A stretch of DNA of 64,000 nucleotides, from contig CANKLE010000002.1 in the NCBI GenBank assembly GCA_947483075.1, positions 124,001 through 188,000 of the forward strand, written 5' to 3'. The notes under the pieces were generated by a model that had not been told where the DNA came from, did not search any database, and was given only the letters and a program-made list of their open reading frames with translations. Of this stretch, positions 1-64,000 are shown one piece after another; the first letter of the stretch is position 1; every line of letters begins with the position of its first letter. A program made the translations under genes and the position numbers. Source of the DNA: Flavobacteriaceae bacterium (GTDB lineage: Bacteria; Bacteroidota; Bacteroidia; Flavobacteriales; Flavobacteriaceae).

Positions 1-35
1 CCATGGAAGTCGATTATATTAGAGTTTATCAATAA
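1..35 (+). CDS. C-terminal end of a GH16-type glycoside hydrolase (truncated by window edge)
   Basis: Frame reads ..MEVDYIRVYQ-stop; D-Y-I-[RK]-V-Y-Q is the usual GH16 C-terminus and also ends the GH16 at 2377..3147 (LDYIKVYQ). Confidence 0.6.
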   Translation, partial: MEVDYIRVYQ

Positions 36-85
36 ATAAAAACAAGCTAGAGTAACAAATTGATGTTGTAACCACCAGTATAGGG

Positions 86-2377
86 ATGATTCAAAAATTG
101 TTTAGTATAATGTCGTTCGTGCTTGTCGTGCTTTGCAGTTGCAGTGCGCCTAAACCAGTAGCGCAAAGTAAACCTAAATCGACTATTGATGTTAAAGTAG
201 ATTCTATTTTACATCTCATGACATTAGAAGAAAAAGTAGGTCAACTGAACCAATACAATGGATTTTGGGATCTTACCGGACCTTCTCCTCTTGAAGGTCA
301 AGCCGCATTAAAATATGAGCATTTACGCAAAGGTTGGGTGGGTTCTATGCTCAACATCAAAGGTGCCGAAAATGTGCGTAAAATACAAAAATTGGCCGTC
401 GAGGGTTCTCGACTTCATATTCCTTTATTATTTGGATTTGATGTAATACATGGCTACAAAACCATTAGCCCAATTCCGCTGGCAGAAGCGGCGAGTTGGG
501 ATATGGAGGCCATCCAAAAATCAGCGGCAATTGCTGCCGAAGAATCGGCTGCTGTGGGAATCAACTGGACATTCGCCCCTATGGTCGATGTGTCGCGTGA
601 TCCCAGATGGGGAAGAGTAATGGAAGGTGCAGGAGAAGATCCGTACTTGGGCAGTAAAATTGCCGAAGCACGTGTACACGGATTTCAAGGCGCCAATTTT
701 GATTCTAATAAAACCATTTTAGCCTGTGCCAAACATTTTGCAGGCTATGCATTTGCCGAAGCAGGACGTGATTACAATACGGTAGATGTTTCGGAAACGG
801 TATTGCAAAATGTGATTTTCCCACCATTTAAAGCTGCAGTCAATGCGGGTGTTCGCACTTTCATGAATTCATTTAATGAGTTGAATGGAGTTCCAGCTAC
901 AGCCAGTAGCTATTTGCAGCGCAACCTTTTAAAAGGCGATTGGAATTTCAAAGGCTTTGTGGTTTCAGACTGGGGATCTGTGCGTGAAATGATCACACAT
1001 GGGTATGTAGCTGACGAAAAAGCAGCGGCCTTAGCGGCCATTCAAGGCGGTTCAGACATGGACATGGAATCCTATATTTATGTTGCCCAATTGGCTCAAC
1101 TGGTGCGCGAAGGCAAAGTGCAAGAATCGCTCATTGACGATGCAGCAGCTCGTATCCTTCGAATCAAATTTGAAATGGGACTATTTGATAATCCCTACAA
1201 ATATTGTGACGAAGCCTACGAAAAAGCCACAGTAGGCAAACCCGCGTTTCAAGAAGGCGTGTTGGATGTAGCCAAAAAATCTATAGTATTGTTAAAAAAC
1301 GACAAGGAGTTGTTGCCTTTGCCCAAGACAGGCAAGCGTATTGCAGTTATTGGCTCCTTGGCCAACGACAAAACAAGTCCATTAGGCAGCTGGCGAATTG
1401 CAGCAGATGAAAACACTGCCATTTCTGTATTAGAAGGATTAAAAGCCTATCCAGGGAATCAAATCGCCTATGCCAAAGGAGCAGAGGTTGCGTATGGTAA
1501 AATAGAATTTGGTTCAGAAACCAAGATCAACGAAACCGACAAATCTGGATTTTCCGAAGCCATTCTTTTGGCAAAGCAGTCGGATATTGTAATCATGGTG
1601 CTTGGCGAACACGGTTTGCAAACGGGTGAAGGTCGTTCGCGAGCCAATTTGGATTTGCCTGGAGTGCAACAAGAATTGTTGGAATCCGTATATCAAGTGA
1701 ACCCCAATATTGTATTGGTGTTGCAAAATGGTCGTCCCTTAGTAATTCCATGGGCCGTCGAAAATATTCCGGCTATAGTTGAAGCCTGGCAATTGGGAAC
1801 CCAAAGTGGCAATGCCCTTGCACAGGTGTTGTATGGCGATTACAATCCGAGTGGAAAACTGCCAATGACTTTCCCCAGAAGTATTGGTCAAATCCCAATG
1901 TATTATTACCGCAAAAATACCGGAAGACCTTCTACCGGCGATCCAAACAGTGTATTTTGGTCGCATTATATGGACGAGAAAAACACACCACAATTTCCTT
2001 TTGGTTTTGGGTTGAGTTATGCCAAATTTGAATACACGGCTGTCGCTGTAAATCAAAAATCGTTTACTAAAAACGGTTCAATTACGGCTTCTGTTACTGT
2101 AAAGAATATTAGTAATCGAGTAGGAAAAGAAGTAGTACAGCTCTATATACAAGATCTTGTAGGAAGCACCACCCGTCCTATAAAAGAACTAAAAGGTTTT
2201 GAACTCCTAGAATTGCAACCCAATGAGAGCAAACAAGTAACTTTTACCATTGATGAAAAAATGTTGGAGTTCTTTACTGCAAATAGAAAATGGGAAGCAG
2301 AATCGGGTGAATTTAAAGTCTATATAGGCACAAATTCAGCCGATACCCAAGATACATCCTTTCAGTATACAAACTAA
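86..2377 (+). CDS. bglX: Beta-glucosidase, GH3 family (BglX-like), lipoprotein
   Basis: 763 aa; lipobox LCSCS; GH3 motifs KHFAGY and nucleophile region GFVVSDWGSV; C-terminal fibronectin III-like domain. Confidence 0.93.
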   Translation: MIQKLFSIMSFVLVVLCSCSAPKPVAQSKPKSTIDVKVDSILHLMTLEEKVGQLNQYNGFWDLTGPSPLEGQAALKYEHLRKGWVGSMLNIKGAENVRKIQKLAVEGSRLHIPLLFGFDVIHGYKTISPIPLAEAASWDMEAIQKSAAIAAEESAAVGINWTFAPMVDVSRDPRWGRVMEGAGEDPYLGSKIAEARVHGFQGANFDSNKTILACAKHFAGYAFAEAGRDYNTVDVSETVLQNVIFPPFKAAVNAGVRTFMNSFNELNGVPATASSYLQRNLLKGDWNFKGFVVSDWGSVREMITHGYVADEKAAALAAIQGGSDMDMESYIYVAQLAQLVREGKVQESLIDDAAARILRIKFEMGLFDNPYKYCDEAYEKATVGKPAFQEGVLDVAKKSIVLLKNDKELLPLPKTGKRIAVIGSLANDKTSPLGSWRIAADENTAISVLEGLKAYPGNQIAYAKGAEVAYGKIEFGSETKINETDKSGFSEAILLAKQSDIVIMVLGEHGLQTGEGRSRANLDLPGVQQELLESVYQVNPNIVLVLQNGRPLVIPWAVENIPAIVEAWQLGTQSGNALAQVLYGDYNPSGKLPMTFPRSIGQIPMYYYRKNTGRPSTGDPNSVFWSHYMDEKNTPQFPFGFGLSYAKFEYTAVAVNQKSFTKNGSITASVTVKNISNRVGKEVVQLYIQDLVGSTTRPIKELKGFELLELQPNESKQVTFTIDEKMLEFFTANRKWEAESGEFKVYIGTNSADTQDTSFQYTN

Positions 2378-3147
2378 TGAGAATTCAATTTTACAGTTTA
2401 ACCCTAGTTTTATTAGTTGGTATTGGCTCATTGGCCCAAACGACCAAACGAGAATTGGTATGGGAAGAGAACTTTTCAAAACCAAGTTTAAATTCTTCGG
2501 TTTGGAACTTTGAATTGGGGAACGGTTGCCCAAATTTATGCGGATGGGGCAACGAAGAGCGACAAGAATACACCAGCACAAACCATGAGCTAATCGACGG
2601 AAAACTGGTTATTCATGCACAAAAAGAAGGCGATCGGTATACTTCTACTCGAATTACAACAGCCGGAAAAAAGGAGTTTCAGTACGGTCGCATCGAAGCC
2701 CGTGCCAAACTGCCCGTTGGTCAAGGAATTTGGCCTGCTTTTTGGATGCTGGGATCAAATATCAAACAAGTGGGTTGGCCTAAATGTGGAGAAATTGATA
2801 TTTTAGAATACATCGGGAAATCCCCACAACAGCTTTACACCTCTCTACACACCCAAGAAAGTCACGGAGAGACCATCAATACCAAAAAGACTACAATTCC
2901 AAAATTAGAAGAGGGGTATCATGAATATGCCATGGAGTGGGATGCACAAAAAATCGCTTTTTATATAGACAATTTACAAGTCTATGTTTACCAACCGGCC
3001 GTTCAAAATGAAAACAATTGGCCATTTGCACAGCCATTTTATATTATTGTAAACCTGGCTATTGGCGGAAAATTTGGCGGTCCTGAAGTGGACGATACGA
3101 TATTCCCTCAAAATTTCTACCTAGACTACATCAAAGTTTACCAATAA
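2377..3147 (+). CDS. GH16 beta-glucanase / laminarinase
   Basis: Signal peptide; catalytic motif GEIDILEYIG; start overlaps the stop of the upstream GH3. Confidence 0.92.
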   Translation: MRIQFYSLTLVLLVGIGSLAQTTKRELVWEENFSKPSLNSSVWNFELGNGCPNLCGWGNEERQEYTSTNHELIDGKLVIHAQKEGDRYTSTRITTAGKKEFQYGRIEARAKLPVGQGIWPAFWMLGSNIKQVGWPKCGEIDILEYIGKSPQQLYTSLHTQESHGETINTKKTTIPKLEEGYHEYAMEWDAQKIAFYIDNLQVYVYQPAVQNENNWPFAQPFYIIVNLAIGGKFGGPEVDDTIFPQNFYLDYIKVYQ

Positions 3148-3277
3148 TCAGAACTCTACTGCAGGTGCAACACCCTGTTTCTGTTTGGTGATTACGCAAC
3201 AAAAAACTTAAATAAATAGGAATATATATTGTATTAGTGTTAAAAAAATAAATTATCTTTAAATTTTCAATAAATAG

Positions 3278-3309
3278 TTGGATAATCCTATTTTAATATG
3301 CTATTTTTG
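3278..3309 (+). promoter_or_regulatory. Candidate Bacteroidota promoter (-33 TTG, 21 nt, -7 TATTTTTG) for the sigma factor gene
   Basis: TTG 3278-3280 and TAnnTTTG 3302-3309 in AT-rich intergenic DNA. Confidence 0.45.
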
Positions 3310-3401
3310 AATCAATAATTCTAAACACACATTTGCCTATACCCGAAAATTACTTTTACACCGATTTGATTCGTATTTAATTCAACTTAAAAAGTAATTT
3401 T

Positions 3402-3986
3402 ATGGCTAATGTTCACACCTCCGATGCATTATTGGTTAAAAATTATATAGCAGGCGACGAGAACGCCTTGACTGTATTAATTAACCGTCACCAGTCCAAA
3501 TTATTTGGGTTTATTTACTCAAAAGTGTCCGATCGAGATATCGCCAACGATATTTTTCAAGATACCTTTATCAAAGTAATTAAAACGCTTAAATCTAATT
3601 CGTACAACGAAGAAGGTAAATTTTTGCCTTGGGTGATGCGAATTGCACACAATTTGATTATCGATCACTTTAGACGAAATAAAAAGATGCCACTTTTTCG
3701 TGAAACCGAGGAGTTTTCTATTTTTTCGATCATGTCTGATCAATCGTTGACAATCGAAAATCAGCTCATTACAGAACAAGTAGAAAAAGACTTGAAACGA
3801 ATTATAGAAGAATTGCCAGAGGACCAACGCGAAGTAGTCATGATGCGCATGTACCAAGACTTAAGCTTCAAGGAAATAGCTGAATTAACCGGCGTAAGCA
3901 TCAATACTGCCTTAGGAAGAATGCGTTATGCCTTGTTAAATATGCGTAAAGTAATCGATAAGCATAAAATTATTTTAACCAATTGA
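3402..3986 (+). CDS. RNA polymerase sigma-70 family (ECF-like) factor
   Basis: 194 aa; sigma region 2 (DIFQDTFIKVIKT...FLPWVMRIAHNLIIDHFRR) and region 4 (ELPEDQREVVMMRMYQDLSFKEIAELTGVSINTALGRMRYAL). Confidence 0.93.
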   Translation: MANVHTSDALLVKNYIAGDENALTVLINRHQSKLFGFIYSKVSDRDIANDIFQDTFIKVIKTLKSNSYNEEGKFLPWVMRIAHNLIIDHFRRNKKMPLFRETEEFSIFSIMSDQSLTIENQLITEQVEKDLKRIIEELPEDQREVVMMRMYQDLSFKEIAELTGVSINTALGRMRYALLNMRKVIDKHKIILTN

Positions 3987-4039
3987 TACTTTACTGTAAA
4001 ATTTGTCGTTGTACTACTATATCAAATTAATTGTAGTCT

Positions 4040-4183
4040 ATGGCAAAAATTTACTCTAAAAAAATGCGTGCAGCAATCCCTATGAAACCCAAAAAAGAAA
4101 CAATTTCTTTTTTATTGAACTACTCCAAAGCACTGAGCTTTATGCAGGTAGGAAAACAAAGCTTCGAATTGATTGCCAATTAA
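4040..4183 (+). CDS. 47-aa basic small protein of unknown function
   Basis: Open frame MAKIYSKKMRAAIPMKPKKETISFLLNYSKALSFMQVGKQSFELIAN between the sigma factor and a terminator; below the ORF-track length cutoff. Confidence 0.7.
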   Translation: MAKIYSKKMRAAIPMKPKKETISFLLNYSKALSFMQVGKQSFELIAN

Positions 4184-4190
4184 CGCCACA

Positions 4191-4219
4191 CATCCCGGTA
4201 TTTATCGGGATGTTTTTTT
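4191..4219. terminator. Rho-independent terminator between convergent genes
   Basis: CATCCCG-loop-CGGGATG followed by TTTTTTT. Confidence 0.75.
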
Positions 4220-4861
4220 ATGATACGTATCCAAAACCGATTTTCTCCCTACCGTCTGGGTGATCAGGTCTTTATTTAAATCCCAGCCTCTTGCTTGACA
4301 ATATTCTCGCCCGTACCAGATAATTTGCAAATGCAATTCGTTCCAAAGCGCTTTTGGAAACAAGCGTTTGGCGTCTTTCTCGGTTTGTACCACATTACTT
4401 CCGTCAGAAAGGTTCCAGCGGTACAATAACCGATGTATGTGCGTATCAACTGGAAAAGCGGGAACACCAAAAGCCTGTGAAATTACCACACTTGCCGTTT
4501 TATGTCCTACGGCTGGTAAGGCTTCTAAGTCTTCAAAATTGGCGGGTACTTGGCCTTGGTGTTTGTCAATTAGGATGTGTGATAAACCATAAATTCCTTT
4601 TGATTTCATAGGAGATAATCCACAGGGCCGAATGATTTGTTGAATTTCTTCGACACTCAATTTAATCATAGCATAAGGATTATCGGCTTTGGCAAACAGC
4701 AGGGGAGTTATTTTATTCACTCGAACATCAGTGCATTGTGCCGACAATAAAACCGCGATCAATAAGGTGTAAGGGTCTTTGTGATCTAACGGAATCGGGA
4801 TGGTGGGGTAGTATTCTTTTAACGTATTTATAACAAATGTTACCCGTTCGGCTTTGGTCAT
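4202..4861 (-). CDS. nth: Endonuclease III (HhH-GPD DNA glycosylase/AP lyase), Fe-S ligands largely missing
   Basis: LPAVGHKTASVV HhH motif and FPVDTHIHR catalytic Asp region; C-terminus has only one of four expected cysteines. Confidence 0.9.
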   Translation of the reverse strand: MTKAERVTFVINTLKEYYPTIPIPLDHKDPYTLLIAVLLSAQCTDVRVNKITPLLFAKADNPYAMIKLSVEEIQQIIRPCGLSPMKSKGIYGLSHILIDKHQGQVPANFEDLEALPAVGHKTASVVISQAFGVPAFPVDTHIHRLLYRWNLSDGSNVVQTEKDAKRLFPKALWNELHLQIIWYGREYCQARGWDLNKDLITQTVGRKSVLDTYHKKTSR

Positions 4862-4942
4862 TTTTGTATTTTTAGTTGCGTAAAATTAACGTATTTGCAA
4901 AGTGTGACGAAGTATTAATTTATCAAATTTATAAATCATAGT

Positions 4943-5395
4943 ATGACAACATTACAAAAAGGAGATCAGGCTCCTTCATTTTCAGGATTAGATCAAGACG
5001 GAAACGCACATCGTTTGTCTGATTATGCAGGACAAAAATTGATTGTATTTTTCTACCCAAAAGCCAATACGCCGGGTTGCACTGCCGAAGCTTGTGACCT
5101 GCGGGACCACTACGAAACATTTAAGGCCCAAAATTATGCTTTATTGGGCGTAAGCGCCGATAATGCAAAAGCCCAGTCTAGTTTTAGAAACAAATTTCAG
5201 TTTCCGTTTCCCTTATTGGCTGATGAGGATAAATCTGTGATTCAGGCATTTGGAGTTTGGGGTCCCAAAAAATTCATGGGGAAAGAATACGATGGCATTC
5301 ACAGAACCACTTTTGTGATTGACGAACACGGAATTATAGCAGAGGTGATCACCGAGGTAAAAACCAAAGAACACGCCAATCAACTCTTAAAATAA
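4943..5395 (+). CDS. bcp: Thioredoxin-dependent thiol peroxidase (BCP/PrxQ)
   Basis: FFYPKANTPGCTAEACDLRD peroxidatic motif. Confidence 0.95.
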   Translation: MTTLQKGDQAPSFSGLDQDGNAHRLSDYAGQKLIVFFYPKANTPGCTAEACDLRDHYETFKAQNYALLGVSADNAKAQSSFRNKFQFPFPLLADEDKSVIQAFGVWGPKKFMGKEYDGIHRTTFVIDEHGIIAEVITEVKTKEHANQLLK

Positions 5396-5398
5396 TAA

Positions 5399-5427
5399 AA
5401 AAGCCAAGCATTAACTTGGCTTTTTTT
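5399..5427. terminator. Terminator between convergent genes
   Basis: AAGCCAAG-cattaa-CTTGGCTT followed by a T run. Confidence 0.8.
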
Positions 5428-5438
5428 AGTGTTTATTT

Positions 5439-6902
5439 TTAGTTTTTTTCGTGTGCAAAATGGGTGGGATTATACCCAAACAAATGGTCTTTTTTGATTA
5501 ATTCGGCAATTCCTTTGGGCAGCATGCTCTCCCAACCACTTTCTCCTTTGCCAATCATTTTTAATACTTCACGAGATACAATTTTTAAATTGTCCTTGTC
5601 AAAATCTTCAATATCAACTACTTTGCCATTAAACTTGAAGAATTTATACAACTCTTTCATACGAGGATGCACCTTTAGGTTTTCAGAGTTAATGATAGTA
5701 GTACCATCTTCATCGAGCATAGGGTATAAAAATACTTTCAAATCGCGGTAGAATAATTTACCAAACGCTTCAAGTATTCCACCACTTAAATGACGGTAGT
5801 ATTTTTCGTCAAAAATATCAACTAAGTTGTTCACGCCCATCGCCAATCCCATGCGCGCTTTGGTGTAATTAGAGAAATATTCAACTACTTTGTAATACTC
5901 TTGAAAATTAGAAATCATTACCGTTTGTCCTAACGAGCACAATAATTCGGCACGGTCCATAAAGTCACGTTCATCAATTTCGCCTTCTGAGCGCAAGTTA
6001 GATAAGGTAATTTCAAATACCACTAAGGTATTCTCTTCGTCTACTTTGTTTTCTTGCAAAAACATTTTAAAAGAGTTGTTGTACATGTCCATGTTTACCG
6101 AAGTAACAGGGCGGAAACTTCCGCGCAAAGCCAGGATATTTTTCTTGTACAAGATAGAAGCGGGTAAAATATTATTGCCTTCGGGATTAAACATCACCGC
6201 ATCAGTCATTCCATTTTTTACCAACTGCAAACTGATTAATCGGTTGTCTACCTCGGCAAAACGCGGACCAGAAAAATTTATCGTATCGATCTCCAATTGG
6301 TCTTTGTCGAGGTGATCGTATAAATAACGCAACAATTTTTTAGGATCATTGTATTTGTAATAGGCCCCGTAAATTAAATTTACGCCTAAGATGCCTAAGG
6401 TTTCTTGTTGCAGTTTTGCATCTGTTTCTTTAAATCGGATGTGTAAAATAATTTCGTTATAGCCTTCGTCTGGTTCGATTTGGTATTTAATTCCTACCCA
6501 ACCGTGGCCTTTAAATTGCTTGGCAAAGTCTATAGTAGCAACTGTATTAGCGTAACTGAAAAACATTTTATTCGGATGTTTTTCTCGGCTCAATCTACTT
6601 TCTATCAAATCAACTTCGTGGGTAAGCATTTTTTTAAGTCGACTTTCGGTTACATACCGGCCATCACTTTCTATGCCGTAAATGGCATCACTAAAGTCTT
6701 TGTCATAAGCAGACATGGCTTTGGCAATAGTGCCCGAAGATCCACCTGATCTAAAAAAGTGCCGAACCGTTTCTTGTCCTGCGCCAATTTCTGCAAATGT
6801 GCCGTAAATGTTTTCGTTGAGATTAATGCGAAGCGCCTTGTCCTTAATCGAGGGAATTTGTTCGATTTCTTTGTCGCCTTTTAATTTTATTTCGGTGCTC
6901 AT
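5439..6902 (-). CDS. Conserved protein of unknown function, about 487 aa
   Basis: Long ORF with AEIGAGQETVRHFFRSGGSSGTIAKAMSAYDKDFSDAIYG, a motif I recall in a widespread uncharacterised family. Confidence 0.85.
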   Translation of the reverse strand: MSTEIKLKGDKEIEQIPSIKDKALRINLNENIYGTFAEIGAGQETVRHFFRSGGSSGTIAKAMSAYDKDFSDAIYGIESDGRYVTESRLKKMLTHEVDLIESRLSREKHPNKMFFSYANTVATIDFAKQFKGHGWVGIKYQIEPDEGYNEIILHIRFKETDAKLQQETLGILGVNLIYGAYYKYNDPKKLLRYLYDHLDKDQLEIDTINFSGPRFAEVDNRLISLQLVKNGMTDAVMFNPEGNNILPASILYKKNILALRGSFRPVTSVNMDMYNNSFKMFLQENKVDEENTLVVFEITLSNLRSEGEIDERDFMDRAELLCSLGQTVMISNFQEYYKVVEYFSNYTKARMGLAMGVNNLVDIFDEKYYRHLSGGILEAFGKLFYRDLKVFLYPMLDEDGTTIINSENLKVHPRMKELYKFFKFNGKVVDIEDFDKDNLKIVSREVLKMIGKGESGWESMLPKGIAELIKKDHLFGYNPTHFAHEKN

Positions 6903-6946
6903 TGTTGCTTTTGATAAATCTGCCGCAAAGTTAACAAAATAGCGAG

Positions 6947-6975
6947 TTGGTAAAAGCGAATTAATACTATTTTTG
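6947..6975 (+). promoter_or_regulatory. Candidate promoter (TTG, 18 nt, TATTTTTG)
   Basis: TTG 6947-6949, TAnnTTTG 6968-6975, shortly upstream of the MBL-fold gene. Confidence 0.5.
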
Positions 6976-6990
6976 TGAAAAGTTTCTCTG

Positions 6991-7755
6991 TTGAAAGTCT
7001 ATTTTTTAGGTACCGGTACTTCTCAAGGAATCCCCGTAATTGGGAGCAATCATCCAGTGTGCTTAAGTGCCGATCCAAAAGACAAGCGTTTGCGTGTCTC
7101 GGTTTGGATTCATTGGGAATCCTATTCGTATGTCATTGATTGCGGACCCGATTTTCGGCAACAAATGTTGGTTTCCAATTGCCCCAAACTCGACGGAATT
7201 GTATATACCCACGAACATTCCGATCATACAGCGGGCCTAGATGACATTCGGCCTTTCAGTTTCAAAACAAATGGAGTTTCAATCTATGCACATCCGCGCG
7301 TATTAGACAACCTGGCCAAACGCTTTGACTACATATTTGCCACCGATGACAAATACCCCGGAGCTCCCTCGGTTATTCCACATCCCATACATCCCAATAC
7401 GGCATTTATGCTGGGCAACAAACAAGTTATACCGATCAATGCCTACCATGCCGGACTACAAGTGTATGGTTTTCGAATAGATCATTTTGCTTACCTCACC
7501 GATGTTAAAACAATAGATCAACAGGAAATAGAAAAATTAAGAGGTCTGCAGGTATTGGTCGTAAATTGTTTGCGGGAAGAATCGCATCATTCGCATTTTA
7601 ATTTGAGCGAGGCTTTACAATTCATCGCCATTGTACAGCCAGAAAAAACTTATTTCACCCACATTAGCCATACATTTGGTTTTCACGAGGCGATACAACA
7701 AAAGTTACCAAAAAACGTTTATGTTGCATACGATAATTTAGAAATCACAATTTAA
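6991..7755 (+). CDS. MBL-fold metallo-hydrolase (PhnP-like)
   Basis: TTG start; FLGTGTSQGIPV and THEHSDHTAGLDDIR metal-binding motif. Confidence 0.9.
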   Translation: MKVYFLGTGTSQGIPVIGSNHPVCLSADPKDKRLRVSVWIHWESYSYVIDCGPDFRQQMLVSNCPKLDGIVYTHEHSDHTAGLDDIRPFSFKTNGVSIYAHPRVLDNLAKRFDYIFATDDKYPGAPSVIPHPIHPNTAFMLGNKQVIPINAYHAGLQVYGFRIDHFAYLTDVKTIDQQEIEKLRGLQVLVVNCLREESHHSHFNLSEALQFIAIVQPEKTYFTHISHTFGFHEAIQQKLPKNVYVAYDNLEITI

Positions 7756-7760
7756 CTCCT

Positions 7761-8261
7761 ATGAAAAAATCCTTCCTTTTGTACGTCACTATTTTTTCGG
7801 TATTAATTACATTGCTTACCTACATGTATTATTCAAAACAGTTAAAAGCATGCCAGGATCAATTGGATAAAGCTTCCAACAGCAGTAAAAAAAGCCTCAG
7901 TGACCTACAAACAGAACTCGCTGACGCCAACTATTTTTCATTAGCCCACGACGACAACGCCCAAAATTATTTTGAAACTACCCAAAACGGCAAGTTTATT
8001 GCCTACGAAAAATTGATTCCTTACGTCACCGAAAAATTACTAGATTACAACCAAGACCCCAAAGGAAATCCCTACACGGGCCAAGACCAAATAGGTGCCC
8101 AAAAATTCATTATCAATAAGGTGAAAATTTTGAACCACCGCTGGATTATTGCCGATTACAACGATGGCGAATATTGGGGAGAAGTATTACTCAAGTATTT
8201 TGTGAATGAAGACCAAAGTATTTCATTCGAGATTATTCAGTCGGTTATATACCAGAAATAA
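7761..8261 (+). CDS. Membrane-anchored conserved hypothetical protein
   Basis: N-terminal TM, coiled region, globular C-terminus; close behind the MBL gene. Confidence 0.75.
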   Translation: MKKSFLLYVTIFSVLITLLTYMYYSKQLKACQDQLDKASNSSKKSLSDLQTELADANYFSLAHDDNAQNYFETTQNGKFIAYEKLIPYVTEKLLDYNQDPKGNPYTGQDQIGAQKFIINKVKILNHRWIIADYNDGEYWGEVLLKYFVNEDQSISFEIIQSVIYQK

Positions 8262-8262
8262 G

Positions 8263-8691
8263 ATGAAAAGAGTTGTATGTATATTGCTGATTGCGGCCTT
8301 TTTTTCGTGTAATCAAAAAAACGAAACTACAACAGTTGCTCCAAAAGTTACACCAACTGCAGCGCCAAAAACTGTTGGATCAGATCTTGATACCCACGGA
8401 TGTAAAACTTCGGCTGGCTATACTTGGTCTTCGTTGCGCAACGACTGTGTGCGCATTTTTGAGGTGGGAACGCGATTGGATCCTGTTGAACCCAACGGCA
8501 TGAGTGCATTTGTTATTTTGGATGCAAAAGTCAACAAAGCAGAAGTATTTACCTTGCTCGAAAAACAACCCGTCATTTTAACTCAAGTTGGTAAAGGAAC
8601 CTATACCAATGGGAATTGGGAATTGATCACGCATTCTAAATTAGCAAAGCTACTATACAAAGGAAAAGTTACTTTTATCCAACCCGAGTAG
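8263..8691 (+). CDS. Lipoprotein of unknown function
   Basis: Start trimmed to MKRVVCILLIAAFFSCNQ (lipobox); DTHGCKTSAGYTWSSLRNDCVR conserved cysteines. Confidence 0.75.
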   Translation: MKRVVCILLIAAFFSCNQKNETTTVAPKVTPTAAPKTVGSDLDTHGCKTSAGYTWSSLRNDCVRIFEVGTRLDPVEPNGMSAFVILDAKVNKAEVFTLLEKQPVILTQVGKGTYTNGNWELITHSKLAKLLYKGKVTFIQPE

Positions 8692-9331
8692 TGATCAACC
8701 ACTGATTTAAATCATAAAAATTTTGTGGCGAAACTCCGTGACCTATGGGGTATTCCTGGTATTGAACTTGCACACCCAAATTCGTTAAACTTTCTGGGGC
8801 CTTGCGTGCCCATTCTACTGGAATTACTTGGTCAACGGTGCCGTGAGAGGTGTATATTTGTAGCCTAGACAAGTTATTTTTTTCAAAACCCGCTACTGCT
8901 ATTTCGTCATTCAAATAGCCGCTCAAAGCCGCTACACGCTGAATGCGTTCTGGGTAGGACAAAGCAACAGCATAGCTCAAAATAGCGCCTTGACTAAAGC
9001 CAATTAAAGTTACAGATTGGGCATCAAGAGGATAGGCTTGTTGCAATTCGTTCAGAGTTGTCAAAATTAAATCTCGGGAACTCCGCGCTTGCTCTAAATC
9101 TGAGAATTTACTGGCATCTGCATCAAAATTAATCGCATACCACGCATAACTCCCATACTGTAAATCATGGGGCGCTTGCAAGGAAATTACAAAATATTCT
9201 TCGGGTAGTTCTGATGCAAACGAAAACAAATCGGCTTCGTTACTGCCATACCCGTGCAACAACAAGAGCAACGGATTTTTATCCAACATTACTTTGGGTG
9301 GACGAACTAAATAGGTTGAAATTCCCGCCAT
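8675..9331 (-). CDS. Alpha/beta hydrolase (carboxylesterase/phospholipase family)
   Basis: LLLHGYGSNEADLF, nucleophile GFSQGA, catalytic His region YPIGHGVSPQ. Confidence 0.9.
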   Translation of the reverse strand: MAGISTYLVRPPKVMLDKNPLLLLLHGYGSNEADLFSFASELPEEYFVISLQAPHDLQYGSYAWYAINFDADASKFSDLEQARSSRDLILTTLNELQQAYPLDAQSVTLIGFSQGAILSYAVALSYPERIQRVAALSGYLNDEIAVAGFEKNNLSRLQIYTSHGTVDQVIPVEWARKAPESLTNLGVQVQYQEYPIGHGVSPQNFYDLNQWLITTRVG

Positions 9332-9657
9332 TAGTCGATCGATTTAAAAGCAGATTGAAATAAGTTGCCCAACAAAGGAATTGGTTTGCTCTCGCCTTTG
9401 ATGGCGCTAAAAATACCATATCCCCACAAAACGGAAACAAAAAGCCACATGGCCGAACTGATCATGTAATTATCAAAATTACTCACCAATAAACCCAGCG
9501 AAACAAAAGTTACCGATAAGCCCAAAGCTTGTCGAATATGAAAAGAGGCAAAGGGATTTTTGGGTTCCGAATTCATCGAAAGAGCGATGAGTACACCAAC
9601 GATTAATATATAGCTGGTTATGGCAGTCGATTTGCCGGCTTCGATTGAGTTTTTCAT
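9331..9657 (-). CDS. Small multi-pass membrane protein (DUF4870-like)
   Basis: FASFHIRQALGLSVTFV and several TM segments; overlaps neighbours by about 1-4 nt. Confidence 0.75.
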   Translation of the reverse strand: MKNSIEAGKSTAITSYILIVGVLIALSMNSEPKNPFASFHIRQALGLSVTFVSLGLLVSNFDNYMISSAMWLFVSVLWGYGIFSAIKGESKPIPLLGNLFQSAFKSID

Positions 9658-10907
9658 GCAAGTTGGAGGATTCCTTGGTTGTAAATTCCGTACGCAACCC
9701 CTTTCATTTTATGCCCAAGTAAGGCGGCGTTTTTTGATTTTGATAAAATATGTGGGGCTTCAAATACCCAATCCACAGCAGGATTAAATAAGGTTAGTTC
9801 GGCCGTTGCACCTACTTCTATAGCTGAGGCTGCGATGCCAAATATTTTTTTTCCTGCGGTTAGTTTATCCAAAATTACGTCGAGAGGCAACACGGTTTGC
9901 AAAGCGCCAAATGCACTTTCAAGGCCAATTGTTCCGTCTTTGGCCAAATCAAATTCTAGGTTTTTGTGTTCGATGTCAATGGGGTTGTGGTCTGTGGTTA
10001 TGCAATCGATGCTGCCGTTTAACACGCCTTCTATCAAGGCCAAACGATCTGCTTCGGCACGCAGGGGAGGGCTCACTTTGTATCGGCTATCAAAATTCGT
10101 CAAACAACTGTCGTTCAACACCAAATGATGCACAGAGACACTACAACTTACCCGAATTCCTTTGGCTTTGGCCTCTTGTATTAATTGCACTGATTTTGCA
10201 GTCGAAATGGTGGGCAGGTGTATTTTTCCGTCGCAGTATTCGGCTAGAAATAAGGCACGTGCCACTTGAATTTCTTCGGCTAAATTTGGGATACCTTTTA
10301 GTCCCAATCGGGTAGCCTGAATTCCTTCGTTGGCAATACCTTGTCCTTTTAGGTTGTTGTCTTGGCAAAACAACAACAGTAAACCGTTAAAATCGTGGAG
10401 GTATTGCATCCCAATTTTAAGGATGTTGGCGTTGTCTATGTTCTTGGAATAATCCCCAAATGCAATGGCTCCGGCATTTTTCATGTCAAATAATTCGGCC
10501 ATGTCTTTGCCGGCACTTTCTTTGGTAAATGCCCCAATGGGATGCAAAGTAGTGGCAAACCCTTTGGCTTTATTTTGTACAAATTGTATTTGGGATTGGT
10601 TGTCGAGAACCGGTGTTGAATTGGGTTGAAGGGCAATCGCGGTAAACCCACTTTTGGCGGCTAGCTGCAGACCATTGGCTATGGTTTCTCGCTCTTCGTA
10701 TCCGGGCTCTCCCAACGAAACACTGCTGTCAAACCAACCGGGTGAAAGGTGCAAATTTGTGAGCTCTACAACAGTACAAGTTCCATCAGCAGAAAGTGAT
10801 GGGCCAATTTGTGCAATCTTGCCATCGGCAATCAAAACATCAACCTCTTGCAGGTGAAAGGCGCTGCTTGGATCTACAATCGTGGCATTTTTGAGAAGGG
10901 TTTTCAT
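9654..10907 (-). CDS. Dihydroorotase-like protein, probably non-catalytic (PyrC-prime-like)
   Basis: Amidohydrolase/DHOase fold throughout, but PGWFDSSVSLGEPGYEE replaces PGFVDxHxHxREPG. Confidence 0.85.
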   Translation of the reverse strand: MKTLLKNATIVDPSSAFHLQEVDVLIADGKIAQIGPSLSADGTCTVVELTNLHLSPGWFDSSVSLGEPGYEERETIANGLQLAAKSGFTAIALQPNSTPVLDNQSQIQFVQNKAKGFATTLHPIGAFTKESAGKDMAELFDMKNAGAIAFGDYSKNIDNANILKIGMQYLHDFNGLLLLFCQDNNLKGQGIANEGIQATRLGLKGIPNLAEEIQVARALFLAEYCDGKIHLPTISTAKSVQLIQEAKAKGIRVSCSVSVHHLVLNDSCLTNFDSRYKVSPPLRAEADRLALIEGVLNGSIDCITTDHNPIDIEHKNLEFDLAKDGTIGLESAFGALQTVLPLDVILDKLTAGKKIFGIAASAIEVGATAELTLFNPAVDWVFEAPHILSKSKNAALLGHKMKGVAYGIYNQGILQLA

Positions 10908-12826
10908 GAGACAAATTTTTGAATGAGCACTTCAAGGATTACAAATAATAGGGATAAAAGTACAAACCATTTCCAAATATCCGAATCGGTTTGGTTGGAT
11001 TTCCATGTATCAATTACAGATTCTATCGAGCTGGCCTGTTTACAATCGCCCAATTGCAATAGGTTTGCATCCAAATCACTTTCGTTTCTGACGTAATTAA
11101 AACTCATGTTTTCTACTTTTTCGGATGCTTTATATATACCATAATTGCCTGCAGTTCCCGGATAATCACCACAATTTAGCTTTACTTTATTGCCGATTAG
11201 TTGTTGCATGGGAATAAATTGGTCACGCCCATTTTTGATCGTTAAAATCGCTTCTTTTTCTAAGGCCTTATCTATCAAAATATCTTTGGCTGAGCCAATG
11301 GTGTAAAAAGCTTGGTTGGTTTGCTGATTCAATTCTGCCATTGCATAAAAAGTGGGCACAATGAGTGGCGATTGTTGAAAATTCGAATTTGTTGTATTTA
11401 AAGCCGCTGTAAAGACATACACAGTAGAATTTCCGATTGGTGCCGCAACAAGAAAAGGGTTTTGATTGGCATAGCTCAACACTTTCGGAAAACGAGCCGT
11501 CAGGACATAATTTGATTTGGTCTTGGGGTAGTCAAAGTTGCTGATGGTTTTTTCGAATGCCGATTTATAAACGGGATGTGCAAAAGCAATTTGTGTAATC
11601 AATTGCTCCCCTTGTTGTAGCGTGCTAATTTTAAATTCGCCCAATTGTTGCAGGAATTGACTGTAATCAGAATCTACTTGGTCGGAAGGGATAATAATCA
11701 GGGTTCCTCCCGCTGAGGCAAAAGCTTTTAAACTGGTTTGAAGGGCTTGCGGTATTTTGGTCAATTCGTTGCAAATGATAACCTTATTCTTGTCTAGCTC
11801 GTTGTAATCTAATTGAGCCAAAGCCTGGTTGGTGTACCGAAATTCGTTGGCAGTATATATGCGCTTCAAAAACCCACATTTGGCGGGATCTCCAATACTT
11901 AACACGGGAATGGATTTGGTTTTAGCCAACGAAAAATAAAGGCTATTGTCGTAGGCTAACCCCTTGTCAGTGATACTTACATAGCCATTAAACTCTTTTT
12001 TTGGCAAGGTAAAAACCGCGCTTTTGGGAGTAGAATTCAATTGGATGATGGTTTTGGCTACTACTTTGTTTTCGTTGTATAAGGCAATCGGAATGGCCTT
12101 TTTATCGTTGCCAAATTGACGCAAACGCACCTCTATTTCGTAGAATTCATTCGACTGATTTTTAACAAATACCGTATCAATTGATGCGTTGTTCTTTTGT
12201 TCGGCCCGAGGAATTACTACGAACAGATTATTTTCTTTGTTGGTTTGTTCTAGCGATTTGCTTTGCACATTTACCCCATCGGTAACCAACAATATATTCT
12301 TTTTCTGCGCCGACGGCCTGGCGTTTATCTGCGCCAAAGCACGATCTAGCTCAAACGGAATTGCGCTATAGCTCAGGTGTTGCAATTCTTTACGAATAGA
12401 TTTGGTAGTGACATTCCAGTAGGTTTCTGTGGCAGTGATCAAGGAAAATTCTTGGGTATCGGGCAACTGCGCCAACACTTCTTCTACACTGCGTTTTAGC
12501 AATTCTCCTTGTTTTCCTTTGGCTTGCATGCTATAGGAATTGTCTAGGATAAGGTAGGTTTCGGCTTGTTTGGATGCAGACGACTCTGAAGGAAAAAAGG
12601 GTTGTGCAAAGGCCAAAATGAGGCAGGCCAAGATTAATAAACGGGCAGCCAATAGCAACCATTTTTTTAGGGTAGCACTTTTACGGGTTTGTGTACTGAT
12701 GTCTTTTAAGAACCGAACATTGGTGAAATAGGCCGTTTTAAATCGCCGTAACTGAAATAAATGCACCAAAATTGGCAAAACCAATGCGAATAAAAAGTAC
12801 AGAATTTCAGGCTGTTTAAATTGCAT
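10904..12826 (-). CDS. BatA-domain membrane protein (aerotolerance operon-like) with VWA-like region
   Basis: N-terminal BatA motif (FLFALVLPILVHLFQLRRFKTAYFTNVRFL); YLILDNSYSMQ VWA start; C-terminal TM. Confidence 0.88.
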   Translation of the reverse strand: MQFKQPEILYFLFALVLPILVHLFQLRRFKTAYFTNVRFLKDISTQTRKSATLKKWLLLAARLLILACLILAFAQPFFPSESSASKQAETYLILDNSYSMQAKGKQGELLKRSVEEVLAQLPDTQEFSLITATETYWNVTTKSIRKELQHLSYSAIPFELDRALAQINARPSAQKKNILLVTDGVNVQSKSLEQTNKENNLFVVIPRAEQKNNASIDTVFVKNQSNEFYEIEVRLRQFGNDKKAIPIALYNENKVVAKTIIQLNSTPKSAVFTLPKKEFNGYVSITDKGLAYDNSLYFSLAKTKSIPVLSIGDPAKCGFLKRIYTANEFRYTNQALAQLDYNELDKNKVIICNELTKIPQALQTSLKAFASAGGTLIIIPSDQVDSDYSQFLQQLGEFKISTLQQGEQLITQIAFAHPVYKSAFEKTISNFDYPKTKSNYVLTARFPKVLSYANQNPFLVAAPIGNSTVYVFTAALNTTNSNFQQSPLIVPTFYAMAELNQQTNQAFYTIGSAKDILIDKALEKEAILTIKNGRDQFIPMQQLIGNKVKLNCGDYPGTAGNYGIYKASEKVENMSFNYVRNESDLDANLLQLGDCKQASSIESVIDTWKSNQTDSDIWKWFVLLSLLFVILEVLIQKFVS

Positions 12827-12913
12827 TTTTATAAGTATACCTGCTGTTTTTCAGGGTTTATTGTGCGTTTCAAAAGTACTAATCCACTGCAAATAAAGAG
12901 AATGATTTTTCAA

Positions 12914-14263
12914 TTATTTCTTCTTTTGTCTTTTTTGTGCTTGCGTTTTTAACAGATTCCGATTTACGGAACCCGACGTTTTCTTTTTGGTTTTAGAAGG
13001 CCCACCCAAATTGACTTTGGTGTTCTTTTTTACTTTTGCATGAAAGGCGCCGTCCCCGTCTAATTTCGCTTTTTTGAGCAAAAATTTAAACGCCTGTTTG
13101 TCTTTTTCCGGGCCAATCAATTTGGTCGAAATTTCGACAGTTTCAGGGAGTGTCAGCACATCAATTTCTCGTTCCATCAGGACTTCGATGCTAAATTTCA
13201 TCTCTTCTTCTCGCGGAGTAAAAAAGCTGATTGCGGTTCCTTTGGCATCGGCCCGACCGGTTCTTCCTATGCGGTGCATATAGAGTTCGGGCATTTCGGG
13301 CATCTCAAAATTGATCACGTGGGTAATGTCTGAGATGTCCAAACCACGGGCCATAATATCAGTGGTAATGATGCCTCTCAATTCGCCTCGCTGAAAGTTG
13401 GCCATTGTATTCAACCGGTAATTTTGTGATTTGTTCGAGTGAATAACCCCAAACTGATCGGGGAAATCGGTCTCGATATTTTCGTGCAGCATGTCGGCAA
13501 TTTTTTTGTTGTTGACAAACACGAGTACTCGAGACATCGATTCGTTGGCAACCAATTGCTGTTTAAATAAATTTATTTTCGTGTGAAAATTGGGCACTGC
13601 ATAACTCAATTGTTCAATATTTTCGAGTGGCGTACCTGATGCAGCCAAACTCACTTCTTCGGGAAAATCAAAATAGTCGTTCAAAATGGCATCCACTTCG
13701 TCGGTCATGGTGGCCGAAAACAAGATGTTTTGGCGTTTGATGCGCATCATGGCCAAGATGGCGGTGAGCTGGGTGCGGAATCCCAAGTTGAGCATTTCGT
13801 CAAATTCGTCGATAACCAATTTGCGGGTTTCGTCAAAACGAATCACATTGTCTAGCGCCAAATCCATGGTTCTTCCGGGCGTTCCTACTAGAATGTCTAT
13901 CCCTTGGTATACGGCTGTTTTTTGTGTATTTATGTTCACGCCGCCATAAATTCCAAGCGTACGTACCGACATGTATTGGGTGAGTTTTTCTACTTCTTCG
14001 ACTACCTGCACCACCAATTCACGCGTGGGAACTAGGATTACAATTTTTGGGGTATGAGTAGGTGTAAACGTATATAATTTGAGCAAGGGCAACAAATAGG
14101 CAAAAGTTTTCCCGGTTCCCGTTTGGGCAATTCCCATCATATCTCTGCCCGACATAATTACAGAAAAAGATTTTTCCTGAATGGGTGTAGGGGTGGTATA
14201 GCCCAGTTCGTCTAAGGCTTTTTGTACCGATTTGGGTAATTGAAATTGCTCAAAGGTGCGCAT
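12914..14263 (-). CDS. DEAD-box RNA helicase
   Basis: AQTGTGKT, VIDEFDEML (DEFD variant), SATM, HRIGRTGRAD; basic C-terminal tail. Confidence 0.95.
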   Translation of the reverse strand: MRTFEQFQLPKSVQKALDELGYTTPTPIQEKSFSVIMSGRDMMGIAQTGTGKTFAYLLPLLKLYTFTPTHTPKIVILVPTRELVVQVVEEVEKLTQYMSVRTLGIYGGVNINTQKTAVYQGIDILVGTPGRTMDLALDNVIRFDETRKLVIDEFDEMLNLGFRTQLTAILAMMRIKRQNILFSATMTDEVDAILNDYFDFPEEVSLAASGTPLENIEQLSYAVPNFHTKINLFKQQLVANESMSRVLVFVNNKKIADMLHENIETDFPDQFGVIHSNKSQNYRLNTMANFQRGELRGIITTDIMARGLDISDITHVINFEMPEMPELYMHRIGRTGRADAKGTAISFFTPREEEMKFSIEVLMEREIDVLTLPETVEISTKLIGPEKDKQAFKFLLKKAKLDGDGAFHAKVKKNTKVNLGGPSKTKKKTSGSVNRNLLKTQAQKRQKKK

Positions 14264-14325
14264 GTACTAATTTTTGGGCAAAGGTAACCCATTCTTCTTG
14301 TTATTGCTACACTTATTTCGAATAG

Positions 14326-15090
14326 CTAAAAGCCCTCAAAAACGCCCAATCCAAACAAGGCAAAGTCATATTTTACGGGATCTTTAAGGTCTAATTTGCG
14401 CAGATTTTCGTCCAGTTCTTGCACTGCTTTAAAGTCATTTTGGGTGCGGGAAAGCAATCCTAATTTTCGCGCCACCCTGCCCGAATGCACGTCGAGCGGG
14501 CAGGAAAGCACGGCAGGCGAAATGCTTTTCCAGATACCCAAATCAACCCCTTTGTTGTCGTTGCGCACCATCCAACGCAAAAACAAGTGCAAGCGTTTGG
14601 CTGCCGAACCGGCCAAAGGGTCGGCTACGTGCTTGAGGCTTCGAGGCGCATGTGGGATTTCAAAAAGACGCTGTTTAAAGTGGTGAATGCTGTGGTGCAA
14701 ATAATTGTCCTGCTGATGTTGGGCAAAAATGGCTTCGAGACCACCACAGTTGCGGTAAATGTGCTGCAATCCTTTGATGAAGCTAATGAAATCCACCCCA
14801 TTAAAGGTGCGGTGCACAAAAAATTCCAGGGGTTTAAGGTCTTTTTCTTGATGAGATAGCACAAAATCATAGGGAGAATTGCCCATCAAATCCATCATGC
14901 GTTGGGCATTTTTGATGATCATTTTGCGGTTCCCCCAAGCAATTGTTGCACTCAATAAACCCGCAATTTCGATGTCTTCTTTCAAAGAAAATTGATGGGG
15001 TATTTGCAACGGATCAGATTCGATAAAATCCGGTTGGTTATACTGGGCGGCTTTTTCGTCGAGAAAGGATTGGAGATCAGCCCACTGCAT
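14326..15090 (-). CDS. TIGR02757 family protein
   Basis: LFLRWMVRNDNKGVDLGIWK and PLDVHSGRVARKLGLLSRTQND. Confidence 0.85.
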   Translation of the reverse strand: MQWADLQSFLDEKAAQYNQPDFIESDPLQIPHQFSLKEDIEIAGLLSATIAWGNRKMIIKNAQRMMDLMGNSPYDFVLSHQEKDLKPLEFFVHRTFNGVDFISFIKGLQHIYRNCGGLEAIFAQHQQDNYLHHSIHHFKQRLFEIPHAPRSLKHVADPLAGSAAKRLHLFLRWMVRNDNKGVDLGIWKSISPAVLSCPLDVHSGRVARKLGLLSRTQNDFKAVQELDENLRKLDLKDPVKYDFALFGLGVFEGF

Positions 15091-15752
15091 TAGTGACTTA
15101 TTTTTCCGTCTACCATTACCAATTTGCGATCGGCCATGTTGGCCAATTCTTCGTTGTGGGTTACGATCACAAAGGTTTGACCAAAATCGCCCCGCAACTG
15201 GAAAAACAATTGGTGTAAATTTTCGGCCGTGGCGGTATCTAAATTTCCTGAGGGTTCATCGGCAAAAATAATGGCCGGTTTATTAATCAAGGCACGCGCT
15301 ACTGCTACCCGTTGTTGTTCGCCGCCCGATAGTTCGCTGGGTTTGTGGTTCATGCGCTGCGAAAGACCAAGATAATCTAGTAATCGTTTGGCTTCGGCTT
15401 CGGTTTCTTTTTGTTTTTTGCCGCCAATATAGGCCGGAATACAGACATTTTCGAGCGCGGTAAACTCCGGTAATAATTGGTGAAATTGAAAAATAAATCC
15501 CAATTGTTGGTTGCGAAACACCGCCAATTTTTTGTCTGAAAGTTGCAATACAGCTTCTCCGTTTATGACCAATTGGGTTTCTGCTGATTCAGTTGGTTTG
15601 TCTAAGGTGCCTAATAGTTGCAACAAAGTGGTTTTCCCTGCTCCCGAAGCACCCACAATCGAAACAATTTCTCCTTTTTGAATATGGAGATCTACCCCTT
15701 TCAGCACATGGAGTTGGTCGTAATATTTATGGATGTTTTGGGCCTGAATCAT
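15090..15752 (-). CDS. lolD: ABC transporter ATP-binding protein (LolD-like)
   Basis: Walker [24 protein letters not shown], Walker [13 protein letters not shown]; start trimmed to [11 protein letters not shown]. Confidence 0.9.
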
Positions 15753-15807
15753 GGGAGTTGAATTTGCACAAAGAAACAAACTTTTTCAATAGAAAAAAGG
15801 GGCTACT

Positions 15808-16119
15808 TTAGTGGGGTTCTTTGGGCAATAAAAACCCCAATTTCATTTTACGCAATAGTTTTTTTTCAAAATTCCAAAAGAAGGAAAATTGGCCAAACAA
15901 AAATCCAATCGCTACAAGTAAGATTTGGTAAATCGGAAAAATGAGCAGCAAACGAACAGGCGTGTACCAATGCGATAATAGTGCTTTCGAAATGCCCAAT
16001 TCTTCACACAAAGGTTTAGAAAGCCAAGCAGAAGCCGAGCCAGTTATGGCAAAAACGATAAAAATTACGGTGAGTTGAAAATTGGAATTTACATTCCAAC
16101 GTTGTTTGAGTTTTTTCAT
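15808..16119 (-). CDS. Small membrane protein (DUF6787-like)
   Basis: KLKQRWNVNSNFQLTVIFIVFAITGSASAWLSKP, a conserved Bacteroidota small membrane family. Confidence 0.75.
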   Translation of the reverse strand: MKKLKQRWNVNSNFQLTVIFIVFAITGSASAWLSKPLCEELGISKALLSHWYTPVRLLLIFPIYQILLVAIGFLFGQFSFFWNFEKKLLRKMKLGFLLPKEPH

Positions 16120-16136
16120 AACTTGAAAATGCTACA

Positions 16137-16144
16137 CAAATATA
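16137..16144 (-). promoter_or_regulatory. Candidate -7 element (TATATTTG on minus strand)
   Basis: CAAATATA on + strand about 18 nt upstream of the minus-strand ATG; no good -33. Confidence 0.3.
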
Positions 16145-16172
16145 ATGAATATGCCTTTTCACTGCTTGAATA

Positions 16173-16204
16173 AATAAAAAAAACCAACTTTTAGAGTTGG
16201 CTTT
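16173..16204 (-). terminator. Terminator of the serC-serA transcript
   Basis: CCAACT-tttag-AGTTGG with an A run on the + strand, i.e. a T run after the hairpin on the minus strand. Confidence 0.7.
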
Positions 16205-16225
16205 TAGTTTGTGTATCAGTTATGT

Positions 16226-17176
16226 TTAACTCAGCAATTGTATGATTTGCTGGGCTAATTCAGTTCCAATTCGATCTTGGGCTTCTAAAGTGGCTGCTCC
16301 AATGTGCGGTGTTAAGGAGATTTTAGGATGCATCAACAATTGAATTTCGGGAGTAGGTTCGTTTTCAAACACATCCAATCCGGCAAACAATACTTTTCCG
16401 CTGTCTAATGCCGAAATCAAGGCTACTTCATCAATGATACCACCTCGCGAACAATTGATGATTCCCACACCTTCTTTCATGAGCTCGAATTCTGGGTTTC
16501 CAATAACATATTCTTTTTGCGCCGGAACGTGTAACGAAATAAAGTCAGCTTCTTTCAATAGGGCTTCTTTTTCTATGGTTTCAATCTCAAAAGCCAGTTG
16601 CTGCCCGTTGTAAAAATCGACTGTGATGCTGGCTTTGGGTACAAAACCATCGGCAGCAATTACGCGCATGCCCAATCCCAAAGCCATTTTGGCAGTCGCT
16701 TGTCCGATGCGTCCAAAACCGATGATCCCTAGCGTTTTGCCTCGCAATTCGATGCCGTTGGCGTAGGCCTTTTTCAAGCCGTCAAAATTTTGATCTCCTT
16801 CGAGTGGCATATTTCGGTTGGCATCGTGCAAAAAGCGTACACCTGAAAACAAGTGCGCAAAAACCAATTCGGCTACACTTTCTGAAGAAGAAGCGGGCGT
16901 ATTGATTACATGAAGTCCTTTTGATCGGGCGTAGTCTACATCAATATTATCCATACCCACACCGCCACGGCCGATGATTTTTAAACCCGGGCAGGCATCA
17001 ATAATGTCTTTTCTGATTTTAGTGGCCGAACGCACTAATACAACTGGAATTTGGTGTGTATTGATGTAATTGGCCACTTGTTCTTGTGCTACTTTGGTGG
17101 TAATTACCTCATATCCGCCTTTTTCTAAGGCAAGAATTCCACTGCTTGAAATTCCGTCATTGGCTAATACTTTCAT
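16226..17176 (-). CDS. serA: D-3-phosphoglycerate dehydrogenase / D-2-hydroxyacid dehydrogenase
   Basis: GKTLGIIGFGRIGQATAKMA Rossmann motif, INCSRGGIIDE, LTPHIGAAT; adjacent to serC. Confidence 0.92.
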   Translation of the reverse strand: MKVLANDGISSSGILALEKGGYEVITTKVAQEQVANYINTHQIPVVLVRSATKIRKDIIDACPGLKIIGRGGVGMDNIDVDYARSKGLHVINTPASSSESVAELVFAHLFSGVRFLHDANRNMPLEGDQNFDGLKKAYANGIELRGKTLGIIGFGRIGQATAKMALGLGMRVIAADGFVPKASITVDFYNGQQLAFEIETIEKEALLKEADFISLHVPAQKEYVIGNPEFELMKEGVGIINCSRGGIIDEVALISALDSGKVLFAGLDVFENEPTPEIQLLMHPKISLTPHIGAATLEAQDRIGTELAQQIIQLLS

Positions 17177-17202
17177 AGGTATATCTGTTAAGAGGATCGT
17201 TA

Positions 17203-18276
17203 TTATTGTACTTTACGTTCTAATTCTTGCATGGCATCTACCAAAACTTGAACGCTTTCGAGTGGTAGGGCGTTGTACATAGAGGCCCGGTATCCTCCTA
17301 CCGAACGGTGTCCGGGTAAACCGGAAATTCCCGCTGCTTTCCAAAGCGAATCAAACATTTCTTGATGGGCTGAATCTACCAATAAAAATGTGGCATTCAT
17401 GTTGGAACGATCGGCTTTGTGCGCTGTTCCTACAAAGAGTGGGTTGCGGTCAATTTCATTGTATAAAAGTTGTGCTTTGGCTTCGTTTAGTTGCTCAATG
17501 GCTGCAATACCTCCAAGATTTTTTAACCATTGCAAGGTGAGCAAGGAAGAGTAAACTGGCAATACAGCGGGTGTGTTGTACATGCTATCGGCCTTGAGGT
17601 GTTTCTCATAATCTAACATGCTTGGAATTACTCGCCCTGATTTTCCTAAAATGGATTCCTTAATAACAATCAAGGTTGTGCCTGCGGGGCCCATGTTTTT
17701 CTGCGCACCGGCGTAGATGAGATCAAATTGACTGAAATCTAAACTGCGTGAAAATAAGTCTGAACTCATGTCACATACTATTGGCACTGCAGTTTTAGGA
17801 AAGGATTTTATTTGAGTTCCAAAAATGGTATTGTTGCTGGTGCAGTGAAAATAACTGGCCGTTTCTGGAATAGTATATTCGGTAGGAATGTGGTTGTAAT
17901 TGTCGTTTTTAGAAGAGGCAACTACTGCTGTTTCTCCAAAAAGTTTGGCTTCTTTGATGGCATTATTGGCCCAAGTTCCGGTGTCTAAGTAGGCGGCATG
18001 CCCGTCTTGCGGCAACAAGTTGTAGGGTACCCGTAAAAACTCCATGCTGGCTCCCCCTTGCAAAAACAACGCTTGGTATCCTTTGCCAGTGAGTCCTAAT
18101 AATTCTAATGCTAAAGCACGCGCTTCGTCCATTACCGCAATAAAATCTTTGCTGCGGTGCGAAATTTCTAAAATAGACAAGCCCGATTGGTTGAAATCTA
18201 AAATGGCCGCTGCCGATTTTTCAAAAACTTCTTGCGGTAAAATGCAAGGTCCGGCACTAAAATTATGTTTTTTCAT
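17203..18276 (-). CDS. serC: Phosphoserine aminotransferase
   Basis: MKKHNFSAGPCILPQEV, LIYAGAQKNMGPAGTTLV PLP-lysine region, PGHRSVGGYRASMYNA. Confidence 0.96.
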   Translation of the reverse strand: MKKHNFSAGPCILPQEVFEKSAAAILDFNQSGLSILEISHRSKDFIAVMDEARALALELLGLTGKGYQALFLQGGASMEFLRVPYNLLPQDGHAAYLDTGTWANNAIKEAKLFGETAVVASSKNDNYNHIPTEYTIPETASYFHCTSNNTIFGTQIKSFPKTAVPIVCDMSSDLFSRSLDFSQFDLIYAGAQKNMGPAGTTLIVIKESILGKSGRVIPSMLDYEKHLKADSMYNTPAVLPVYSSLLTLQWLKNLGGIAAIEQLNEAKAQLLYNEIDRNPLFVGTAHKADRSNMNATFLLVDSAHQEMFDSLWKAAGISGLPGHRSVGGYRASMYNALPLESVQVLVDAMQELERKVQ

Positions 18277-18411
18277 ACAGGGTTAATTTCAGATTCAAAA
18301 ATGAAGTTGCAAATTTCGCGAATAGGGTTGTATTTCTCTATTTTATTTATCAGAATTCGCAGGATGTTATCAACAAAAACGATATAGCCTGTCAAAAATG
18401 CAAAGAAATTC

Positions 18412-19470
18412 TTATAAAGCAAGTAAAAATTCAAGGGTGTCCACCTGATCGGCATACTCCCAAAGCGCAGGTTTTTGTGAACTTCCCAAGGGAATACTGC
18501 CCTCGATTTTTGCAGCCGAAACAATGCATTGCAATTGTTCCTGGTCACGTTCTAAGCGCTGTGCCAATTCTTCTAGGGATTCATAATATTCGTAAAACAC
18601 GCTCGAGATGGGAGAGGCGTAACTGGGGTCTTCTTTTAGTGTCAAAAAGCCGTTGTCTACTAATTTAAAATTACTCATCAAAAACACCGCTTTGTTGTAG
18701 TCGTAATTGTTGGCGTATTTTTCATAATGAATCACGTCTTGGTAGGCAAAAATGGCTTCAAAAAAGGCAGTAAAATCATAGCCTTTGGGTACAAATAGTT
18801 TTGAAACATTGCGGCAGCCCAACCCAAAATACCGAAAAATATCTTCGCCCAATGCATGCAAATCGGCCGAGGTTTCTTGTCCGGTTAATACTGCAATCGA
18901 ATTTCTGTTTTTGCGAATGATGGCCGGTTTATCTTTAAAATAGTATTCAAAATACCGAGCCGTATTGTTGCTGCCCGTGGCAATCACGGCGTCAAAATTT
19001 TCTAATTTGCCATCGGTAAATACAATGCGATTGTTGAACTCAGGATTCTGTTGTTGCAAATAATTCACCAGAAAGGGCAGCAGCTTTTGGTCGTTCGAGG
19101 AGGTTTTTACCAAGGCGTTGTGTCCGGCCAGTACTACCGAAAGCAAATCGTGAAAACCTACTAAGGGAATATTTCCGGCCAAGACCAACCCAATTGTTTT
19201 GGGTGCAGAAACGGGTAAATTATAGCGTGCAGTCCAGGTGTTTAAGTTGCTTTCTGTCAAGGCATCAGCCCAAGAAGCTAAGGAAAATCGCACTTGATCT
19301 GCCGTAAACCAACCGTTGTGCGATTGCGATAATTGGATCAATGACTCAAACGCATCAAAATACAAATCGTTATGTAAAACACCCTCGTTTTTATGGGGAT
19401 TAACTACTGTAAATTGGGCTAAAAATCTACCTAAACTTACAAAAGATTGAATTGTGTCTTTTGGAGCCAT
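18412..19470 (-). CDS. Acyl-CoA reductase (LuxC-like)
   Basis: LVLAGNIPLVGFHDLLSVVLAGHNALVKTSSND, FRYFGLGCRNVSKLFVP catalytic Cys region. Confidence 0.9.
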   Translation of the reverse strand: MAPKDTIQSFVSLGRFLAQFTVVNPHKNEGVLHNDLYFDAFESLIQLSQSHNGWFTADQVRFSLASWADALTESNLNTWTARYNLPVSAPKTIGLVLAGNIPLVGFHDLLSVVLAGHNALVKTSSNDQKLLPFLVNYLQQQNPEFNNRIVFTDGKLENFDAVIATGSNNTARYFEYYFKDKPAIIRKNRNSIAVLTGQETSADLHALGEDIFRYFGLGCRNVSKLFVPKGYDFTAFFEAIFAYQDVIHYEKYANNYDYNKAVFLMSNFKLVDNGFLTLKEDPSYASPISSVFYEYYESLEELAQRLERDQEQLQCIVSAAKIEGSIPLGSSQKPALWEYADQVDTLEFLLAL

Positions 19471-19477
19471 TTCTTTG

Positions 19478-19508
19478 TTGTATATGAATTGTTTTGAATG
19501 TATTTTTG
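19478..19508 (+). promoter_or_regulatory. Candidate promoter (TTG, 20 nt, TATTTTTG) for the ferredoxin gene
   Basis: TTG 19478-19480, TATTTTTG 19501-19508; a minus-strand -7-like site (CAAAATTA, 19511-19518) lies next to it. Confidence 0.45.
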
Positions 19509-19596
19509 CGCAAAATTAAGTTAATAACAGGAAGAAAATCGGAAGTCTTCAGGATAAATTGTTTTTCTGGTTTTTTCTCATTCAAATTTCAAGGAT

Positions 19597-19947
19597 ATGG
19601 CTATTGTGATTACCGACGAATGCATCAATTGTGGGGCCTGCGAACCCGAATGTCCAAATACTGCGATTTATGAAGGTGCCGATGATTGGCGTTACAAAGA
19701 CGGAACCAAACTCAAAGGCAAACTGGTGTTGCCTTCTGGAGAAGAAGTAGACGCCGATGCTGCGCAAACGCCATTCTCAGACGATATTTATTACATCGTA
19801 CCCAGCAAATGTACCGAATGCAAAGGGTTTCATGATGAGCCCCAATGCGCCGCGGTTTGCCCAGTAGATTGCTGTATTCCTGATGGAAATCACGTAGAAA
19901 GCGAAGAGACCCTCTTGAACAGACAGGCTTTTTTACACAACGACTAA
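19597..19947 (+). CDS. 4Fe-4S dicluster ferredoxin
   Basis: [12 protein letters not shown] and [18 protein letters not shown] cluster motifs. Confidence 0.95.
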
Positions 19948-20058
19948 TGCAATTTCTACTCCTTTGCAACTCAGAACGTACAGTTTTTTTGCCAATGAGG
20001 AGTTACGTTTGTATTAATTTAGAAAGAGATTGCAAATAAAGAAAACTAAAATATAAAG

Positions 20059-21153
20059 ATGAAAGCTGGAATTGTAGGATTACCCAATGTAGGAAAGTCA
20101 ACCTTATTTAATTGTTTATCCAATGCCAAAGCGCAAAGTGCCAACTTTCCGTTTTGTACCATTGAGCCCAATATCGGAGTCGTAAATGTTCCCGATCCGC
20201 GCATTGTTCGCTTGGAAGAATTGGTCAATCCGGAGCGCGTGCAAATGGCCACCGTAGATATTGTGGATATTGCGGGCTTGGTAAAAGGAGCAAGTAAAGG
20301 CGAAGGTCTCGGAAACCAATTTTTGGGCAATATCAGAGAATGCAATGCCATCATTCATGTGTTGCGTTGTTTTGACAACGATAATATTGTGCACGTAGAC
20401 GGCAATGTAAATCCGATTCGTGACAAAGAAACCATCGACATCGAGTTGCAGTTAAAGGACCTTGAAACCGTCGAAAAACGTTTAGAAAAAGTAAATCGAG
20501 CTGCCAAAACAGGCAACAAAGAAGCACAAGTAGAAAAAGCATTTTTAGATCGCATTCGCGAAGCCCTGTTGCAGGCCAAATCGGCGAGAACGGTGGTTCC
20601 TCAGAACAATGACGAAGTAGAATTGCTGGCAGATTTTCAGCTGATTACTTCCAAACCAGTATTGTATGTGTGCAACGTAGACGAAGCTTCAGCCGTAAAC
20701 GGAAATGCCTATGTAGACCAAGTTCGGGAATTAGTAAAAGACGAAGACGCCCAAGTAATTGTCTTGTCTGTAGGCGCCGAAGCCGACATTACCGAATTAG
20801 AAAGTTACGAAGAGCGACAAATATTTTTAGAAGACATGGGTTTATCAGAACCGGGATCGGCCGTTTTAATTCGCGCTGCTTATACCTTATTAAAATTACA
20901 GACCTATTTTACCGCTGGGGTAAAAGAAGTGAGAGCTTGGACCATAAATGTGGGCGATTCTGCGCCAAAAGCAGCGGGTGTTATACACACCGATTTCGAA
21001 AAAGGGTTTATACGCGCAGAGGTAATTGCCTTCGAAGATTTCTCGGCCTATGGCTCAGAATCTAAAGTAAAAGAAGCCGGAAAATTGCGGGTAGAAGGAA
21101 AAGAATACATTGTAAAAGACGGGGATGTGATGCATTTTCGATTTAATGTGTAA
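20059..21153 (+). CDS. ychF: Redox-regulated ATPase YchF (Obg family)
   Basis: MKAGIVGLPNVGKSTLFN, TIEPNIGVVNVPDPR, C-terminal TGS domain. Confidence 0.98.
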   Translation: MKAGIVGLPNVGKSTLFNCLSNAKAQSANFPFCTIEPNIGVVNVPDPRIVRLEELVNPERVQMATVDIVDIAGLVKGASKGEGLGNQFLGNIRECNAIIHVLRCFDNDNIVHVDGNVNPIRDKETIDIELQLKDLETVEKRLEKVNRAAKTGNKEAQVEKAFLDRIREALLQAKSARTVVPQNNDEVELLADFQLITSKPVLYVCNVDEASAVNGNAYVDQVRELVKDEDAQVIVLSVGAEADITELESYEERQIFLEDMGLSEPGSAVLIRAAYTLLKLQTYFTAGVKEVRAWTINVGDSAPKAAGVIHTDFEKGFIRAEVIAFEDFSAYGSESKVKEAGKLRVEGKEYIVKDGDVMHFRFNV

Positions 21154-21183
21154 TAGTTTACGCATTACTTAGTAACCAATTAA

Positions 21184-21218
21184 ATTGCCTTATTGTCATC
21201 AATAAGGTAATTTTTTTT
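21184..21218 (+). terminator. Terminator after ychF
   Basis: ATTGCCTTATTG-tcat-CAATAAGGTAAT followed by T8. Confidence 0.8.
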
Positions 21219-21256
21219 ACATTTAGGACATATTAATCCGGGTAAACGTATTTCAG

Positions 21257-22399
21257 ATGAAACAATGTCAATACATTATAGATCTTTATTCGGCGAAAGA
21301 AGATCTTTTTTCGAGCACTGATTTTCAGGCAGACCAAGCGAATTTAGTATTGGCCTTTGCCGAGCGAACTACATTGGATACCTTGAAACCCTATGCAGAA
21401 CTGAAACAAAGATTTCCCAATGCTTCAATTGTAATTTCCTCAGCATCGGGTCAGATATCCAACTGCAAACTAGTTGAAGAGAAAATGGTGGTTACCGCTA
21501 TTCAATTTGAACACACACCTCTAAAAGCGATCGAAATTCAGGTAGATCCCACCCACACAAAATCCTATTTGGGTGAACGAGTAAAAAACGAATTAGTTAC
21601 AACCGAACTCACTGCTTTATTTGTTCTTTCTGAAGGTAGTTTTGTGAACGGAACCGATCTTATTGAAGAATTGAGAGCCGAAACCAATCACCAAACACCC
21701 ATTTTTGGTGGAATTGCCGGAGACGGGTATTTATTTGAAAAAACAATTGTAGGACTTAACCGCGATGCAGTGGCCAATACGATTGTCATTATTGGGTTTT
21801 ATGGAAACCGTTTGCAATTTGGATTTGGTTCTGAAGGCGGTTGGAGTGATTTTGGTCCCGAACGTGAAGTTACGATGTCCGCCAAGAACAAAGTATTTAA
21901 AATTGGCGATCGCTATGCCTTAGATATTTATAAAGAGTATTTGGGTAAATACGCCGAGGAACTTCCCGGATCATCCTTGTACTTTCCGCTTTCAATGAAA
22001 GAATTTCCCGAATCTGAGCCCGTGGTTCGTACCATTTTGTCTATCGACGAAGTAGAAAAATCCATGACATTTGCCGGAAATCTCCCCGAAGGCGCTTTAG
22101 TAAAGTTTATGAAAGCCAACTCTGATAAATTAATTGATGCTTCCTATAAAGCTGCGACCAGTTCAGAATTAGTCTCAAAAGAAACCAACAAAATGGCCCT
22201 TCTCATTAGTTGTGTGGGTAGAAAAATTGTATTAGGCGACCGGGTAGAAGAAGAAATCGAAGCCGTGCGGGAAGTATTAGGAAAAGATGTACTGTTGTTT
22301 GGGTTTTATTCCTACGGTGAAATCACGCCAAATACCAAGAAAGTGGGCTGCGATTTGCAAAACCAAACCATGACCATTACTACCTTATTTGAATCATAA
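21257..22399 (+). CDS. FIST domain-containing sensory protein
   Basis: FIST N/C-domain pattern (AFAERTTLDTL..., PIFGGIAGDG, LLISCVGRKIVLGDRVEEEIEAVREVLG, LFGFYSYGEI). Confidence 0.85.
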   Translation: MKQCQYIIDLYSAKEDLFSSTDFQADQANLVLAFAERTTLDTLKPYAELKQRFPNASIVISSASGQISNCKLVEEKMVVTAIQFEHTPLKAIEIQVDPTHTKSYLGERVKNELVTTELTALFVLSEGSFVNGTDLIEELRAETNHQTPIFGGIAGDGYLFEKTIVGLNRDAVANTIVIIGFYGNRLQFGFGSEGGWSDFGPEREVTMSAKNKVFKIGDRYALDIYKEYLGKYAEELPGSSLYFPLSMKEFPESEPVVRTILSIDEVEKSMTFAGNLPEGALVKFMKANSDKLIDASYKAATSSELVSKETNKMALLISCVGRKIVLGDRVEEEIEAVREVLGKDVLLFGFYSYGEITPNTKKVGCDLQNQTMTITTLFES

Positions 22400-22404
22400 T
22401 TGCT

Positions 22405-23928
22405 ATGAAAACGCCTCCAATTCATCGCCATTTACTCCGCCAAATCACCAAATATTTGCCGCCAGATTTTATTGCGCAAAGTCCTGAAATGGAAGATTTT
22501 ATTGCGATTATAAACCAAACCTACATTAATTACGACAAAGATGCTGAGTTGTTTGAACAATCGGCCAAATTGAATGATCGCGAGTACACGGCCATCAATT
22601 TGCGGATAAAGCAAGAGCTCGAAAAAAAGCAATTTTTTCAAGAAAAATTATTCGAAGCCATCAAGCAACTCAGTGATAATGAGTCGGCTTTGGCCAACGA
22701 CGACGATGATTTACTTGGATTACTCACCATTCTTACCGAGGAAATTGAATTAAAAAAACAATACCAAACCCAATTAGTCGAAGCCAAATCGCATGCCGAA
22801 TCGGCCAACGAAGCCAAATCTGATTTCTTGTCTTTGATGAGTCATGAATTGCGCACGCCCTTGAATGCAATAATTGGGCTCACCTACATCATGGAACAGG
22901 AGAATACGCTCGAGAGTTTGCAAGAAAATTTAAGCACGCTTAAGCATTCGGCCCACAATTTATTTTTACTCATCAACGACATCTTGGATTTTAATAAAAT
23001 TGAAGCGGGTAAAATAGAATTAGAGAAAATCAGCTTTAATTTTAAAGATTTGGTATTGCAAATCGCCAAATCGTTTGAGGTGCGCGCCAACGAAAACTTG
23101 AATCAATTAGAAGTCTTGATTGACGATAATTTCTTGCCCAATCTAATCAGTGATCCTTTGCGAATTAGTCAGATCTTGAATAATTTGGTATCGAATGCCT
23201 TAAAATTTACCAGCAACGGCAAAGTACAAATTAAGATATCACAAGAATCCTTCGTGAATAAAGTGTCTACATTCAAGGTTGAGGTAATTGACACCGGAAT
23301 AGGAATAGAAAAAGAAAATTTCAAAAAAATATTTCAAAAATTCTCCCAAGCTGATTCAAAAATATCCCGTAAATACGGAGGAACAGGCCTAGGACTCATT
23401 ATCACACAACGCTTGTTGCATTTGATGAGTTCAGACATTGCCTTTGTCTCTGAAGTAGGAAAAGGCTCTACTTTTTATTTCAGTTTGAGTTTGCCAATTT
23501 TGTCGCATTCGCAAACCATCGACACCCATGCCATCCAAGAAGGATACGAAGAAATCAACCTGAGCGGATTGAAAGTATTGTTGGTCGAAGACAACCTAAT
23601 AAACAGCAAGATTGCCCAAAAAATTATGCAAAAATGGGATGTCGAAGTCGATTTTGCGGAGAATGGATTGGTCGCCATAGAGAAGTTCAATTCAAACAAG
23701 TACCACATCATTTTAATGGACTTATCGATGCCCGTCATGGATGGGTATGAAGCCACTACCGAAATTAGAAAAACCGATAAATTGATTCCAATTATTGCCT
23801 TGTCGGCTTCGGCTTCTTTTGGGTATTTAGATCGGGCATTGCAAATTGGAATAAACGAATACATCATCAAACCATTCAATCCCAAAGAGCTCAATATGAA
23901 GCTCCAAAAGTATTCGGATTTCTTGTAA
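22405..23928 (+). CDS. Soluble hybrid histidine kinase with C-terminal receiver
   Basis: HisKA LSLMSHELRTPLNAIIGL, HATPase GTGLGLIITQRLL, receiver VLLVEDNLINSKIAQ...HIILMDLSMPVMDGYE; no TM segments. Confidence 0.95.
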   Translation: MKTPPIHRHLLRQITKYLPPDFIAQSPEMEDFIAIINQTYINYDKDAELFEQSAKLNDREYTAINLRIKQELEKKQFFQEKLFEAIKQLSDNESALANDDDDLLGLLTILTEEIELKKQYQTQLVEAKSHAESANEAKSDFLSLMSHELRTPLNAIIGLTYIMEQENTLESLQENLSTLKHSAHNLFLLINDILDFNKIEAGKIELEKISFNFKDLVLQIAKSFEVRANENLNQLEVLIDDNFLPNLISDPLRISQILNNLVSNALKFTSNGKVQIKISQESFVNKVSTFKVEVIDTGIGIEKENFKKIFQKFSQADSKISRKYGGTGLGLIITQRLLHLMSSDIAFVSEVGKGSTFYFSLSLPILSHSQTIDTHAIQEGYEEINLSGLKVLLVEDNLINSKIAQKIMQKWDVEVDFAENGLVAIEKFNSNKYHIILMDLSMPVMDGYEATTEIRKTDKLIPIIALSASASFGYLDRALQIGINEYIIKPFNPKELNMKLQKYSDFL

Positions 23929-23953
23929 TTAAAGCTTCTTTTTGGTCTAAAAA

Positions 23954-23985
23954 TTGTCAATATCATTATTGATAACTTATGTTTG
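23954..23985 (+). promoter_or_regulatory. Candidate promoter (TTG, 21 nt, TATGTTTG) for parE
   Basis: TTG 23954-23956, TAnnTTTG 23978-23985. Confidence 0.45.
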
Positions 23986-24044
23986 CGCTGCTTTGAATTT
24001 GCGGCTCATTCCTTTATATTAGCACAAATTCGTTAGTGCTTATC

Positions 24045-25907
24045 ATGCTTGAACAAAATCAATATACCGAAGACAATATACGCTCCCTCGACTGGAAAGA
24101 ACACATCCGCATGCGTCCCGGAATGTACATTGGGAAACTGGGCGATGGCTCCTCTCCCGATGATGGAATTTACATCCTGCTCAAAGAAGTAATCGATAAC
24201 TGTATCGATGAATTTGTAATGGGGGCCGGAAAAACCATTGAAGTGACCATCAAAGATAAAATGGTCTCTGTACGCGATTTTGGCCGTGGTATTCCCTTAG
24301 GCAAAGTAGTCGACGTAGTTTCTAAAATGAATACGGGAGGGAAGTATGATTCCTTGGCGTTCAAAAAATCGGTGGGATTGAATGGAGTGGGAACCAAGGC
24401 GGTAAATGCGCTTTCGAACTATTTTCGAGTAGAATCGGTGCGCGATGACAAGCAAAAAGCGGCCGAGTTTAATGCAGGAAATTTAGTACTAGAAGAAGAC
24501 ATCATCGAAACCACCAAACGCAAAGGAACCAAAGTAACTTTTGTGCCTGATGAACTTATCTTTAAGAACTACAAATACCGAAACGAGTACGTCATTAAAA
24601 TGCTCAAAAACTATTGTTACCTCAACAATGGATTGACCATCATTTACAACGGCGAAAAGTATTTTTCAGAAAACGGCTTAAAAGATTTACTCGAAGAAAC
24701 CATTCACGCCGATGATTTAGAATACCCAATCATCCACCTGAAAGGCGAGGACATCGAAATAGCCTTAACCCACAGTAAAACCCAATACAGCGAAGAATAC
24801 CATTCGTTTGTGAATGGCCAAAACACTACCCAAGGAGGAACGCATTTGGCGGCCTTTCGCGAAGCGGTGGTCAAAACGATACGCGAATATTACAACAAAG
24901 GTTTCGAAGCTTCAGATGTGCGCAAATCGATTGTGAGCGCCATCAGCATCAAAGTGATGGAGCCGGTTTTTGAGTCGCAAACCAAAACCAAATTGGGCTC
25001 TACCGAAATGGGTTCCGAACCAGGTATGCAATCGGTTCGGACTTTTGTGAATGACTTCGTTAAAAACAAACTCGACAATTTTTTACACAAAAATCCAGAA
25101 ACCGCCGATGCTTTGTTGCGCAAGATCCTCCAGGCCGAACGCGAGCGCAAGGAATTGTCGGGCATCCGTAAATTAGCCAAAGACCGCGCCAAGAAATCGA
25201 GTTTGCACAATAAAAAACTACGCGATTGTCGCGTACACCTCATGGATACTAAAAATCCGCGGTGTTTAGAAAGCACTTTGTTTATCACGGAGGGAGATTC
25301 GGCTTCGGGATCGATTACCAAATCGCGCGATGTGAATACCCAAGCGGTGTTTAGTTTGCGTGGAAAGCCCTTGAATTCGTATGGCATGACCAAGAAAATC
25401 GTCTACGAAAATGAAGAATTCAATTTACTGCAAGCAGCTTTAGACATTGAAGACGACATGGAAAATTTGCGGTACAACAACATTGTCATCGCCACCGATG
25501 CCGACGTGGATGGCATGCACATTCGCTTGTTGTTGATTACCTTTTTCTTGCAGTTTTTCCCCGAACTCATTAAAGATGGGCACTTGTATATTTTACAAAC
25601 CCCTTTGTTTCGGGTGCGCAACAAAAAAGAAACCATTTATTGCTATTCTGACGAAGAGCGCAGAGCCGCCATCGAAAAATTAAAACCCAAACCCGAAATC
25701 ACCCGATTTAAAGGATTGGGGGAAATCTCTCCCAATGAATTTCAATTTTTTATTGGCGAAGACATTCGATTGGATCCCATTATGCTCGACAAAAACACCT
25801 CAATTGAGCAGTTGTTGTCGTTCTACATGGGCAAAAACACCCCCGATAGACAAGAATTTATCATCAACAATTTGAAAGTAGAATTAGATGCCTTAGCCGA
25901 GGCCTAA
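24045..25907 (+). CDS. parE: DNA topoisomerase IV subunit B (type IIA topoisomerase)
   Basis: [27 protein letters not shown] and [12 protein letters not shown]; start trimmed from GTG 24036 to ATG 24045; followed by parC. Confidence 0.93.
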
Positions 25908-25935
25908 ACCGAATAGCGAGTAAACGCCAACTAAT

Positions 25936-28590
25936 ATGGACGAAGAAGAAATTTTAGAACCCTTAGACGAAGGACAAGCAACTTCTAGTACTCATTTTTA
26001 TGAGCACACCGAAGACGGGCATGACACCATAACCAAGGTAACCGGTATGTACAAAGACTGGTTCTTGGATTATGCCTCCTACGTGATTTTGGAGCGTGCG
26101 GTTCCGGCTATCGAAGACGGATTTAAACCGGTACAGCGTCGCATCATGCATTCCTTAAAGGAATTGGACGATGGCCGTTACAACAAAGTAGCCAATGTGG
26201 TAGGACACACCATGCAATACCATCCGCACGGCGATGCCAGTATTGGCGATGCGATGGTGCAAATTGGCCAAAAAGAATTGCTCATCGATTGCCAAGGAAA
26301 CTGGGGAAATATCCTCACCGGTGATGGTGCGGCGGCTTCGCGTTATATCGAAGCGCGCTTGTCCAAATTTGCCTTAGAAGTTTTATACAGTCCTAAGATT
26401 ACCGATTGGGGAGTTTCTTATGACGGACGTCGTGCCGAGCCCAATAATTTACCGGTTAAATTTCCGTTGCTTTTGGCCCAAGGCGCCGAAGGAATTGCGG
26501 TAGGACTTTCGACGAAAATTTTGCCCCACAATTTTAATGAGCTCATTGAGGCATCCATTAAAATTTTAAAAGGCAAACCATTCCAGTTGTTCCCTGATTT
26601 TCAAACAGCCGGTATTGCCGATATGACCAACTACAACGACGGGCTGCGTGGAGGTAGAGTGCGGGTTCGGGCCAAAATTGCCCAATTGGATAAAAACACC
26701 TTGGTAATTACCCAAATTCCTTTTTCGACCAACACCACTACCTTGATTGACAGTATTTTGAAAGCCAATGAAAAAGGCAAAATCAAAATCAAAAAGATCG
26801 AAGACAATACGGCCGCTGAGGTAGAAATTCTTATTCATTTGTATCCCGGTGTTTCGCCCGATAAAACGATAGATGCACTCTTTGCTTTTACCGCTTGCGA
26901 AACCTCGGTAGCACCATTGGGTTGTGTGATTCAAGACAACAAGCCTTTGTTTATTGGGGTTTCGGATATGCTGCGCATGTCAACCGCACGCACGGTACAA
27001 TTGCTGAAAAGTGAATTGGAAATCCAGTTGGATGAACTCGACGAACAATGGCACTTTTTGTCGCTCGAACGCATTTTTATCGAGAACAGAATTTACCGAT
27101 TAATCGAGGAGGAAACCACCAAAGAAGGCGTTATTTCGGCCATTGATATCGGATTGAAACCCTTTATCAAACCGCTCAAACGAGCGATTACCGAAGACGA
27201 TATTATTCGCCTCACCGAAATCCGAATCATGCGTATTTCGAAGTTTGACAGCAACAAAGCCCAAGATAAAATCGACGCTTTAGAAGGCGATATCGAACAA
27301 GTGAAACACGACTTGGCTAATCTTACCGATTTTGCCATTGCCTATTTTACTAAACTCAGAGAAAAGTATGGCAAAGGGCGCGACCGCCAAACCGAGTTGC
27401 GCATTTTTGATGACATCGAAGCCACTAAAGTAGTATTGCGCAACACCAAACTCTATGTGAACCGCGAAGAAGGATTTATTGGCACCGGGCTTAAAAAAGA
27501 CGAATACGTGACCGATTGTTCGGATATTGACGATGTGATTGTCTTTTTGCGCGACGGAAACATGATGATTTGCAAAGTCGACGACAAGAAGTTTGTGGGC
27601 AAAGACATCATACACGTGGCTATTTTTGACAAAAGTGACAAACGAACCATTTACAACCTCATTTACCGCGACGGAAAATCGGGTCCTTCGTACATCAAAC
27701 GTTTCAATGTGTCGGGCGTCACGCGAGATAAATTGTATGATTTAACCAATTCAAATGCGGGATCACAAGTATTGTATTTTACTTGCAATCCCAATGGGGA
27801 AGCCGAAGTGATTACCATTTTATTGCGTCAATTGGGCAGCATCAAAAAACTAAAATGGGATCTCGATTTTGCGGCAATTGCCATAAAAGGCCGCGCTTCA
27901 AAAGGGAATTTGGTTACCAAATACCCAATCAAGAAAATCGAAATCAAGGAGAAAGGAATTTCTACTCTTTTGCCTCGAAAAATTTGGTTTGACGAGACCG
28001 TTCAAAAATTAAATACCGAAGCCCGTGGGGAATTATTGGGCGAATTTAAACCCAGCGATAAAATTTTAATTATCTCGCAAACGGGCAAACTTAAAGTAAT
28101 CATCCCAGAACTCACTACCCATTTTGACGAAGACATGGTCGTGCTCGAAAAATGGATCCCAAATAAACCCATCTCGGCTATTTATTATGATGGCGAAAAA
28201 GAACGTTATTACATCAAGCGCTTTTTGATCGAAAATGAAACCAAAGAAGACGTTTTTATTTCTGAGCATGCGCACTCGCAACTGGAAGTCGTTTCTACCG
28301 ATTACCGACCGCAAGCCGAGGTAATTTTTACCAAAGTAAAAGGTGTTCAAAAAGATAATTTGTTGGTGGATGTTGAAAGTTTTATTGCAGTAAAAGGCTT
28401 CAAAGCACAAGGCAATCAACTCACCGCTGATAAAATAAAACAAGTAAATTTACTAGAGCCTTTGCCATATGAAATCCCGGTAGAGGAAGAACCAGAACCC
28501 ATAGAAACAGAATCAGTTGATGAAACAGAACAGGAGGAATCTGTAGAGGATATTCAACTCGACGAAGACGGTCAGATCACCTTGTTTTAA
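25936..28590 (+). CDS. parC: DNA topoisomerase IV subunit A
   Basis: GFKPVQRRIMHSL, HPHGDASIGDAMV, catalytic Tyr region AASRYIEARLS; beta-pinwheel CTD and acidic tail ending QITLF. Confidence 0.95.
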   Translation: MDEEEILEPLDEGQATSSTHFYEHTEDGHDTITKVTGMYKDWFLDYASYVILERAVPAIEDGFKPVQRRIMHSLKELDDGRYNKVANVVGHTMQYHPHGDASIGDAMVQIGQKELLIDCQGNWGNILTGDGAAASRYIEARLSKFALEVLYSPKITDWGVSYDGRRAEPNNLPVKFPLLLAQGAEGIAVGLSTKILPHNFNELIEASIKILKGKPFQLFPDFQTAGIADMTNYNDGLRGGRVRVRAKIAQLDKNTLVITQIPFSTNTTTLIDSILKANEKGKIKIKKIEDNTAAEVEILIHLYPGVSPDKTIDALFAFTACETSVAPLGCVIQDNKPLFIGVSDMLRMSTARTVQLLKSELEIQLDELDEQWHFLSLERIFIENRIYRLIEEETTKEGVISAIDIGLKPFIKPLKRAITEDDIIRLTEIRIMRISKFDSNKAQDKIDALEGDIEQVKHDLANLTDFAIAYFTKLREKYGKGRDRQTELRIFDDIEATKVVLRNTKLYVNREEGFIGTGLKKDEYVTDCSDIDDVIVFLRDGNMMICKVDDKKFVGKDIIHVAIFDKSDKRTIYNLIYRDGKSGPSYIKRFNVSGVTRDKLYDLTNSNAGSQVLYFTCNPNGEAEVITILLRQLGSIKKLKWDLDFAAIAIKGRASKGNLVTKYPIKKIEIKEKGISTLLPRKIWFDETVQKLNTEARGELLGEFKPSDKILIISQTGKLKVIIPELTTHFDEDMVVLEKWIPNKPISAIYYDGEKERYYIKRFLIENETKEDVFISEHAHSQLEVVSTDYRPQAEVIFTKVKGVQKDNLLVDVESFIAVKGFKAQGNQLTADKIKQVNLLEPLPYEIPVEEEPEPIETESVDETEQEESVEDIQLDEDGQITLF

Positions 28591-28597
28591 GTAATAA

Positions 28598-28630
28598 AAA
28601 TGGCGCTAATCTACTAGCGCCATTTTTTAT
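28598..28630. terminator. Bidirectional terminator between convergent parC and TerC gene
   Basis: AAAA-ATGGCGCTA-atctac-TAGCGCCAT-TTTTT. Confidence 0.85.
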
Positions 28631-28635
28631 TTACC

Positions 28636-29415
28636 TTATTTTTTATTCTTTTTTGACATTTTCATGTTCAGTAATTCTACGAGTAGTGAGAAGGCAATGG
28701 CAAAATACAAATAGCCTTTGGGCACTACATCTACATGATTACCAAAGAAAGAGGCATTGGCTAGATGGGCACTTTCTAGTACCAGCATAAAACCGATAAG
28801 TATTAAAAAGGCCAATCCTAAAATTTGAATAGAGGGGTTTTTGTTTACAAATGTGCCAACAGGTACGGCAAACTGCATCATAATCAAGACCGAGATTACA
28901 ACGGCTGTGATCATGATGTATAAGGCGCCTTCCACCCCATTTGTCATCCCTACAGCCGTTAGAATGCTGTCAAAGGAAAACACCAAATCGATGAGAATAA
29001 TTTGTAGAATTACATTGCTAAAATTCTTTCCGGCTGCCGTTTTGAGTTCTTTTTCTTCTTGCCCTTTTTCGTCGACTTTCTCGTGAATTTCTTTGGTGCT
29101 TTTGTAAATAAGGAACAATCCTCCGAGTAACAATATTAAACTCTGCCCCGAAATATCGGCATTGATCCAATCGCTGTGCACCGAAATCCAAGGTTCTTTC
29201 ATGGCAATCAGTAGCGTGATGCCAAACAGCAAGGCGATGCGCATAAACATGGCTAGAAACATCCCAATTTTTGTCGCTCTTTTTCTTTTCTCTACAGGCA
29301 ATTGACCCGTAACAATCGAAATAAAGATAATGTTATCAATTCCCAATACAATTTCTAAAAAAGTTAGGGTAAATAAGGCGATCCAAGCATTTGGATTTGA
29401 AAGTAGTTCGATCAT
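28636..29415 (-). CDS. TerC family integral membrane protein
   Basis: LEIVLGIDNIIFISIVTGQLP and DLVFSFDSILTAVGM. Confidence 0.93.
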   Translation of the reverse strand: MIELLSNPNAWIALFTLTFLEIVLGIDNIIFISIVTGQLPVEKRKRATKIGMFLAMFMRIALLFGITLLIAMKEPWISVHSDWINADISGQSLILLLGGLFLIYKSTKEIHEKVDEKGQEEKELKTAAGKNFSNVILQIILIDLVFSFDSILTAVGMTNGVEGALYIMITAVVISVLIMMQFAVPVGTFVNKNPSIQILGLAFLILIGFMLVLESAHLANASFFGNHVDVVPKGYLYFAIAFSLLVELLNMKMSKKNKK

Positions 29416-29421
29416 AGTGTG

Positions 29422-29799
29422 TTAATTTGAAAGTTTAGTGGCTACTCCACGCGCACGCTGCGGATTGCCTACAATTCCAAAATCAAATGTATACGATTTT
29501 TTGGAAGTAGATAGTATGCGAATAGAAACCGCATTGTGTTCGGCCATGGTTTTGGGGTGCAATTTGGTTAGAATAAACTCGCAGTCGTTCACCCATCGAA
29601 TGCTAGCCGTATCGGTTTTGCCTTTGTAGGTTTCAATTACATAGTTATCCGATCGAACGGAAGTGGTTTGTTGTTGTTTGCCATTTAATGTAATTTCAGA
29701 CACATAGGTACCCGTTTTGAATGCGGTGCAATCTAAGTTGGCCTCATAACAACTGCTTACCAAAACAACTAAACAACAAAAAAATAGATGTGATTTCAT
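29422..29799 (-). CDS. Small lipoprotein of unknown function (not a topoisomerase)
   Basis: Start trimmed to MKSHLFFCCLVVLVSSCYEANLDC (lipobox); about 125 aa. Confidence 0.75.
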   Translation of the reverse strand: MKSHLFFCCLVVLVSSCYEANLDCTAFKTGTYVSEITLNGKQQQTTSVRSDNYVIETYKGKTDTASIRWVNDCEFILTKLHPKTMAEHNAVSIRILSTSKKSYTFDFGIVGNPQRARGVATKLSN

Positions 29800-29800
29800 A

Positions 29801-30376
29801 TTATGGGATAATGGTAAGGTCATATTTTGCTAATAATCCGGCCAAGGCAGAAGCCGCGAATTGGGCATCCTTCAAGCTATTGTACTCAGGGTCTATCGTA
29901 AAATTTTGAGCGTTCGTAAAATCAGCGCCACTTAAATTGGTTTCATTAAACAAGGTTAAGTGCAAATTACAGCCATCAAATACGGCTTTTTGCAATTGTG
30001 TTCCCTGAAAACTCACTTCTTTTAAGCTCGAATTTAGAAAATTTGTTTTGGGCATTTTTTTATAGGAAAACGAGGCAAAATCGAGGGTGCAATCGGTAAA
30101 TTGAACTTGAAATAAAAAATCATCTGCCTCATGAAAGGCAAGCCCCATGAGTTTACAATTGGTAAAATGCACATTTTTAAGACCTGTATTTTTAAGTTGC
30201 ACCAGCGACAAATTACAATCTGTAAAGTGGCAATCGGTAAAACTGGTACCCGAAAAATTAGCATTCGAAAAATCACAGTGGTCAAAGCTGCAATCGTCAA
30301 ATTCTTTAGCCGTAATGCTCTGCTGTATTGCAACCACTTTGGCAAAGGTTTCTTGGTAGTAATAGGTTTCTTGCAT
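29801..30376 (-). CDS. Pentapeptide repeat protein
   Basis: Serial pentapeptides (FDDCS FDHCD FSNAN FSGTS FTDCH FTDCN LSLVQ ... NLSGADFTNA); start trimmed to MQETYYY. Confidence 0.9.
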   Translation of the reverse strand: MQETYYYQETFAKVVAIQQSITAKEFDDCSFDHCDFSNANFSGTSFTDCHFTDCNLSLVQLKNTGLKNVHFTNCKLMGLAFHEADDFLFQVQFTDCTLDFASFSYKKMPKTNFLNSSLKEVSFQGTQLQKAVFDGCNLHLTLFNETNLSGADFTNAQNFTIDPEYNSLKDAQFAASALAGLLAKYDLTIIP

Positions 30377-30597
30377 CAATGTCCAAATAAACTTTTCATG
30401 ATGGTGTTTAGCCCTTTGAATGCCAAGTAAACTGCCCCAATGCAACATGCAATGCCTATCGCTAAAACAAGGTAATGCCAGGCGTTTTGCTTGTTGATAA
30501 AGGCATTGTAAATCACAGTGGGTCCTACAAATAGTAAGGGTAAGGCCCAAGCCATGTATTTAATTCCTTGTGCTAAAACTTCCCGGTTGGTTTTCAT
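30376..30597 (-). CDS. Small two-TM membrane protein (DUF6095-like)
   Basis: 73 aa; GIKYMAWALPLLFVGPTVIYNAFINKQ; coupled to both neighbours by overlapping start/stop. Confidence 0.75.
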   Translation of the reverse strand: MKTNREVLAQGIKYMAWALPLLFVGPTVIYNAFINKQNAWHYLVLAIGIACCIGAVYLAFKGLNTIMKSLFGH

Positions 30598-31418
30598 GCT
30601 TTTTCTTGGTTTTGGAAAAAAATTACTGCTTTTCGCACGCTGCCGTGAGTGAGAAGTAATTGTTCGGCGGTTTCATAATTTACATTGGTTTCATCCATAA
30701 TCATTTTGGTACCACGATCGACGAGTTTGGCATTACTCAATTGCATATCGACCATTTTATTGCCTTTCACTTTTCCCAACTGAATCATAGTAGCAGTAGA
30801 CAGCATATTGAGCACTAACTTTTGGGCAGTACCTGCTTTCATGCGGGAACTTCCGGTCACGAATTCAGGACCCACTACCACTTCAATAGGATATTTTGCG
30901 GTGAGCGCCAATGGGCTTCCGGCATTGCAAGTAATGCAACCGGTTGCAATTCCCTGTTCGTTGCAGGCTTGTAAGCCGCCAATTACATAGGGGGTTGTAC
31001 CTGAGGCCGCTATGCCAATTACTACGTCATTTGGTGTTAAAGTATAGGCGTTCAAATCGATCCAGGCTTGGTTTGGATTATCCTCGGCATTTTCTACTGC
31101 TTTACGAATGGCAGCATCACCACCGGCTATGATGCCAATGACTAAATCAAAAGGCACACCAAAAGTAGGCGGACATTCAGACGCGTCTACTATGCCTAAA
31201 CGGCCAGAGGTGCCCGCACCAATATAAAACAATCGACCGCCCATCTTCATTTTGGCCACAATTTCTTGCACCAAAGCTTCAATTTGAGGTAGCGCCTTCT
31301 CTACAGCTAGCGGCACGGTTTTGTCTTCGTTGTTGATGTGAAGCAATAAATCGCTTACCGGCATTTGTTCTAAATGTTGGTAGTGAGAGGCTTGTTCGGT
31401 GGTTTTCGTAAATGACAT
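30594..31418 (-). CDS. murQ: N-acetylmuramic acid 6-phosphate etherase
   Basis: GGRLFYIGAGTSGRLGIVDASECPPTFG, GSSRMKAGTAQKLVLNMLSTA. Confidence 0.97.
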   Translation of the reverse strand: MSFTKTTEQASHYQHLEQMPVSDLLLHINNEDKTVPLAVEKALPQIEALVQEIVAKMKMGGRLFYIGAGTSGRLGIVDASECPPTFGVPFDLVIGIIAGGDAAIRKAVENAEDNPNQAWIDLNAYTLTPNDVVIGIAASGTTPYVIGGLQACNEQGIATGCITCNAGSPLALTAKYPIEVVVGPEFVTGSSRMKAGTAQKLVLNMLSTATMIQLGKVKGNKMVDMQLSNAKLVDRGTKMIMDETNVNYETAEQLLLTHGSVRKAVIFFQNQEKA

Positions 31419-31431
31419 AATTACAAGTAAT

Positions 31432-32100
31432 TTAGAGCAAGTAGGCCAATGCTATTCCCAGTACAATCATACTGATCTTGGCGATGTTAAATTTATGTCC
31501 TTCACTGCTTTCAAAAATAATGGTAGAGGAAATATGAAATAATATCCCAATGACCACGGCTGTAATCTGAGCGGAATATTGGGTAATAAATGGTGCTGAA
31601 CCTCCTAGGAAGGTTCCCAAAGGAGTCATGAGTGCAAAGCCCATCATAAAAACAAATAAGGCCGTTTGGTTTAAATTTCCTTTTCTAAAAAAGGTAGCTA
31701 AAATGATGGCGATTGGCAAATGATGTATAGCAATTCCCAAGGCCAAAGTAGGGTGCTGACTTACAGGAACGCCTTCTAATAGCGCGTGAATACATAAACT
31801 TAAAAACAGCAACCAAGGAATTTGTGAGATGGAATCGTGCCCGTGAACGTGTCCGTGTTCGGCCCCTTTTGAGGCAACTTCTAATACAATCTGAATCAAT
31901 ATGCCCAGCATGATAAAAAGTCCGATCGAAGGATTGGCTGCAGCATAAGCAGCTGGCAACAAATGAAAAACAGTGAGCGCCAATAAAAACGCACCGCTAA
32001 AGGCCAATAGTAATTTTAAATTTTTCTTGTTGTCGGGGGCAACAAAAAGGGCAATGCCATAACCCAAAAGCACCGATAAAAAAGGCAAGAGGTAATTCAT
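31432..32100 (-). CDS. ZIP family metal transporter
   Basis: Multi-pass; His-rich loop GAEHGHVHGHD; HALLEGVP and IAIHHLPIAIIL motifs. Confidence 0.88.
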   Translation of the reverse strand: MNYLLPFLSVLLGYGIALFVAPDNKKNLKLLLAFSGAFLLALTVFHLLPAAYAAANPSIGLFIMLGILIQIVLEVASKGAEHGHVHGHDSISQIPWLLFLSLCIHALLEGVPVSQHPTLALGIAIHHLPIAIILATFFRKGNLNQTALFVFMMGFALMTPLGTFLGGSAPFITQYSAQITAVVIGILFHISSTIIFESSEGHKFNIAKISMIVLGIALAYLL

Positions 32101-32864
32101 TATTTAAAAATCAAAATGAGCCGTTCGCTCTCGTTTTTATGAAATTTTTTCAGTTTGTAATCGCCAAAGACATCCAGCAAATAAATGCCCGCTTTGTCCA
32201 TCATTTCCTGAAAATCAGCCAATGTAAAGGCCCGAACTTTCTCGGTAAAATGATAGGAATTCCCTTGGTCTTCAAAGTCAATTTCTTTGCAAATAAAACC
32301 GTCTTTGAGGTAACGTTTTAATGTAAAGCAAATGCCGTCGATGGTTTTTTCTTCTTCGGCCACCAACTGATTGAGCACGTAGGTCACGTTCATAAAATCA
32401 ATCACACCAAATCCGTATTCGCTTAAATTATTTTTGATATTGATTAGCGTTTGCAAATGGTCCTCGTCGTTATCAAAATACCCAAAACTGGTAAACAAAT
32501 TGAAGATCGCATCATACGCTTGGCCAAAATCATGTCGCATGTCGTGCACCCGAAAATCCAAATTGGCATTGGCATTGCGCTGGGCAGTAGCAATACTGTT
32601 GGCTGATAAATCGATGCCGGTTACCTTAAACCCCAATTGATTCAAGTAGATCGCATGTCTGCCTGCACCACAGGCCAAATCGAGCACCGTAGCTTTTTCG
32701 GGTAAATTGAGGTAATGCGTGAGCGTATCCATAAACAGTTGCGCCTCGCGGTAGTTGCGGTCTTTGTATAAAATAGGATAATAAGGAGTGTCAAACCAAG
32801 AAGCAAACCAAGAAGTGGCGGTGTTGGCAGGTTGGATTGACTCCGGTTGTTGAGATTGTGACAT
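32100..32864 (-). CDS. Class I SAM-dependent methyltransferase
   Basis: VLDLACGAGRHAIYLNQLGFKVTGIDLS; start trimmed to MSQSQQPES. Confidence 0.88.
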   Translation of the reverse strand: MSQSQQPESIQPANTATSWFASWFDTPYYPILYKDRNYREAQLFMDTLTHYLNLPEKATVLDLACGAGRHAIYLNQLGFKVTGIDLSANSIATAQRNANANLDFRVHDMRHDFGQAYDAIFNLFTSFGYFDNDEDHLQTLINIKNNLSEYGFGVIDFMNVTYVLNQLVAEEEKTIDGICFTLKRYLKDGFICKEIDFEDQGNSYHFTEKVRAFTLADFQEMMDKAGIYLLDVFGDYKLKKFHKNESERLILIFK

Positions 32865-32982
32865 TTGTGCGACTACAGTATTTTGAACCCCAAAAATACT
32901 GTATTTTTGCCAAGCATTTTCAATAAAAAAAAATTGTTGCCAACTGAAAATGCATTTTACAAGCAGGCAATAACTCGGTGCG

Positions 32983-34149
32983 ATGGAAAATTTTAAAATG
33001 GTGGCCAAGACTTTTTTTGGCTTCGAAGAACTATTGGCAAAAGAACTGCAACAATTGGGTGCCCAAGAAGTTGAACCAGGCATTCGGATGGTTGCTTTTA
33101 AGGGCGATCAGGGGTTTATGTACAAAGCCAATTTGGCCCTGCGTACCGCCCTAAAAATACTGAAACCCATCTTTTATTTTAAAGCGACCAACGAAACGAA
33201 CTTGTATACTGGCATAGCCAAAATAAAATGGAACAATTACCTCCAGCCGCACCAAACCTTTGTGATCGACACCACGGTGCATTCCGATTACTTTAAGCAT
33301 TCGCAATTTGTATCCCAAAAATGCAAGGACGCGATAGTCGATCAGTTTCGAAACGAAACCGGCCAACGGCCCAGTATAGATAAAGATTATCCCGATGTAC
33401 GCATCAACATTCACATTGCCAAAGACCAAGTTTCGGTAGCTTTGGATACTTCGGGAGCTTCGCTGCATCACCGCGGCTACCGCACAGCTACCAATATTGC
33501 CCCAATAAATGAAGTGTTGGCTGCCGGCATGTTGTTGCTTTCGGGTTGGGACGGACAAGGCGATTTTATGGACCCCATGTGCGGCAGCGGAACTATTCTA
33601 GCCGAAGCTGCTATGATTGCTTGTCAGATACCAGCCAACATCAACCGCAAGGAGTTTGCGTTCGAGAAATGGTCAGATTGGGATCCCGATTTGTTTGCGA
33701 CCATCGAAACGGCTTTGCTTAATAAAGTGCGCGAATTTCATTACACCATTACCGGTTATGACAAAGCACCTAGTGCGGTATTGAAAGCCAAAGACAACAT
33801 CAAAAACGCCAATTTACAGGATTACATTACGATCCAAGAATGCAATTTTTTTGATACCGAAAAAACCACCAAAGGGCCGTTGCACATGCTGTTTAATCCG
33901 CCCTACGGCGAACGATTGGACATCCAGATGGAACGATTTTATGCTGAGATAGGCGATACCTTAAAGAAAAGTTACCCGGGGACTAATGCTTGGTTCATTA
34001 CAGGCAATTTAGAAGCCTTGAAATTTGTGGGATTAAAACCTTCCCGAAAAATTAAATTATTTAACGGAAGTTTGGAAGCCCGTTTGGTGAAATACGAAAT
34101 GTACGAAGGCAGCAAACGAACCAAATTTCAACAATCCGAACAAGACTAA
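32983..34149 (+). CDS. THUMP-domain rRNA methyltransferase (RlmL N-terminal-domain type)
   Basis: THUMP N-terminus; DPMCGSGTILAEAAMIA; catalytic motif FNPPYGERL. Confidence 0.92.
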   Translation: MENFKMVAKTFFGFEELLAKELQQLGAQEVEPGIRMVAFKGDQGFMYKANLALRTALKILKPIFYFKATNETNLYTGIAKIKWNNYLQPHQTFVIDTTVHSDYFKHSQFVSQKCKDAIVDQFRNETGQRPSIDKDYPDVRINIHIAKDQVSVALDTSGASLHHRGYRTATNIAPINEVLAAGMLLLSGWDGQGDFMDPMCGSGTILAEAAMIACQIPANINRKEFAFEKWSDWDPDLFATIETALLNKVREFHYTITGYDKAPSAVLKAKDNIKNANLQDYITIQECNFFDTEKTTKGPLHMLFNPPYGERLDIQMERFYAEIGDTLKKSYPGTNAWFITGNLEALKFVGLKPSRKIKLFNGSLEARLVKYEMYEGSKRTKFQQSEQD

Positions 34150-34152
34150 ACC

Positions 34153-34386
34153 ATGACTAAACTTAAACTCCGCGCGTTTTTATACCAATTGGGCAGTTTT
34201 GCTTTGTTGTTTATCCTATTTCGTTTTTTGCTTGCAGAATACAGTAATCTTTCCGGTTTTTGGATTCCCTTTACTGCTTTTGTAATCGGAACGCTCTTGA
34301 GTCCCAAATTTCAAGCGGTCAAGACCAATAACGGCGAACGTTTGTTTATGAGCTGGATTTTTGTAAAAGGGGTGAAGGAGATTTAG
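34153..34386 (+). CDS. Small membrane protein, unknown function
   Basis: 77 aa with two hydrophobic segments, 3 nt after the methyltransferase. Confidence 0.65.
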   Translation: MTKLKLRAFLYQLGSFALLFILFRFLLAEYSNLSGFWIPFTAFVIGTLLSPKFQAVKTNNGERLFMSWIFVKGVKEI

Positions 34387-34390
34387 TTTT

Positions 34391-34439
34391 GTTTCAAGTT
34401 TCAAGTTTCAAGTTTCAAGTTTCAGGTTTCAAGTTTCAC
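34391..34439. repeat. Heptamer array, 7 units of GTTTCAA (ACTTGAA on the other strand)
   Basis: gtttcaa gtttcaa gtttcaa gtttcaa gtttcag gtttcaa gtttcac. Confidence 0.9.
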
Positions 34440-34502
34440 GAAATGTGTAGTTCCGCTGCGCTATAATCCTTTTTAAATAATACCTCTTAGTATAATTATC
34501 AC

Positions 34503-34533
34503 AACCTTAAACCTTAAACCTGAAACTTGGAAC
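34503..34533. repeat. Heptamer array in opposite orientation (AACCTTA x2, AACCTGA, AACTTGG, AAC)
   Basis: Shares the 14-nt inverted copy AAACCTGAAACTTG with the array at 34391..34439. Confidence 0.85.
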
Positions 34534-35435
34534 TATTCTATTTTCACAAACTTTCTTGTCGTATTTCCAATTTTTATCAAATACACGCCTGCAGCTAAAT
34601 TAACCACATTAAGGCTAGTTTGATTGGAATTAAGCATTCCAGTTTGACAAATCTGCCCCGCCTGGTTTACAATTTGGTAAGTGTTTTGGGCAGGCAAATT
34701 CGATGTCCATTGCACATTCATCTCATGAGATACTAAGGTAGGAGAAATGGTAAACTTTTGGTTGTCAAAGGGTGTAGTTTGCAACAATGATCCGGTGCGT
34801 ACATCATCAATCACCAATCGCGAACCATATTGAGGAGCAAAACCTTCCTTGGCCATGCTAAATTCTACATACATATGGGTGGGAGTACCCGTTTCGGTAT
34901 ACACAAGTGGCACTGTAACAAAATGAAAGTTTTCATCTGTCGCCACTAGATCATATAATCCGCTGGCCATTTCAATGCCATTTTCGTTCAGGATGATCAA
35001 TTTCGCTTCGGCAATTTCGGAGCCTATCGGAATGAATTTATATTGAAAACTATACCAATCAATCGTTTCATTTCCGGTTAAGGGAACGCCAGGATTCCAA
35101 CCCGGACTGTCTTGGGTGCTGTCCCAAAACAACTGGGCACCACCTTTTATTACGGAGTTTTGTGATTCATTAAATGCATTTGAGATTTCAAGACCAAAAC
35201 TGCCTTCAGACGCATCGGTGGTAGCGTTGCACAAACTCGGAATACAACTGCTAAACCAAATATTATCCATTGTGGCTTCGCCCGTTTCTACACTAATACT
35301 CACCGGAACAGAAAAATTAATCCCCCAGTTGGAAGCCAATAAATTGGGCTTTACATCCTCAAAATTGCCGTTTAGGAGTTGTCCGAAACCTGCTATTTGT
35401 GATAAAAGTGCGCTTAAGAATAAAATCTTTTTCAT
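34533..35435 (-). CDS. Secreted protein with T9SS type A C-terminal sorting domain
   Basis: Signal peptide; C-terminus QNTYQIVNQAGQICQTGMLNSNQTSLNVVNLAAGVYLIKIGNTTRKFVKIE. Confidence 0.85.
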   Translation of the reverse strand: MKKILFLSALLSQIAGFGQLLNGNFEDVKPNLLASNWGINFSVPVSISVETGEATMDNIWFSSCIPSLCNATTDASEGSFGLEISNAFNESQNSVIKGGAQLFWDSTQDSPGWNPGVPLTGNETIDWYSFQYKFIPIGSEIAEAKLIILNENGIEMASGLYDLVATDENFHFVTVPLVYTETGTPTHMYVEFSMAKEGFAPQYGSRLVIDDVRTGSLLQTTPFDNQKFTISPTLVSHEMNVQWTSNLPAQNTYQIVNQAGQICQTGMLNSNQTSLNVVNLAAGVYLIKIGNTTRKFVKIE

Positions 35436-35439
35436 TTTT

Positions 35440-36162
35440 TTATTTTTTTAGGGGTATCAGCTCTTTCTTTTTGTACAAAGGAACCAGATAGGACAGGGTG
35501 TAATTAAATCCGGCGCCAAATGTGCCGCCATAGGTTCTGTTAAAACCGGGGATATATAAGTTGTCAAAGTTAGCCGGATATTTGTTAGTAACTAATTTAT
35601 TCATCCTAAAACTAAATCCCAAGTAAAAGTTTTGAATTACTTTGGCTTTCATGCCCACCACCACTTCTAGCCATTGTGCCGATAACCCATTGGTGGTAGT
35701 GCCTGGAGCATATAGTGGGTTTTCGTCAAAGTAATGATTGGTGCTGTATATTTTGTACGAATTTAAGGTTTGTGAAAAAGAACTTGCGCTGTAGCGGAGC
35801 CCTACCGTAATTACATTTTCCATGTCGAGCCAATTTTCGTAAAAATTGTAGTCAAAACCAGCTTTTAGGTAGGTTCCTTTGGCCGTATAATTGATCAAAT
35901 AATCGTTCTCGGTGGTATTTTCGTTGCCAATTTCTCCGGCGAGGTAGTAGTTTTTTGTCAATCGGTAATCGCCAGTAAACTCAATTCCTTTGTAGTTGTT
36001 GTTTCGAAAAGACTGCCCTAATTTATAGAGATCTACACCCAATCGCAGTCCGTACCGATTGGTTTTGGGCGCTATGCTGTCTTTCCTGGCATCTTGTGCA
36101 ACAGCACTGAGTGCAACACCAAGGAGGCAAAGACTAAAAAAATACTTTAAAGTGCGTCTCAT
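35440..36162 (-). CDS. Putative outer-membrane beta-barrel protein (DUF6048-like)
   Basis: Signal peptide, GLRLGVDLYKLGQSF, alternating strands, barrel-like C-terminus. Confidence 0.75.
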   Translation of the reverse strand: MRRTLKYFFSLCLLGVALSAVAQDARKDSIAPKTNRYGLRLGVDLYKLGQSFRNNNYKGIEFTGDYRLTKNYYLAGEIGNENTTENDYLINYTAKGTYLKAGFDYNFYENWLDMENVITVGLRYSASSFSQTLNSYKIYSTNHYFDENPLYAPGTTTNGLSAQWLEVVVGMKAKVIQNFYLGFSFRMNKLVTNKYPANFDNLYIPGFNRTYGGTFGAGFNYTLSYLVPLYKKKELIPLKK

Positions 36163-36661
36163 TTTCGTTGGTGATTTGGTACTGGTTTACAATGATGTTT
36201 TTAATCCAAGCTGAACCAGAAGGGGCTATTTCGCTCAAGGCATAGGGATTGGTGTCGTCTAAGGTAAATAGGGTTTTGTAGCCGCAGGCTCTCGAAACAT
36301 AGATATTGTTGCGGGTGTAATTAAATTGCAATATATCCGAATTGACTAAAGATGGTGTGACGGTATTTCCGTAGTTTAAGATGAACTGAAATTGGGTAAG
36401 ATCAGCTGTGAGTTTAAGAGGAATCTTTATTGTACTTACGGCATTAAAAGCAAGTCCAGTATCCATTCCTTCGCCCACCACCAATAAATTGGTTACATTT
36501 TTTTTGAGAGTAGGGTTGGTAATGTCATAGAAATCAAGTACCACTTGTGGAGTAGTAGCTGTTGCCGGGTCACAGATGTCGTCTTTTTCGCAGCCGGAGG
36601 AAATCCAAACCAAGGCGAGGATAAGTAAAATGGATATTTTTTGGAGTGAATTCATTTGCAC
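36134..36661 (-). CDS. Lipoprotein (DUF6452-like)
   Basis: Lipobox WISSGCEKDDICDP; 29-nt overlap with the downstream gene. Confidence 0.75.
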   Translation of the reverse strand: MQMNSLQKISILLILALVWISSGCEKDDICDPATATTPQVVLDFYDITNPTLKKNVTNLLVVGEGMDTGLAFNAVSTIKIPLKLTADLTQFQFILNYGNTVTPSLVNSDILQFNYTRNNIYVSRACGYKTLFTLDDTNPYALSEIAPSGSAWIKNIIVNQYQITNENETHFKVFF

Positions 36662-36664
36662 CGC

Positions 36665-38077
36665 TTAACGTTTTTCCAAAAGTACAATATTTTCTACGTG
36701 ATGTGTTTGCGGAAACATATCTACCGGTCGAACGCGTGTTACCGTGTAGGCTTCGTCTAGTAAGGCCAAATCTCGTGCTTGAGTAGCCGAGTTGCAACTC
36801 ACATAGACAATGCGCTGCGGTGCAATCTTGAGCAATTGAGCCACTACTTCTTTGTGCATGCCGTCTCGCGGTGGATCTGTAATGACCACATCGGGCTGAC
36901 CGTGTTGCGCAATGAAGGCGTCATTAAACACCACTTTCATGTCGCCTACAAAAAAGTGACAGTTCTCGATGTTGTTGCGTTTGGCGTTGGCTTTGGCGTC
37001 CAAGATGGCTTCAGGTACGCTTTCAACTCCAATTACTTTTAAGGCTTGTTTGGATACAAATTGCGCAATGGTGCCTGTCCCGGTATATAAATCATAGACT
37101 ATTTCCTTGCCGGTGAGTCCTGCAAATTCGCGGGTGAGTTTATATAATTCGTAGGCTTGCGCCGAATTGGTTTGGTAAAATGATTTGGCGTTAATGCTAA
37201 ACTGCAAGCCTTCCATTTCTTCCAAAATATAATCGCGGCCTTTGAAGCATACAATTTCCTGATCGTAAATGGTGTCGTTGGGTTTGGTATTGATTACGTA
37301 TTGCAACGAAGTAATCATTGGGAAGGTTTCGGCCAAATGATTCAAAAGCAATTCTCTTGCCGCTTTGTCATTTTCAAAAAACTGAATCAACACCATGATT
37401 TCGCCAGTTGACGAAGTTCGGATCATGAGTGTACGCAATAATCCTTCGTGATTTCGGGGGTTAAAAAAGCTGAGGTCGTTGGCGTTGGCAAATTCACGAA
37501 TGCTATTGCGAATGGCATTCGAAGGGTCAGCTTGCAAATGACAATGGGTGATGTCTAATATTTTATCCCACATTTTGGGAATGTGAAAGCCTAAAGCATT
37601 TTTGTTTTCTATGGTGTCCAATTGATCAATTTCATTTTCCGTGAGCCAACGCGAATTTGAGAAGCCGAACTCCATTTTGTTGCGGTAAAAAAATTGGTTT
37701 TCAGCGCCCAGGATAGCATCCATTTCGGGGATTTCAATCTTTCCGATGCGTTGCAGGTGGTTTTTCACCTCATTTTGTTTGTAAACCAATTGCTGCGGGT
37801 AGTTCATGTTTTGCCATTTGCATCCGCCACACACCCCAAAATGAATGCACACCGGATCTACACGCTGAGGTGAATAGGTGTGGAATCGTATAGCTTTGCC
37901 TTCGTAGTAGGCTTTTCTTTTCTTAAAGGTTTGCACGTCAACCACATCGCCGGGCACTACATTGGGGAGAAATATTACTTTGCCGTCTGGCGCTTTTGCA
38001 ACACAAACTCCTTTGGCGCCTGCGTCGAGGATCTCGATGTGATCAAATACAATTTTGTCGGTTTTTTTCTTTGCCAT
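36665..38077 (-). CDS. rlmD: 23S rRNA (uracil-5-)-methyltransferase (RlmD/RumA family)
   Basis: HFGVCGGCKWQ Fe-S cysteines, DLYTGTGTIAQFV, DPPRDGMHKEV, VYVSCNSATQARDL. Confidence 0.92.
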   Translation of the reverse strand: MAKKKTDKIVFDHIEILDAGAKGVCVAKAPDGKVIFLPNVVPGDVVDVQTFKKRKAYYEGKAIRFHTYSPQRVDPVCIHFGVCGGCKWQNMNYPQQLVYKQNEVKNHLQRIGKIEIPEMDAILGAENQFFYRNKMEFGFSNSRWLTENEIDQLDTIENKNALGFHIPKMWDKILDITHCHLQADPSNAIRNSIREFANANDLSFFNPRNHEGLLRTLMIRTSSTGEIMVLIQFFENDKAARELLLNHLAETFPMITSLQYVINTKPNDTIYDQEIVCFKGRDYILEEMEGLQFSINAKSFYQTNSAQAYELYKLTREFAGLTGKEIVYDLYTGTGTIAQFVSKQALKVIGVESVPEAILDAKANAKRNNIENCHFFVGDMKVVFNDAFIAQHGQPDVVITDPPRDGMHKEVVAQLLKIAPQRIVYVSCNSATQARDLALLDEAYTVTRVRPVDMFPQTHHVENIVLLEKR

Positions 38078-38166
38078 GGCGCAAAAATAAGCGAATGACT
38101 AACTAGTTGTTTTTAAAAAATAAAAATTTTGTGAATTAATTTACAAACCCACAAAATGCAAAGGGT

Positions 38167-38190
38167 ATTTTATTATTTCCGCAATAAAAT
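38167..38190. promoter_or_regulatory. Inverted repeat ATTTTATT-n8-AATAAAAT just upstream of a -7-like TAGTTTTG (38194-38201)
   Basis: Perfect 8-nt arms upstream of rocD. Confidence 0.35.
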
Positions 38191-38267
38191 ATGTAGTTTT
38201 GTGCCAGTTCTGGATGATTTCTCTCCACAAGTAGGAATACTAAATTACCAAATTAAACTACTTTTTC

Positions 38268-39548
38268 ATGGCCACAGCTTCAGCCAAAACCCCCGATCAC
38301 TTCATCAACTTAGAACAACAGTATGGCGCGCACAATTACCATCCTTTGCCCGTCGTTTTGCAGCGCGGAGAAGGCGTTTATGTGTGGGATGTAGAAGGAA
38401 AGCAGTATTATGATTTTTTATCGGCCTATTCGGCGGTAAATCAAGGCCATTGCCACCCTAAAATTATTCAAGCGATGGTAAATCAGGCGCAAACCCTCAC
38501 ACTTACTTCTCGTGCTTTTTACAATGATCAATTGGGTCCTTATGAGCAATTTCTTACTTCCTATTTTGGATTTGACAAGGTGTTGCCCATGAATACCGGT
38601 GCTGAGGCGGTAGAAACTGCTTTGAAAATATGCCGAAAGTGGGCCTACGAAGTAAAAGGCATTGCCGAACAACAAGCCCAGATTGTGGTTTGTGACGGAA
38701 ACTTTCACGGACGAACTACGACCATCATTTCCTTTTCGAATGATACCAATGCCCGAACAAATTTTGGCCCCTACACCCAAGGATTTATAGCGATTCCCTA
38801 TGATGATGTTGATGCTTTGGAGCATGTATTCAAAAGCAATCCAAATATAGCCGGGTTTTTAGTAGAACCTATACAAGGGGAAGCGGGTGTATATACCCCT
38901 GCAGAAGACTATATGCTGCGTGTTAAGGAACTTTGTACAAAATATAACGTCTTGTTTATCGCCGACGAAATTCAAACGGGAATTGCCCGCACCGGATCTT
39001 TGTTGGCTGTCTGTGGAAATTGCAGCTGTGAAAATGCCTGCGAACGCCAAGCGACATACGCCCGACCAGACCTGTTGATTTTAGGAAAAGCCTTATCTGG
39101 CGGAGTTTATCCCGTTTCGGCTGTCTTGGCTGATGAGGCAGTAATGCAGGTTATTCATCCCGGTCAACATGGGTCAACCTTTGGCGGAAATCCTATAGCA
39201 GCAGCTGTTGCCGTAGCCTCGCTCGAAGTGGTACAAGACGAAAACTTGGCTCAAAATGCCCGAAAATTAGGTAAATTGTTTCGAGAGAAAATGAATGAAT
39301 ACCTTCAAGGCAGTTCTATCGTGCGATTGGTGCGCGGCAAAGGTTTGTTGAATGCCATTGTGATCAATGACACCGAAGAAAGTGATACGGCTTGGAATAT
39401 ATGCGTTGCCTTAAAAGACAACGGACTATTGGCTAAGCCCACCCACGGCAACATCATTCGATTTGCGCCGCCTTTGGTCATGACCGAAGCCCAGTTGCTG
39501 GATTGTGTTGCTATTATTTGCAAAACGCTACAACACTTTGAAAACTAA
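38268..39548 (+). CDS. rocD: Ornithine--oxo-acid transaminase
   Basis: [68 protein letters not shown]. Confidence 0.96.
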
Positions 39549-39550
39549 CA

Positions 39551-39580
39551 AAAAAGGAGCCAATTGGCTCCTTTTTTTAT
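39551..39580. terminator. Bidirectional terminator
   Basis: AAAAAA-GGAGCCAATTGGCTCC-TTTTTTT. Confidence 0.85.
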
Positions 39581-39918
39581 TGATTCAGTTCTTCTTGGTA
39601 GCGCGCTTTTTCGATTAGGTTTTGTTGGAATGCTGCCATGCCTTCTTCGCCAATGACAATCCACAAATACAGCGTGAAGATTAAATAAATGGTGCTTAGA
39701 ATTAGGCCTATTACGGCAATAACTCGTGCAGCATTTACAGTTCCTAAACTGGCGTACTGCTCTGGATTTTCCCAATAGAGTTGCTCTTCTTTTTTGGCTT
39801 TTTGAATGGCAACTACAGCCAATACAATTCCTACAACACCATACAGACAGCAGGTGATTACCGATAAAATACTCAAGATTAAAATGGTGTTTGCGTTGGG
39901 TAATTTTTGTTTTTCCAT
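39577..39918 (-). CDS. CCC-motif / DUF4190-like membrane protein
   Basis: ILSVITCCLYGVVGIVLAVVAIQKAKKEEQLYWENPEQYASLGTVNAARVIAVIGLILS. Confidence 0.85.
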   Translation of the reverse strand: MEKQKLPNANTILILSILSVITCCLYGVVGIVLAVVAIQKAKKEEQLYWENPEQYASLGTVNAARVIAVIGLILSTIYLIFTLYLWIVIGEEGMAAFQQNLIEKARYQEELNQ

Positions 39919-39925
39919 AGTTACT

Positions 39926-40210
39926 TTAGCTAATTACAATTTTATAAAAGTAGGCGCCAATCATAAAAACCGCATTCAATACAGCAGATCCTATTAGTGC
40001 TTTGCTGTAGTTTCGGGATTGATCGGCGAAATGAAGAGCAACAACAAGTGTAAATAAAAGGCTAGAATACACAGCAGGAAATTGAATGAAAGCCATTTTA
40101 AAATTTCCTTCAACTAGATCAATTAAAGAGCGTTGCAATCCACAGCCTAAACAATCAATTCCGAATAATCTTTTATTCATACAAGGCAATAAAAACCGAT
40201 TTACATCCAT
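39926..40210 (-). CDS. DUF2752 family membrane protein
   Basis: FGIDCLGCGLQRSLIDLVEGNF. Confidence 0.88.
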   Translation of the reverse strand: MDVNRFLLPCMNKRLFGIDCLGCGLQRSLIDLVEGNFKMAFIQFPAVYSSLLFTLVVALHFADQSRNYSKALIGSAVLNAVFMIGAYFYKIVIS

Positions 40211-40288
40211 GATCTGATTGGTTTACTCTCGTTTCTGCTTGAAAGTTTAGTACTTTTGAAGCGGGTACAAATTAAATCAATTAAATGC

Positions 40289-40474
40289 ATGAAAACAATA
40301 CGATTTATAATGGTTTTAGCGGCTGCTGCAGGTTTATTGTTTTACGAGCCATCAAAAGACGCAAGTTCTATATTGATAGAATGCTTGCTTGTTCTAGTGT
40401 TTATGTTTGGAATGATGAAATTGAGCGCCAAAACCCCGAGCAAGGAAACCGAAAAACCAGAAGATCATGTTTAA
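40289..40474 (+). CDS. Small membrane protein of unknown function
   Basis: Start trimmed to MKTIRFIMVLAAAAG; overlaps the start of the Smr gene. Confidence 0.6.
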   Translation: MKTIRFIMVLAAAAGLLFYEPSKDASSILIECLLVLVFMFGMMKLSAKTPSKETEKPEDHV

Positions 40475-41021
40475 GTCAGGCGATCGAGTAGCGGTGTTGG
40501 ATGACGCCTATGAAGGGGTGGTTGTGCGTTGTGAAAACGACAAAGTTGTAGTAGAAACTACTGACGGATTTGTAATGACATATTTTGTCAAAGAGTTGAT
40601 TAAAATAAACATTTCCAATGATTTAGATAACAAAATGAAAAGCTTTAATTCAAATTTAGTTAAGGCAGAAAAAGAACCTGTAAAACGCAAGAAAAATCCG
40701 GTTGCATTCAAGACGGCTGCTGTGATTCCGGCACCCGAATTCGATTTACACATCGAAAAATTAGTCCCGCGTTGGCGTCATTTGAGCAATTATGAAATCT
40801 TGAATTTGCAAATGGAAGCAGCCAAGCGACACATAGATTTTGCCATTCGAAACCGAATTCCTAAAATTGTATTCATTCACGGTGTTGGCGAAGGAGTATT
40901 AAAATCCGAATTGGATTTTATGTTAGGCCGATACGAGGAAGTTTATTTTCAAGATGCCAACTACCAAAAATATGGCCAGGGCGCTACAGAGGTTGGTTTT
41001 AAGCAGAAAAAATCAAATTGA
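40467..41021 (+). CDS. Smr/MutS2 C-terminal domain protein
   Basis: KOW-like N-terminus; EFDLHIEKLV and IVFIHGVGEGVLKSEL Smr motifs. Confidence 0.88.
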   Translation: MFKSGDRVAVLDDAYEGVVVRCENDKVVVETTDGFVMTYFVKELIKINISNDLDNKMKSFNSNLVKAEKEPVKRKKNPVAFKTAAVIPAPEFDLHIEKLVPRWRHLSNYEILNLQMEAAKRHIDFAIRNRIPKIVFIHGVGEGVLKSELDFMLGRYEEVYFQDANYQKYGQGATEVGFKQKKSN

Positions 41022-41022
41022 G

Positions 41023-42003
41023 TTAGTTGGCAGTTAATAATGTGCCGATAAGGATGTCATCGCCATAATAAAAAGTGCTTCCTGTGAGTAGATTCGAAAA
41101 GGTTACGGCTTTAAGATGAATGCTGTGCGAAAAGCCGCTGCCGTTTGTGCTTGTGGTTACCTCTATGATTCCGCTGGTATTGGTCACGCCAGCTTGACCG
41201 AGCCACTCTTCGTTTACTGTTGGGCTATCAGGCAAAGTACTGGCACAAAAATAAGTTGAATTTCCTCCTAAAGTCAGGGCTAAGCTGAATAAACGGTAGC
41301 TCAATAGGTTTTCATTATTGGTATTGATCAAAGCTGTTTTGGGAGTTCCCAACACAGAACTATCCAATAAATTATTCGATAAATTCTGAATAAATAATCC
41401 TTCAATTCCTCCGTTTTGCGCATTATACAAGGTGTTGCTCGTACTGCATAGTTGAATGGAGTCGGGGTTGAAATTCATGGGTAGCGTAGTGGCATTGGTG
41501 TCAAAATCGCCAAATACAAAGGTTTCGTATACTTGATTTCCGTTTGGTTTGGCAAAGGTGATGTTGTTGAAGCTGATCGCGTGTCGGTACTTGCTTATTT
41601 TAATGGCGCCAGTTTGGGTATTGGGTGCGCTATAAATTGCAGTAGTGTGAATGGAAATGGTTCCTGCTACGGCATTCCATTCTTCTGTTACAGAAGGGCT
41701 TGCGGGCGGAATTGTAGAGCAAATGCTCGCCGAACTTACGGTGTTGTTGTAGCTGCGATAAATAACTTTGTTTGTGGTATTTATGGTAAAGGATTTGTCG
41801 CCAACTTTGTTTTCGTAGGCCAAACTGTTTTCTGGAATCTCGATGAGCAACAATTGACTTCCATTTATCTTGTACACCACATTATTCAAACTACATTCTT
41901 GAGCGCTAACCGCATCAAAATTGATGTTTTCGATGTTTAAATTGCCATCATCACAGCTGTTTAATAGCGCTATCGAAACCAAAGAAAGTAGTAATTTTTT
42001 CAT
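41023..42003 (-). CDS. Lipoprotein with two related internal domains
   Basis: Lipobox IALLNSCDDGN; repeated CSTIPPASPSVTEEWNAVAG / CASTLPDSPTVNEEWLGQAG; start trimmed. Confidence 0.78.
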   Translation of the reverse strand: MKKLLLSLVSIALLNSCDDGNLNIENINFDAVSAQECSLNNVVYKINGSQLLLIEIPENSLAYENKVGDKSFTINTTNKVIYRSYNNTVSSASICSTIPPASPSVTEEWNAVAGTISIHTTAIYSAPNTQTGAIKISKYRHAISFNNITFAKPNGNQVYETFVFGDFDTNATTLPMNFNPDSIQLCSTSNTLYNAQNGGIEGLFIQNLSNNLLDSSVLGTPKTALINTNNENLLSYRLFSLALTLGGNSTYFCASTLPDSPTVNEEWLGQAGVTNTSGIIEVTTSTNGSGFSHSIHLKAVTFSNLLTGSTFYYGDDILIGTLLTAN

Positions 42004-42066
42004 ATTCAAAGTGGGTATTGCTGGTTTTGGGTACAAAATTTAGCAGTTAATTCGTACTTTAGCCCA

Positions 42067-42097
42067 CAAAAATAGTATAATAATTTGCAACTAGCAA
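42067..42097 (-). promoter_or_regulatory. Candidate minus-strand promoter (TTG, 20 nt, TATTTTTG)
   Basis: On + strand: CAAAAATA 42067-42074 and CAA 42095-42097. Confidence 0.45.
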
Positions 42098-42144
42098 TCA
42101 AATTCCGAACACATTAATGTTTCGAAAATTGAGCTTTTGATGGT

Positions 42145-43278
42145 ATGAAAAAAGTGTATTTTGACAATGCGGCAACTTCTCCAATTGATCCTCGTGTTAT
42201 TCAGGAGGTGAATTTGGCAATGGCCGATGATTTTGGAAACCCTTCGTCTTTGCATGCATTTGGGAGACAAGCCAAAAGCAGGTTGGAGTTGGCTCGCAAA
42301 ACCATTGCCAAATATTGCAAGGCATCGGCGGCTGAAATTGTCTTTACCTCTGGCGGAACAGAAGGAAATAATTGGGTGCTGCTAGCGGCGATCCGCGATT
42401 TAGGAATTAAAAGAATTATTTCAAGTAAAATAGAACATCATGCTGTAATTCATGTACTTGAAAATTTAAAAAAAGAATACAATATTCAATTAGATTTTGT
42501 AAAAATTCTTTCTGATGGCTCGGTAGATCATACCGATTTGGTTCGTCTTCTGGCTCAAGATATTCCCACTTTGGTTTCGTTTATGCACGTAAATAATGAA
42601 ATCGGTACGGTACTCGATTTGGCCAAAACCAGCCGAATTTGCCAACAGCACCAAGCCTATTTTCATTCTGATATGGTGCAGTCTGTGGGTAAATTGCCTA
42701 TTGATTTTTCGGCAATTGCTGTTGATTTTGCAGTTGCAAGTGCACACAAATTTCATGGTCCTAAAGGGGTAGGATTTGTTTATATCAAAAAAGGAATAGC
42801 TCTTAAATCGATGTTGTATGGGGGAGAGCAGGAAAAAGGTTTGCGTCCCGGCACCGAAGCTGTACCTTCTGTTGTTGGAATGGCCAAGGCTTTTGAATTG
42901 GCCAACACCGAATTGAACGAGCATACCCAACAAATCAGCGAATTAAAAGCGTACACAATCGCCAACTTGACAAAGCACTTTCCGGCTTGTAAAGTAAACG
43001 GAAGTCCAGCTGGCATTCACACAATTCTAAATGTGCAAATTCCTTGTGCCACTCACAAACAAGATATGTTGTTGTTTGCTTTAGATATGCAAGGAATTGC
43101 TGTTTCTAGAGGTAGCGCCTGTCAATCGGGTAGTCCTAAACCCTCCCATGTATTGGCCGAAATCCTATCTGACGAGGAGAAACTTCAGCCTTCCTTGCGC
43201 ATATCGTTTAGTCATTTCAATACCAAAGAAGAAGTGGATTACTTTGTAGAAAAATTAGATAAAATTCTAAGCGATTAA
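42145..43278 (+). CDS. Cysteine desulfurase (NifS/IscS-like)
   Basis: VYFDNAATSPIDPRV, ASAHKFHGPKGVGF PLP lysine, SRGSACQSGSPKPSHVL catalytic Cys loop. Confidence 0.95.
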   Translation: MKKVYFDNAATSPIDPRVIQEVNLAMADDFGNPSSLHAFGRQAKSRLELARKTIAKYCKASAAEIVFTSGGTEGNNWVLLAAIRDLGIKRIISSKIEHHAVIHVLENLKKEYNIQLDFVKILSDGSVDHTDLVRLLAQDIPTLVSFMHVNNEIGTVLDLAKTSRICQQHQAYFHSDMVQSVGKLPIDFSAIAVDFAVASAHKFHGPKGVGFVYIKKGIALKSMLYGGEQEKGLRPGTEAVPSVVGMAKAFELANTELNEHTQQISELKAYTIANLTKHFPACKVNGSPAGIHTILNVQIPCATHKQDMLLFALDMQGIAVSRGSACQSGSPKPSHVLAEILSDEEKLQPSLRISFSHFNTKEEVDYFVEKLDKILSD

Positions 43279-43323
43279 ATTTCAATTCAATTAGAACGGA
43301 GTTTTTTTTTATCATGTAATGTA

Positions 43324-44712
43324 TTACAAGTGAATCACTTCGCCATAGGCATCGGCCACGGCTTCCATTACGGCTTCGCTCATGGTCGGGTGCGGGTGAA
43401 TGGCTTTCAGGATTTCATGTCCTGTAGTTTCTAACTTACGAGCCACCACTGCTTCGGCAATCATATCGGTTACGCCTGCGCCAATCATGTGACAGCCCAA
43501 CCATTCGCCGTATTTGGCATCAAAAATCACTTTTACAAAACCGTCTGCTGCACCTGAAGCTTTCGCTTTACCGGATGCTGAGAACGGGAATTTACCAATT
43601 TTCAATTCGTATCCTTTTTCTTTGGCTTGTTTTTCGGTCAATCCTACCGAAGCAATCTCTGGTGTAGCATAAGTACAACCGGGAATGTTGCCATAATCAA
43701 TCGGATCTACATGCAGTCCGGCAATTTTTTCTACGCAATTAATTCCTTCGGCTGAAGCTACGTGAGCCAAGGCTTGTCCAGGAGTTACGTCGCCAATGGC
43801 ATAATAACCCGGTACATTGGTTTGGTTGTAGGCGTTTACCAAAATTTTGTCTTTATCAGTCGCAATGCCAACTGCTTCTAGTCCAATATTTTCGATATTC
43901 GTTTTGATCCCCACGGCCGATAATAAGATCTCTGCTTCTAGTACTTCTTCGCCTTTGGCTGTTTTTACATACGCTTTTACACCTGATCCGCTGGTATCAA
44001 TGCGCTCTACGCTAGAGCTGGTCATGATTTTTACGCCGGCTTTTTTCATCGAGCGCTCCATTTGTTTAGAGATGTCTTCGTCTTCTACCGGAACAATATT
44101 AGGCATGAACTCTACAATGGTTACCTCAGTTCCCATGGAGTTGTAAAAATGGGCAAACTCAACGCCAATCGCTCCTGATCCTACGATAATCATCGATTTG
44201 GGTTGAGTTGGCAAGGTCATGGCTTGGCGATACCCAATTACTTTTTTGCCATCTTGCGGCAAATTCGGCAATTCCCGTGAACGAGCTCCTGTTGCGATAA
44301 TAATATGATCGGCGCTGTATTCGGTGGTTTTTCCGTCGGCGGCTTTTACGTCTACTTTTTTGCCCGCTTTCAAGGTTCCGAAACCTTCAATTACGTCAAT
44401 TTTATTTTTTTTCATCAAAAACTGCACGCCTTTGCTCATGCCATCGGCAACATTTCGGCTGCGCGCCACTACTGCATTAAAGTCTTTGTCAAAAGAAGAT
44501 ACCGTGAGTCCGTAATCAGAAGCGTGTTTTAAATAATCAAATACTTGTGCCGATTTTAACAAGGCTTTGGTTGGAATACAGCCCCAGTTGAGGCAAACAC
44601 CTCCCAAGTTTTCTTTTTCGATTACAGCTACTTTAAAGCCCAATTGAGAGGCACGAATGGCGGTAACATATCCACCAGGTCCGCTTCCTAAAACGATGAT
44701 ATCGTATTTCAT
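43324..44712 (-). CDS. lpdA: Dihydrolipoyl dehydrogenase
   Basis: VLGSGPGGYVTAIRA, ENLGGVCLNWGCIPTKALLKSA, HPHPTMSEAVMEA. Confidence 0.97.
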   Translation of the reverse strand: MKYDIIVLGSGPGGYVTAIRASQLGFKVAVIEKENLGGVCLNWGCIPTKALLKSAQVFDYLKHASDYGLTVSSFDKDFNAVVARSRNVADGMSKGVQFLMKKNKIDVIEGFGTLKAGKKVDVKAADGKTTEYSADHIIIATGARSRELPNLPQDGKKVIGYRQAMTLPTQPKSMIIVGSGAIGVEFAHFYNSMGTEVTIVEFMPNIVPVEDEDISKQMERSMKKAGVKIMTSSSVERIDTSGSGVKAYVKTAKGEEVLEAEILLSAVGIKTNIENIGLEAVGIATDKDKILVNAYNQTNVPGYYAIGDVTPGQALAHVASAEGINCVEKIAGLHVDPIDYGNIPGCTYATPEIASVGLTEKQAKEKGYELKIGKFPFSASGKAKASGAADGFVKVIFDAKYGEWLGCHMIGAGVTDMIAEAVVARKLETTGHEILKAIHPHPTMSEAVMEAVADAYGEVIHL

Positions 44713-44808
44713 ATGAATGTATTATTAATTTACTAAATGTAGTTTTGGCAGCCCAAAAATAAGGATAAATTCTAAAACAAGGCCGAAAATTAGCGCGCTA
44801 TTTTGTGA

Positions 44809-45360
44809 TTAATAGGAGTAAGTAAGTCCGAAGGTATAGGTGTTTATTTCTTTGTCAAATAACAAGCCCACTTTTGATTCGTGGTAAGGTTTGGCAAAAA
44901 TATAGGCCGAGGCAATCCCAATAGTGGCGCCGCCCAACACATCCCAGGTATCGTGAAATTTTCCTTGCACGCGGGAATACCCTACAAAGGAGGCCATCGC
45001 ATAGCAAGGAAGTCCATACGACCAGCCGTATTTGCGTTGAATGAAAGCAGCACCGGCAAAGGCACTGGTAGTATGACCAGAAGGAAATGAATAGTTATCA
45101 TGAATAGGGCCTTCTGATGGTCTTGGTTTTAATACTATGTGCTTTAAGGACTGCGCTAATATCAAACTTGATCCATAGGTTTTTATGAATTGCCAAGTTG
45201 GTTTTTCTTGGTCTTCTTTGCAAAATAAAGTTGCAGTTAATGCAGCAGCTGGAATTGCAAATTGCAAAATATCGCCCGCCGAAGTAACCGAACTGTTTTG
45301 CGCAGTACTTTTTGAAATAAAGGCTAGGAGTAGGAACAAACTAAACAAGGATTTTTTCAT
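44809..45360 (-). CDS. PAP2 family phosphatase
   Basis: KHIVLKPRP, PSGH, SRVQGKFHDTWD: all three PAP2 motifs; start trimmed to MKKSLFSL. Confidence 0.9.
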   Translation of the reverse strand: MKKSLFSLFLLLAFISKSTAQNSSVTSAGDILQFAIPAAALTATLFCKEDQEKPTWQFIKTYGSSLILAQSLKHIVLKPRPSEGPIHDNYSFPSGHTTSAFAGAAFIQRKYGWSYGLPCYAMASFVGYSRVQGKFHDTWDVLGGATIGIASAYIFAKPYHESKVGLLFDKEINTYTFGLTYSY

Positions 45361-45365
45361 GAGAA

Positions 45366-46355
45366 TCAAAAGGTTATGGTGGCACCCACCACATTGGTAT
45401 TGTAAATTCGGTTGAAGTTGTATTGGGTATTAAACGTTGTTTTTTTCTCTTTTGCCCCCGGTAAAGCTGTCGATGTTTTTACAATTCTACGTTCGGCAAT
45501 GTTTTTACCTATTACGCAACCAATTAACACCGCCAAGGGATAGTCGGAAGCCCAATGCACTTTGCCACTCATCATGTTGAAGGCAAGTGCACCTCCGAGC
45601 GTATATCCCACCGGTTTGATCCATTTGTATTCGGAGTAGTTTGTTGCAATAACCATAAGGGTGGCAAAATAGGTAGCCATATGACCCGAGGGCATTGCAT
45701 CAAAATTTGGAGTGGTGCTCTGATAGGCGGCAAAACTGGGAAACGGATGCCAAGCTCCTCCGTCATTTCCATCTCTTATGGCCACCAAAGGACTTTGTCT
45801 TCCCGACATGCGTTTAATGGTTTGTGTAGTAATGCCCACAGAAACCAATACTTCGACCAATTCGTTGGCGGTAGTTAAAGCGCGGTAATCATCGGGGCCA
45901 ATTTTTCCAACCGCATAGAAAAATCCACTCAATAATAAAGTAGTATTGCCATTGCCGATGTAATAAAATGCCGATGAAATACTGGTTGGAATTACTTCTA
46001 ATCCCAAAATTCGTTTGTAATGGGAAGGTTTGTCCCAGCCACCCAATCGCTCGCCTAATTTACCCGAATCTTCAATCAATTTCTGATCATAAGGCAGAAT
46101 AACCAGGGTTGATCCGAGTGCCAATCCATCCCATTTGAGGTTCTCTTTTTGTACAGTAAATTTTCCTAAATCATATAAATCTTGCGGGATAAACCGAAAC
46201 ATGTCCCAGGTTTTTGGGGCTTTGTAGCTGTAGGTAAGTTCGGGTGTAATTTGAAACACTTGCCGGTCAACCGCAACACTGTCCTGTTGTTGGGCAGCTC
46301 CGATTTGCATCGCAAAACAAAAAAAGAAAAGGACAACAATTTTAGAAAAGCGCAT
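45366..46355 (-). CDS. PAP2 family phosphatase, divergent paralogue
   Basis: MPSGHMATYFA, MMSGKVHWASDYP; degenerate first motif KRMSGRQSP. Confidence 0.88.
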   Translation of the reverse strand: MRFSKIVVLFFFCFAMQIGAAQQQDSVAVDRQVFQITPELTYSYKAPKTWDMFRFIPQDLYDLGKFTVQKENLKWDGLALGSTLVILPYDQKLIEDSGKLGERLGGWDKPSHYKRILGLEVIPTSISSAFYYIGNGNTTLLLSGFFYAVGKIGPDDYRALTTANELVEVLVSVGITTQTIKRMSGRQSPLVAIRDGNDGGAWHPFPSFAAYQSTTPNFDAMPSGHMATYFATLMVIATNYSEYKWIKPVGYTLGGALAFNMMSGKVHWASDYPLAVLIGCVIGKNIAERRIVKTSTALPGAKEKKTTFNTQYNFNRIYNTNVVGATITF

Positions 46356-46392
46356 AAGTTGAATTTAAAAAAAAATAAAAATAGGTTTTATT

Positions 46393-48168
46393 TTAGTTGG
46401 GGACAATAGATTCGTTTACATCCGAAGCGAATTGGGAATCGTACAGTTTTTTATAAAAACCAGCTTCGTTTTTCAATAAGTCGGTATGGCTGCCTTTTTC
46501 GACAATTAATCCTTTGTCCATTACAATAATGGTATCCGCATTCATGATCGTCGCCAAACGGTGTGCAATGATTATTGATGTTCTGCCTTGGGTAATTTTG
46601 GCTGTGGCAGTTTGAATGAGTTCTTCAGAATACGAGTCAATAGAGGAGGTAGCTTCGTCTAAAATTAAAATGCTAGGCGCACTCACGTAGGCGCGTAAAA
46701 AGGCAATCAATTGGCGTTGACCGGAAGATAGCATCACGCCGCGCTCCTTTACATTGTAGTGATAGCCGCCAGGCAAGCTCATGATAAAGTCATGCAGGCC
46801 TATGTTTTTGGCCGCTTCGTCAACTTGTTCTTGGGAGATGTTTGGGTTATTTAAGGTAATGTTATTCAGAATGGTATCGGCAAACAAAAAAACATCTTGC
46901 AAAACCACGGCAATTTGCTTGCGAATAGAACCCAATTGAAATTCATTAACATTGATGCCGTCAATGTAAATGGCACCTTTGTCTATTTCGTAAAACCGAT
47001 TCAATAAATTGATAATGGTTGATTTTCCGGCTCCAGTAGCGCCTACAATAGCAACTGTTTGTCCTGCTTTCACCTCAAAACTGATGCCTTTGATGACTTC
47101 TTCGCCGGGTACGTAACCAAAATGAACCTGATCAAATAGAATATTTCCATCAAATTTTGGTGCGACAAGGGTACCCGATACTTGTAATTCTTCTTGGGTA
47201 TCCAAAATATCAAATACGCGATTGGCCGCAATCATGCCCATTTGCATCTCGTTAAATTTATCGGCAATTTGGCGCAACGGATTGAATAACATGCCGATAA
47301 ACATGGTATAGGAAAACAAATCACCAAAGGTGGTAAACTGATCGCCGTTTAGAATATTAATTCCGCCATACAGCACCACAAATCCTAATGAAAGCGAGGA
47401 AATGATATCGGCAATGGGGAAAAAGATGGAGTTGTATAAGATGGTTTTAATCCAGGCCTTGCGGTGTTTGTCGTTGATGGCTGCAAATTTTTCGGCTTCA
47501 ATGGTTTCTCGATGAAACAACTGTACAATTTTCATGCCCGTAACGCGCTCTTGCACAAAGGTGTTCATGTGGGCTATTTGGTTGCGCACATCCTCAAAGG
47601 CCAATTGCATTTTTCGTTGAAAGATGCGGGTAATAAATACCAAAACCGGCATGGCTGCTACCACAATCCAGGTGAGTTTCCAGTTCATGTAGAACATAAA
47701 AGCCAAGATGACAAGCATTTTGAGTAAATCACTGATGATCATGAATAAGCCTTGGCTGAAAATTTTAGCAATTTGTTCGATATCTGAAACCGAACGCGTA
47801 ACCAATTGGCCTACCGGTGCGGTATCAAAATATTTCATCCGAAATTGCAACAAATGCTGGAACAATTTTACGCGAATGTCTTTTACAATGTCTTGGCCTA
47901 ACCAGTTGGCCCAATACACAAAATAGTATTGAGAAAAGGCCTCTGCCAACAATACGATCCCCATTAAACTCACATAAAATAGCAAGCCTTGTGCATCGTG
48001 TGTTTTGATGTATAAATCGACCGTTTGTTTAAGTAAATACGGACGTAAAGCTGCAAAAACAGAAAGAAATACCGCAAAGGCTACTACACCATAATACCGA
48101 AACGTATAGGGCTTGGTATAGGTGATGATGCGTTTAAAGACTTGGGTGTCAAAGGCGGTAGCTTTCAT
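46393..48168 (-). CDS. ABC transporter, fused permease and ATPase (MsbA-like exporter)
   Basis: TM domain, GATGAGKSTIINLL, LSSGQRQLIAFLRAY, ILILDEATSSID. Confidence 0.95.
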   Translation of the reverse strand: MKATAFDTQVFKRIITYTKPYTFRYYGVVAFAVFLSVFAALRPYLLKQTVDLYIKTHDAQGLLFYVSLMGIVLLAEAFSQYYFVYWANWLGQDIVKDIRVKLFQHLLQFRMKYFDTAPVGQLVTRSVSDIEQIAKIFSQGLFMIISDLLKMLVILAFMFYMNWKLTWIVVAAMPVLVFITRIFQRKMQLAFEDVRNQIAHMNTFVQERVTGMKIVQLFHRETIEAEKFAAINDKHRKAWIKTILYNSIFFPIADIISSLSLGFVVLYGGINILNGDQFTTFGDLFSYTMFIGMLFNPLRQIADKFNEMQMGMIAANRVFDILDTQEELQVSGTLVAPKFDGNILFDQVHFGYVPGEEVIKGISFEVKAGQTVAIVGATGAGKSTIINLLNRFYEIDKGAIYIDGINVNEFQLGSIRKQIAVVLQDVFLFADTILNNITLNNPNISQEQVDEAAKNIGLHDFIMSLPGGYHYNVKERGVMLSSGQRQLIAFLRAYVSAPSILILDEATSSIDSYSEELIQTATAKITQGRTSIIIAHRLATIMNADTIIVMDKGLIVEKGSHTDLLKNEAGFYKKLYDSQFASDVNESIVPN

Positions 48169-48173
48169 TGTGC

Positions 48174-48923
48174 TTAATGGTCTAGATTAGGGAGGTAAGG
48201 GTATTCGATGGCGGTTAAATACAAACCATGAGCAGGTACCGAAAAACCGGCATCCGAACGATTTTTACCCAATATAATTTGTTCAAATTCGGCCAAGCTT
48301 GTTTTGCCTAAGCCTACATTTAGTAGCGTGCCTACAATGGCACGAACCATATTGCGTAAGAACCGATCGGCCGAAATCGTGAAGATTAATAGGTGCTGAT
48401 CAGCGGTCCAAAAGGCTTCGTGAATTTTGCAATCAAAGGTTGCTACATCGGTATTAACTTTAGAAAAACATTGAAAATCGGTGTGCTGCAGCAATTGCTG
48501 TGCGGCTTCGTTCATGAGCGTCACGTCTAACCCTTGCTGATAATACCAGCTGAGTTCATTCAAAAACGGATTTTTGTGTGTGTGAATGTGGTATTCGTAG
48601 GTGCGTTTGGTAGCGTCAAAGCGCGCATGAGCTGTTGCTGAAACCGGAATTAGTTTTGCTACGGCAATGTCTTTGGGCAGCAACGCGTTGAGTTTGTAAC
48701 ACAACTTCTCTGAATCTAATTCTTGGGATACCTCAAAATGAGCATACATGATTTTGGCATGCACACCTGTATCGGTTCGACCTGCTGCTGTAAGCTCTAA
48801 GGAAACTCCCAAAATAGTTTGCAGGGCTTGCGTGAGCACTTCTTGCACCGACAAGGCATTCGGCTGAATTTGCCAACCGTGATATCCCGAGCCGTGGTAT
48901 GAAAATTGAATGAAATAACGCAA
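48174..48923 (-). CDS. truA: tRNA pseudouridine synthase A
   Basis: FSYHGSGYHGWQIQPNALSVQEVL, AAGRTDTGVHA, RFLRNMVRAIVG. Confidence 0.97.
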   Translation of the reverse strand: MRYFIQFSYHGSGYHGWQIQPNALSVQEVLTQALQTILGVSLELTAAGRTDTGVHAKIMYAHFEVSQELDSEKLCYKLNALLPKDIAVAKLIPVSATAHARFDATKRTYEYHIHTHKNPFLNELSWYYQQGLDVTLMNEAAQQLLQHTDFQCFSKVNTDVATFDCKIHEAFWTADQHLLIFTISADRFLRNMVRAIVGTLLNVGLGKTSLAEFEQIILGKNRSDAGFSVPAHGLYLTAIEYPYLPNLDH

Positions 48924-49064
48924 GTCGAAAAGCTTAAATTTACTGCCCGTAAATGTACAAAGGATTTTAAAAGCGAAGGGCAGATGCCTGGTAAAGTTTT
49001 CACAAATTTGCCCTCACATTTTGTCTAAATTAAAACCTATTTTTGTGTTCAAAATAAGCAATTT

Positions 49065-49559
49065 GTGAAAAAAATACTGCTGTTGTCAGACACCCACAGC
49101 CACCTCGATGAGGTGATGCTCAAATACGTGCGTCTGGCTGATGAGGTATGGCATGCCGGCGACATTGGCAGTTTGGAAGTGACTGACGCCATAAAAACAC
49201 TAAAACCACTGCGTGCCGTATATGGCAACATTGACAACGACAAAGCCCGGATGGAATTTCCGCTGCACAACCAATTTTTATGCGAGGAAGTGCAGGTCTG
49301 GATTACCCATATAGGGGGGTATCCGGGCAAATACAATCCGGCGATTCGAGCTGCATTAGCGGCTAATCCTCCTCAGTTGTTTATCTGTGGTCATTCGCAT
49401 ATTCTGAAAGTACAGTTTGACAAAACATTAAATTTATTACACATGAATCCCGGTGCAGCAGGCAAAAGTGGGTTTCATCAGCTGCGCACCATGCTGCGAT
49501 TTGTGATCGAGGGCGCGCAAATTAAAGAGTTAGAAATCATAGAATTGGGCGCCAAATAG
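49065..49559 (+). CDS. Metallophosphoesterase (YfcE/MJ0936 family)
   Basis: GTG start; LLSDTHSHLD, HAGDIGS, VYGNIDN, ICGHSHILK, HMNPGAAG. Confidence 0.93.
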   Translation: MKKILLLSDTHSHLDEVMLKYVRLADEVWHAGDIGSLEVTDAIKTLKPLRAVYGNIDNDKARMEFPLHNQFLCEEVQVWITHIGGYPGKYNPAIRAALAANPPQLFICGHSHILKVQFDKTLNLLHMNPGAAGKSGFHQLRTMLRFVIEGAQIKELEIIELGAK

Positions 49560-49570
49560 ACACAAAAAAA

Positions 49571-49593
49571 ACCCGTCACAAGGACAGGTTTTT
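49571..49593. terminator. Probable terminator between convergent genes
   Basis: ACCCGTC-acaag-GACAGGT with flanking A and T runs (one mismatch). Confidence 0.55.
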
Positions 49594-49622
49594 CTTCGCA
49601 CTAATAAACTAAGTTTATAGGT

Positions 49623-50051
49623 TTATCTCAATCGATCCACAGATTTTACGAGCTCTTCGTCCTTTTTAATGGCTTTATTGGCCAGAGCCAACAAAACGAT
49701 AGAAATAATAGGAAGATAGATCCCAATACCTTTCTCCGAAACTTCAACAGTCCCTCCAGATAGATTTAGTGATCGATAAACAAATAATCCTAATAAAATT
49801 AACGTTATTATCATGTTCAATCTGCCTAATACAAATTGATGTTGTCTTTTTTTGTAAAATAATATACTCACCAACGACAAGGATACGCTAAGTCCAATTA
49901 AGGTAATATAGGTTTTGTCTTGCATAAAATAAAACGCACCTGCTGCGGTATTCCATAAAGGAATGTAAAAGGGCAAAACGCCAATTACAAGGATGGCGAG
50001 CAGCAAATAAAGGGTTTGTATGCGTTGAATCATGTGCGATGAATGTGTCAC
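49623..50051 (-). CDS. DUF4293 family membrane protein
   Basis: MIQRIQTLYLLLAILVIGVLPFYIPLW; four TM segments. Confidence 0.85.
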   Translation of the reverse strand: MTHSSHMIQRIQTLYLLLAILVIGVLPFYIPLWNTAAGAFYFMQDKTYITLIGLSVSLSLVSILFYKKRQHQFVLGRLNMIITLILLGLFVYRSLNLSGGTVEVSEKGIGIYLPIISIVLLALANKAIKKDEELVKSVDRLR

Positions 50052-50219
50052 AAAAATATAGTTTCTTTTTAAATAAATACTATTGTGTGCTTAATATTTA
50101 TTCGTATTATTGCATCACAATTAGTAAGTAACTCAAACTTACGATTCGATTCATAAGAAAAAACCACACCTCTTATTCCTTTACTATTCCCATTCTAATT
50201 TAATTTAAAGAACATATTC

Positions 50220-51911
50220 ATGTTTGACATTTCTGCGTTAAAAGAAATGAAGCTTACTGAGCTTCAGGACATTGCCAAAACGTCCAAAACCATAAAATAT
50301 GCCGGCGTAAAAAAAGAAGCCTTGATTGCCGAAATTTTAGCCTTGCAAAATAAAACCACTTCGGTTGAACCCGGCTCAGCAGAAGACAAACCAAAAAGAG
50401 CCCGTATTGCCCCCGATAAACCATCGCCAGCTATCGCGCCGTCTACTTTGTTTACAGTTGTAGAAGCAGCTGAAGGTATTTCTGATAAGGAACCCACAAG
50501 TGAACAAGCGGTGAAAAGAGAGCCCAAAGTAAAATTTAACAAATCGGCCTACGAAAAAAAACAGGCGTTAAAAGCACAAACGGTGCAAGCAGATGAGGAT
50601 ACTCAAGCTGTTTCAAATGAAATACAAAATCCGGATTCGGAAGTTGCAGCAGAATCAGTTTCAGAAATAAAGCCCCAACACAAGACGCATCAGCCCAAAC
50701 AAAATCAACAAAATCAACAAAATATTCCCAACGGAAATCAAAATCCGAATTTCAAAAACAAAAAAAATCCAAATTTCAGAGATGCCGATTTTGAATTTGA
50801 TGGGATCATCGAAAGCGAAGGTGTATTAGAAATGATGCCCGATGGCTACGGATTTTTGCGTTCGTCTGATTACAACTATTTGGCTTCGCCCGACGATATT
50901 TATTTATCCACTTCGCAAATTCGTTTATTCGGATTAAAAACAGGTGATACAGTAAAGGGAGTAGTCCGTCCACCCAAAGAAGGCGAAAAGTTTTTCCCTT
51001 TGGTTCGTGTACTCAAAATAAATGGTCACGACCCTCAAGTGGTGCGCGATCGTGTTTCATTTGAGCATTTAACGCCGGTATTTCCGACAGAAAAATTTAG
51101 AATTGCCGACAAAGGAAGTTCAATATCTACCCGCATCATTGATTTGTTTTCTCCTATCGGAAAAGGCCAGCGTGGTATGATTGTGGCCCAGCCCAAAACG
51201 GGTAAAACCATGTTGTTAAAAGACATAGCCAACGCCATTGCGGCCAATCATCCCGAAGTATATTTGTTGGTATTATTGATTGACGAACGTCCAGAAGAGG
51301 TAACCGACATGCAACGTTCGGTACGTGGCGAAGTAATCGCTTCTACTTTTGATAGAGAACCGCAAGAACACGTGAAAATTGCCAACATTGTACTCGAAAA
51401 AGCCAAGCGTTTGGTAGAATGCGGACACGATGTGGTCATTTTATTGGATTCGATAACCCGTTTGGCACGCGCCTACAATACCGTACAACCGGCTTCGGGT
51501 AAAGTATTGAGTGGAGGAGTTGATGCCAATGCCTTGCAAAAACCCAAACGTTTCTTTGGGGCTGCCCGTAATGTAGAAAACGGCGGTTCGTTGAGCATCA
51601 TTGCTACAGCTTTAACCGAAACAGGCTCTAAAATGGATGAGGTGATTTTTGAGGAATTTAAAGGTACCGGAAACATGGAATTGCAGTTGGATCGTAAGAT
51701 TGCCAACAAACGTATTTTCCCGGCTATTGATTTGACTTCTTCGAGTACCCGTCGCGATGATTTGTTACTAGATGAAAAAACCTTGCAACGCATGTGGATC
51801 ATGCGCAAGTATTTGGCCGACATGAACCCAGTGGAAGCAATGGATTTCATCAACGATCGATTCAAGAAAACCCGCAACAACGAAGAGTTTTTGATTTCGA
51901 TGAATGACTAA
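50220..51911 (+). CDS. rho: Transcription termination factor Rho with a large low-complexity N-terminal insertion
   Basis: [59 protein letters not shown]. Confidence 0.97.
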
Positions 51912-51950
51912 TAAATCAATTTATAATTAAAAAATACTAGTTAAAAATTA

Positions 51951-51980
51951 AAATCCTCCAGTTGGAGGATTTTTTTTGTT
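51951..51980 (+). terminator. Terminator after rho
   Basis: AATCCTCC-agtt-GGAGGATT-TTTTTT. Confidence 0.85.
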
Positions 51981-51998
51981 TTCTAGAAGCCTTAGGAT

Positions 51999-53081
51999 TT
52001 AATAAACGTAAATTTTCTTTGTGATTTCGCTTTCATCTGATTTAAATTTAATAAAATAAAAACCAGTCGGAATGTCTGATAAGGTGATTTTTGATTCAGA
52101 TAGCACAGGATTTTCAAGGTGCTGAATGCGTTGGCCGTTTATTGTAATTAAATCAATTGCAGACATCTGTTCAGTACTTTCTATGGTGATGCTGTGCGTG
52201 TTGGATGGGTTTGGGTAAACGAGCACCTGATTGGCCAAGTTAAACTGAGCACTTGCCAACGGCAGTCCCCAAATGGCTGTCACATAATCCCAATTGTCAA
52301 TGTAGGGATTTCGGTTGCCTTGGCGGGCATAAATGGCGTTATTTCGATCGGTTTCCCGCTGACTCACGGGATCTAGTTGATTCCAGGTGAGTAAAATATT
52401 TAGAAAAGGCTGTGCAAAAACTTGGTCGGAGGTGTTATTAAACATCACGTAATTGTAACCGGCAACTATATTTTCGTAGCGGGTGGCAAAATACAAAAGG
52501 TTTCGAGCAATATCGCCTTTAAATTCGTCGATGGGTTCAAATACAATTCCCGAATAACCCGCTGCATAATCGGCATTTAGATTACCCCCGCGCAGGCTGC
52601 CATTGAGCGAAGTCCAATTGGCATTGCCTACTTTTCCAAAAGGCAAATCGCCACGCTGGGCATTTACTTTTTTGTCTGCCGGCACTACAAAATGGGCGTC
52701 CGAATACATCGGTGTTGTTGCATTAAAAACCGATTGGGGTATCAGGTGCTCTCGGTTGTATCGTTCGCCTTCGTTATTGCCCAACGTTCCATCATCTTGG
52801 TTGATGCCGTAAGTAAATGAATACGCGTCAGGGCCAGTTGGATTTTCGGAATAATTGTCCAACATCGTTCCGTCGTTTTCGTAATAAAAATCTTTATCCG
52901 AAGTGAGGTAGGTGGTATACAAACCAGAATAGCCCCGGTCGTTGTGGTTTTTGATGATGTTGTACAGTTGGGTTTTAAGTACGTAGCCTGCGCCTGTTGC
53001 GGTGCTGTAGTAACCGGCTGGCGGTTGGGCGTTGACAAAAAAACCACACAATATACTAGTTAAAAAAAGGGTGTTTTTCAT
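51999..53081 (-). CDS. Secreted endonuclease I (NucM/EndA) with T9SS C-terminal domain
   Basis: YNREHLIPQSVF nuclease motif; C-terminal sorting domain (LANQVLVYPNPSNTHSITIE...GFYFIKFKSDESEITKKIYVY). Confidence 0.92.
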   Translation of the reverse strand: MKNTLFLTSILCGFFVNAQPPAGYYSTATGAGYVLKTQLYNIIKNHNDRGYSGLYTTYLTSDKDFYYENDGTMLDNYSENPTGPDAYSFTYGINQDDGTLGNNEGERYNREHLIPQSVFNATTPMYSDAHFVVPADKKVNAQRGDLPFGKVGNANWTSLNGSLRGGNLNADYAAGYSGIVFEPIDEFKGDIARNLLYFATRYENIVAGYNYVMFNNTSDQVFAQPFLNILLTWNQLDPVSQRETDRNNAIYARQGNRNPYIDNWDYVTAIWGLPLASAQFNLANQVLVYPNPSNTHSITIESTEQMSAIDLITINGQRIQHLENPVLSESKITLSDIPTGFYFIKFKSDESEITKKIYVY

Positions 53082-53089
53082 ATTGAAAA

Positions 53090-54328
53090 TTAGGCGTTTA
53101 GTGCATTCGTACTACTTTCTTTGCGCTCAAGTAAAGCCATGTAAAACCCATCAAATCCCGTTTCTGAAGCGAGAATTTTCACATCTTTTACAAAGTTAAA
53201 TTGTTGCCCGATTTCTGTTTTCAAGAAATTTTTAATTTGATTCTCATTCTCAGAAGGCAAAATAGAGCAGGTGGCATACACCAATTTTCCGCCCGGTTTT
53301 ACAATTTTGGAATAGTTTTCTAATACTTCGGCTTGTACTTTTTTGATGTTATCAATAAATTCGGGTTGTAGTTTCCATTTGGCATCCGGGTTTCGTTTTA
53401 ATACACCCAATCCGCTGCAAGGGGCGTCAATCAGAACGCGATCGGCTTTTTCGTGTAGTTTTTTGATCACCTTGGTTGACTCAATGATGCGGTATTCTAT
53501 ATTGAATGCGCCGTTGCGTTTGGCGCGTAACTTGAGTTGTTTGAGTTTGCTTTCATACAAATCCATGGCGATCAATTGGCCTTTGTTTTCCATGAGCGAA
53601 GCCATATGCAAGGTTTTACCGCCAGCACCTGCACAGGTGTCTACCACGCGCATGCCAGGAGCTACATCTAGAAAAGCAGCGACCAATTGCGAACTGGCAT
53701 CTTGCACTTCAAAAAAACCATCTTTAAAAGCATCGGTCAAAAACACGTTGGCGCGCTCTTTGAGTACTAAGGCATCGGGTTGATCGGGCAAATACTCGGT
53801 TTCTATGTTGAGATCCATGAGTAGAGCACGCAATTTTTCTTTGGTGGTTTTGAGCGTATTGGTGCGCAAAATTACTTTTGCGGGTTGGTTTTGTGCGGCA
53901 ATTTCAGTAGCCCATTTTTTTTCACCCAATTCGGCAACACCCAAGGCATCCATCCAATCGGGAATCGATTCTTTGAATACCCGCACTCTGGATAATTCGT
54001 CAAAACGGCCTTTAATTTTTCGTTCGGGCGTACCTTCCAACTGACGCCAGTCGGGAATAGGATACCCACGCAATACGGCCCAAACGGCAAAAATTCGCCA
54101 TAAATTATCGCGGTCAAAGGGTTCTTTTACTTCGGCAATTTCGGCATACAAGCGTTTCCAACGCACAATTTCATAAATGGTTTCGGCTACAAACTTCCGA
54201 TCTGAACTGCCCCAGCGTTTGTCTTTTTTGAGTGCGCGAGCCACTACTTTGTCGGCATATTCGCCTTCGTTAAAAATCGCGTTCAGGGAATCTATGGTGG
54301 TGTAAACTAAATTTCTATGTAATCTCAT
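53090..54328 (-). CDS. RsmB/NOP2-type RNA (cytosine-5) methyltransferase
   Basis: VVDTCAGAGGKTLHMA, DAPCSGLGVLKRNPD, LVYATCSILPSENE. Confidence 0.93.
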   Translation of the reverse strand: MRLHRNLVYTTIDSLNAIFNEGEYADKVVARALKKDKRWGSSDRKFVAETIYEIVRWKRLYAEIAEVKEPFDRDNLWRIFAVWAVLRGYPIPDWRQLEGTPERKIKGRFDELSRVRVFKESIPDWMDALGVAELGEKKWATEIAAQNQPAKVILRTNTLKTTKEKLRALLMDLNIETEYLPDQPDALVLKERANVFLTDAFKDGFFEVQDASSQLVAAFLDVAPGMRVVDTCAGAGGKTLHMASLMENKGQLIAMDLYESKLKQLKLRAKRNGAFNIEYRIIESTKVIKKLHEKADRVLIDAPCSGLGVLKRNPDAKWKLQPEFIDNIKKVQAEVLENYSKIVKPGGKLVYATCSILPSENENQIKNFLKTEIGQQFNFVKDVKILASETGFDGFYMALLERKESSTNALNA

Positions 54329-54404
54329 GGGTTGTTGAATTGGGGGCTAAAGATAGGTAAATCGCCCGTATTATCTAGGTTTGCTTGGACGTATTCCTTC
54401 GCCA

Positions 54405-54430
54405 AAAAAAACACTGCCGAAACAGTGTTG
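54405..54430 (-). terminator. Terminator after kup
   Basis: ACACTG-ccgaaa-CAGTGT with an A run on the + strand (T run on the minus strand). Confidence 0.75.
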
Positions 54431-54436
54431 CTATTT

Positions 54437-56419
54437 TTATTTGATGCGCACCAAGCCTATTTTTTCGGGTGGATGCAGCACCATGGGGAACTTTTCAATT
54501 TTTACCGAGCTGCTGTCTAGTCCAAAGCCACGTTCTTCTGACAAACTGAATTTCTTAATTAAGAAATAGGTATTCATGATGATTTTTTCGTGCCACAACA
54601 GGTCGCTGTCATTCGATAAAAATTTCTCGGACAAGACAAACTTAAAGTCGCCAATGATGTTGTTTTTACTCAAGGATTCGTAGCGACTGGTTACATCTAC
54701 TTCGCCTTTGTTTACCATATCAATCAATACTTCTTTAAACATTAAATTGATTTTGGTGGCTTCGCGGAAACCCAAATTGAAGTCTATTCGAAACAAATCG
54801 TCTTTGATGATTTCGGTTACTTTGTATTCGCGGTTGTAGGGTTCGTTCAAAATATTAACATGCACAAACCAATAAATGTCGGCACGTTTGGGACGTTTTT
54901 GTAAAATAGAATACATTACTTTTTCTTCGATCTCGTCGGTTCGACTGGCATTGGTCATGTACACCAAGTGCGTGGCGTATTTGGGAATGGATAAATCGAC
55001 ACTCAGTTCGGCCAATACTTTTTTGTAATCTTCTATTTTTACGAACTTGGTGTAATTCTTGCTGATTTGCTTGGCCAAATACCAGGTAGTCATGATTGAT
55101 ATTAGGGCAATTGCAATGATCAAAGTAACATAGCCACCATCGGCAAATTTGGTGATGTTTGCATACAAGAAACTGAATTCGATAATCAGGTAAATGGCGA
55201 TTAAAGGAATGATGATAAATAAACTCACTCGTTTCATGATGAGGAAAAAATTCAACAACACGGTGGTCATAATCATACACAATATAATGGCCAAGCCATA
55301 GGCGTGCTCCATGTTGCTCGATTCTTCAAAATGCAACACGATCCCGATACAGCCCAATAATAACAACCAGTTTATCGAAGGGATGTACAATTGTCCTTTG
55401 AGTTCGGTGGGGTATTTGATTTTTACCTTTGGCCAAAAATTTAATCGCATGGCTTCATTTATTAAGGTAAATGATCCACTAATTAAGGCTTGTGAAGCGA
55501 TAACGGCTGCTAAGGTAGCAATGACAATTCCGATGGGTTGAAACCAGCTTGCCATCGACAAATAAAAGGGATTGGCGTTGCTTCCTCCCAAACTTTGCAA
55601 GCTAACTCCTTCGTGACTAATTAGGTAAGCAGCTTGTCCAAAGTAATTTAGGATCAGCATTACTTTTACAAAAATCCAACTGATTCGAATGTTTTTACGT
55701 CCGCAATGTCCCATATCCGAGTATAAGGCTTCGGCCCCTGTGGTACACAAAAATACAAACCCCAACACAAAGAAACCTTCGGGGTTAATTCCTTGATCGG
55801 CCATCAGTAGATGGTAGGCGTAATAGGGATTAATCGCTTTCAGTACTTCTAAATTTCCTGCAATTTGAATGATGCCAATCACACCCAACATCAAAAACCA
55901 AACGAGCATCACGGGGGCAAAAAATTTACCCACCAGTTTGGTGCCAAATTGTTGAATGGTAAACAGGATTACTAAGATGCCAATTACAATAGGCACCGTA
56001 TTTAGATCAGGATAAAAGGTGCGAATCCCTTCAACCGCAGATGAAACCGAAATAGGAGGGGTAATGATTCCATCAGCCAAGAGGGCACTTCCGCCTATAA
56101 TTGCTGGAATAATGAGCCATTTTATTTTGGTGCGTTTCACCAAGGCATACAAAGCAAAAATTCCGCCTTCGCCATTGTTGTCTGCACTCAAAGTGATAAT
56201 TACATATTTTAAGGTGGTTTGTAAGGTAAGTGTCCAAAAAACCAAGGAAACGCCGCCCAGCACTAAGTCTTTGTTGATGGCAAAATTCATTCCTAAGATG
56301 GCTTTCATTACATACAGCGGAGAAGTCCCGATGTCGCCATAAATAATTCCTAAGGTGATTAATAAGCCGGCAGCAGATAATTTGCTGTGTAAATTGTGAT
56401 TCGCAGAAGTAGTACTCAT
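54437..56419 (-). CDS. kup: KUP/HAK/KT family potassium transporter
   Basis: LGIIYGDIGTSPLYVMKAI, GGIFALYALVKR, GTKLVGKFFAPVMLVWF; start trimmed to MSTTSANHN. Confidence 0.95.
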   Translation of the reverse strand: MSTTSANHNLHSKLSAAGLLITLGIIYGDIGTSPLYVMKAILGMNFAINKDLVLGGVSLVFWTLTLQTTLKYVIITLSADNNGEGGIFALYALVKRTKIKWLIIPAIIGGSALLADGIITPPISVSSAVEGIRTFYPDLNTVPIVIGILVILFTIQQFGTKLVGKFFAPVMLVWFLMLGVIGIIQIAGNLEVLKAINPYYAYHLLMADQGINPEGFFVLGFVFLCTTGAEALYSDMGHCGRKNIRISWIFVKVMLILNYFGQAAYLISHEGVSLQSLGGSNANPFYLSMASWFQPIGIVIATLAAVIASQALISGSFTLINEAMRLNFWPKVKIKYPTELKGQLYIPSINWLLLLGCIGIVLHFEESSNMEHAYGLAIILCMIMTTVLLNFFLIMKRVSLFIIIPLIAIYLIIEFSFLYANITKFADGGYVTLIIAIALISIMTTWYLAKQISKNYTKFVKIEDYKKVLAELSVDLSIPKYATHLVYMTNASRTDEIEEKVMYSILQKRPKRADIYWFVHVNILNEPYNREYKVTEIIKDDLFRIDFNLGFREATKINLMFKEVLIDMVNKGEVDVTSRYESLSKNNIIGDFKFVLSEKFLSNDSDLLWHEKIIMNTYFLIKKFSLSEERGFGLDSSSVKIEKFPMVLHPPEKIGLVRIK

Positions 56420-56496
56420 GTGTGTTAAAAAAGTGCACAAATTTACTATATTTCAGTACACCATAATTTTTTTAGGTTTTATTTTTCAGTTCAACC

Positions 56497-56527
56497 CAAA
56501 AAAAAACGGCCGAAGCTGTTTTTTTAA
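56497..56527 (-). terminator. Terminator of the sigma-factor operon
   Basis: Minus strand ACAGC-TTCG-GCCGT-TTTTTT: UUCG-loop hairpin and T run. Confidence 0.6.
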
Positions 56528-56560
56528 ATTTAAGGTATATGTAGGAAATGATTTTAATAG

Positions 56561-57007
56561 TTAATGTTCTTTTTTATTTCGAAATTGTTGCAACAACTTC
56601 TGGTTAAATTGGTCTTCTGCTTTTTTAAGTTTTAAAATTTTAATGGCCGGTAAAAATTCTTTCAAACTTTGAATAAATTTTTTGCGATTTTGGTACATTA
56701 GGTCTTCGTCCATTTCCATTTTTGTGAGCAAAGCAGTTGCTTCTTTGGTATTTAATTCGTCGAGATTACCTTCAGTATTATCGATATATCGCTTCCATTT
56801 GTCGAGCTTGATATCGCGTTGTTTATCTTCGAAGGCGTTGTATAAGGGCCAAAATTTTACCGATTCTTCTGTAGTTAAAGAAAGTGCTGTTGAAATGTAG
56901 GCAGTTTTTAAAGCCCTAATTTGTTCTTTTTTCTCTTTAAATCTGGCCGGTTGAGCTTGAACTGTTATAGCAATTAATAAAAATAAAAGACAGTGTATAT
57001 TTTTCAT
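56561..57007 (-). CDS. Secreted helical protein (ECF sigma-associated, Spy/CpxP-like sensor type)
   Basis: Signal peptide; LSLTTEESVKFWPLYNAFEDKQRDIK; third gene after the sigma factor. Confidence 0.75.
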   Translation of the reverse strand: MKNIHCLLFLLIAITVQAQPARFKEKKEQIRALKTAYISTALSLTTEESVKFWPLYNAFEDKQRDIKLDKWKRYIDNTEGNLDELNTKEATALLTKMEMDEDLMYQNRKKFIQSLKEFLPAIKILKLKKAEDQFNQKLLQQFRNKKEH

Positions 57008-57018
57008 CTCGAATCAAT

Positions 57019-57366
57019 TTATTTAGAAGGTTGTTTGTAGATACTAATGTTATTTAATTCTGTTTCATTTAGGTATTCAGCGAGTTCATAACTGCTTAAA
57101 TCGGTTTCGTATACTAAGTAATTTTCTGCTATTTGAACATCAATTTCGTTGGAGTCGGTTGTTGAAATAGTAAAATAAGTAAATGACAAGCCAATGACCA
57201 AAACGGCGGCTGCAGCCCAAATCCATTTATTTTTCATTGGATGCAACCGAACTAATTTTGGCGCTCGACTGCTAAATTCCAATTGCTGAAAATGCTCAAA
57301 ATAATTTTCGGGCACAGCAAAGCCAGGTTTTATTTTATTGTTTTCGTTTAGTTTAATAGGTTCCAT
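57019..57366 (-). CDS. Single-TM protein, candidate anti-sigma factor
   Basis: Short cytosolic N-terminus, one TM (WIWAAAAVLVIGLSFTYF), overlaps the region immediately after the sigma gene. Confidence 0.7.
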   Translation of the reverse strand: MEPIKLNENNKIKPGFAVPENYFEHFQQLEFSSRAPKLVRLHPMKNKWIWAAAAVLVIGLSFTYFTISTTDSNEIDVQIAENYLVYETDLSSYELAEYLNETELNNISIYKQPSK

Positions 57367-57367
57367 A

Positions 57368-57910
57368 TCAGTTAGTTTGTAATAAATGTGCTTCAATTTT
57401 TTTTACGGCATGGTGATAGGATGCTTTTAAGGCGCCCACCGAAGTACCCAATATTTCAGATAATTCTTCGTATTTCAATTCGTTAAAATACCGCATTTTA
57501 AAAACCAATTGTTGTTTTTCGGGCAACAGGAGTATGGCTTTTTGTAACTTAAGTTGAATGTCGTCGCCTTCAAAATATACATCCGCTTTCAAATTGTCGA
57601 TTACAAAGGCTTGGTGTTCCAAACTCGTACGGCCATTCTTTTTAGCTTTTTGACTCAGGTGAGTTAAGGCTTCATTGGTAGCAATCCGGAACATCCACGT
57701 ATATAATTTGCTTTCTTGTTTAAAATTTTTTAGGTGCTGAAACACTTTTACAAAGGTGTTTTGCAACACGTCGTCGGCATCATCATGCAGCAATACAATC
57801 GAACGAATGTGATAGTATAAAGGTTTTTGGAATTGGCTCACCAATTTTTCAAACGCCTTGTTTTGCGTTTGGGGATCCAGAAGCTCTTGTATGAATTCGT
57901 GCTCGTTCAA
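57368..57910 (-). CDS. ECF RNA polymerase sigma factor
   Basis: DDADDVLQNTFVKVFQHLKNFKQESKLYTWMFRIATNEALTHL; LPEKQQLVFKMRYFNELKYEELSEILGTSVGALKASYHHAVKKIE. Confidence 0.94.
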   Translation of the reverse strand: MNEHEFIQELLDPQTQNKAFEKLVSQFQKPLYYHIRSIVLLHDDADDVLQNTFVKVFQHLKNFKQESKLYTWMFRIATNEALTHLSQKAKKNGRTSLEHQAFVIDNLKADVYFEGDDIQLKLQKAILLLPEKQQLVFKMRYFNELKYEELSEILGTSVGALKASYHHAVKKIEAHLLQTN

Positions 57911-57984
57911 AATTCGGTCAAAATTTGGTCTTAAGAGCAGATTAGTTACAAATGGTTTAAAAGGCCACAGTATTTGTTAGTAAA

Positions 57985-59055
57985 TTAAGGCAATGTAGCC
58001 GTAGAATCTTGCGCGATAACAGGAGAAAGCACTGTCGCGACAGGTTTTACAGGAAAATACAATTCGGTCATCCATTGAGACGGATTGGCGATTTGGGTAC
58101 TGCTTTTGGTATAGACTTCTAGCATTGGTACTGCTGTATTTTCGGAGATGTGATTTTTGTCAAAATAGCTGCGGGTCTTTTTTCGAGCATCAGACAAGTG
58201 AGAATAATCGCCCTTTAAGTTGGTTTTATAGCAGGTAAAGGATTCCAAAACACCCGAGGTAATTTGACTGCCTGGACTGGTGAAAATAGAATCTTTGATG
58301 GGCAAACAAACCGAGATTTTACTGAATCCTTTGGGGTAATCATAAGCGTGATAGATCACAAAAGGAGCACCTGTAGCGCGGAGCTTATTTTTTTGAAAAA
58401 AACGAAGCATACGCGGAACCAAAATGCGAATGTTTTTTTGCACTTGTATAGTTTTGCAATTGATCAATTCCCGCAAGTAAAAACAGCCTTTCTTTTTGGT
58501 AATCCCTTTTAGGGTTACCGAATAGGTTTGCAATTCTTTACGAATGGTTTGACTTAAATTGAGTAATGTTTTTTGCATGGCCATAGAAATACTTTGCTGT
58601 ACTCCGCCATGCAAGGCATAGGTTACTTTGGTGTTGAAACTCACCGCACCAATATAATGCCAAGTAAGTACGGTTCCTTTTAGACTGTCTTTGAGCGTCC
58701 AGCTGAATTCGGCCGCTTTTTCATTGATTTGCAATTTTTGAACAATCGTTTTATTTTCAATGCTTTTGGTAGTTAATAGTTTACCTGATTCTGAACTCCC
58801 TTCCCACATGCAATAGCCGGAAACTCCTATGGTATTGCTGGGAAATGAATAGACTAAACTAGGATCGGCTTGTTTCCAATAGGAAAAAGTTTGCCAATTT
58901 CGGCAATCGTTCAAGTATTTGTATACCTGCGATTTTGGCGCATTAATAAACTGAGATTGGCGAACATCAAATTCGTTTTTTTGTGTACTCACGTGCACAG
59001 AAAATGCAATAAATCCCAACAGGGCCAACAAAAAAAGGTACTTGATGATCTTCAT
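57985..59055 (-). CDS. SRPBCC-type protein with C-terminal effector-binding-like domain
   Basis: N-terminal TM, INAPKSQVYKYLNDCRNWQTFSYW; C-terminal GyrI-like region AVPMLEVYTKSSTQIANPSQWMTELYFPV. Confidence 0.78.
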   Translation of the reverse strand: MKIIKYLFLLALLGFIAFSVHVSTQKNEFDVRQSQFINAPKSQVYKYLNDCRNWQTFSYWKQADPSLVYSFPSNTIGVSGYCMWEGSSESGKLLTTKSIENKTIVQKLQINEKAAEFSWTLKDSLKGTVLTWHYIGAVSFNTKVTYALHGGVQQSISMAMQKTLLNLSQTIRKELQTYSVTLKGITKKKGCFYLRELINCKTIQVQKNIRILVPRMLRFFQKNKLRATGAPFVIYHAYDYPKGFSKISVCLPIKDSIFTSPGSQITSGVLESFTCYKTNLKGDYSHLSDARKKTRSYFDKNHISENTAVPMLEVYTKSSTQIANPSQWMTELYFPVKPVATVLSPVIAQDSTATLP

Positions 59056-59082
59056 AGGTTTACTCGAATTACCAATTTAGAA

Positions 59083-59271
59083 TTAGCGTTTAAATACGAT
59101 TTTTATCACAAACAGCAGCAGTATAAAAACCAAAAAGGCAATCAATACTTTAAAATTTCCTTTGTAATATTTCTCGTGAATTTTAAAATCTTTACGGTAG
59201 GAAATGACCATCGCTACGACAAAGCTTATAAAAAATAACAGCGCAAAAACAAGTTGGCCTTTACTAAACAT
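59083..59271 (-). CDS. Small two-TM membrane protein
   Basis: MFSKGQLVFALLFFISFVVAMVISYRKDFKIHEKYYKGNFKVLIAFLVFILLLFVIKIV. Confidence 0.7.
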   Translation of the reverse strand: MFSKGQLVFALLFFISFVVAMVISYRKDFKIHEKYYKGNFKVLIAFLVFILLLFVIKIVFKR

Positions 59272-59349
59272 AATTTGAAAATTTTCAAGCAAATTTAGGT
59301 AAATGTTCCCGAATGTTTTTATTTTGGTTGATCAATTAAAACAAGCAAT

Positions 59350-59739
59350 ATGCAAAAACAACTCAAAGCCGTTCAAGAATTCCATACCGCTTTTGCCATC
59401 GGGCATAGCGAGGTGCCTAGAGCCGATTTAGGAACCACCAAAAATATCCTGCGCTACGAATTAATGCGCGAAGAAAACGAGGAATATTTTGAAGCCGTTC
59501 AAAACCATGATTTGATCGAAATTGCCGATGCCTTGGGCGATATGCTCTATATTTTATGCGGCACCATCATCGAACATGGCTTGCAGCATAAGATCGAGGA
59601 AGTATTTGACGAGATTCAACGCAGCAACATGAGCAAATTGGGTGCCGACGGAAAACCCATATACCGGGAAGACGGCAAAGTGATGAAGGGTCCCAACTAT
59701 TTTAAGCCCGACTTTAGTTCGATATTAACTCAGGAATAA
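59350..59739 (+). CDS. MazG-like NTP pyrophosphohydrolase
   Basis: LMREENEEYFEAVQNHDLIEIADALGDMLYILCG (EExxE...ExxD). Confidence 0.9.
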   Translation: MQKQLKAVQEFHTAFAIGHSEVPRADLGTTKNILRYELMREENEEYFEAVQNHDLIEIADALGDMLYILCGTIIEHGLQHKIEEVFDEIQRSNMSKLGADGKPIYREDGKVMKGPNYFKPDFSSILTQE

Positions 59740-59770
59740 AAAAAGCGACTAGATAGTCGCTTTTTGTTTT
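59738..59770. terminator. Bidirectional terminator
   Basis: AAAGCGACTA-ga-TAGTCGCTTT with flanking A/T runs. Confidence 0.85.
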
Positions 59771-60838
59771 TTATACTTTAACCGTCCAGTCAAAGGGGTC
59801 TTCGGCTTGATTGTATTGAATATGTACTAATTTTTCTTTGAGCAACAAGGCCATCGAATTTTCTATTTTGGGCAATTCATAATAGTCGTCTTGGTAGGAA
59901 AATCCGATGATGGGATTCACCACGGCTGCAGTGCCCGAACCAAATACTTCTTTCAAGCTTCCGTTTTTGGCGGCTTCAATCAATTCGCTCACCAATACCG
60001 GTTGAATGTTTACTTCAATACCCATTTTTTCGGCCAGGGCAATCAAACTTTTTCGGGTAACTCCATCCAAGATGCGTTCGCTGGTTGGCGCGGTATAGAG
60101 TGCGTCGTTGATTCTAAAAAACACATTCATGGTTCCGGCTTCTTCGAGTTTGGTGTGCGTGGCATCGTCGGTCCAAATGATTTGTTGGAAGCCTTTTTCG
60201 TTGGCCAATTTGGTGGGATAAAATTGAGCCGAATAGTTACCCGCGGCTTTGGCAGCTCCAATACCTCCATTGGCAGCACGGCTGTAATGCTCGGCGATAA
60301 TCACCTTTACTTCACCCGAATAATAGGATTTGGCCGGCGAAAGGATAATCATAAAACGGTATTGACTTGAGGGCGCAGCAATTACGCCACTTCCTACGGC
60401 TATCATAAACGGACGTACATATAAGGAATTTCCGAGGCCTTTTTTTACCCAATCGCGTTCTAAATTTACGAGCTGTTTCAAGCCTCCCATAAAAATCTCT
60501 TCGGGAACTTCGGGCATTGCCATGCGCACCGCCGAATGATTGAAACGCTCAAAATTCTGATCCGGACGAAACAACCAAACATCGTCTTGCTCGTCTTTGT
60601 AGGCTTTCATGCCTTCAAAAATAGCTTGTCCGTAGTGAAAAACTTTGGCCGAAGGGTCTAACAAAAATGGCTCATAGGGTTTAATCACCGGTTCTTGCCA
60701 TTTTCCTTCTTTAAAGTCACACCACAACATGTAGTCAGTAAAAGTAGAACCGAAGGCTAAATTGTTAAAATCAACCGAATCTATATTGGACTGGGGAACC
60801 GGTACGATAGTAATTTTTTGAGTAGTACTCTCACTCAT
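59771..60838 (-). CDS. ilvE: Branched-chain amino acid aminotransferase
   Basis: HYGQAIFEGMKAYKD, GNYSAQFYPTKLANEKGFQQIIWTD, GSGTAAVVNPI. Confidence 0.96.
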   Translation of the reverse strand: MSESTTQKITIVPVPQSNIDSVDFNNLAFGSTFTDYMLWCDFKEGKWQEPVIKPYEPFLLDPSAKVFHYGQAIFEGMKAYKDEQDDVWLFRPDQNFERFNHSAVRMAMPEVPEEIFMGGLKQLVNLERDWVKKGLGNSLYVRPFMIAVGSGVIAAPSSQYRFMIILSPAKSYYSGEVKVIIAEHYSRAANGGIGAAKAAGNYSAQFYPTKLANEKGFQQIIWTDDATHTKLEEAGTMNVFFRINDALYTAPTSERILDGVTRKSLIALAEKMGIEVNIQPVLVSELIEAAKNGSLKEVFGSGTAAVVNPIIGFSYQDDYYELPKIENSMALLLKEKLVHIQYNQAEDPFDWTVKV

Positions 60839-61012
60839 TTAGAAAATGTATTGGAATGAATTATATCGTAAAGCACTGAATATAAAGGACTAATGATCTA
60901 AATTCAAACTAAAATTAGTAATTAATTTAAAATTTCGGCTAAAATAATAAATTAGAAGTTGTATTGATGCGGTTGGGGTGAAAATGTTGATAATTAGCTG
61001 TTAGCTTTTAGC

Positions 61013-61061
61013 CACGAATGCACGAATGGATAAAGTCGAAAGTCATAAAGTCGTAAAGTCG
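61013..61061. repeat. Short direct repeats: CACGAATG x2 (61013-61028), TAAAGTCG x3 (61031, 61046, 61054)
   Basis: Read directly. Confidence 0.85.
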
Positions 61062-61097
61062 AATGTCACATGGATAATAAAGCAATTTTGTTTTCTA

Positions 61098-61140
61098 ACC
61101 TCAAACTTAACCTTTAAACCCTAAACCCTAAACTCTAACC
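61098..61140. repeat. Heptamer array (ACCTCAA ... ACCCTAA ACCCTAA ACTCTAA)
   Basis: Seven-nt periodicity, with one interrupted section. Confidence 0.8.
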
Positions 61141-61186
61141 AAAAACACAAACAGACAAAAAAACAAGAGCCTGTCCTTAGAACGCA

Positions 61187-61237
61187 ACCTAAAACCTACC
61201 ACCCAATACCTACCACCCAATACTGACAACCGACAAC
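61187..61237. repeat. Heptamer array: ACCTAAA ACCTACC ACCCAAT ACCTACC ACCCAAT ACTGACA ACCGACA AC
   Basis: Seven consecutive in-register heptamers, each starting AC[CT]; contains a perfect 14-nt tandem duplication. Confidence 0.88.
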
Positions 61238-61256
61238 AAAATAAACACACCCCCAG

Positions 61257-61272
61257 CCCCTCTCAAGAGGGG
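61257..61272. repeat. Perfect hairpin CCCCTC-TCAA-GAGGGG
   Basis: Direct reading; no T run, so not called a terminator. Confidence 0.7.
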
Positions 61273-61308
61273 AGTATTTGAAGTATACTAAGAACTAATT
61301 CGATTAAC

Positions 61309-61349
61309 GATTTTTGATTGGTAATTTTTGATTTTTGATTTTTGATTTC
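61309..61349. repeat. Heptamer array ATTTTTG (3 perfect units plus degenerate copies)
   Basis: Direct reading. Confidence 0.85.
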
Positions 61350-61366
61350 AAAAGTTTACTAAGAAC

Positions 61367-61400
61367 GTCATTGCGAGGAGGTACGACGAAGCAATCATAT
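61367..61400. repeat. Dispersed-repeat-like element GTCATTGCGAGGAGGTACGACGAAGCAATC
   Basis: Matches from memory the GTCATTGCGAG...GAAGCAATC interspersed repeat seen in many bacterial genomes. Confidence 0.65.
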
Positions 61401-61490
61401 TTCGCAACACAGATTTTTATAATTCGAGAAATAATTAAAATTTTTCAGATTGTTTGGATTTCTTTAATCTGTGTTCCAAAAATCTTTGCG

Positions 61491-61549
61491 TCCCGAGACC
61501 TCGGGATTGCGTCTTTGCGAGAGAAAAATACCGCATAATTGTTTCTCGC
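61491..61549. repeat. Palindrome TCCCGAG-AC-CTCGGGA (61491-61506) followed by inverted pair GCGAGAgaAA / TTTCTCGC
   Basis: Direct reading; embedded in TTTGCGTC-rich repeat-like DNA. Confidence 0.7.
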
Positions 61550-61645
61550 CAAGGCGCCAAGCCACAAAGAAAAAACAAACTGAATTGCAGTTGCAGTAAA
61601 TAGTTGTAAACTTGTGTTGTATTTTTTAATTAAAATTTTAAAGAA

Positions 61646-62374
61646 ATGAAAAATAGATTTCTACAATTTTGCATATCCATTTTGGTGGTTTTATTTTTTG
61701 GTTGCTCCACGAGTTCAGATGGTAATGGGAATTCTACAACTGATGTTGATGGAAATGTTTACCAATATGTAACCATCTGCAGTCAAACATGGCTACAAAG
61801 TAACTTGAACGTTTCCAAATACAGTGATGGTACACCCATTACTCAAGTAACAAGTCCAACAGATTGGGAGAACCTAACCACTGGAGCTTGGTGTTACTAT
61901 GAAAACAATACAGCGAACGGCCCCGTTTATGGCAAGTTGTACAATTGGTATGCTGTAGCTGGTATTTACGATGTGGCATCACTAGGCAATTCAGCATTGC
62001 GCAAAAAACTGGCTCCCATGGGTTGGCATGTTCCGAGTGATGGGGAATGGACACAACTCACAGATTGTTTAGGAGGCGAAAGTGTAGCAGGTGGCAAAAT
62101 GAAGGCAACAGGAACCATCCAAGCAGGTAATGGACTATGGCAAGACCCAAACACAGCTGCCACTAATGAATCAGGATTTACAGGACTTCCGGGAGGTTAT
62201 CGCAGCGGCATTGGGATGTTCAACTACGTTAGCAACGACGGCAACTGGTGGAGTTCGTCAGAGAACTCTACTACAAATGCCTGGGTCCATGGCCTGGGTC
62301 ACTATGATAGTTATGCGTACAGAGGCAACAGCAATAAGGACTACGGTTTTTCAGTAAGATGCGTTAGAGATTAG
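61646..62374 (+). CDS. FISUMP (Fibrobacter succinogenes major paralogous) domain lipoprotein
   Basis: Lipobox LFFGCSTSS; TWLQSNLNV, YGKLYNWYAV, PMGWHVPSDGEWTQL, WWSSSEN, GFSVRCVRD. Confidence 0.9.
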   Translation: MKNRFLQFCISILVVLFFGCSTSSDGNGNSTTDVDGNVYQYVTICSQTWLQSNLNVSKYSDGTPITQVTSPTDWENLTTGAWCYYENNTANGPVYGKLYNWYAVAGIYDVASLGNSALRKKLAPMGWHVPSDGEWTQLTDCLGGESVAGGKMKATGTIQAGNGLWQDPNTAATNESGFTGLPGGYRSGIGMFNYVSNDGNWWSSSENSTTNAWVHGLGHYDSYAYRGNSNKDYGFSVRCVRD

Positions 62375-62383
62375 TTTTGAAAA

Positions 62384-62860
62384 ATGCAAAAAACATTAAA
62401 TAAAAAGAATTACTACAAGCTTTACAGTTATCGATTTGCTTTTTCGCAAATGAATAAAGCAATAGACGGAAAATTCTATCTTGAAGCTATCACCATTCAG
62501 GAAAGCATAATTACCGATAGAATATTGAATTTTGTAATTAATAAGAATATTAAAATTATCAAGGAAGATGAACTATATAGGACATTAGTAAACTTAAACA
62601 AGTTAATAGAATACTCTAAAAGCTATTTTGATGATGAAAATTTATATGATGATTTGAATAATTTTAGAAAAGATAGAAATAAATGCATACATGCAATTGT
62701 AAAATCATATCCCGGCAATCCAACAATAAAAGTCAATGATTTTCAGAAATTGGCTAAAGAAACAAGTTTAAATGGAAGAATATTAACCAGAAAGGTTGAT
62801 GCTTGGCATAGGAGAATGAAGAAAAAATCTTTAGTTAATGCAATTGATTTAGTTTTATAG
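62384..62860 (+). CDS. Hypothetical AT-rich helical protein with HEPN-like RNxxxH motif
   Basis: 158 aa; FYLEAITIQESIITDRIL and FRKDRNKCIHAIVKSY. Confidence 0.65.
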   Translation: MQKTLNKKNYYKLYSYRFAFSQMNKAIDGKFYLEAITIQESIITDRILNFVINKNIKIIKEDELYRTLVNLNKLIEYSKSYFDDENLYDDLNNFRKDRNKCIHAIVKSYPGNPTIKVNDFQKLAKETSLNGRILTRKVDAWHRRMKKKSLVNAIDLVL

Positions 62861-62877
62861 CAAAGCGGAAATTCTTC

Positions 62878-62907
62878 ACCTGAAACTTGAAACCTAAAAC
62901 CCGAAAC
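62878..62907. repeat. Heptamer array ACCTGAA ACTTGAA ACCTAAA ACCCGAA AC
   Basis: Four in-register units between two co-directional genes. Confidence 0.88.
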
Positions 62908-62939
62908 AATTATCTTTACCCCACAAAAAACCATCTCCC

Positions 62940-63428
62940 ATGAAAAAATATATTATTCTAGCCGGCCTTTGTTTAGCCTTTGTAAGTTGTAAAAAAGAAG
63001 CTGTAGCCCCTGTGGCTCCAGAAGTAAAATACGTGTCGTTTGGCGATTCGATATCCCAAGATGGCGCGATATCCAAAGCCGATATGTTTGCCAAATACCA
63101 AACTTTAAAAGAAGGCGATACCCTGCAAGTAGCGTTTACTTCGAAGATCAATGACGTATGTCAGAAAAAAGGCTGTTGGATGAACTTGGCCTTGACCGAC
63201 AAAGAAGCGGCTTTTGTGAAATTTAAAGATTACGGGTTTTTCATGCCGTTGAACTCAAAAGGAGCCGAAGTAATTGTACACGGAAAAGCTTTTGTGAGCG
63301 TAGAATCTATCGAAGAATTAAAGCATTATGCCAAAGATGCCGGCAAGTCACAAGCGGCCATTGACAGCATTGTGGCGCCAGAAGTGACCTATTCATTTGA
63401 GGCCAATGGCGTATTACTGAAACAATAA
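62940..63428 (+). CDS. DUF4920-type lipoprotein
   Basis: Lipobox LAFVSCKKE; KINDVCQKKGCWMNL. Confidence 0.85.
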   Translation: MKKYIILAGLCLAFVSCKKEAVAPVAPEVKYVSFGDSISQDGAISKADMFAKYQTLKEGDTLQVAFTSKINDVCQKKGCWMNLALTDKEAAFVKFKDYGFFMPLNSKGAEVIVHGKAFVSVESIEELKHYAKDAGKSQAAIDSIVAPEVTYSFEANGVLLKQ

Positions 63429-63865
63429 TGAAATACGCCGTACTAGTTGCCTTGATGTTGTTGCTGGGTTGCACAAAAAAAGAAACAAAACCCAAAGAAG
63501 CTTGTGCAAATTCGCCGGCTAAAACGCTCAAAATGTACAAGATGTCCGAAATGTCGGCCTTGATGGAGCAGATGTATGCCGAAAACCAACAGCTCAAATT
63601 GCGCATCCAAAAAGGCGAGAAAATTGGCGCTTTTCCCAATCATTTCTTGAAAATTCACCAAGCGGTGATGACCGACAGCACTGAGAATGATGCGTTTTTT
63701 AAAGAACAAGCCCACAACTTCATTTCTGCCCAAGAACAAATTTACCATGACCCCAAAAACGCCGAAGCCCATTTTAATGCAGGCGTAGATGCCTGTATAC
63801 AATGTCACCAGGTGAAATGTGCAGGCCCGATTGCCCGAATCAAAAAATTATACATCAAACCCTAA
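63428..63865 (+). CDS. CXXCH lipoprotein, possible cytochrome c-prime-like protein
   Basis: Lipobox LLLGCTKKE; helical body; C-terminal FNAGVDACIQCHQVKCAGPIARIKKLY. Confidence 0.75.
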   Translation: MKYAVLVALMLLLGCTKKETKPKEACANSPAKTLKMYKMSEMSALMEQMYAENQQLKLRIQKGEKIGAFPNHFLKIHQAVMTDSTENDAFFKEQAHNFISAQEQIYHDPKNAEAHFNAGVDACIQCHQVKCAGPIARIKKLYIKP

Positions 63866-64000
63866 ATGAAACGGGTAGTGGTGCACACCGCCGATGGATC
63901 TACTTCGATCCATTTGCCCGATTGGAACGAAAGTTACCATTCCAAACACGGCGCCATTCAGGAAGCCCAGCATGTATTCATTAAAAATGGATTGGATTTA
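63866..64000 (+). CDS. mnmD: MnmD-type tRNA methyltransferase, N-terminal part (truncated by window edge)
   Basis: MKRVVVHTADGSTSIHLPDWNESYHSKHGAIQEAQHVFIKNGLDL. Confidence 0.8.
   Translation, partial: MKRVVVHTADGSTSIHLPDWNESYHSKHGAIQEAQHVFIKNGLDL

Follow-up and report, generated by a model that had tools for sequence, protein, structure and literature searches.

Between the genes of this Flavobacteriaceae bacterium there are short arrays of degenerate heptamers, several of which lie within positions 61098-62907 of the window (the whole stretch of 64,000 nucleotides that was analysed). What are these arrays, and why do they hold a period of seven nucleotides while the repeated unit changes? 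We favour, at a probability of roughly 0.7, the explanation that they are the terminal inverted arms, or the solitary remains, of very small IVS-like mobile elements.

A period-7 repeat class

The preliminary description of this DNA listed five ACYYNAA arrays, beginning at positions 34391, 34503, 61098, 61187 and 62878, and all five are found there. It also held that they belong to a non-random repeat class in which register is kept, and this is upheld by period-7 counts far above Markov expectation. There are 14 matches to two in-register ACYYNAA units in the window where 0.3 are expected, a number that none of 100 shuffles equals, and a search of the 2.4-Mb genome for three units returns 49 matches versus 0 for the reversed control.

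Tandem runs were examined in a 762-kb sample of the genome composed of the window, stretches around arrays and 20 unselected tiles, wherein genes were called with a simple codon-usage caller and exact runs were then counted for each period. There are 62 exact period-7 tandems in 66.7 kb of intergenic sequence, compared to a Markov expectation of 0.2, and 12 in 689 kb of coding sequence. Thus, the arrays are mainly intergenic. Exact intergenic tandems number 54 at period 14 and 26 at period 21, and only 0 to 4 at each of the other periods from 4 to 24. Period 7 is therefore by far the dominant tandem period of the intergenic DNA of this genome. The part of the sample that was not selected for arrays, reported separately, holds 22 intergenic period-7 tandems (0.6 expected) and two coding ones. 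Because the frequency is neither at the random level nor equal in coding regions, the repeat class is real.

Although the period of seven is shared, the ACYYNAA frame proposed for the class is too narrow. There are 36 distinct units among 93 arrays, where random heptamers would give about 83, and examples include AACCTGA, AACTTGA, AACCGAY, AACTCAT, AATTATT, AAGTGGG, AACCTAM and GATTTTT. A stand-alone ACYYNAA class was rejected for this reason, as the period is common to many units. Enrichment in convergent gaps is modest: across four genomes, arrays occupy 25% of these gaps, compared to 20% of tandem and 8% of divergent ones.

Arrays within the window

The intact example in the window occupies positions 34391-34529. 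Its left arm (34391..34440, minus strand, G/T-rich on the plus strand) begins 4 nt past the stop codon (TAG) that closes a small ORF, and comprises about seven in-register GTTTCAA/GTTTCAG units. The loop (34441..34502) holds CGCTGCGCTATAATCC and the recurrent word CTTAGTATA, and the A/C-rich right arm (34503..34529, plus strand), AACCTTAAACCTTAAACCTGAAACTTG, adjoins the stop codon of a convergent gene. The two arrays form an inverted pair, and the RNA fold of 34388-34530 has z = -3.7. Like all modules of the window, this one is gene-less.

Positions 61098-62907 constitute a repeat-rich spacer around two accessory genes, in which solitary A/C-rich arms and one G/T-rich array are found but no complete element. 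The first array (61112..61140, plus strand) is built of AAACCCT units, and no complementary partner was found for it. A degenerate A/C-rich array of ACCTAMC/ACCCAAT units (61187..61230, plus strand) has a period of 14, with two perfect copies at 61194-61223. The G/T-rich array (61309..61348, plus strand) consists of GATTTTT units, which are also found flanking a four-helix-bundle gene at another locus of the genome (L244). Finally, the A/C-rich array at 62878..62907 (plus strand) reads ACCTGAA ACTTGAA ACCTAAA ACCCGAA and lies 32 nt upstream of a DUF4920 start codon. The three A/C-rich arrays, at 61098, 61187 and 62878, stand alone, and folding of 61098-61227 and 62874-62910 yields no structure. 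At a two-unit threshold, 15 of the 23 ACYYNAA-bearing gaps of the genome sample are solitary, including those of this stretch.

Three other features of the window were observed in passing. The 12-mer TTCTTAGTATAC is present at 34487, 61284 and 61356 and in about 25 other sampled gaps, where it occupies module loops and edges in both orientations. The sequence CGTCATTGCGAGGAGGTACGACGAAGCAATC at 61355-61399 resembles a short palindromic dispersed repeat of other bacteria. An ORF of 158 amino acids at 62384-62860 has no Pfam or NCBIfam match, and by eye its RKDRNKCIHA segment recalls the RxxxxH motif of HEPN proteins.

Inverted pairs and unit turnover

It is common for arrays to be paired as the inverted arms of one module, which the preliminary description had overlooked. 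At several loci the left-hand array is on the minus strand and the right-hand one on the plus strand, and in all eight gaps with both orientations the left array is G/T-rich and the right array A/C-rich. Some of these pairs form near-pure hairpins between ordinary genes (L041, z -7.0; L044, z -8.3), and arrays can also be nested, as at position C1:270.4k of this genome. When orientation is read outward from the nearer gene in four genomes, the arrays are G/T-rich by 97:18 where gaps are tandem and by 18:7 where they are convergent, and there is no bias in divergent gaps (10:9). This distribution fits a feature borne by read-through transcripts, its 5' arm being G/U-rich and its 3' arm A/C-rich.

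Two simple readings of such structures were set aside. The hairpins are not terminators, since they occur within co-directional gaps such as that of L041, lack a G+C-rich stem and U tract, and are also found as pairs outside convergent gaps. The polarity had also suggested that G/T-rich repeats are added to break ends in a telomere-like manner, but this was dropped because divergent gaps are unpolarised and no reverse transcriptase was found in the genome. A hairpin-rich insert of 30-50 bp (ACCCGAGCGAAGCGAACAGGCGAAGC or CTCGAGTCCCGAAGTTTCGGGACGAACAGATGGAGCACAGCGG) also occurs in or beside heptad arms at six loci (L036, L039, L043, L178, L189 and L202), and is present in some species and missing from the orthologous gap in others.

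Matching gaps were compared in three near relatives, which are Flavobacterium MAGs; among RlmL orthologs, only the three nearest provided useful gaps. Arrays are present in both members of 39 ortholog gap pairs, in one member of 21 and in neither member of 221. They often lie at the same gene edge in relatives even when the unit differs greatly, and this turnover of units with period and place retained had likewise been missed. For example, past the stop codon at 34387 there are GTTTCAA repeats in this genome versus GTTNTCN heptads in relatives, with mirrored right arms. Some sites are empty in one relative, and array pairs are sometimes swapped in place for another unit, which plain insertion does not explain. 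The 65-bp loop of one site stands in opposite orientations in different species (alignment score 50 as reverse complement versus 12 forward). At one orthologous locus the arms co-vary across 14 species (p 0.0013), a result to be read with their shared ancestry in mind.

A four-helix-bundle gene between the arms

One gap that is short in this genome holds an insert in two relatives, wherein a four-helix-bundle ORF (S23, 23S rRNA IVP; PF05635) is situated between inverted heptad arms. There are four PF05635 genes in this genome and at least one in 60 of the 61 genomes of the genus. All four are armed (for example, GTTGTCAGTTGTCGGTTATCGG before and AACAGACAACCCACAACAGACAAC after the gene), as are most of the 28 others in the genus, by inverted arrays of 7- or 8-nt units.

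Flank complementarity was scored by aligning the 130 nt upstream of a gene with the reverse complement of the 80 nt downstream. The mean for 32 PF05635 genes is 19.4, compared to 9.5 for 103 small control genes of this genome (p 2e-14; 95th percentile of the controls, 14) and 11.3 when the partners of PF05635 flanks are swapped (p 4e-12). A later set of 24 loci, some of them shared with the orthologous sites of the first set, gives a mean of 20.3, and 79% reach the control 95th percentile. The association extends across the Bacteroidota (15.6 versus 10.1, p 8e-9) and to 13 cyanobacterial plasmid loci (16.5 versus 10.4, p 0.005), and lag peaks at 7 and 14 are seen in these further sets. Plasmid matches to PF05635 are mostly from Nostocales cyanobacteria, the classical home of STRR heptamers. 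PF05635 genes are armed even in genomes that are nearly devoid of other heptad arrays, which argues that the arms come with the gene, as opposed to its having landed in existing arrays.

A version with arms of the kind first described is also found. In four relatives (G152, L415; G151, C10:48854-49415; G091, L418; and G008, L426, upstream of a sufD-like gene) a four-helix-bundle gene lies between ACYTGAA arms, and the right arm of the G151 element has about 14 units. None of the four PF05635 genes of the present genome carries ACYTGAA arms.

The number of PF05635 genes is a poor guide to the number of arrays. Long heptad arrays occur at 2 per 400 kb in PF05635-rich Bacteroidota and 0 per 360 kb in PF05635-free ones, so that they are not clearly commoner in the former, and gene dosage as a driver of array number is not supported. 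In this genome the figure is 20 per 400 kb although it holds just four PF05635 genes, which indicates that dosage does not set array abundance. Arm units specific to each protein were rejected as well, because protein similarity and arm similarity correlate only weakly across loci (rho 0.13, p 0.018).

The nearest solved structures of the family are 2gsc (Xanthomonas campestris XCC0516) and 2rld. Some further occurrences are worth recording. At one locus (G046, L273) a gene-less inverted heptad pair (AGTGATT/AATCACT) immediately precedes a guanylate-kinase-like gene, and directly beyond that gene is a four-helix-bundle gene that bears this unit too. In Picosynechococcus PCC 7003 the cas10-cmr3 gap contains a four-helix-bundle element, and in PCC 7002 it is empty. 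On a plasmid of Synechocystis sp. PCC 7338 (L399) this gap contains a Uma2-family endonuclease gene, beside which no heptad arms were seen.

Genes of a second family, GxxExxY (PF13366, PDDEXK_3), also have inverted arms (20.6 versus 11.9 with partners swapped, p 1.5e-9). The period of these arms is 9-11 (about 10) rather than 7 (difference from PF05635 arms, p 2.5e-8), and they have no polarity. Arm words at the PF13366 loci (L356-L385) include CACAAAG, GCGTCTTTGCG and CACGGATT, and positions 61013-61580 of the window contain words in this style, such as CACGAATG and GCGTCTTTGCG, that are gene-less there.

Insertion as a unit

The arms are parts of elements that in full form carry the four-helix-bundle gene and insert as a unit, a point that had also escaped notice. 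This is best seen on Nostocales plasmids. At the first site, two loci are filled (L306 and L394) and two are empty (L386 and L388). Their flanks are 97-99% identical, and the filled loci differ from the empty ones by arm, ORF and arm, a clean insert of 423 bp in L306. The 5-bp sequence GTAAT, which contains the stop codon TAA, is present on both sides of the insert. At a second site (L309 and L393 versus L392) there is a likely 5-bp duplication, TTCTA, with one base difference adjacent, and at a third (L314) the overlap is 3 bp. An empty site is also seen for L310, L311, L312 and L308, but the junction has diverged. In Flavobacterium, inserts are present or absent between relatives, and target duplications are not clear.

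Copies are also found at unrelated loci. The L309 element (640-1057) matches other plasmid loci at 78-81%, and the homology has its edges at the arms; L387 is a truncated copy. Thus, two hallmarks of a transposable element are observed, namely an empty site with target duplication, and copies at unrelated loci whose homology ends at the arms. The plasmid of L393 carries a second insert, of 283 bp, which lacks an ORF and is made up of nested arms built from a CAGGAGT unit. This is the unit of the complete element on the same plasmid, and the insert is direct evidence for gene-less derivatives. Its nesting resembles that at C1:270.4k.

A proposed small mobile element and alternative explanations

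Given the arms, their link to the gene, the insertion of the whole as a unit and the gene-less insert with the same arms, the best reading of the arrays of the window is that they are copies of IVS-like mobile elements, either gene-less or decayed. In complete form, such an element would be about 420 bp in length and comprise a G/T-rich 7-nt array, one S23/IVP ORF (PF05635, TIGR02436) and a complementary A/C-rich array. It would enter the DNA between genes, in many cases at a stop codon, and leave a short (5-bp) duplication of the target, and the elements of Flavobacterium probably move in a like manner. Most arrays of the present genome would then be gene-less copies, either single or nested.

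The arms may fold into a hairpin in DNA or in read-through RNA. The regular 7-nt spacing would suit repeated binding by an oligomeric four-helix-bundle protein, which, alone or with a host enzyme, might let the element copy itself into new sites. The hairpin would maintain the complementarity of the arms, and slippage or strand switching could alter the sequence and copy number of the units.

A bolder version of this scheme is possible, although we consider it doubtful. Perhaps the S23/IVP protein itself mobilises a new class of transposable element that is spread over Bacteroidota and Cyanobacteria, and probably over Xanthomonas and Beggiatoaceae as well. The distance between its protomers might set the 7-nt period of the arms (about 10 nt for GxxExxY/PF13366), so that most STRR-type heptamers of bacteria would be its footprints.

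The strongest competitor, which we judge unlikely, is polymerase slippage that favours 7-nt steps, wherein inverted copies arise by hairpin strand switching and the four-helix-bundle genes are passengers. Slippage has been proposed as the origin of bacterial heptanucleotide repeats generally (Mrazek 2007, as cited in PMC4679880 and PMC4692102). In many bacteria heptamers outnumber all other long simple repeats, array length and unit vary between close relatives, and array abundance is uncoupled from PF05635 copy number, all of which accord with this explanation. However, it does not predict the small repertoire of 36 units in 93 arrays or the dispersal of single units over many loci, nor does it account for armed PF05635 genes where other arrays are nearly absent, or for an arm-gene-arm unit that inserts with target duplication.

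It is more improbable still that the arrays are kept as RNA or DNA sites for a regulator of translation or mRNA stability at gene ends, comparable to TAACTGA in Beggiatoaceae. Such a role would suit arrays that often abut stop or start codons, the presence of a hairpin within a 78-bp gap between co-directional genes, and a polarity seen in tandem and convergent but not divergent gaps, as expected for action in read-through RNA. Yet presence, absence and unit sequence vary freely among close relatives with no evident common gene function, and the insert brings its own gene and arms.

Movement of REP-like palindromes by a RAYT (Y1) transposase, or of retro-elements by a reverse transcriptase, would match the dispersal of palindromes and GCGAAGC-type hairpin inserts between genes, as well as the weak relationship of the four-helix-bundle family to the DGR protein Avd, but we rejected it as very improbable because neither Y1 nor RVT_1 was found in this genome at E 0.001.

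Relation to known elements

Among the closest known systems is the intervening sequence (IVS) of 23S rRNA that bears an S23p/IVP ORF in Coxiella and Leptospira (PMC4990558). Both have complementary ends capable of forming a stem, both carry one ORF of the PF05635 family, and their sizes are close (428 nt for the IVS and about 420 here). The Coxiella IVS, with its stem and the same protein family, has been described as unclear in origin, as have the origin of the S23/IVP proteins and their role in rRNA IVSs (PMC4990558), and IVSs have long been suspected to be selfish or mobile. In the present material, stem-capable ends are found at the 34391/34503 pair, at other pairs of this genome and at PF05635 flanks, and an ORF matching PF05635/TIGR02436 lies between the ends in relatives and at four loci of this genome, but not in the window. 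Unlike the IVS, which resides in 23S rRNA, all loci read here lie between protein-coding genes. Other differences from the IVS are the ends, which are built as arrays of 7-8-nt units, the observed target duplications, and the common occurrence of gene-less and nested copies.

The arrays also agree with STRR-type repeats in being intergenic, of period 7 and more frequent than chance, and the initial pointer to the cyanobacterial STRR heptamers was right. In the portions consulted, the accounts of GGGNATC in Xanthomonas and Nostoc (Rehm 2015; PMC4692102) and of TAACTGA in Beggiatoaceae, cyanobacteria and Bacteroidetes (MacGregor 2015; PMC4679880) likewise describe intergenic period-7 repeats near gene ends with species-specific units, including inverted pairs in Xanthomonas and positions adjoining start codons. 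Those portions treat the repeats as stand-alone, and neither a four-helix-bundle link nor insertion as a unit was seen in them. Xanthomonas campestris also has the S23p protein of solved structure (2gsc). In the open-access literature, as distinct from subscription journals, we found no report that joins heptamer repeats to four-helix-bundle elements.

Like MITEs and classical insertion sequences, the proposed elements have inverted repeats at their termini, duplicate the target, occur both with and without a gene, and can be nested. Unlike in MITEs and insertion sequences, no transposase is recognised, the four-helix-bundle ORF being the only one present, and the terminal repeats are periodic and change their unit while the period stays.

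Implications

Heptamer repeats have been puzzling in several bacterial groups, as they have so far been given no function, nor any origin other than polymerase slippage. The elements described here offer an explanation for them, by which two puzzles would merge, that of the bacterial heptamer repeats and that of the orphan S23/IVP (four-helix-bundle) proteins. Annotators would gain a reason for the many scattered genes labelled 'four helix bundle protein'. If armed units move with target duplication and no known transposase, they would be among the smallest mobile elements known. Moreover, if this is true, what moves an IVS becomes directly testable with a construct of about 420 bp.
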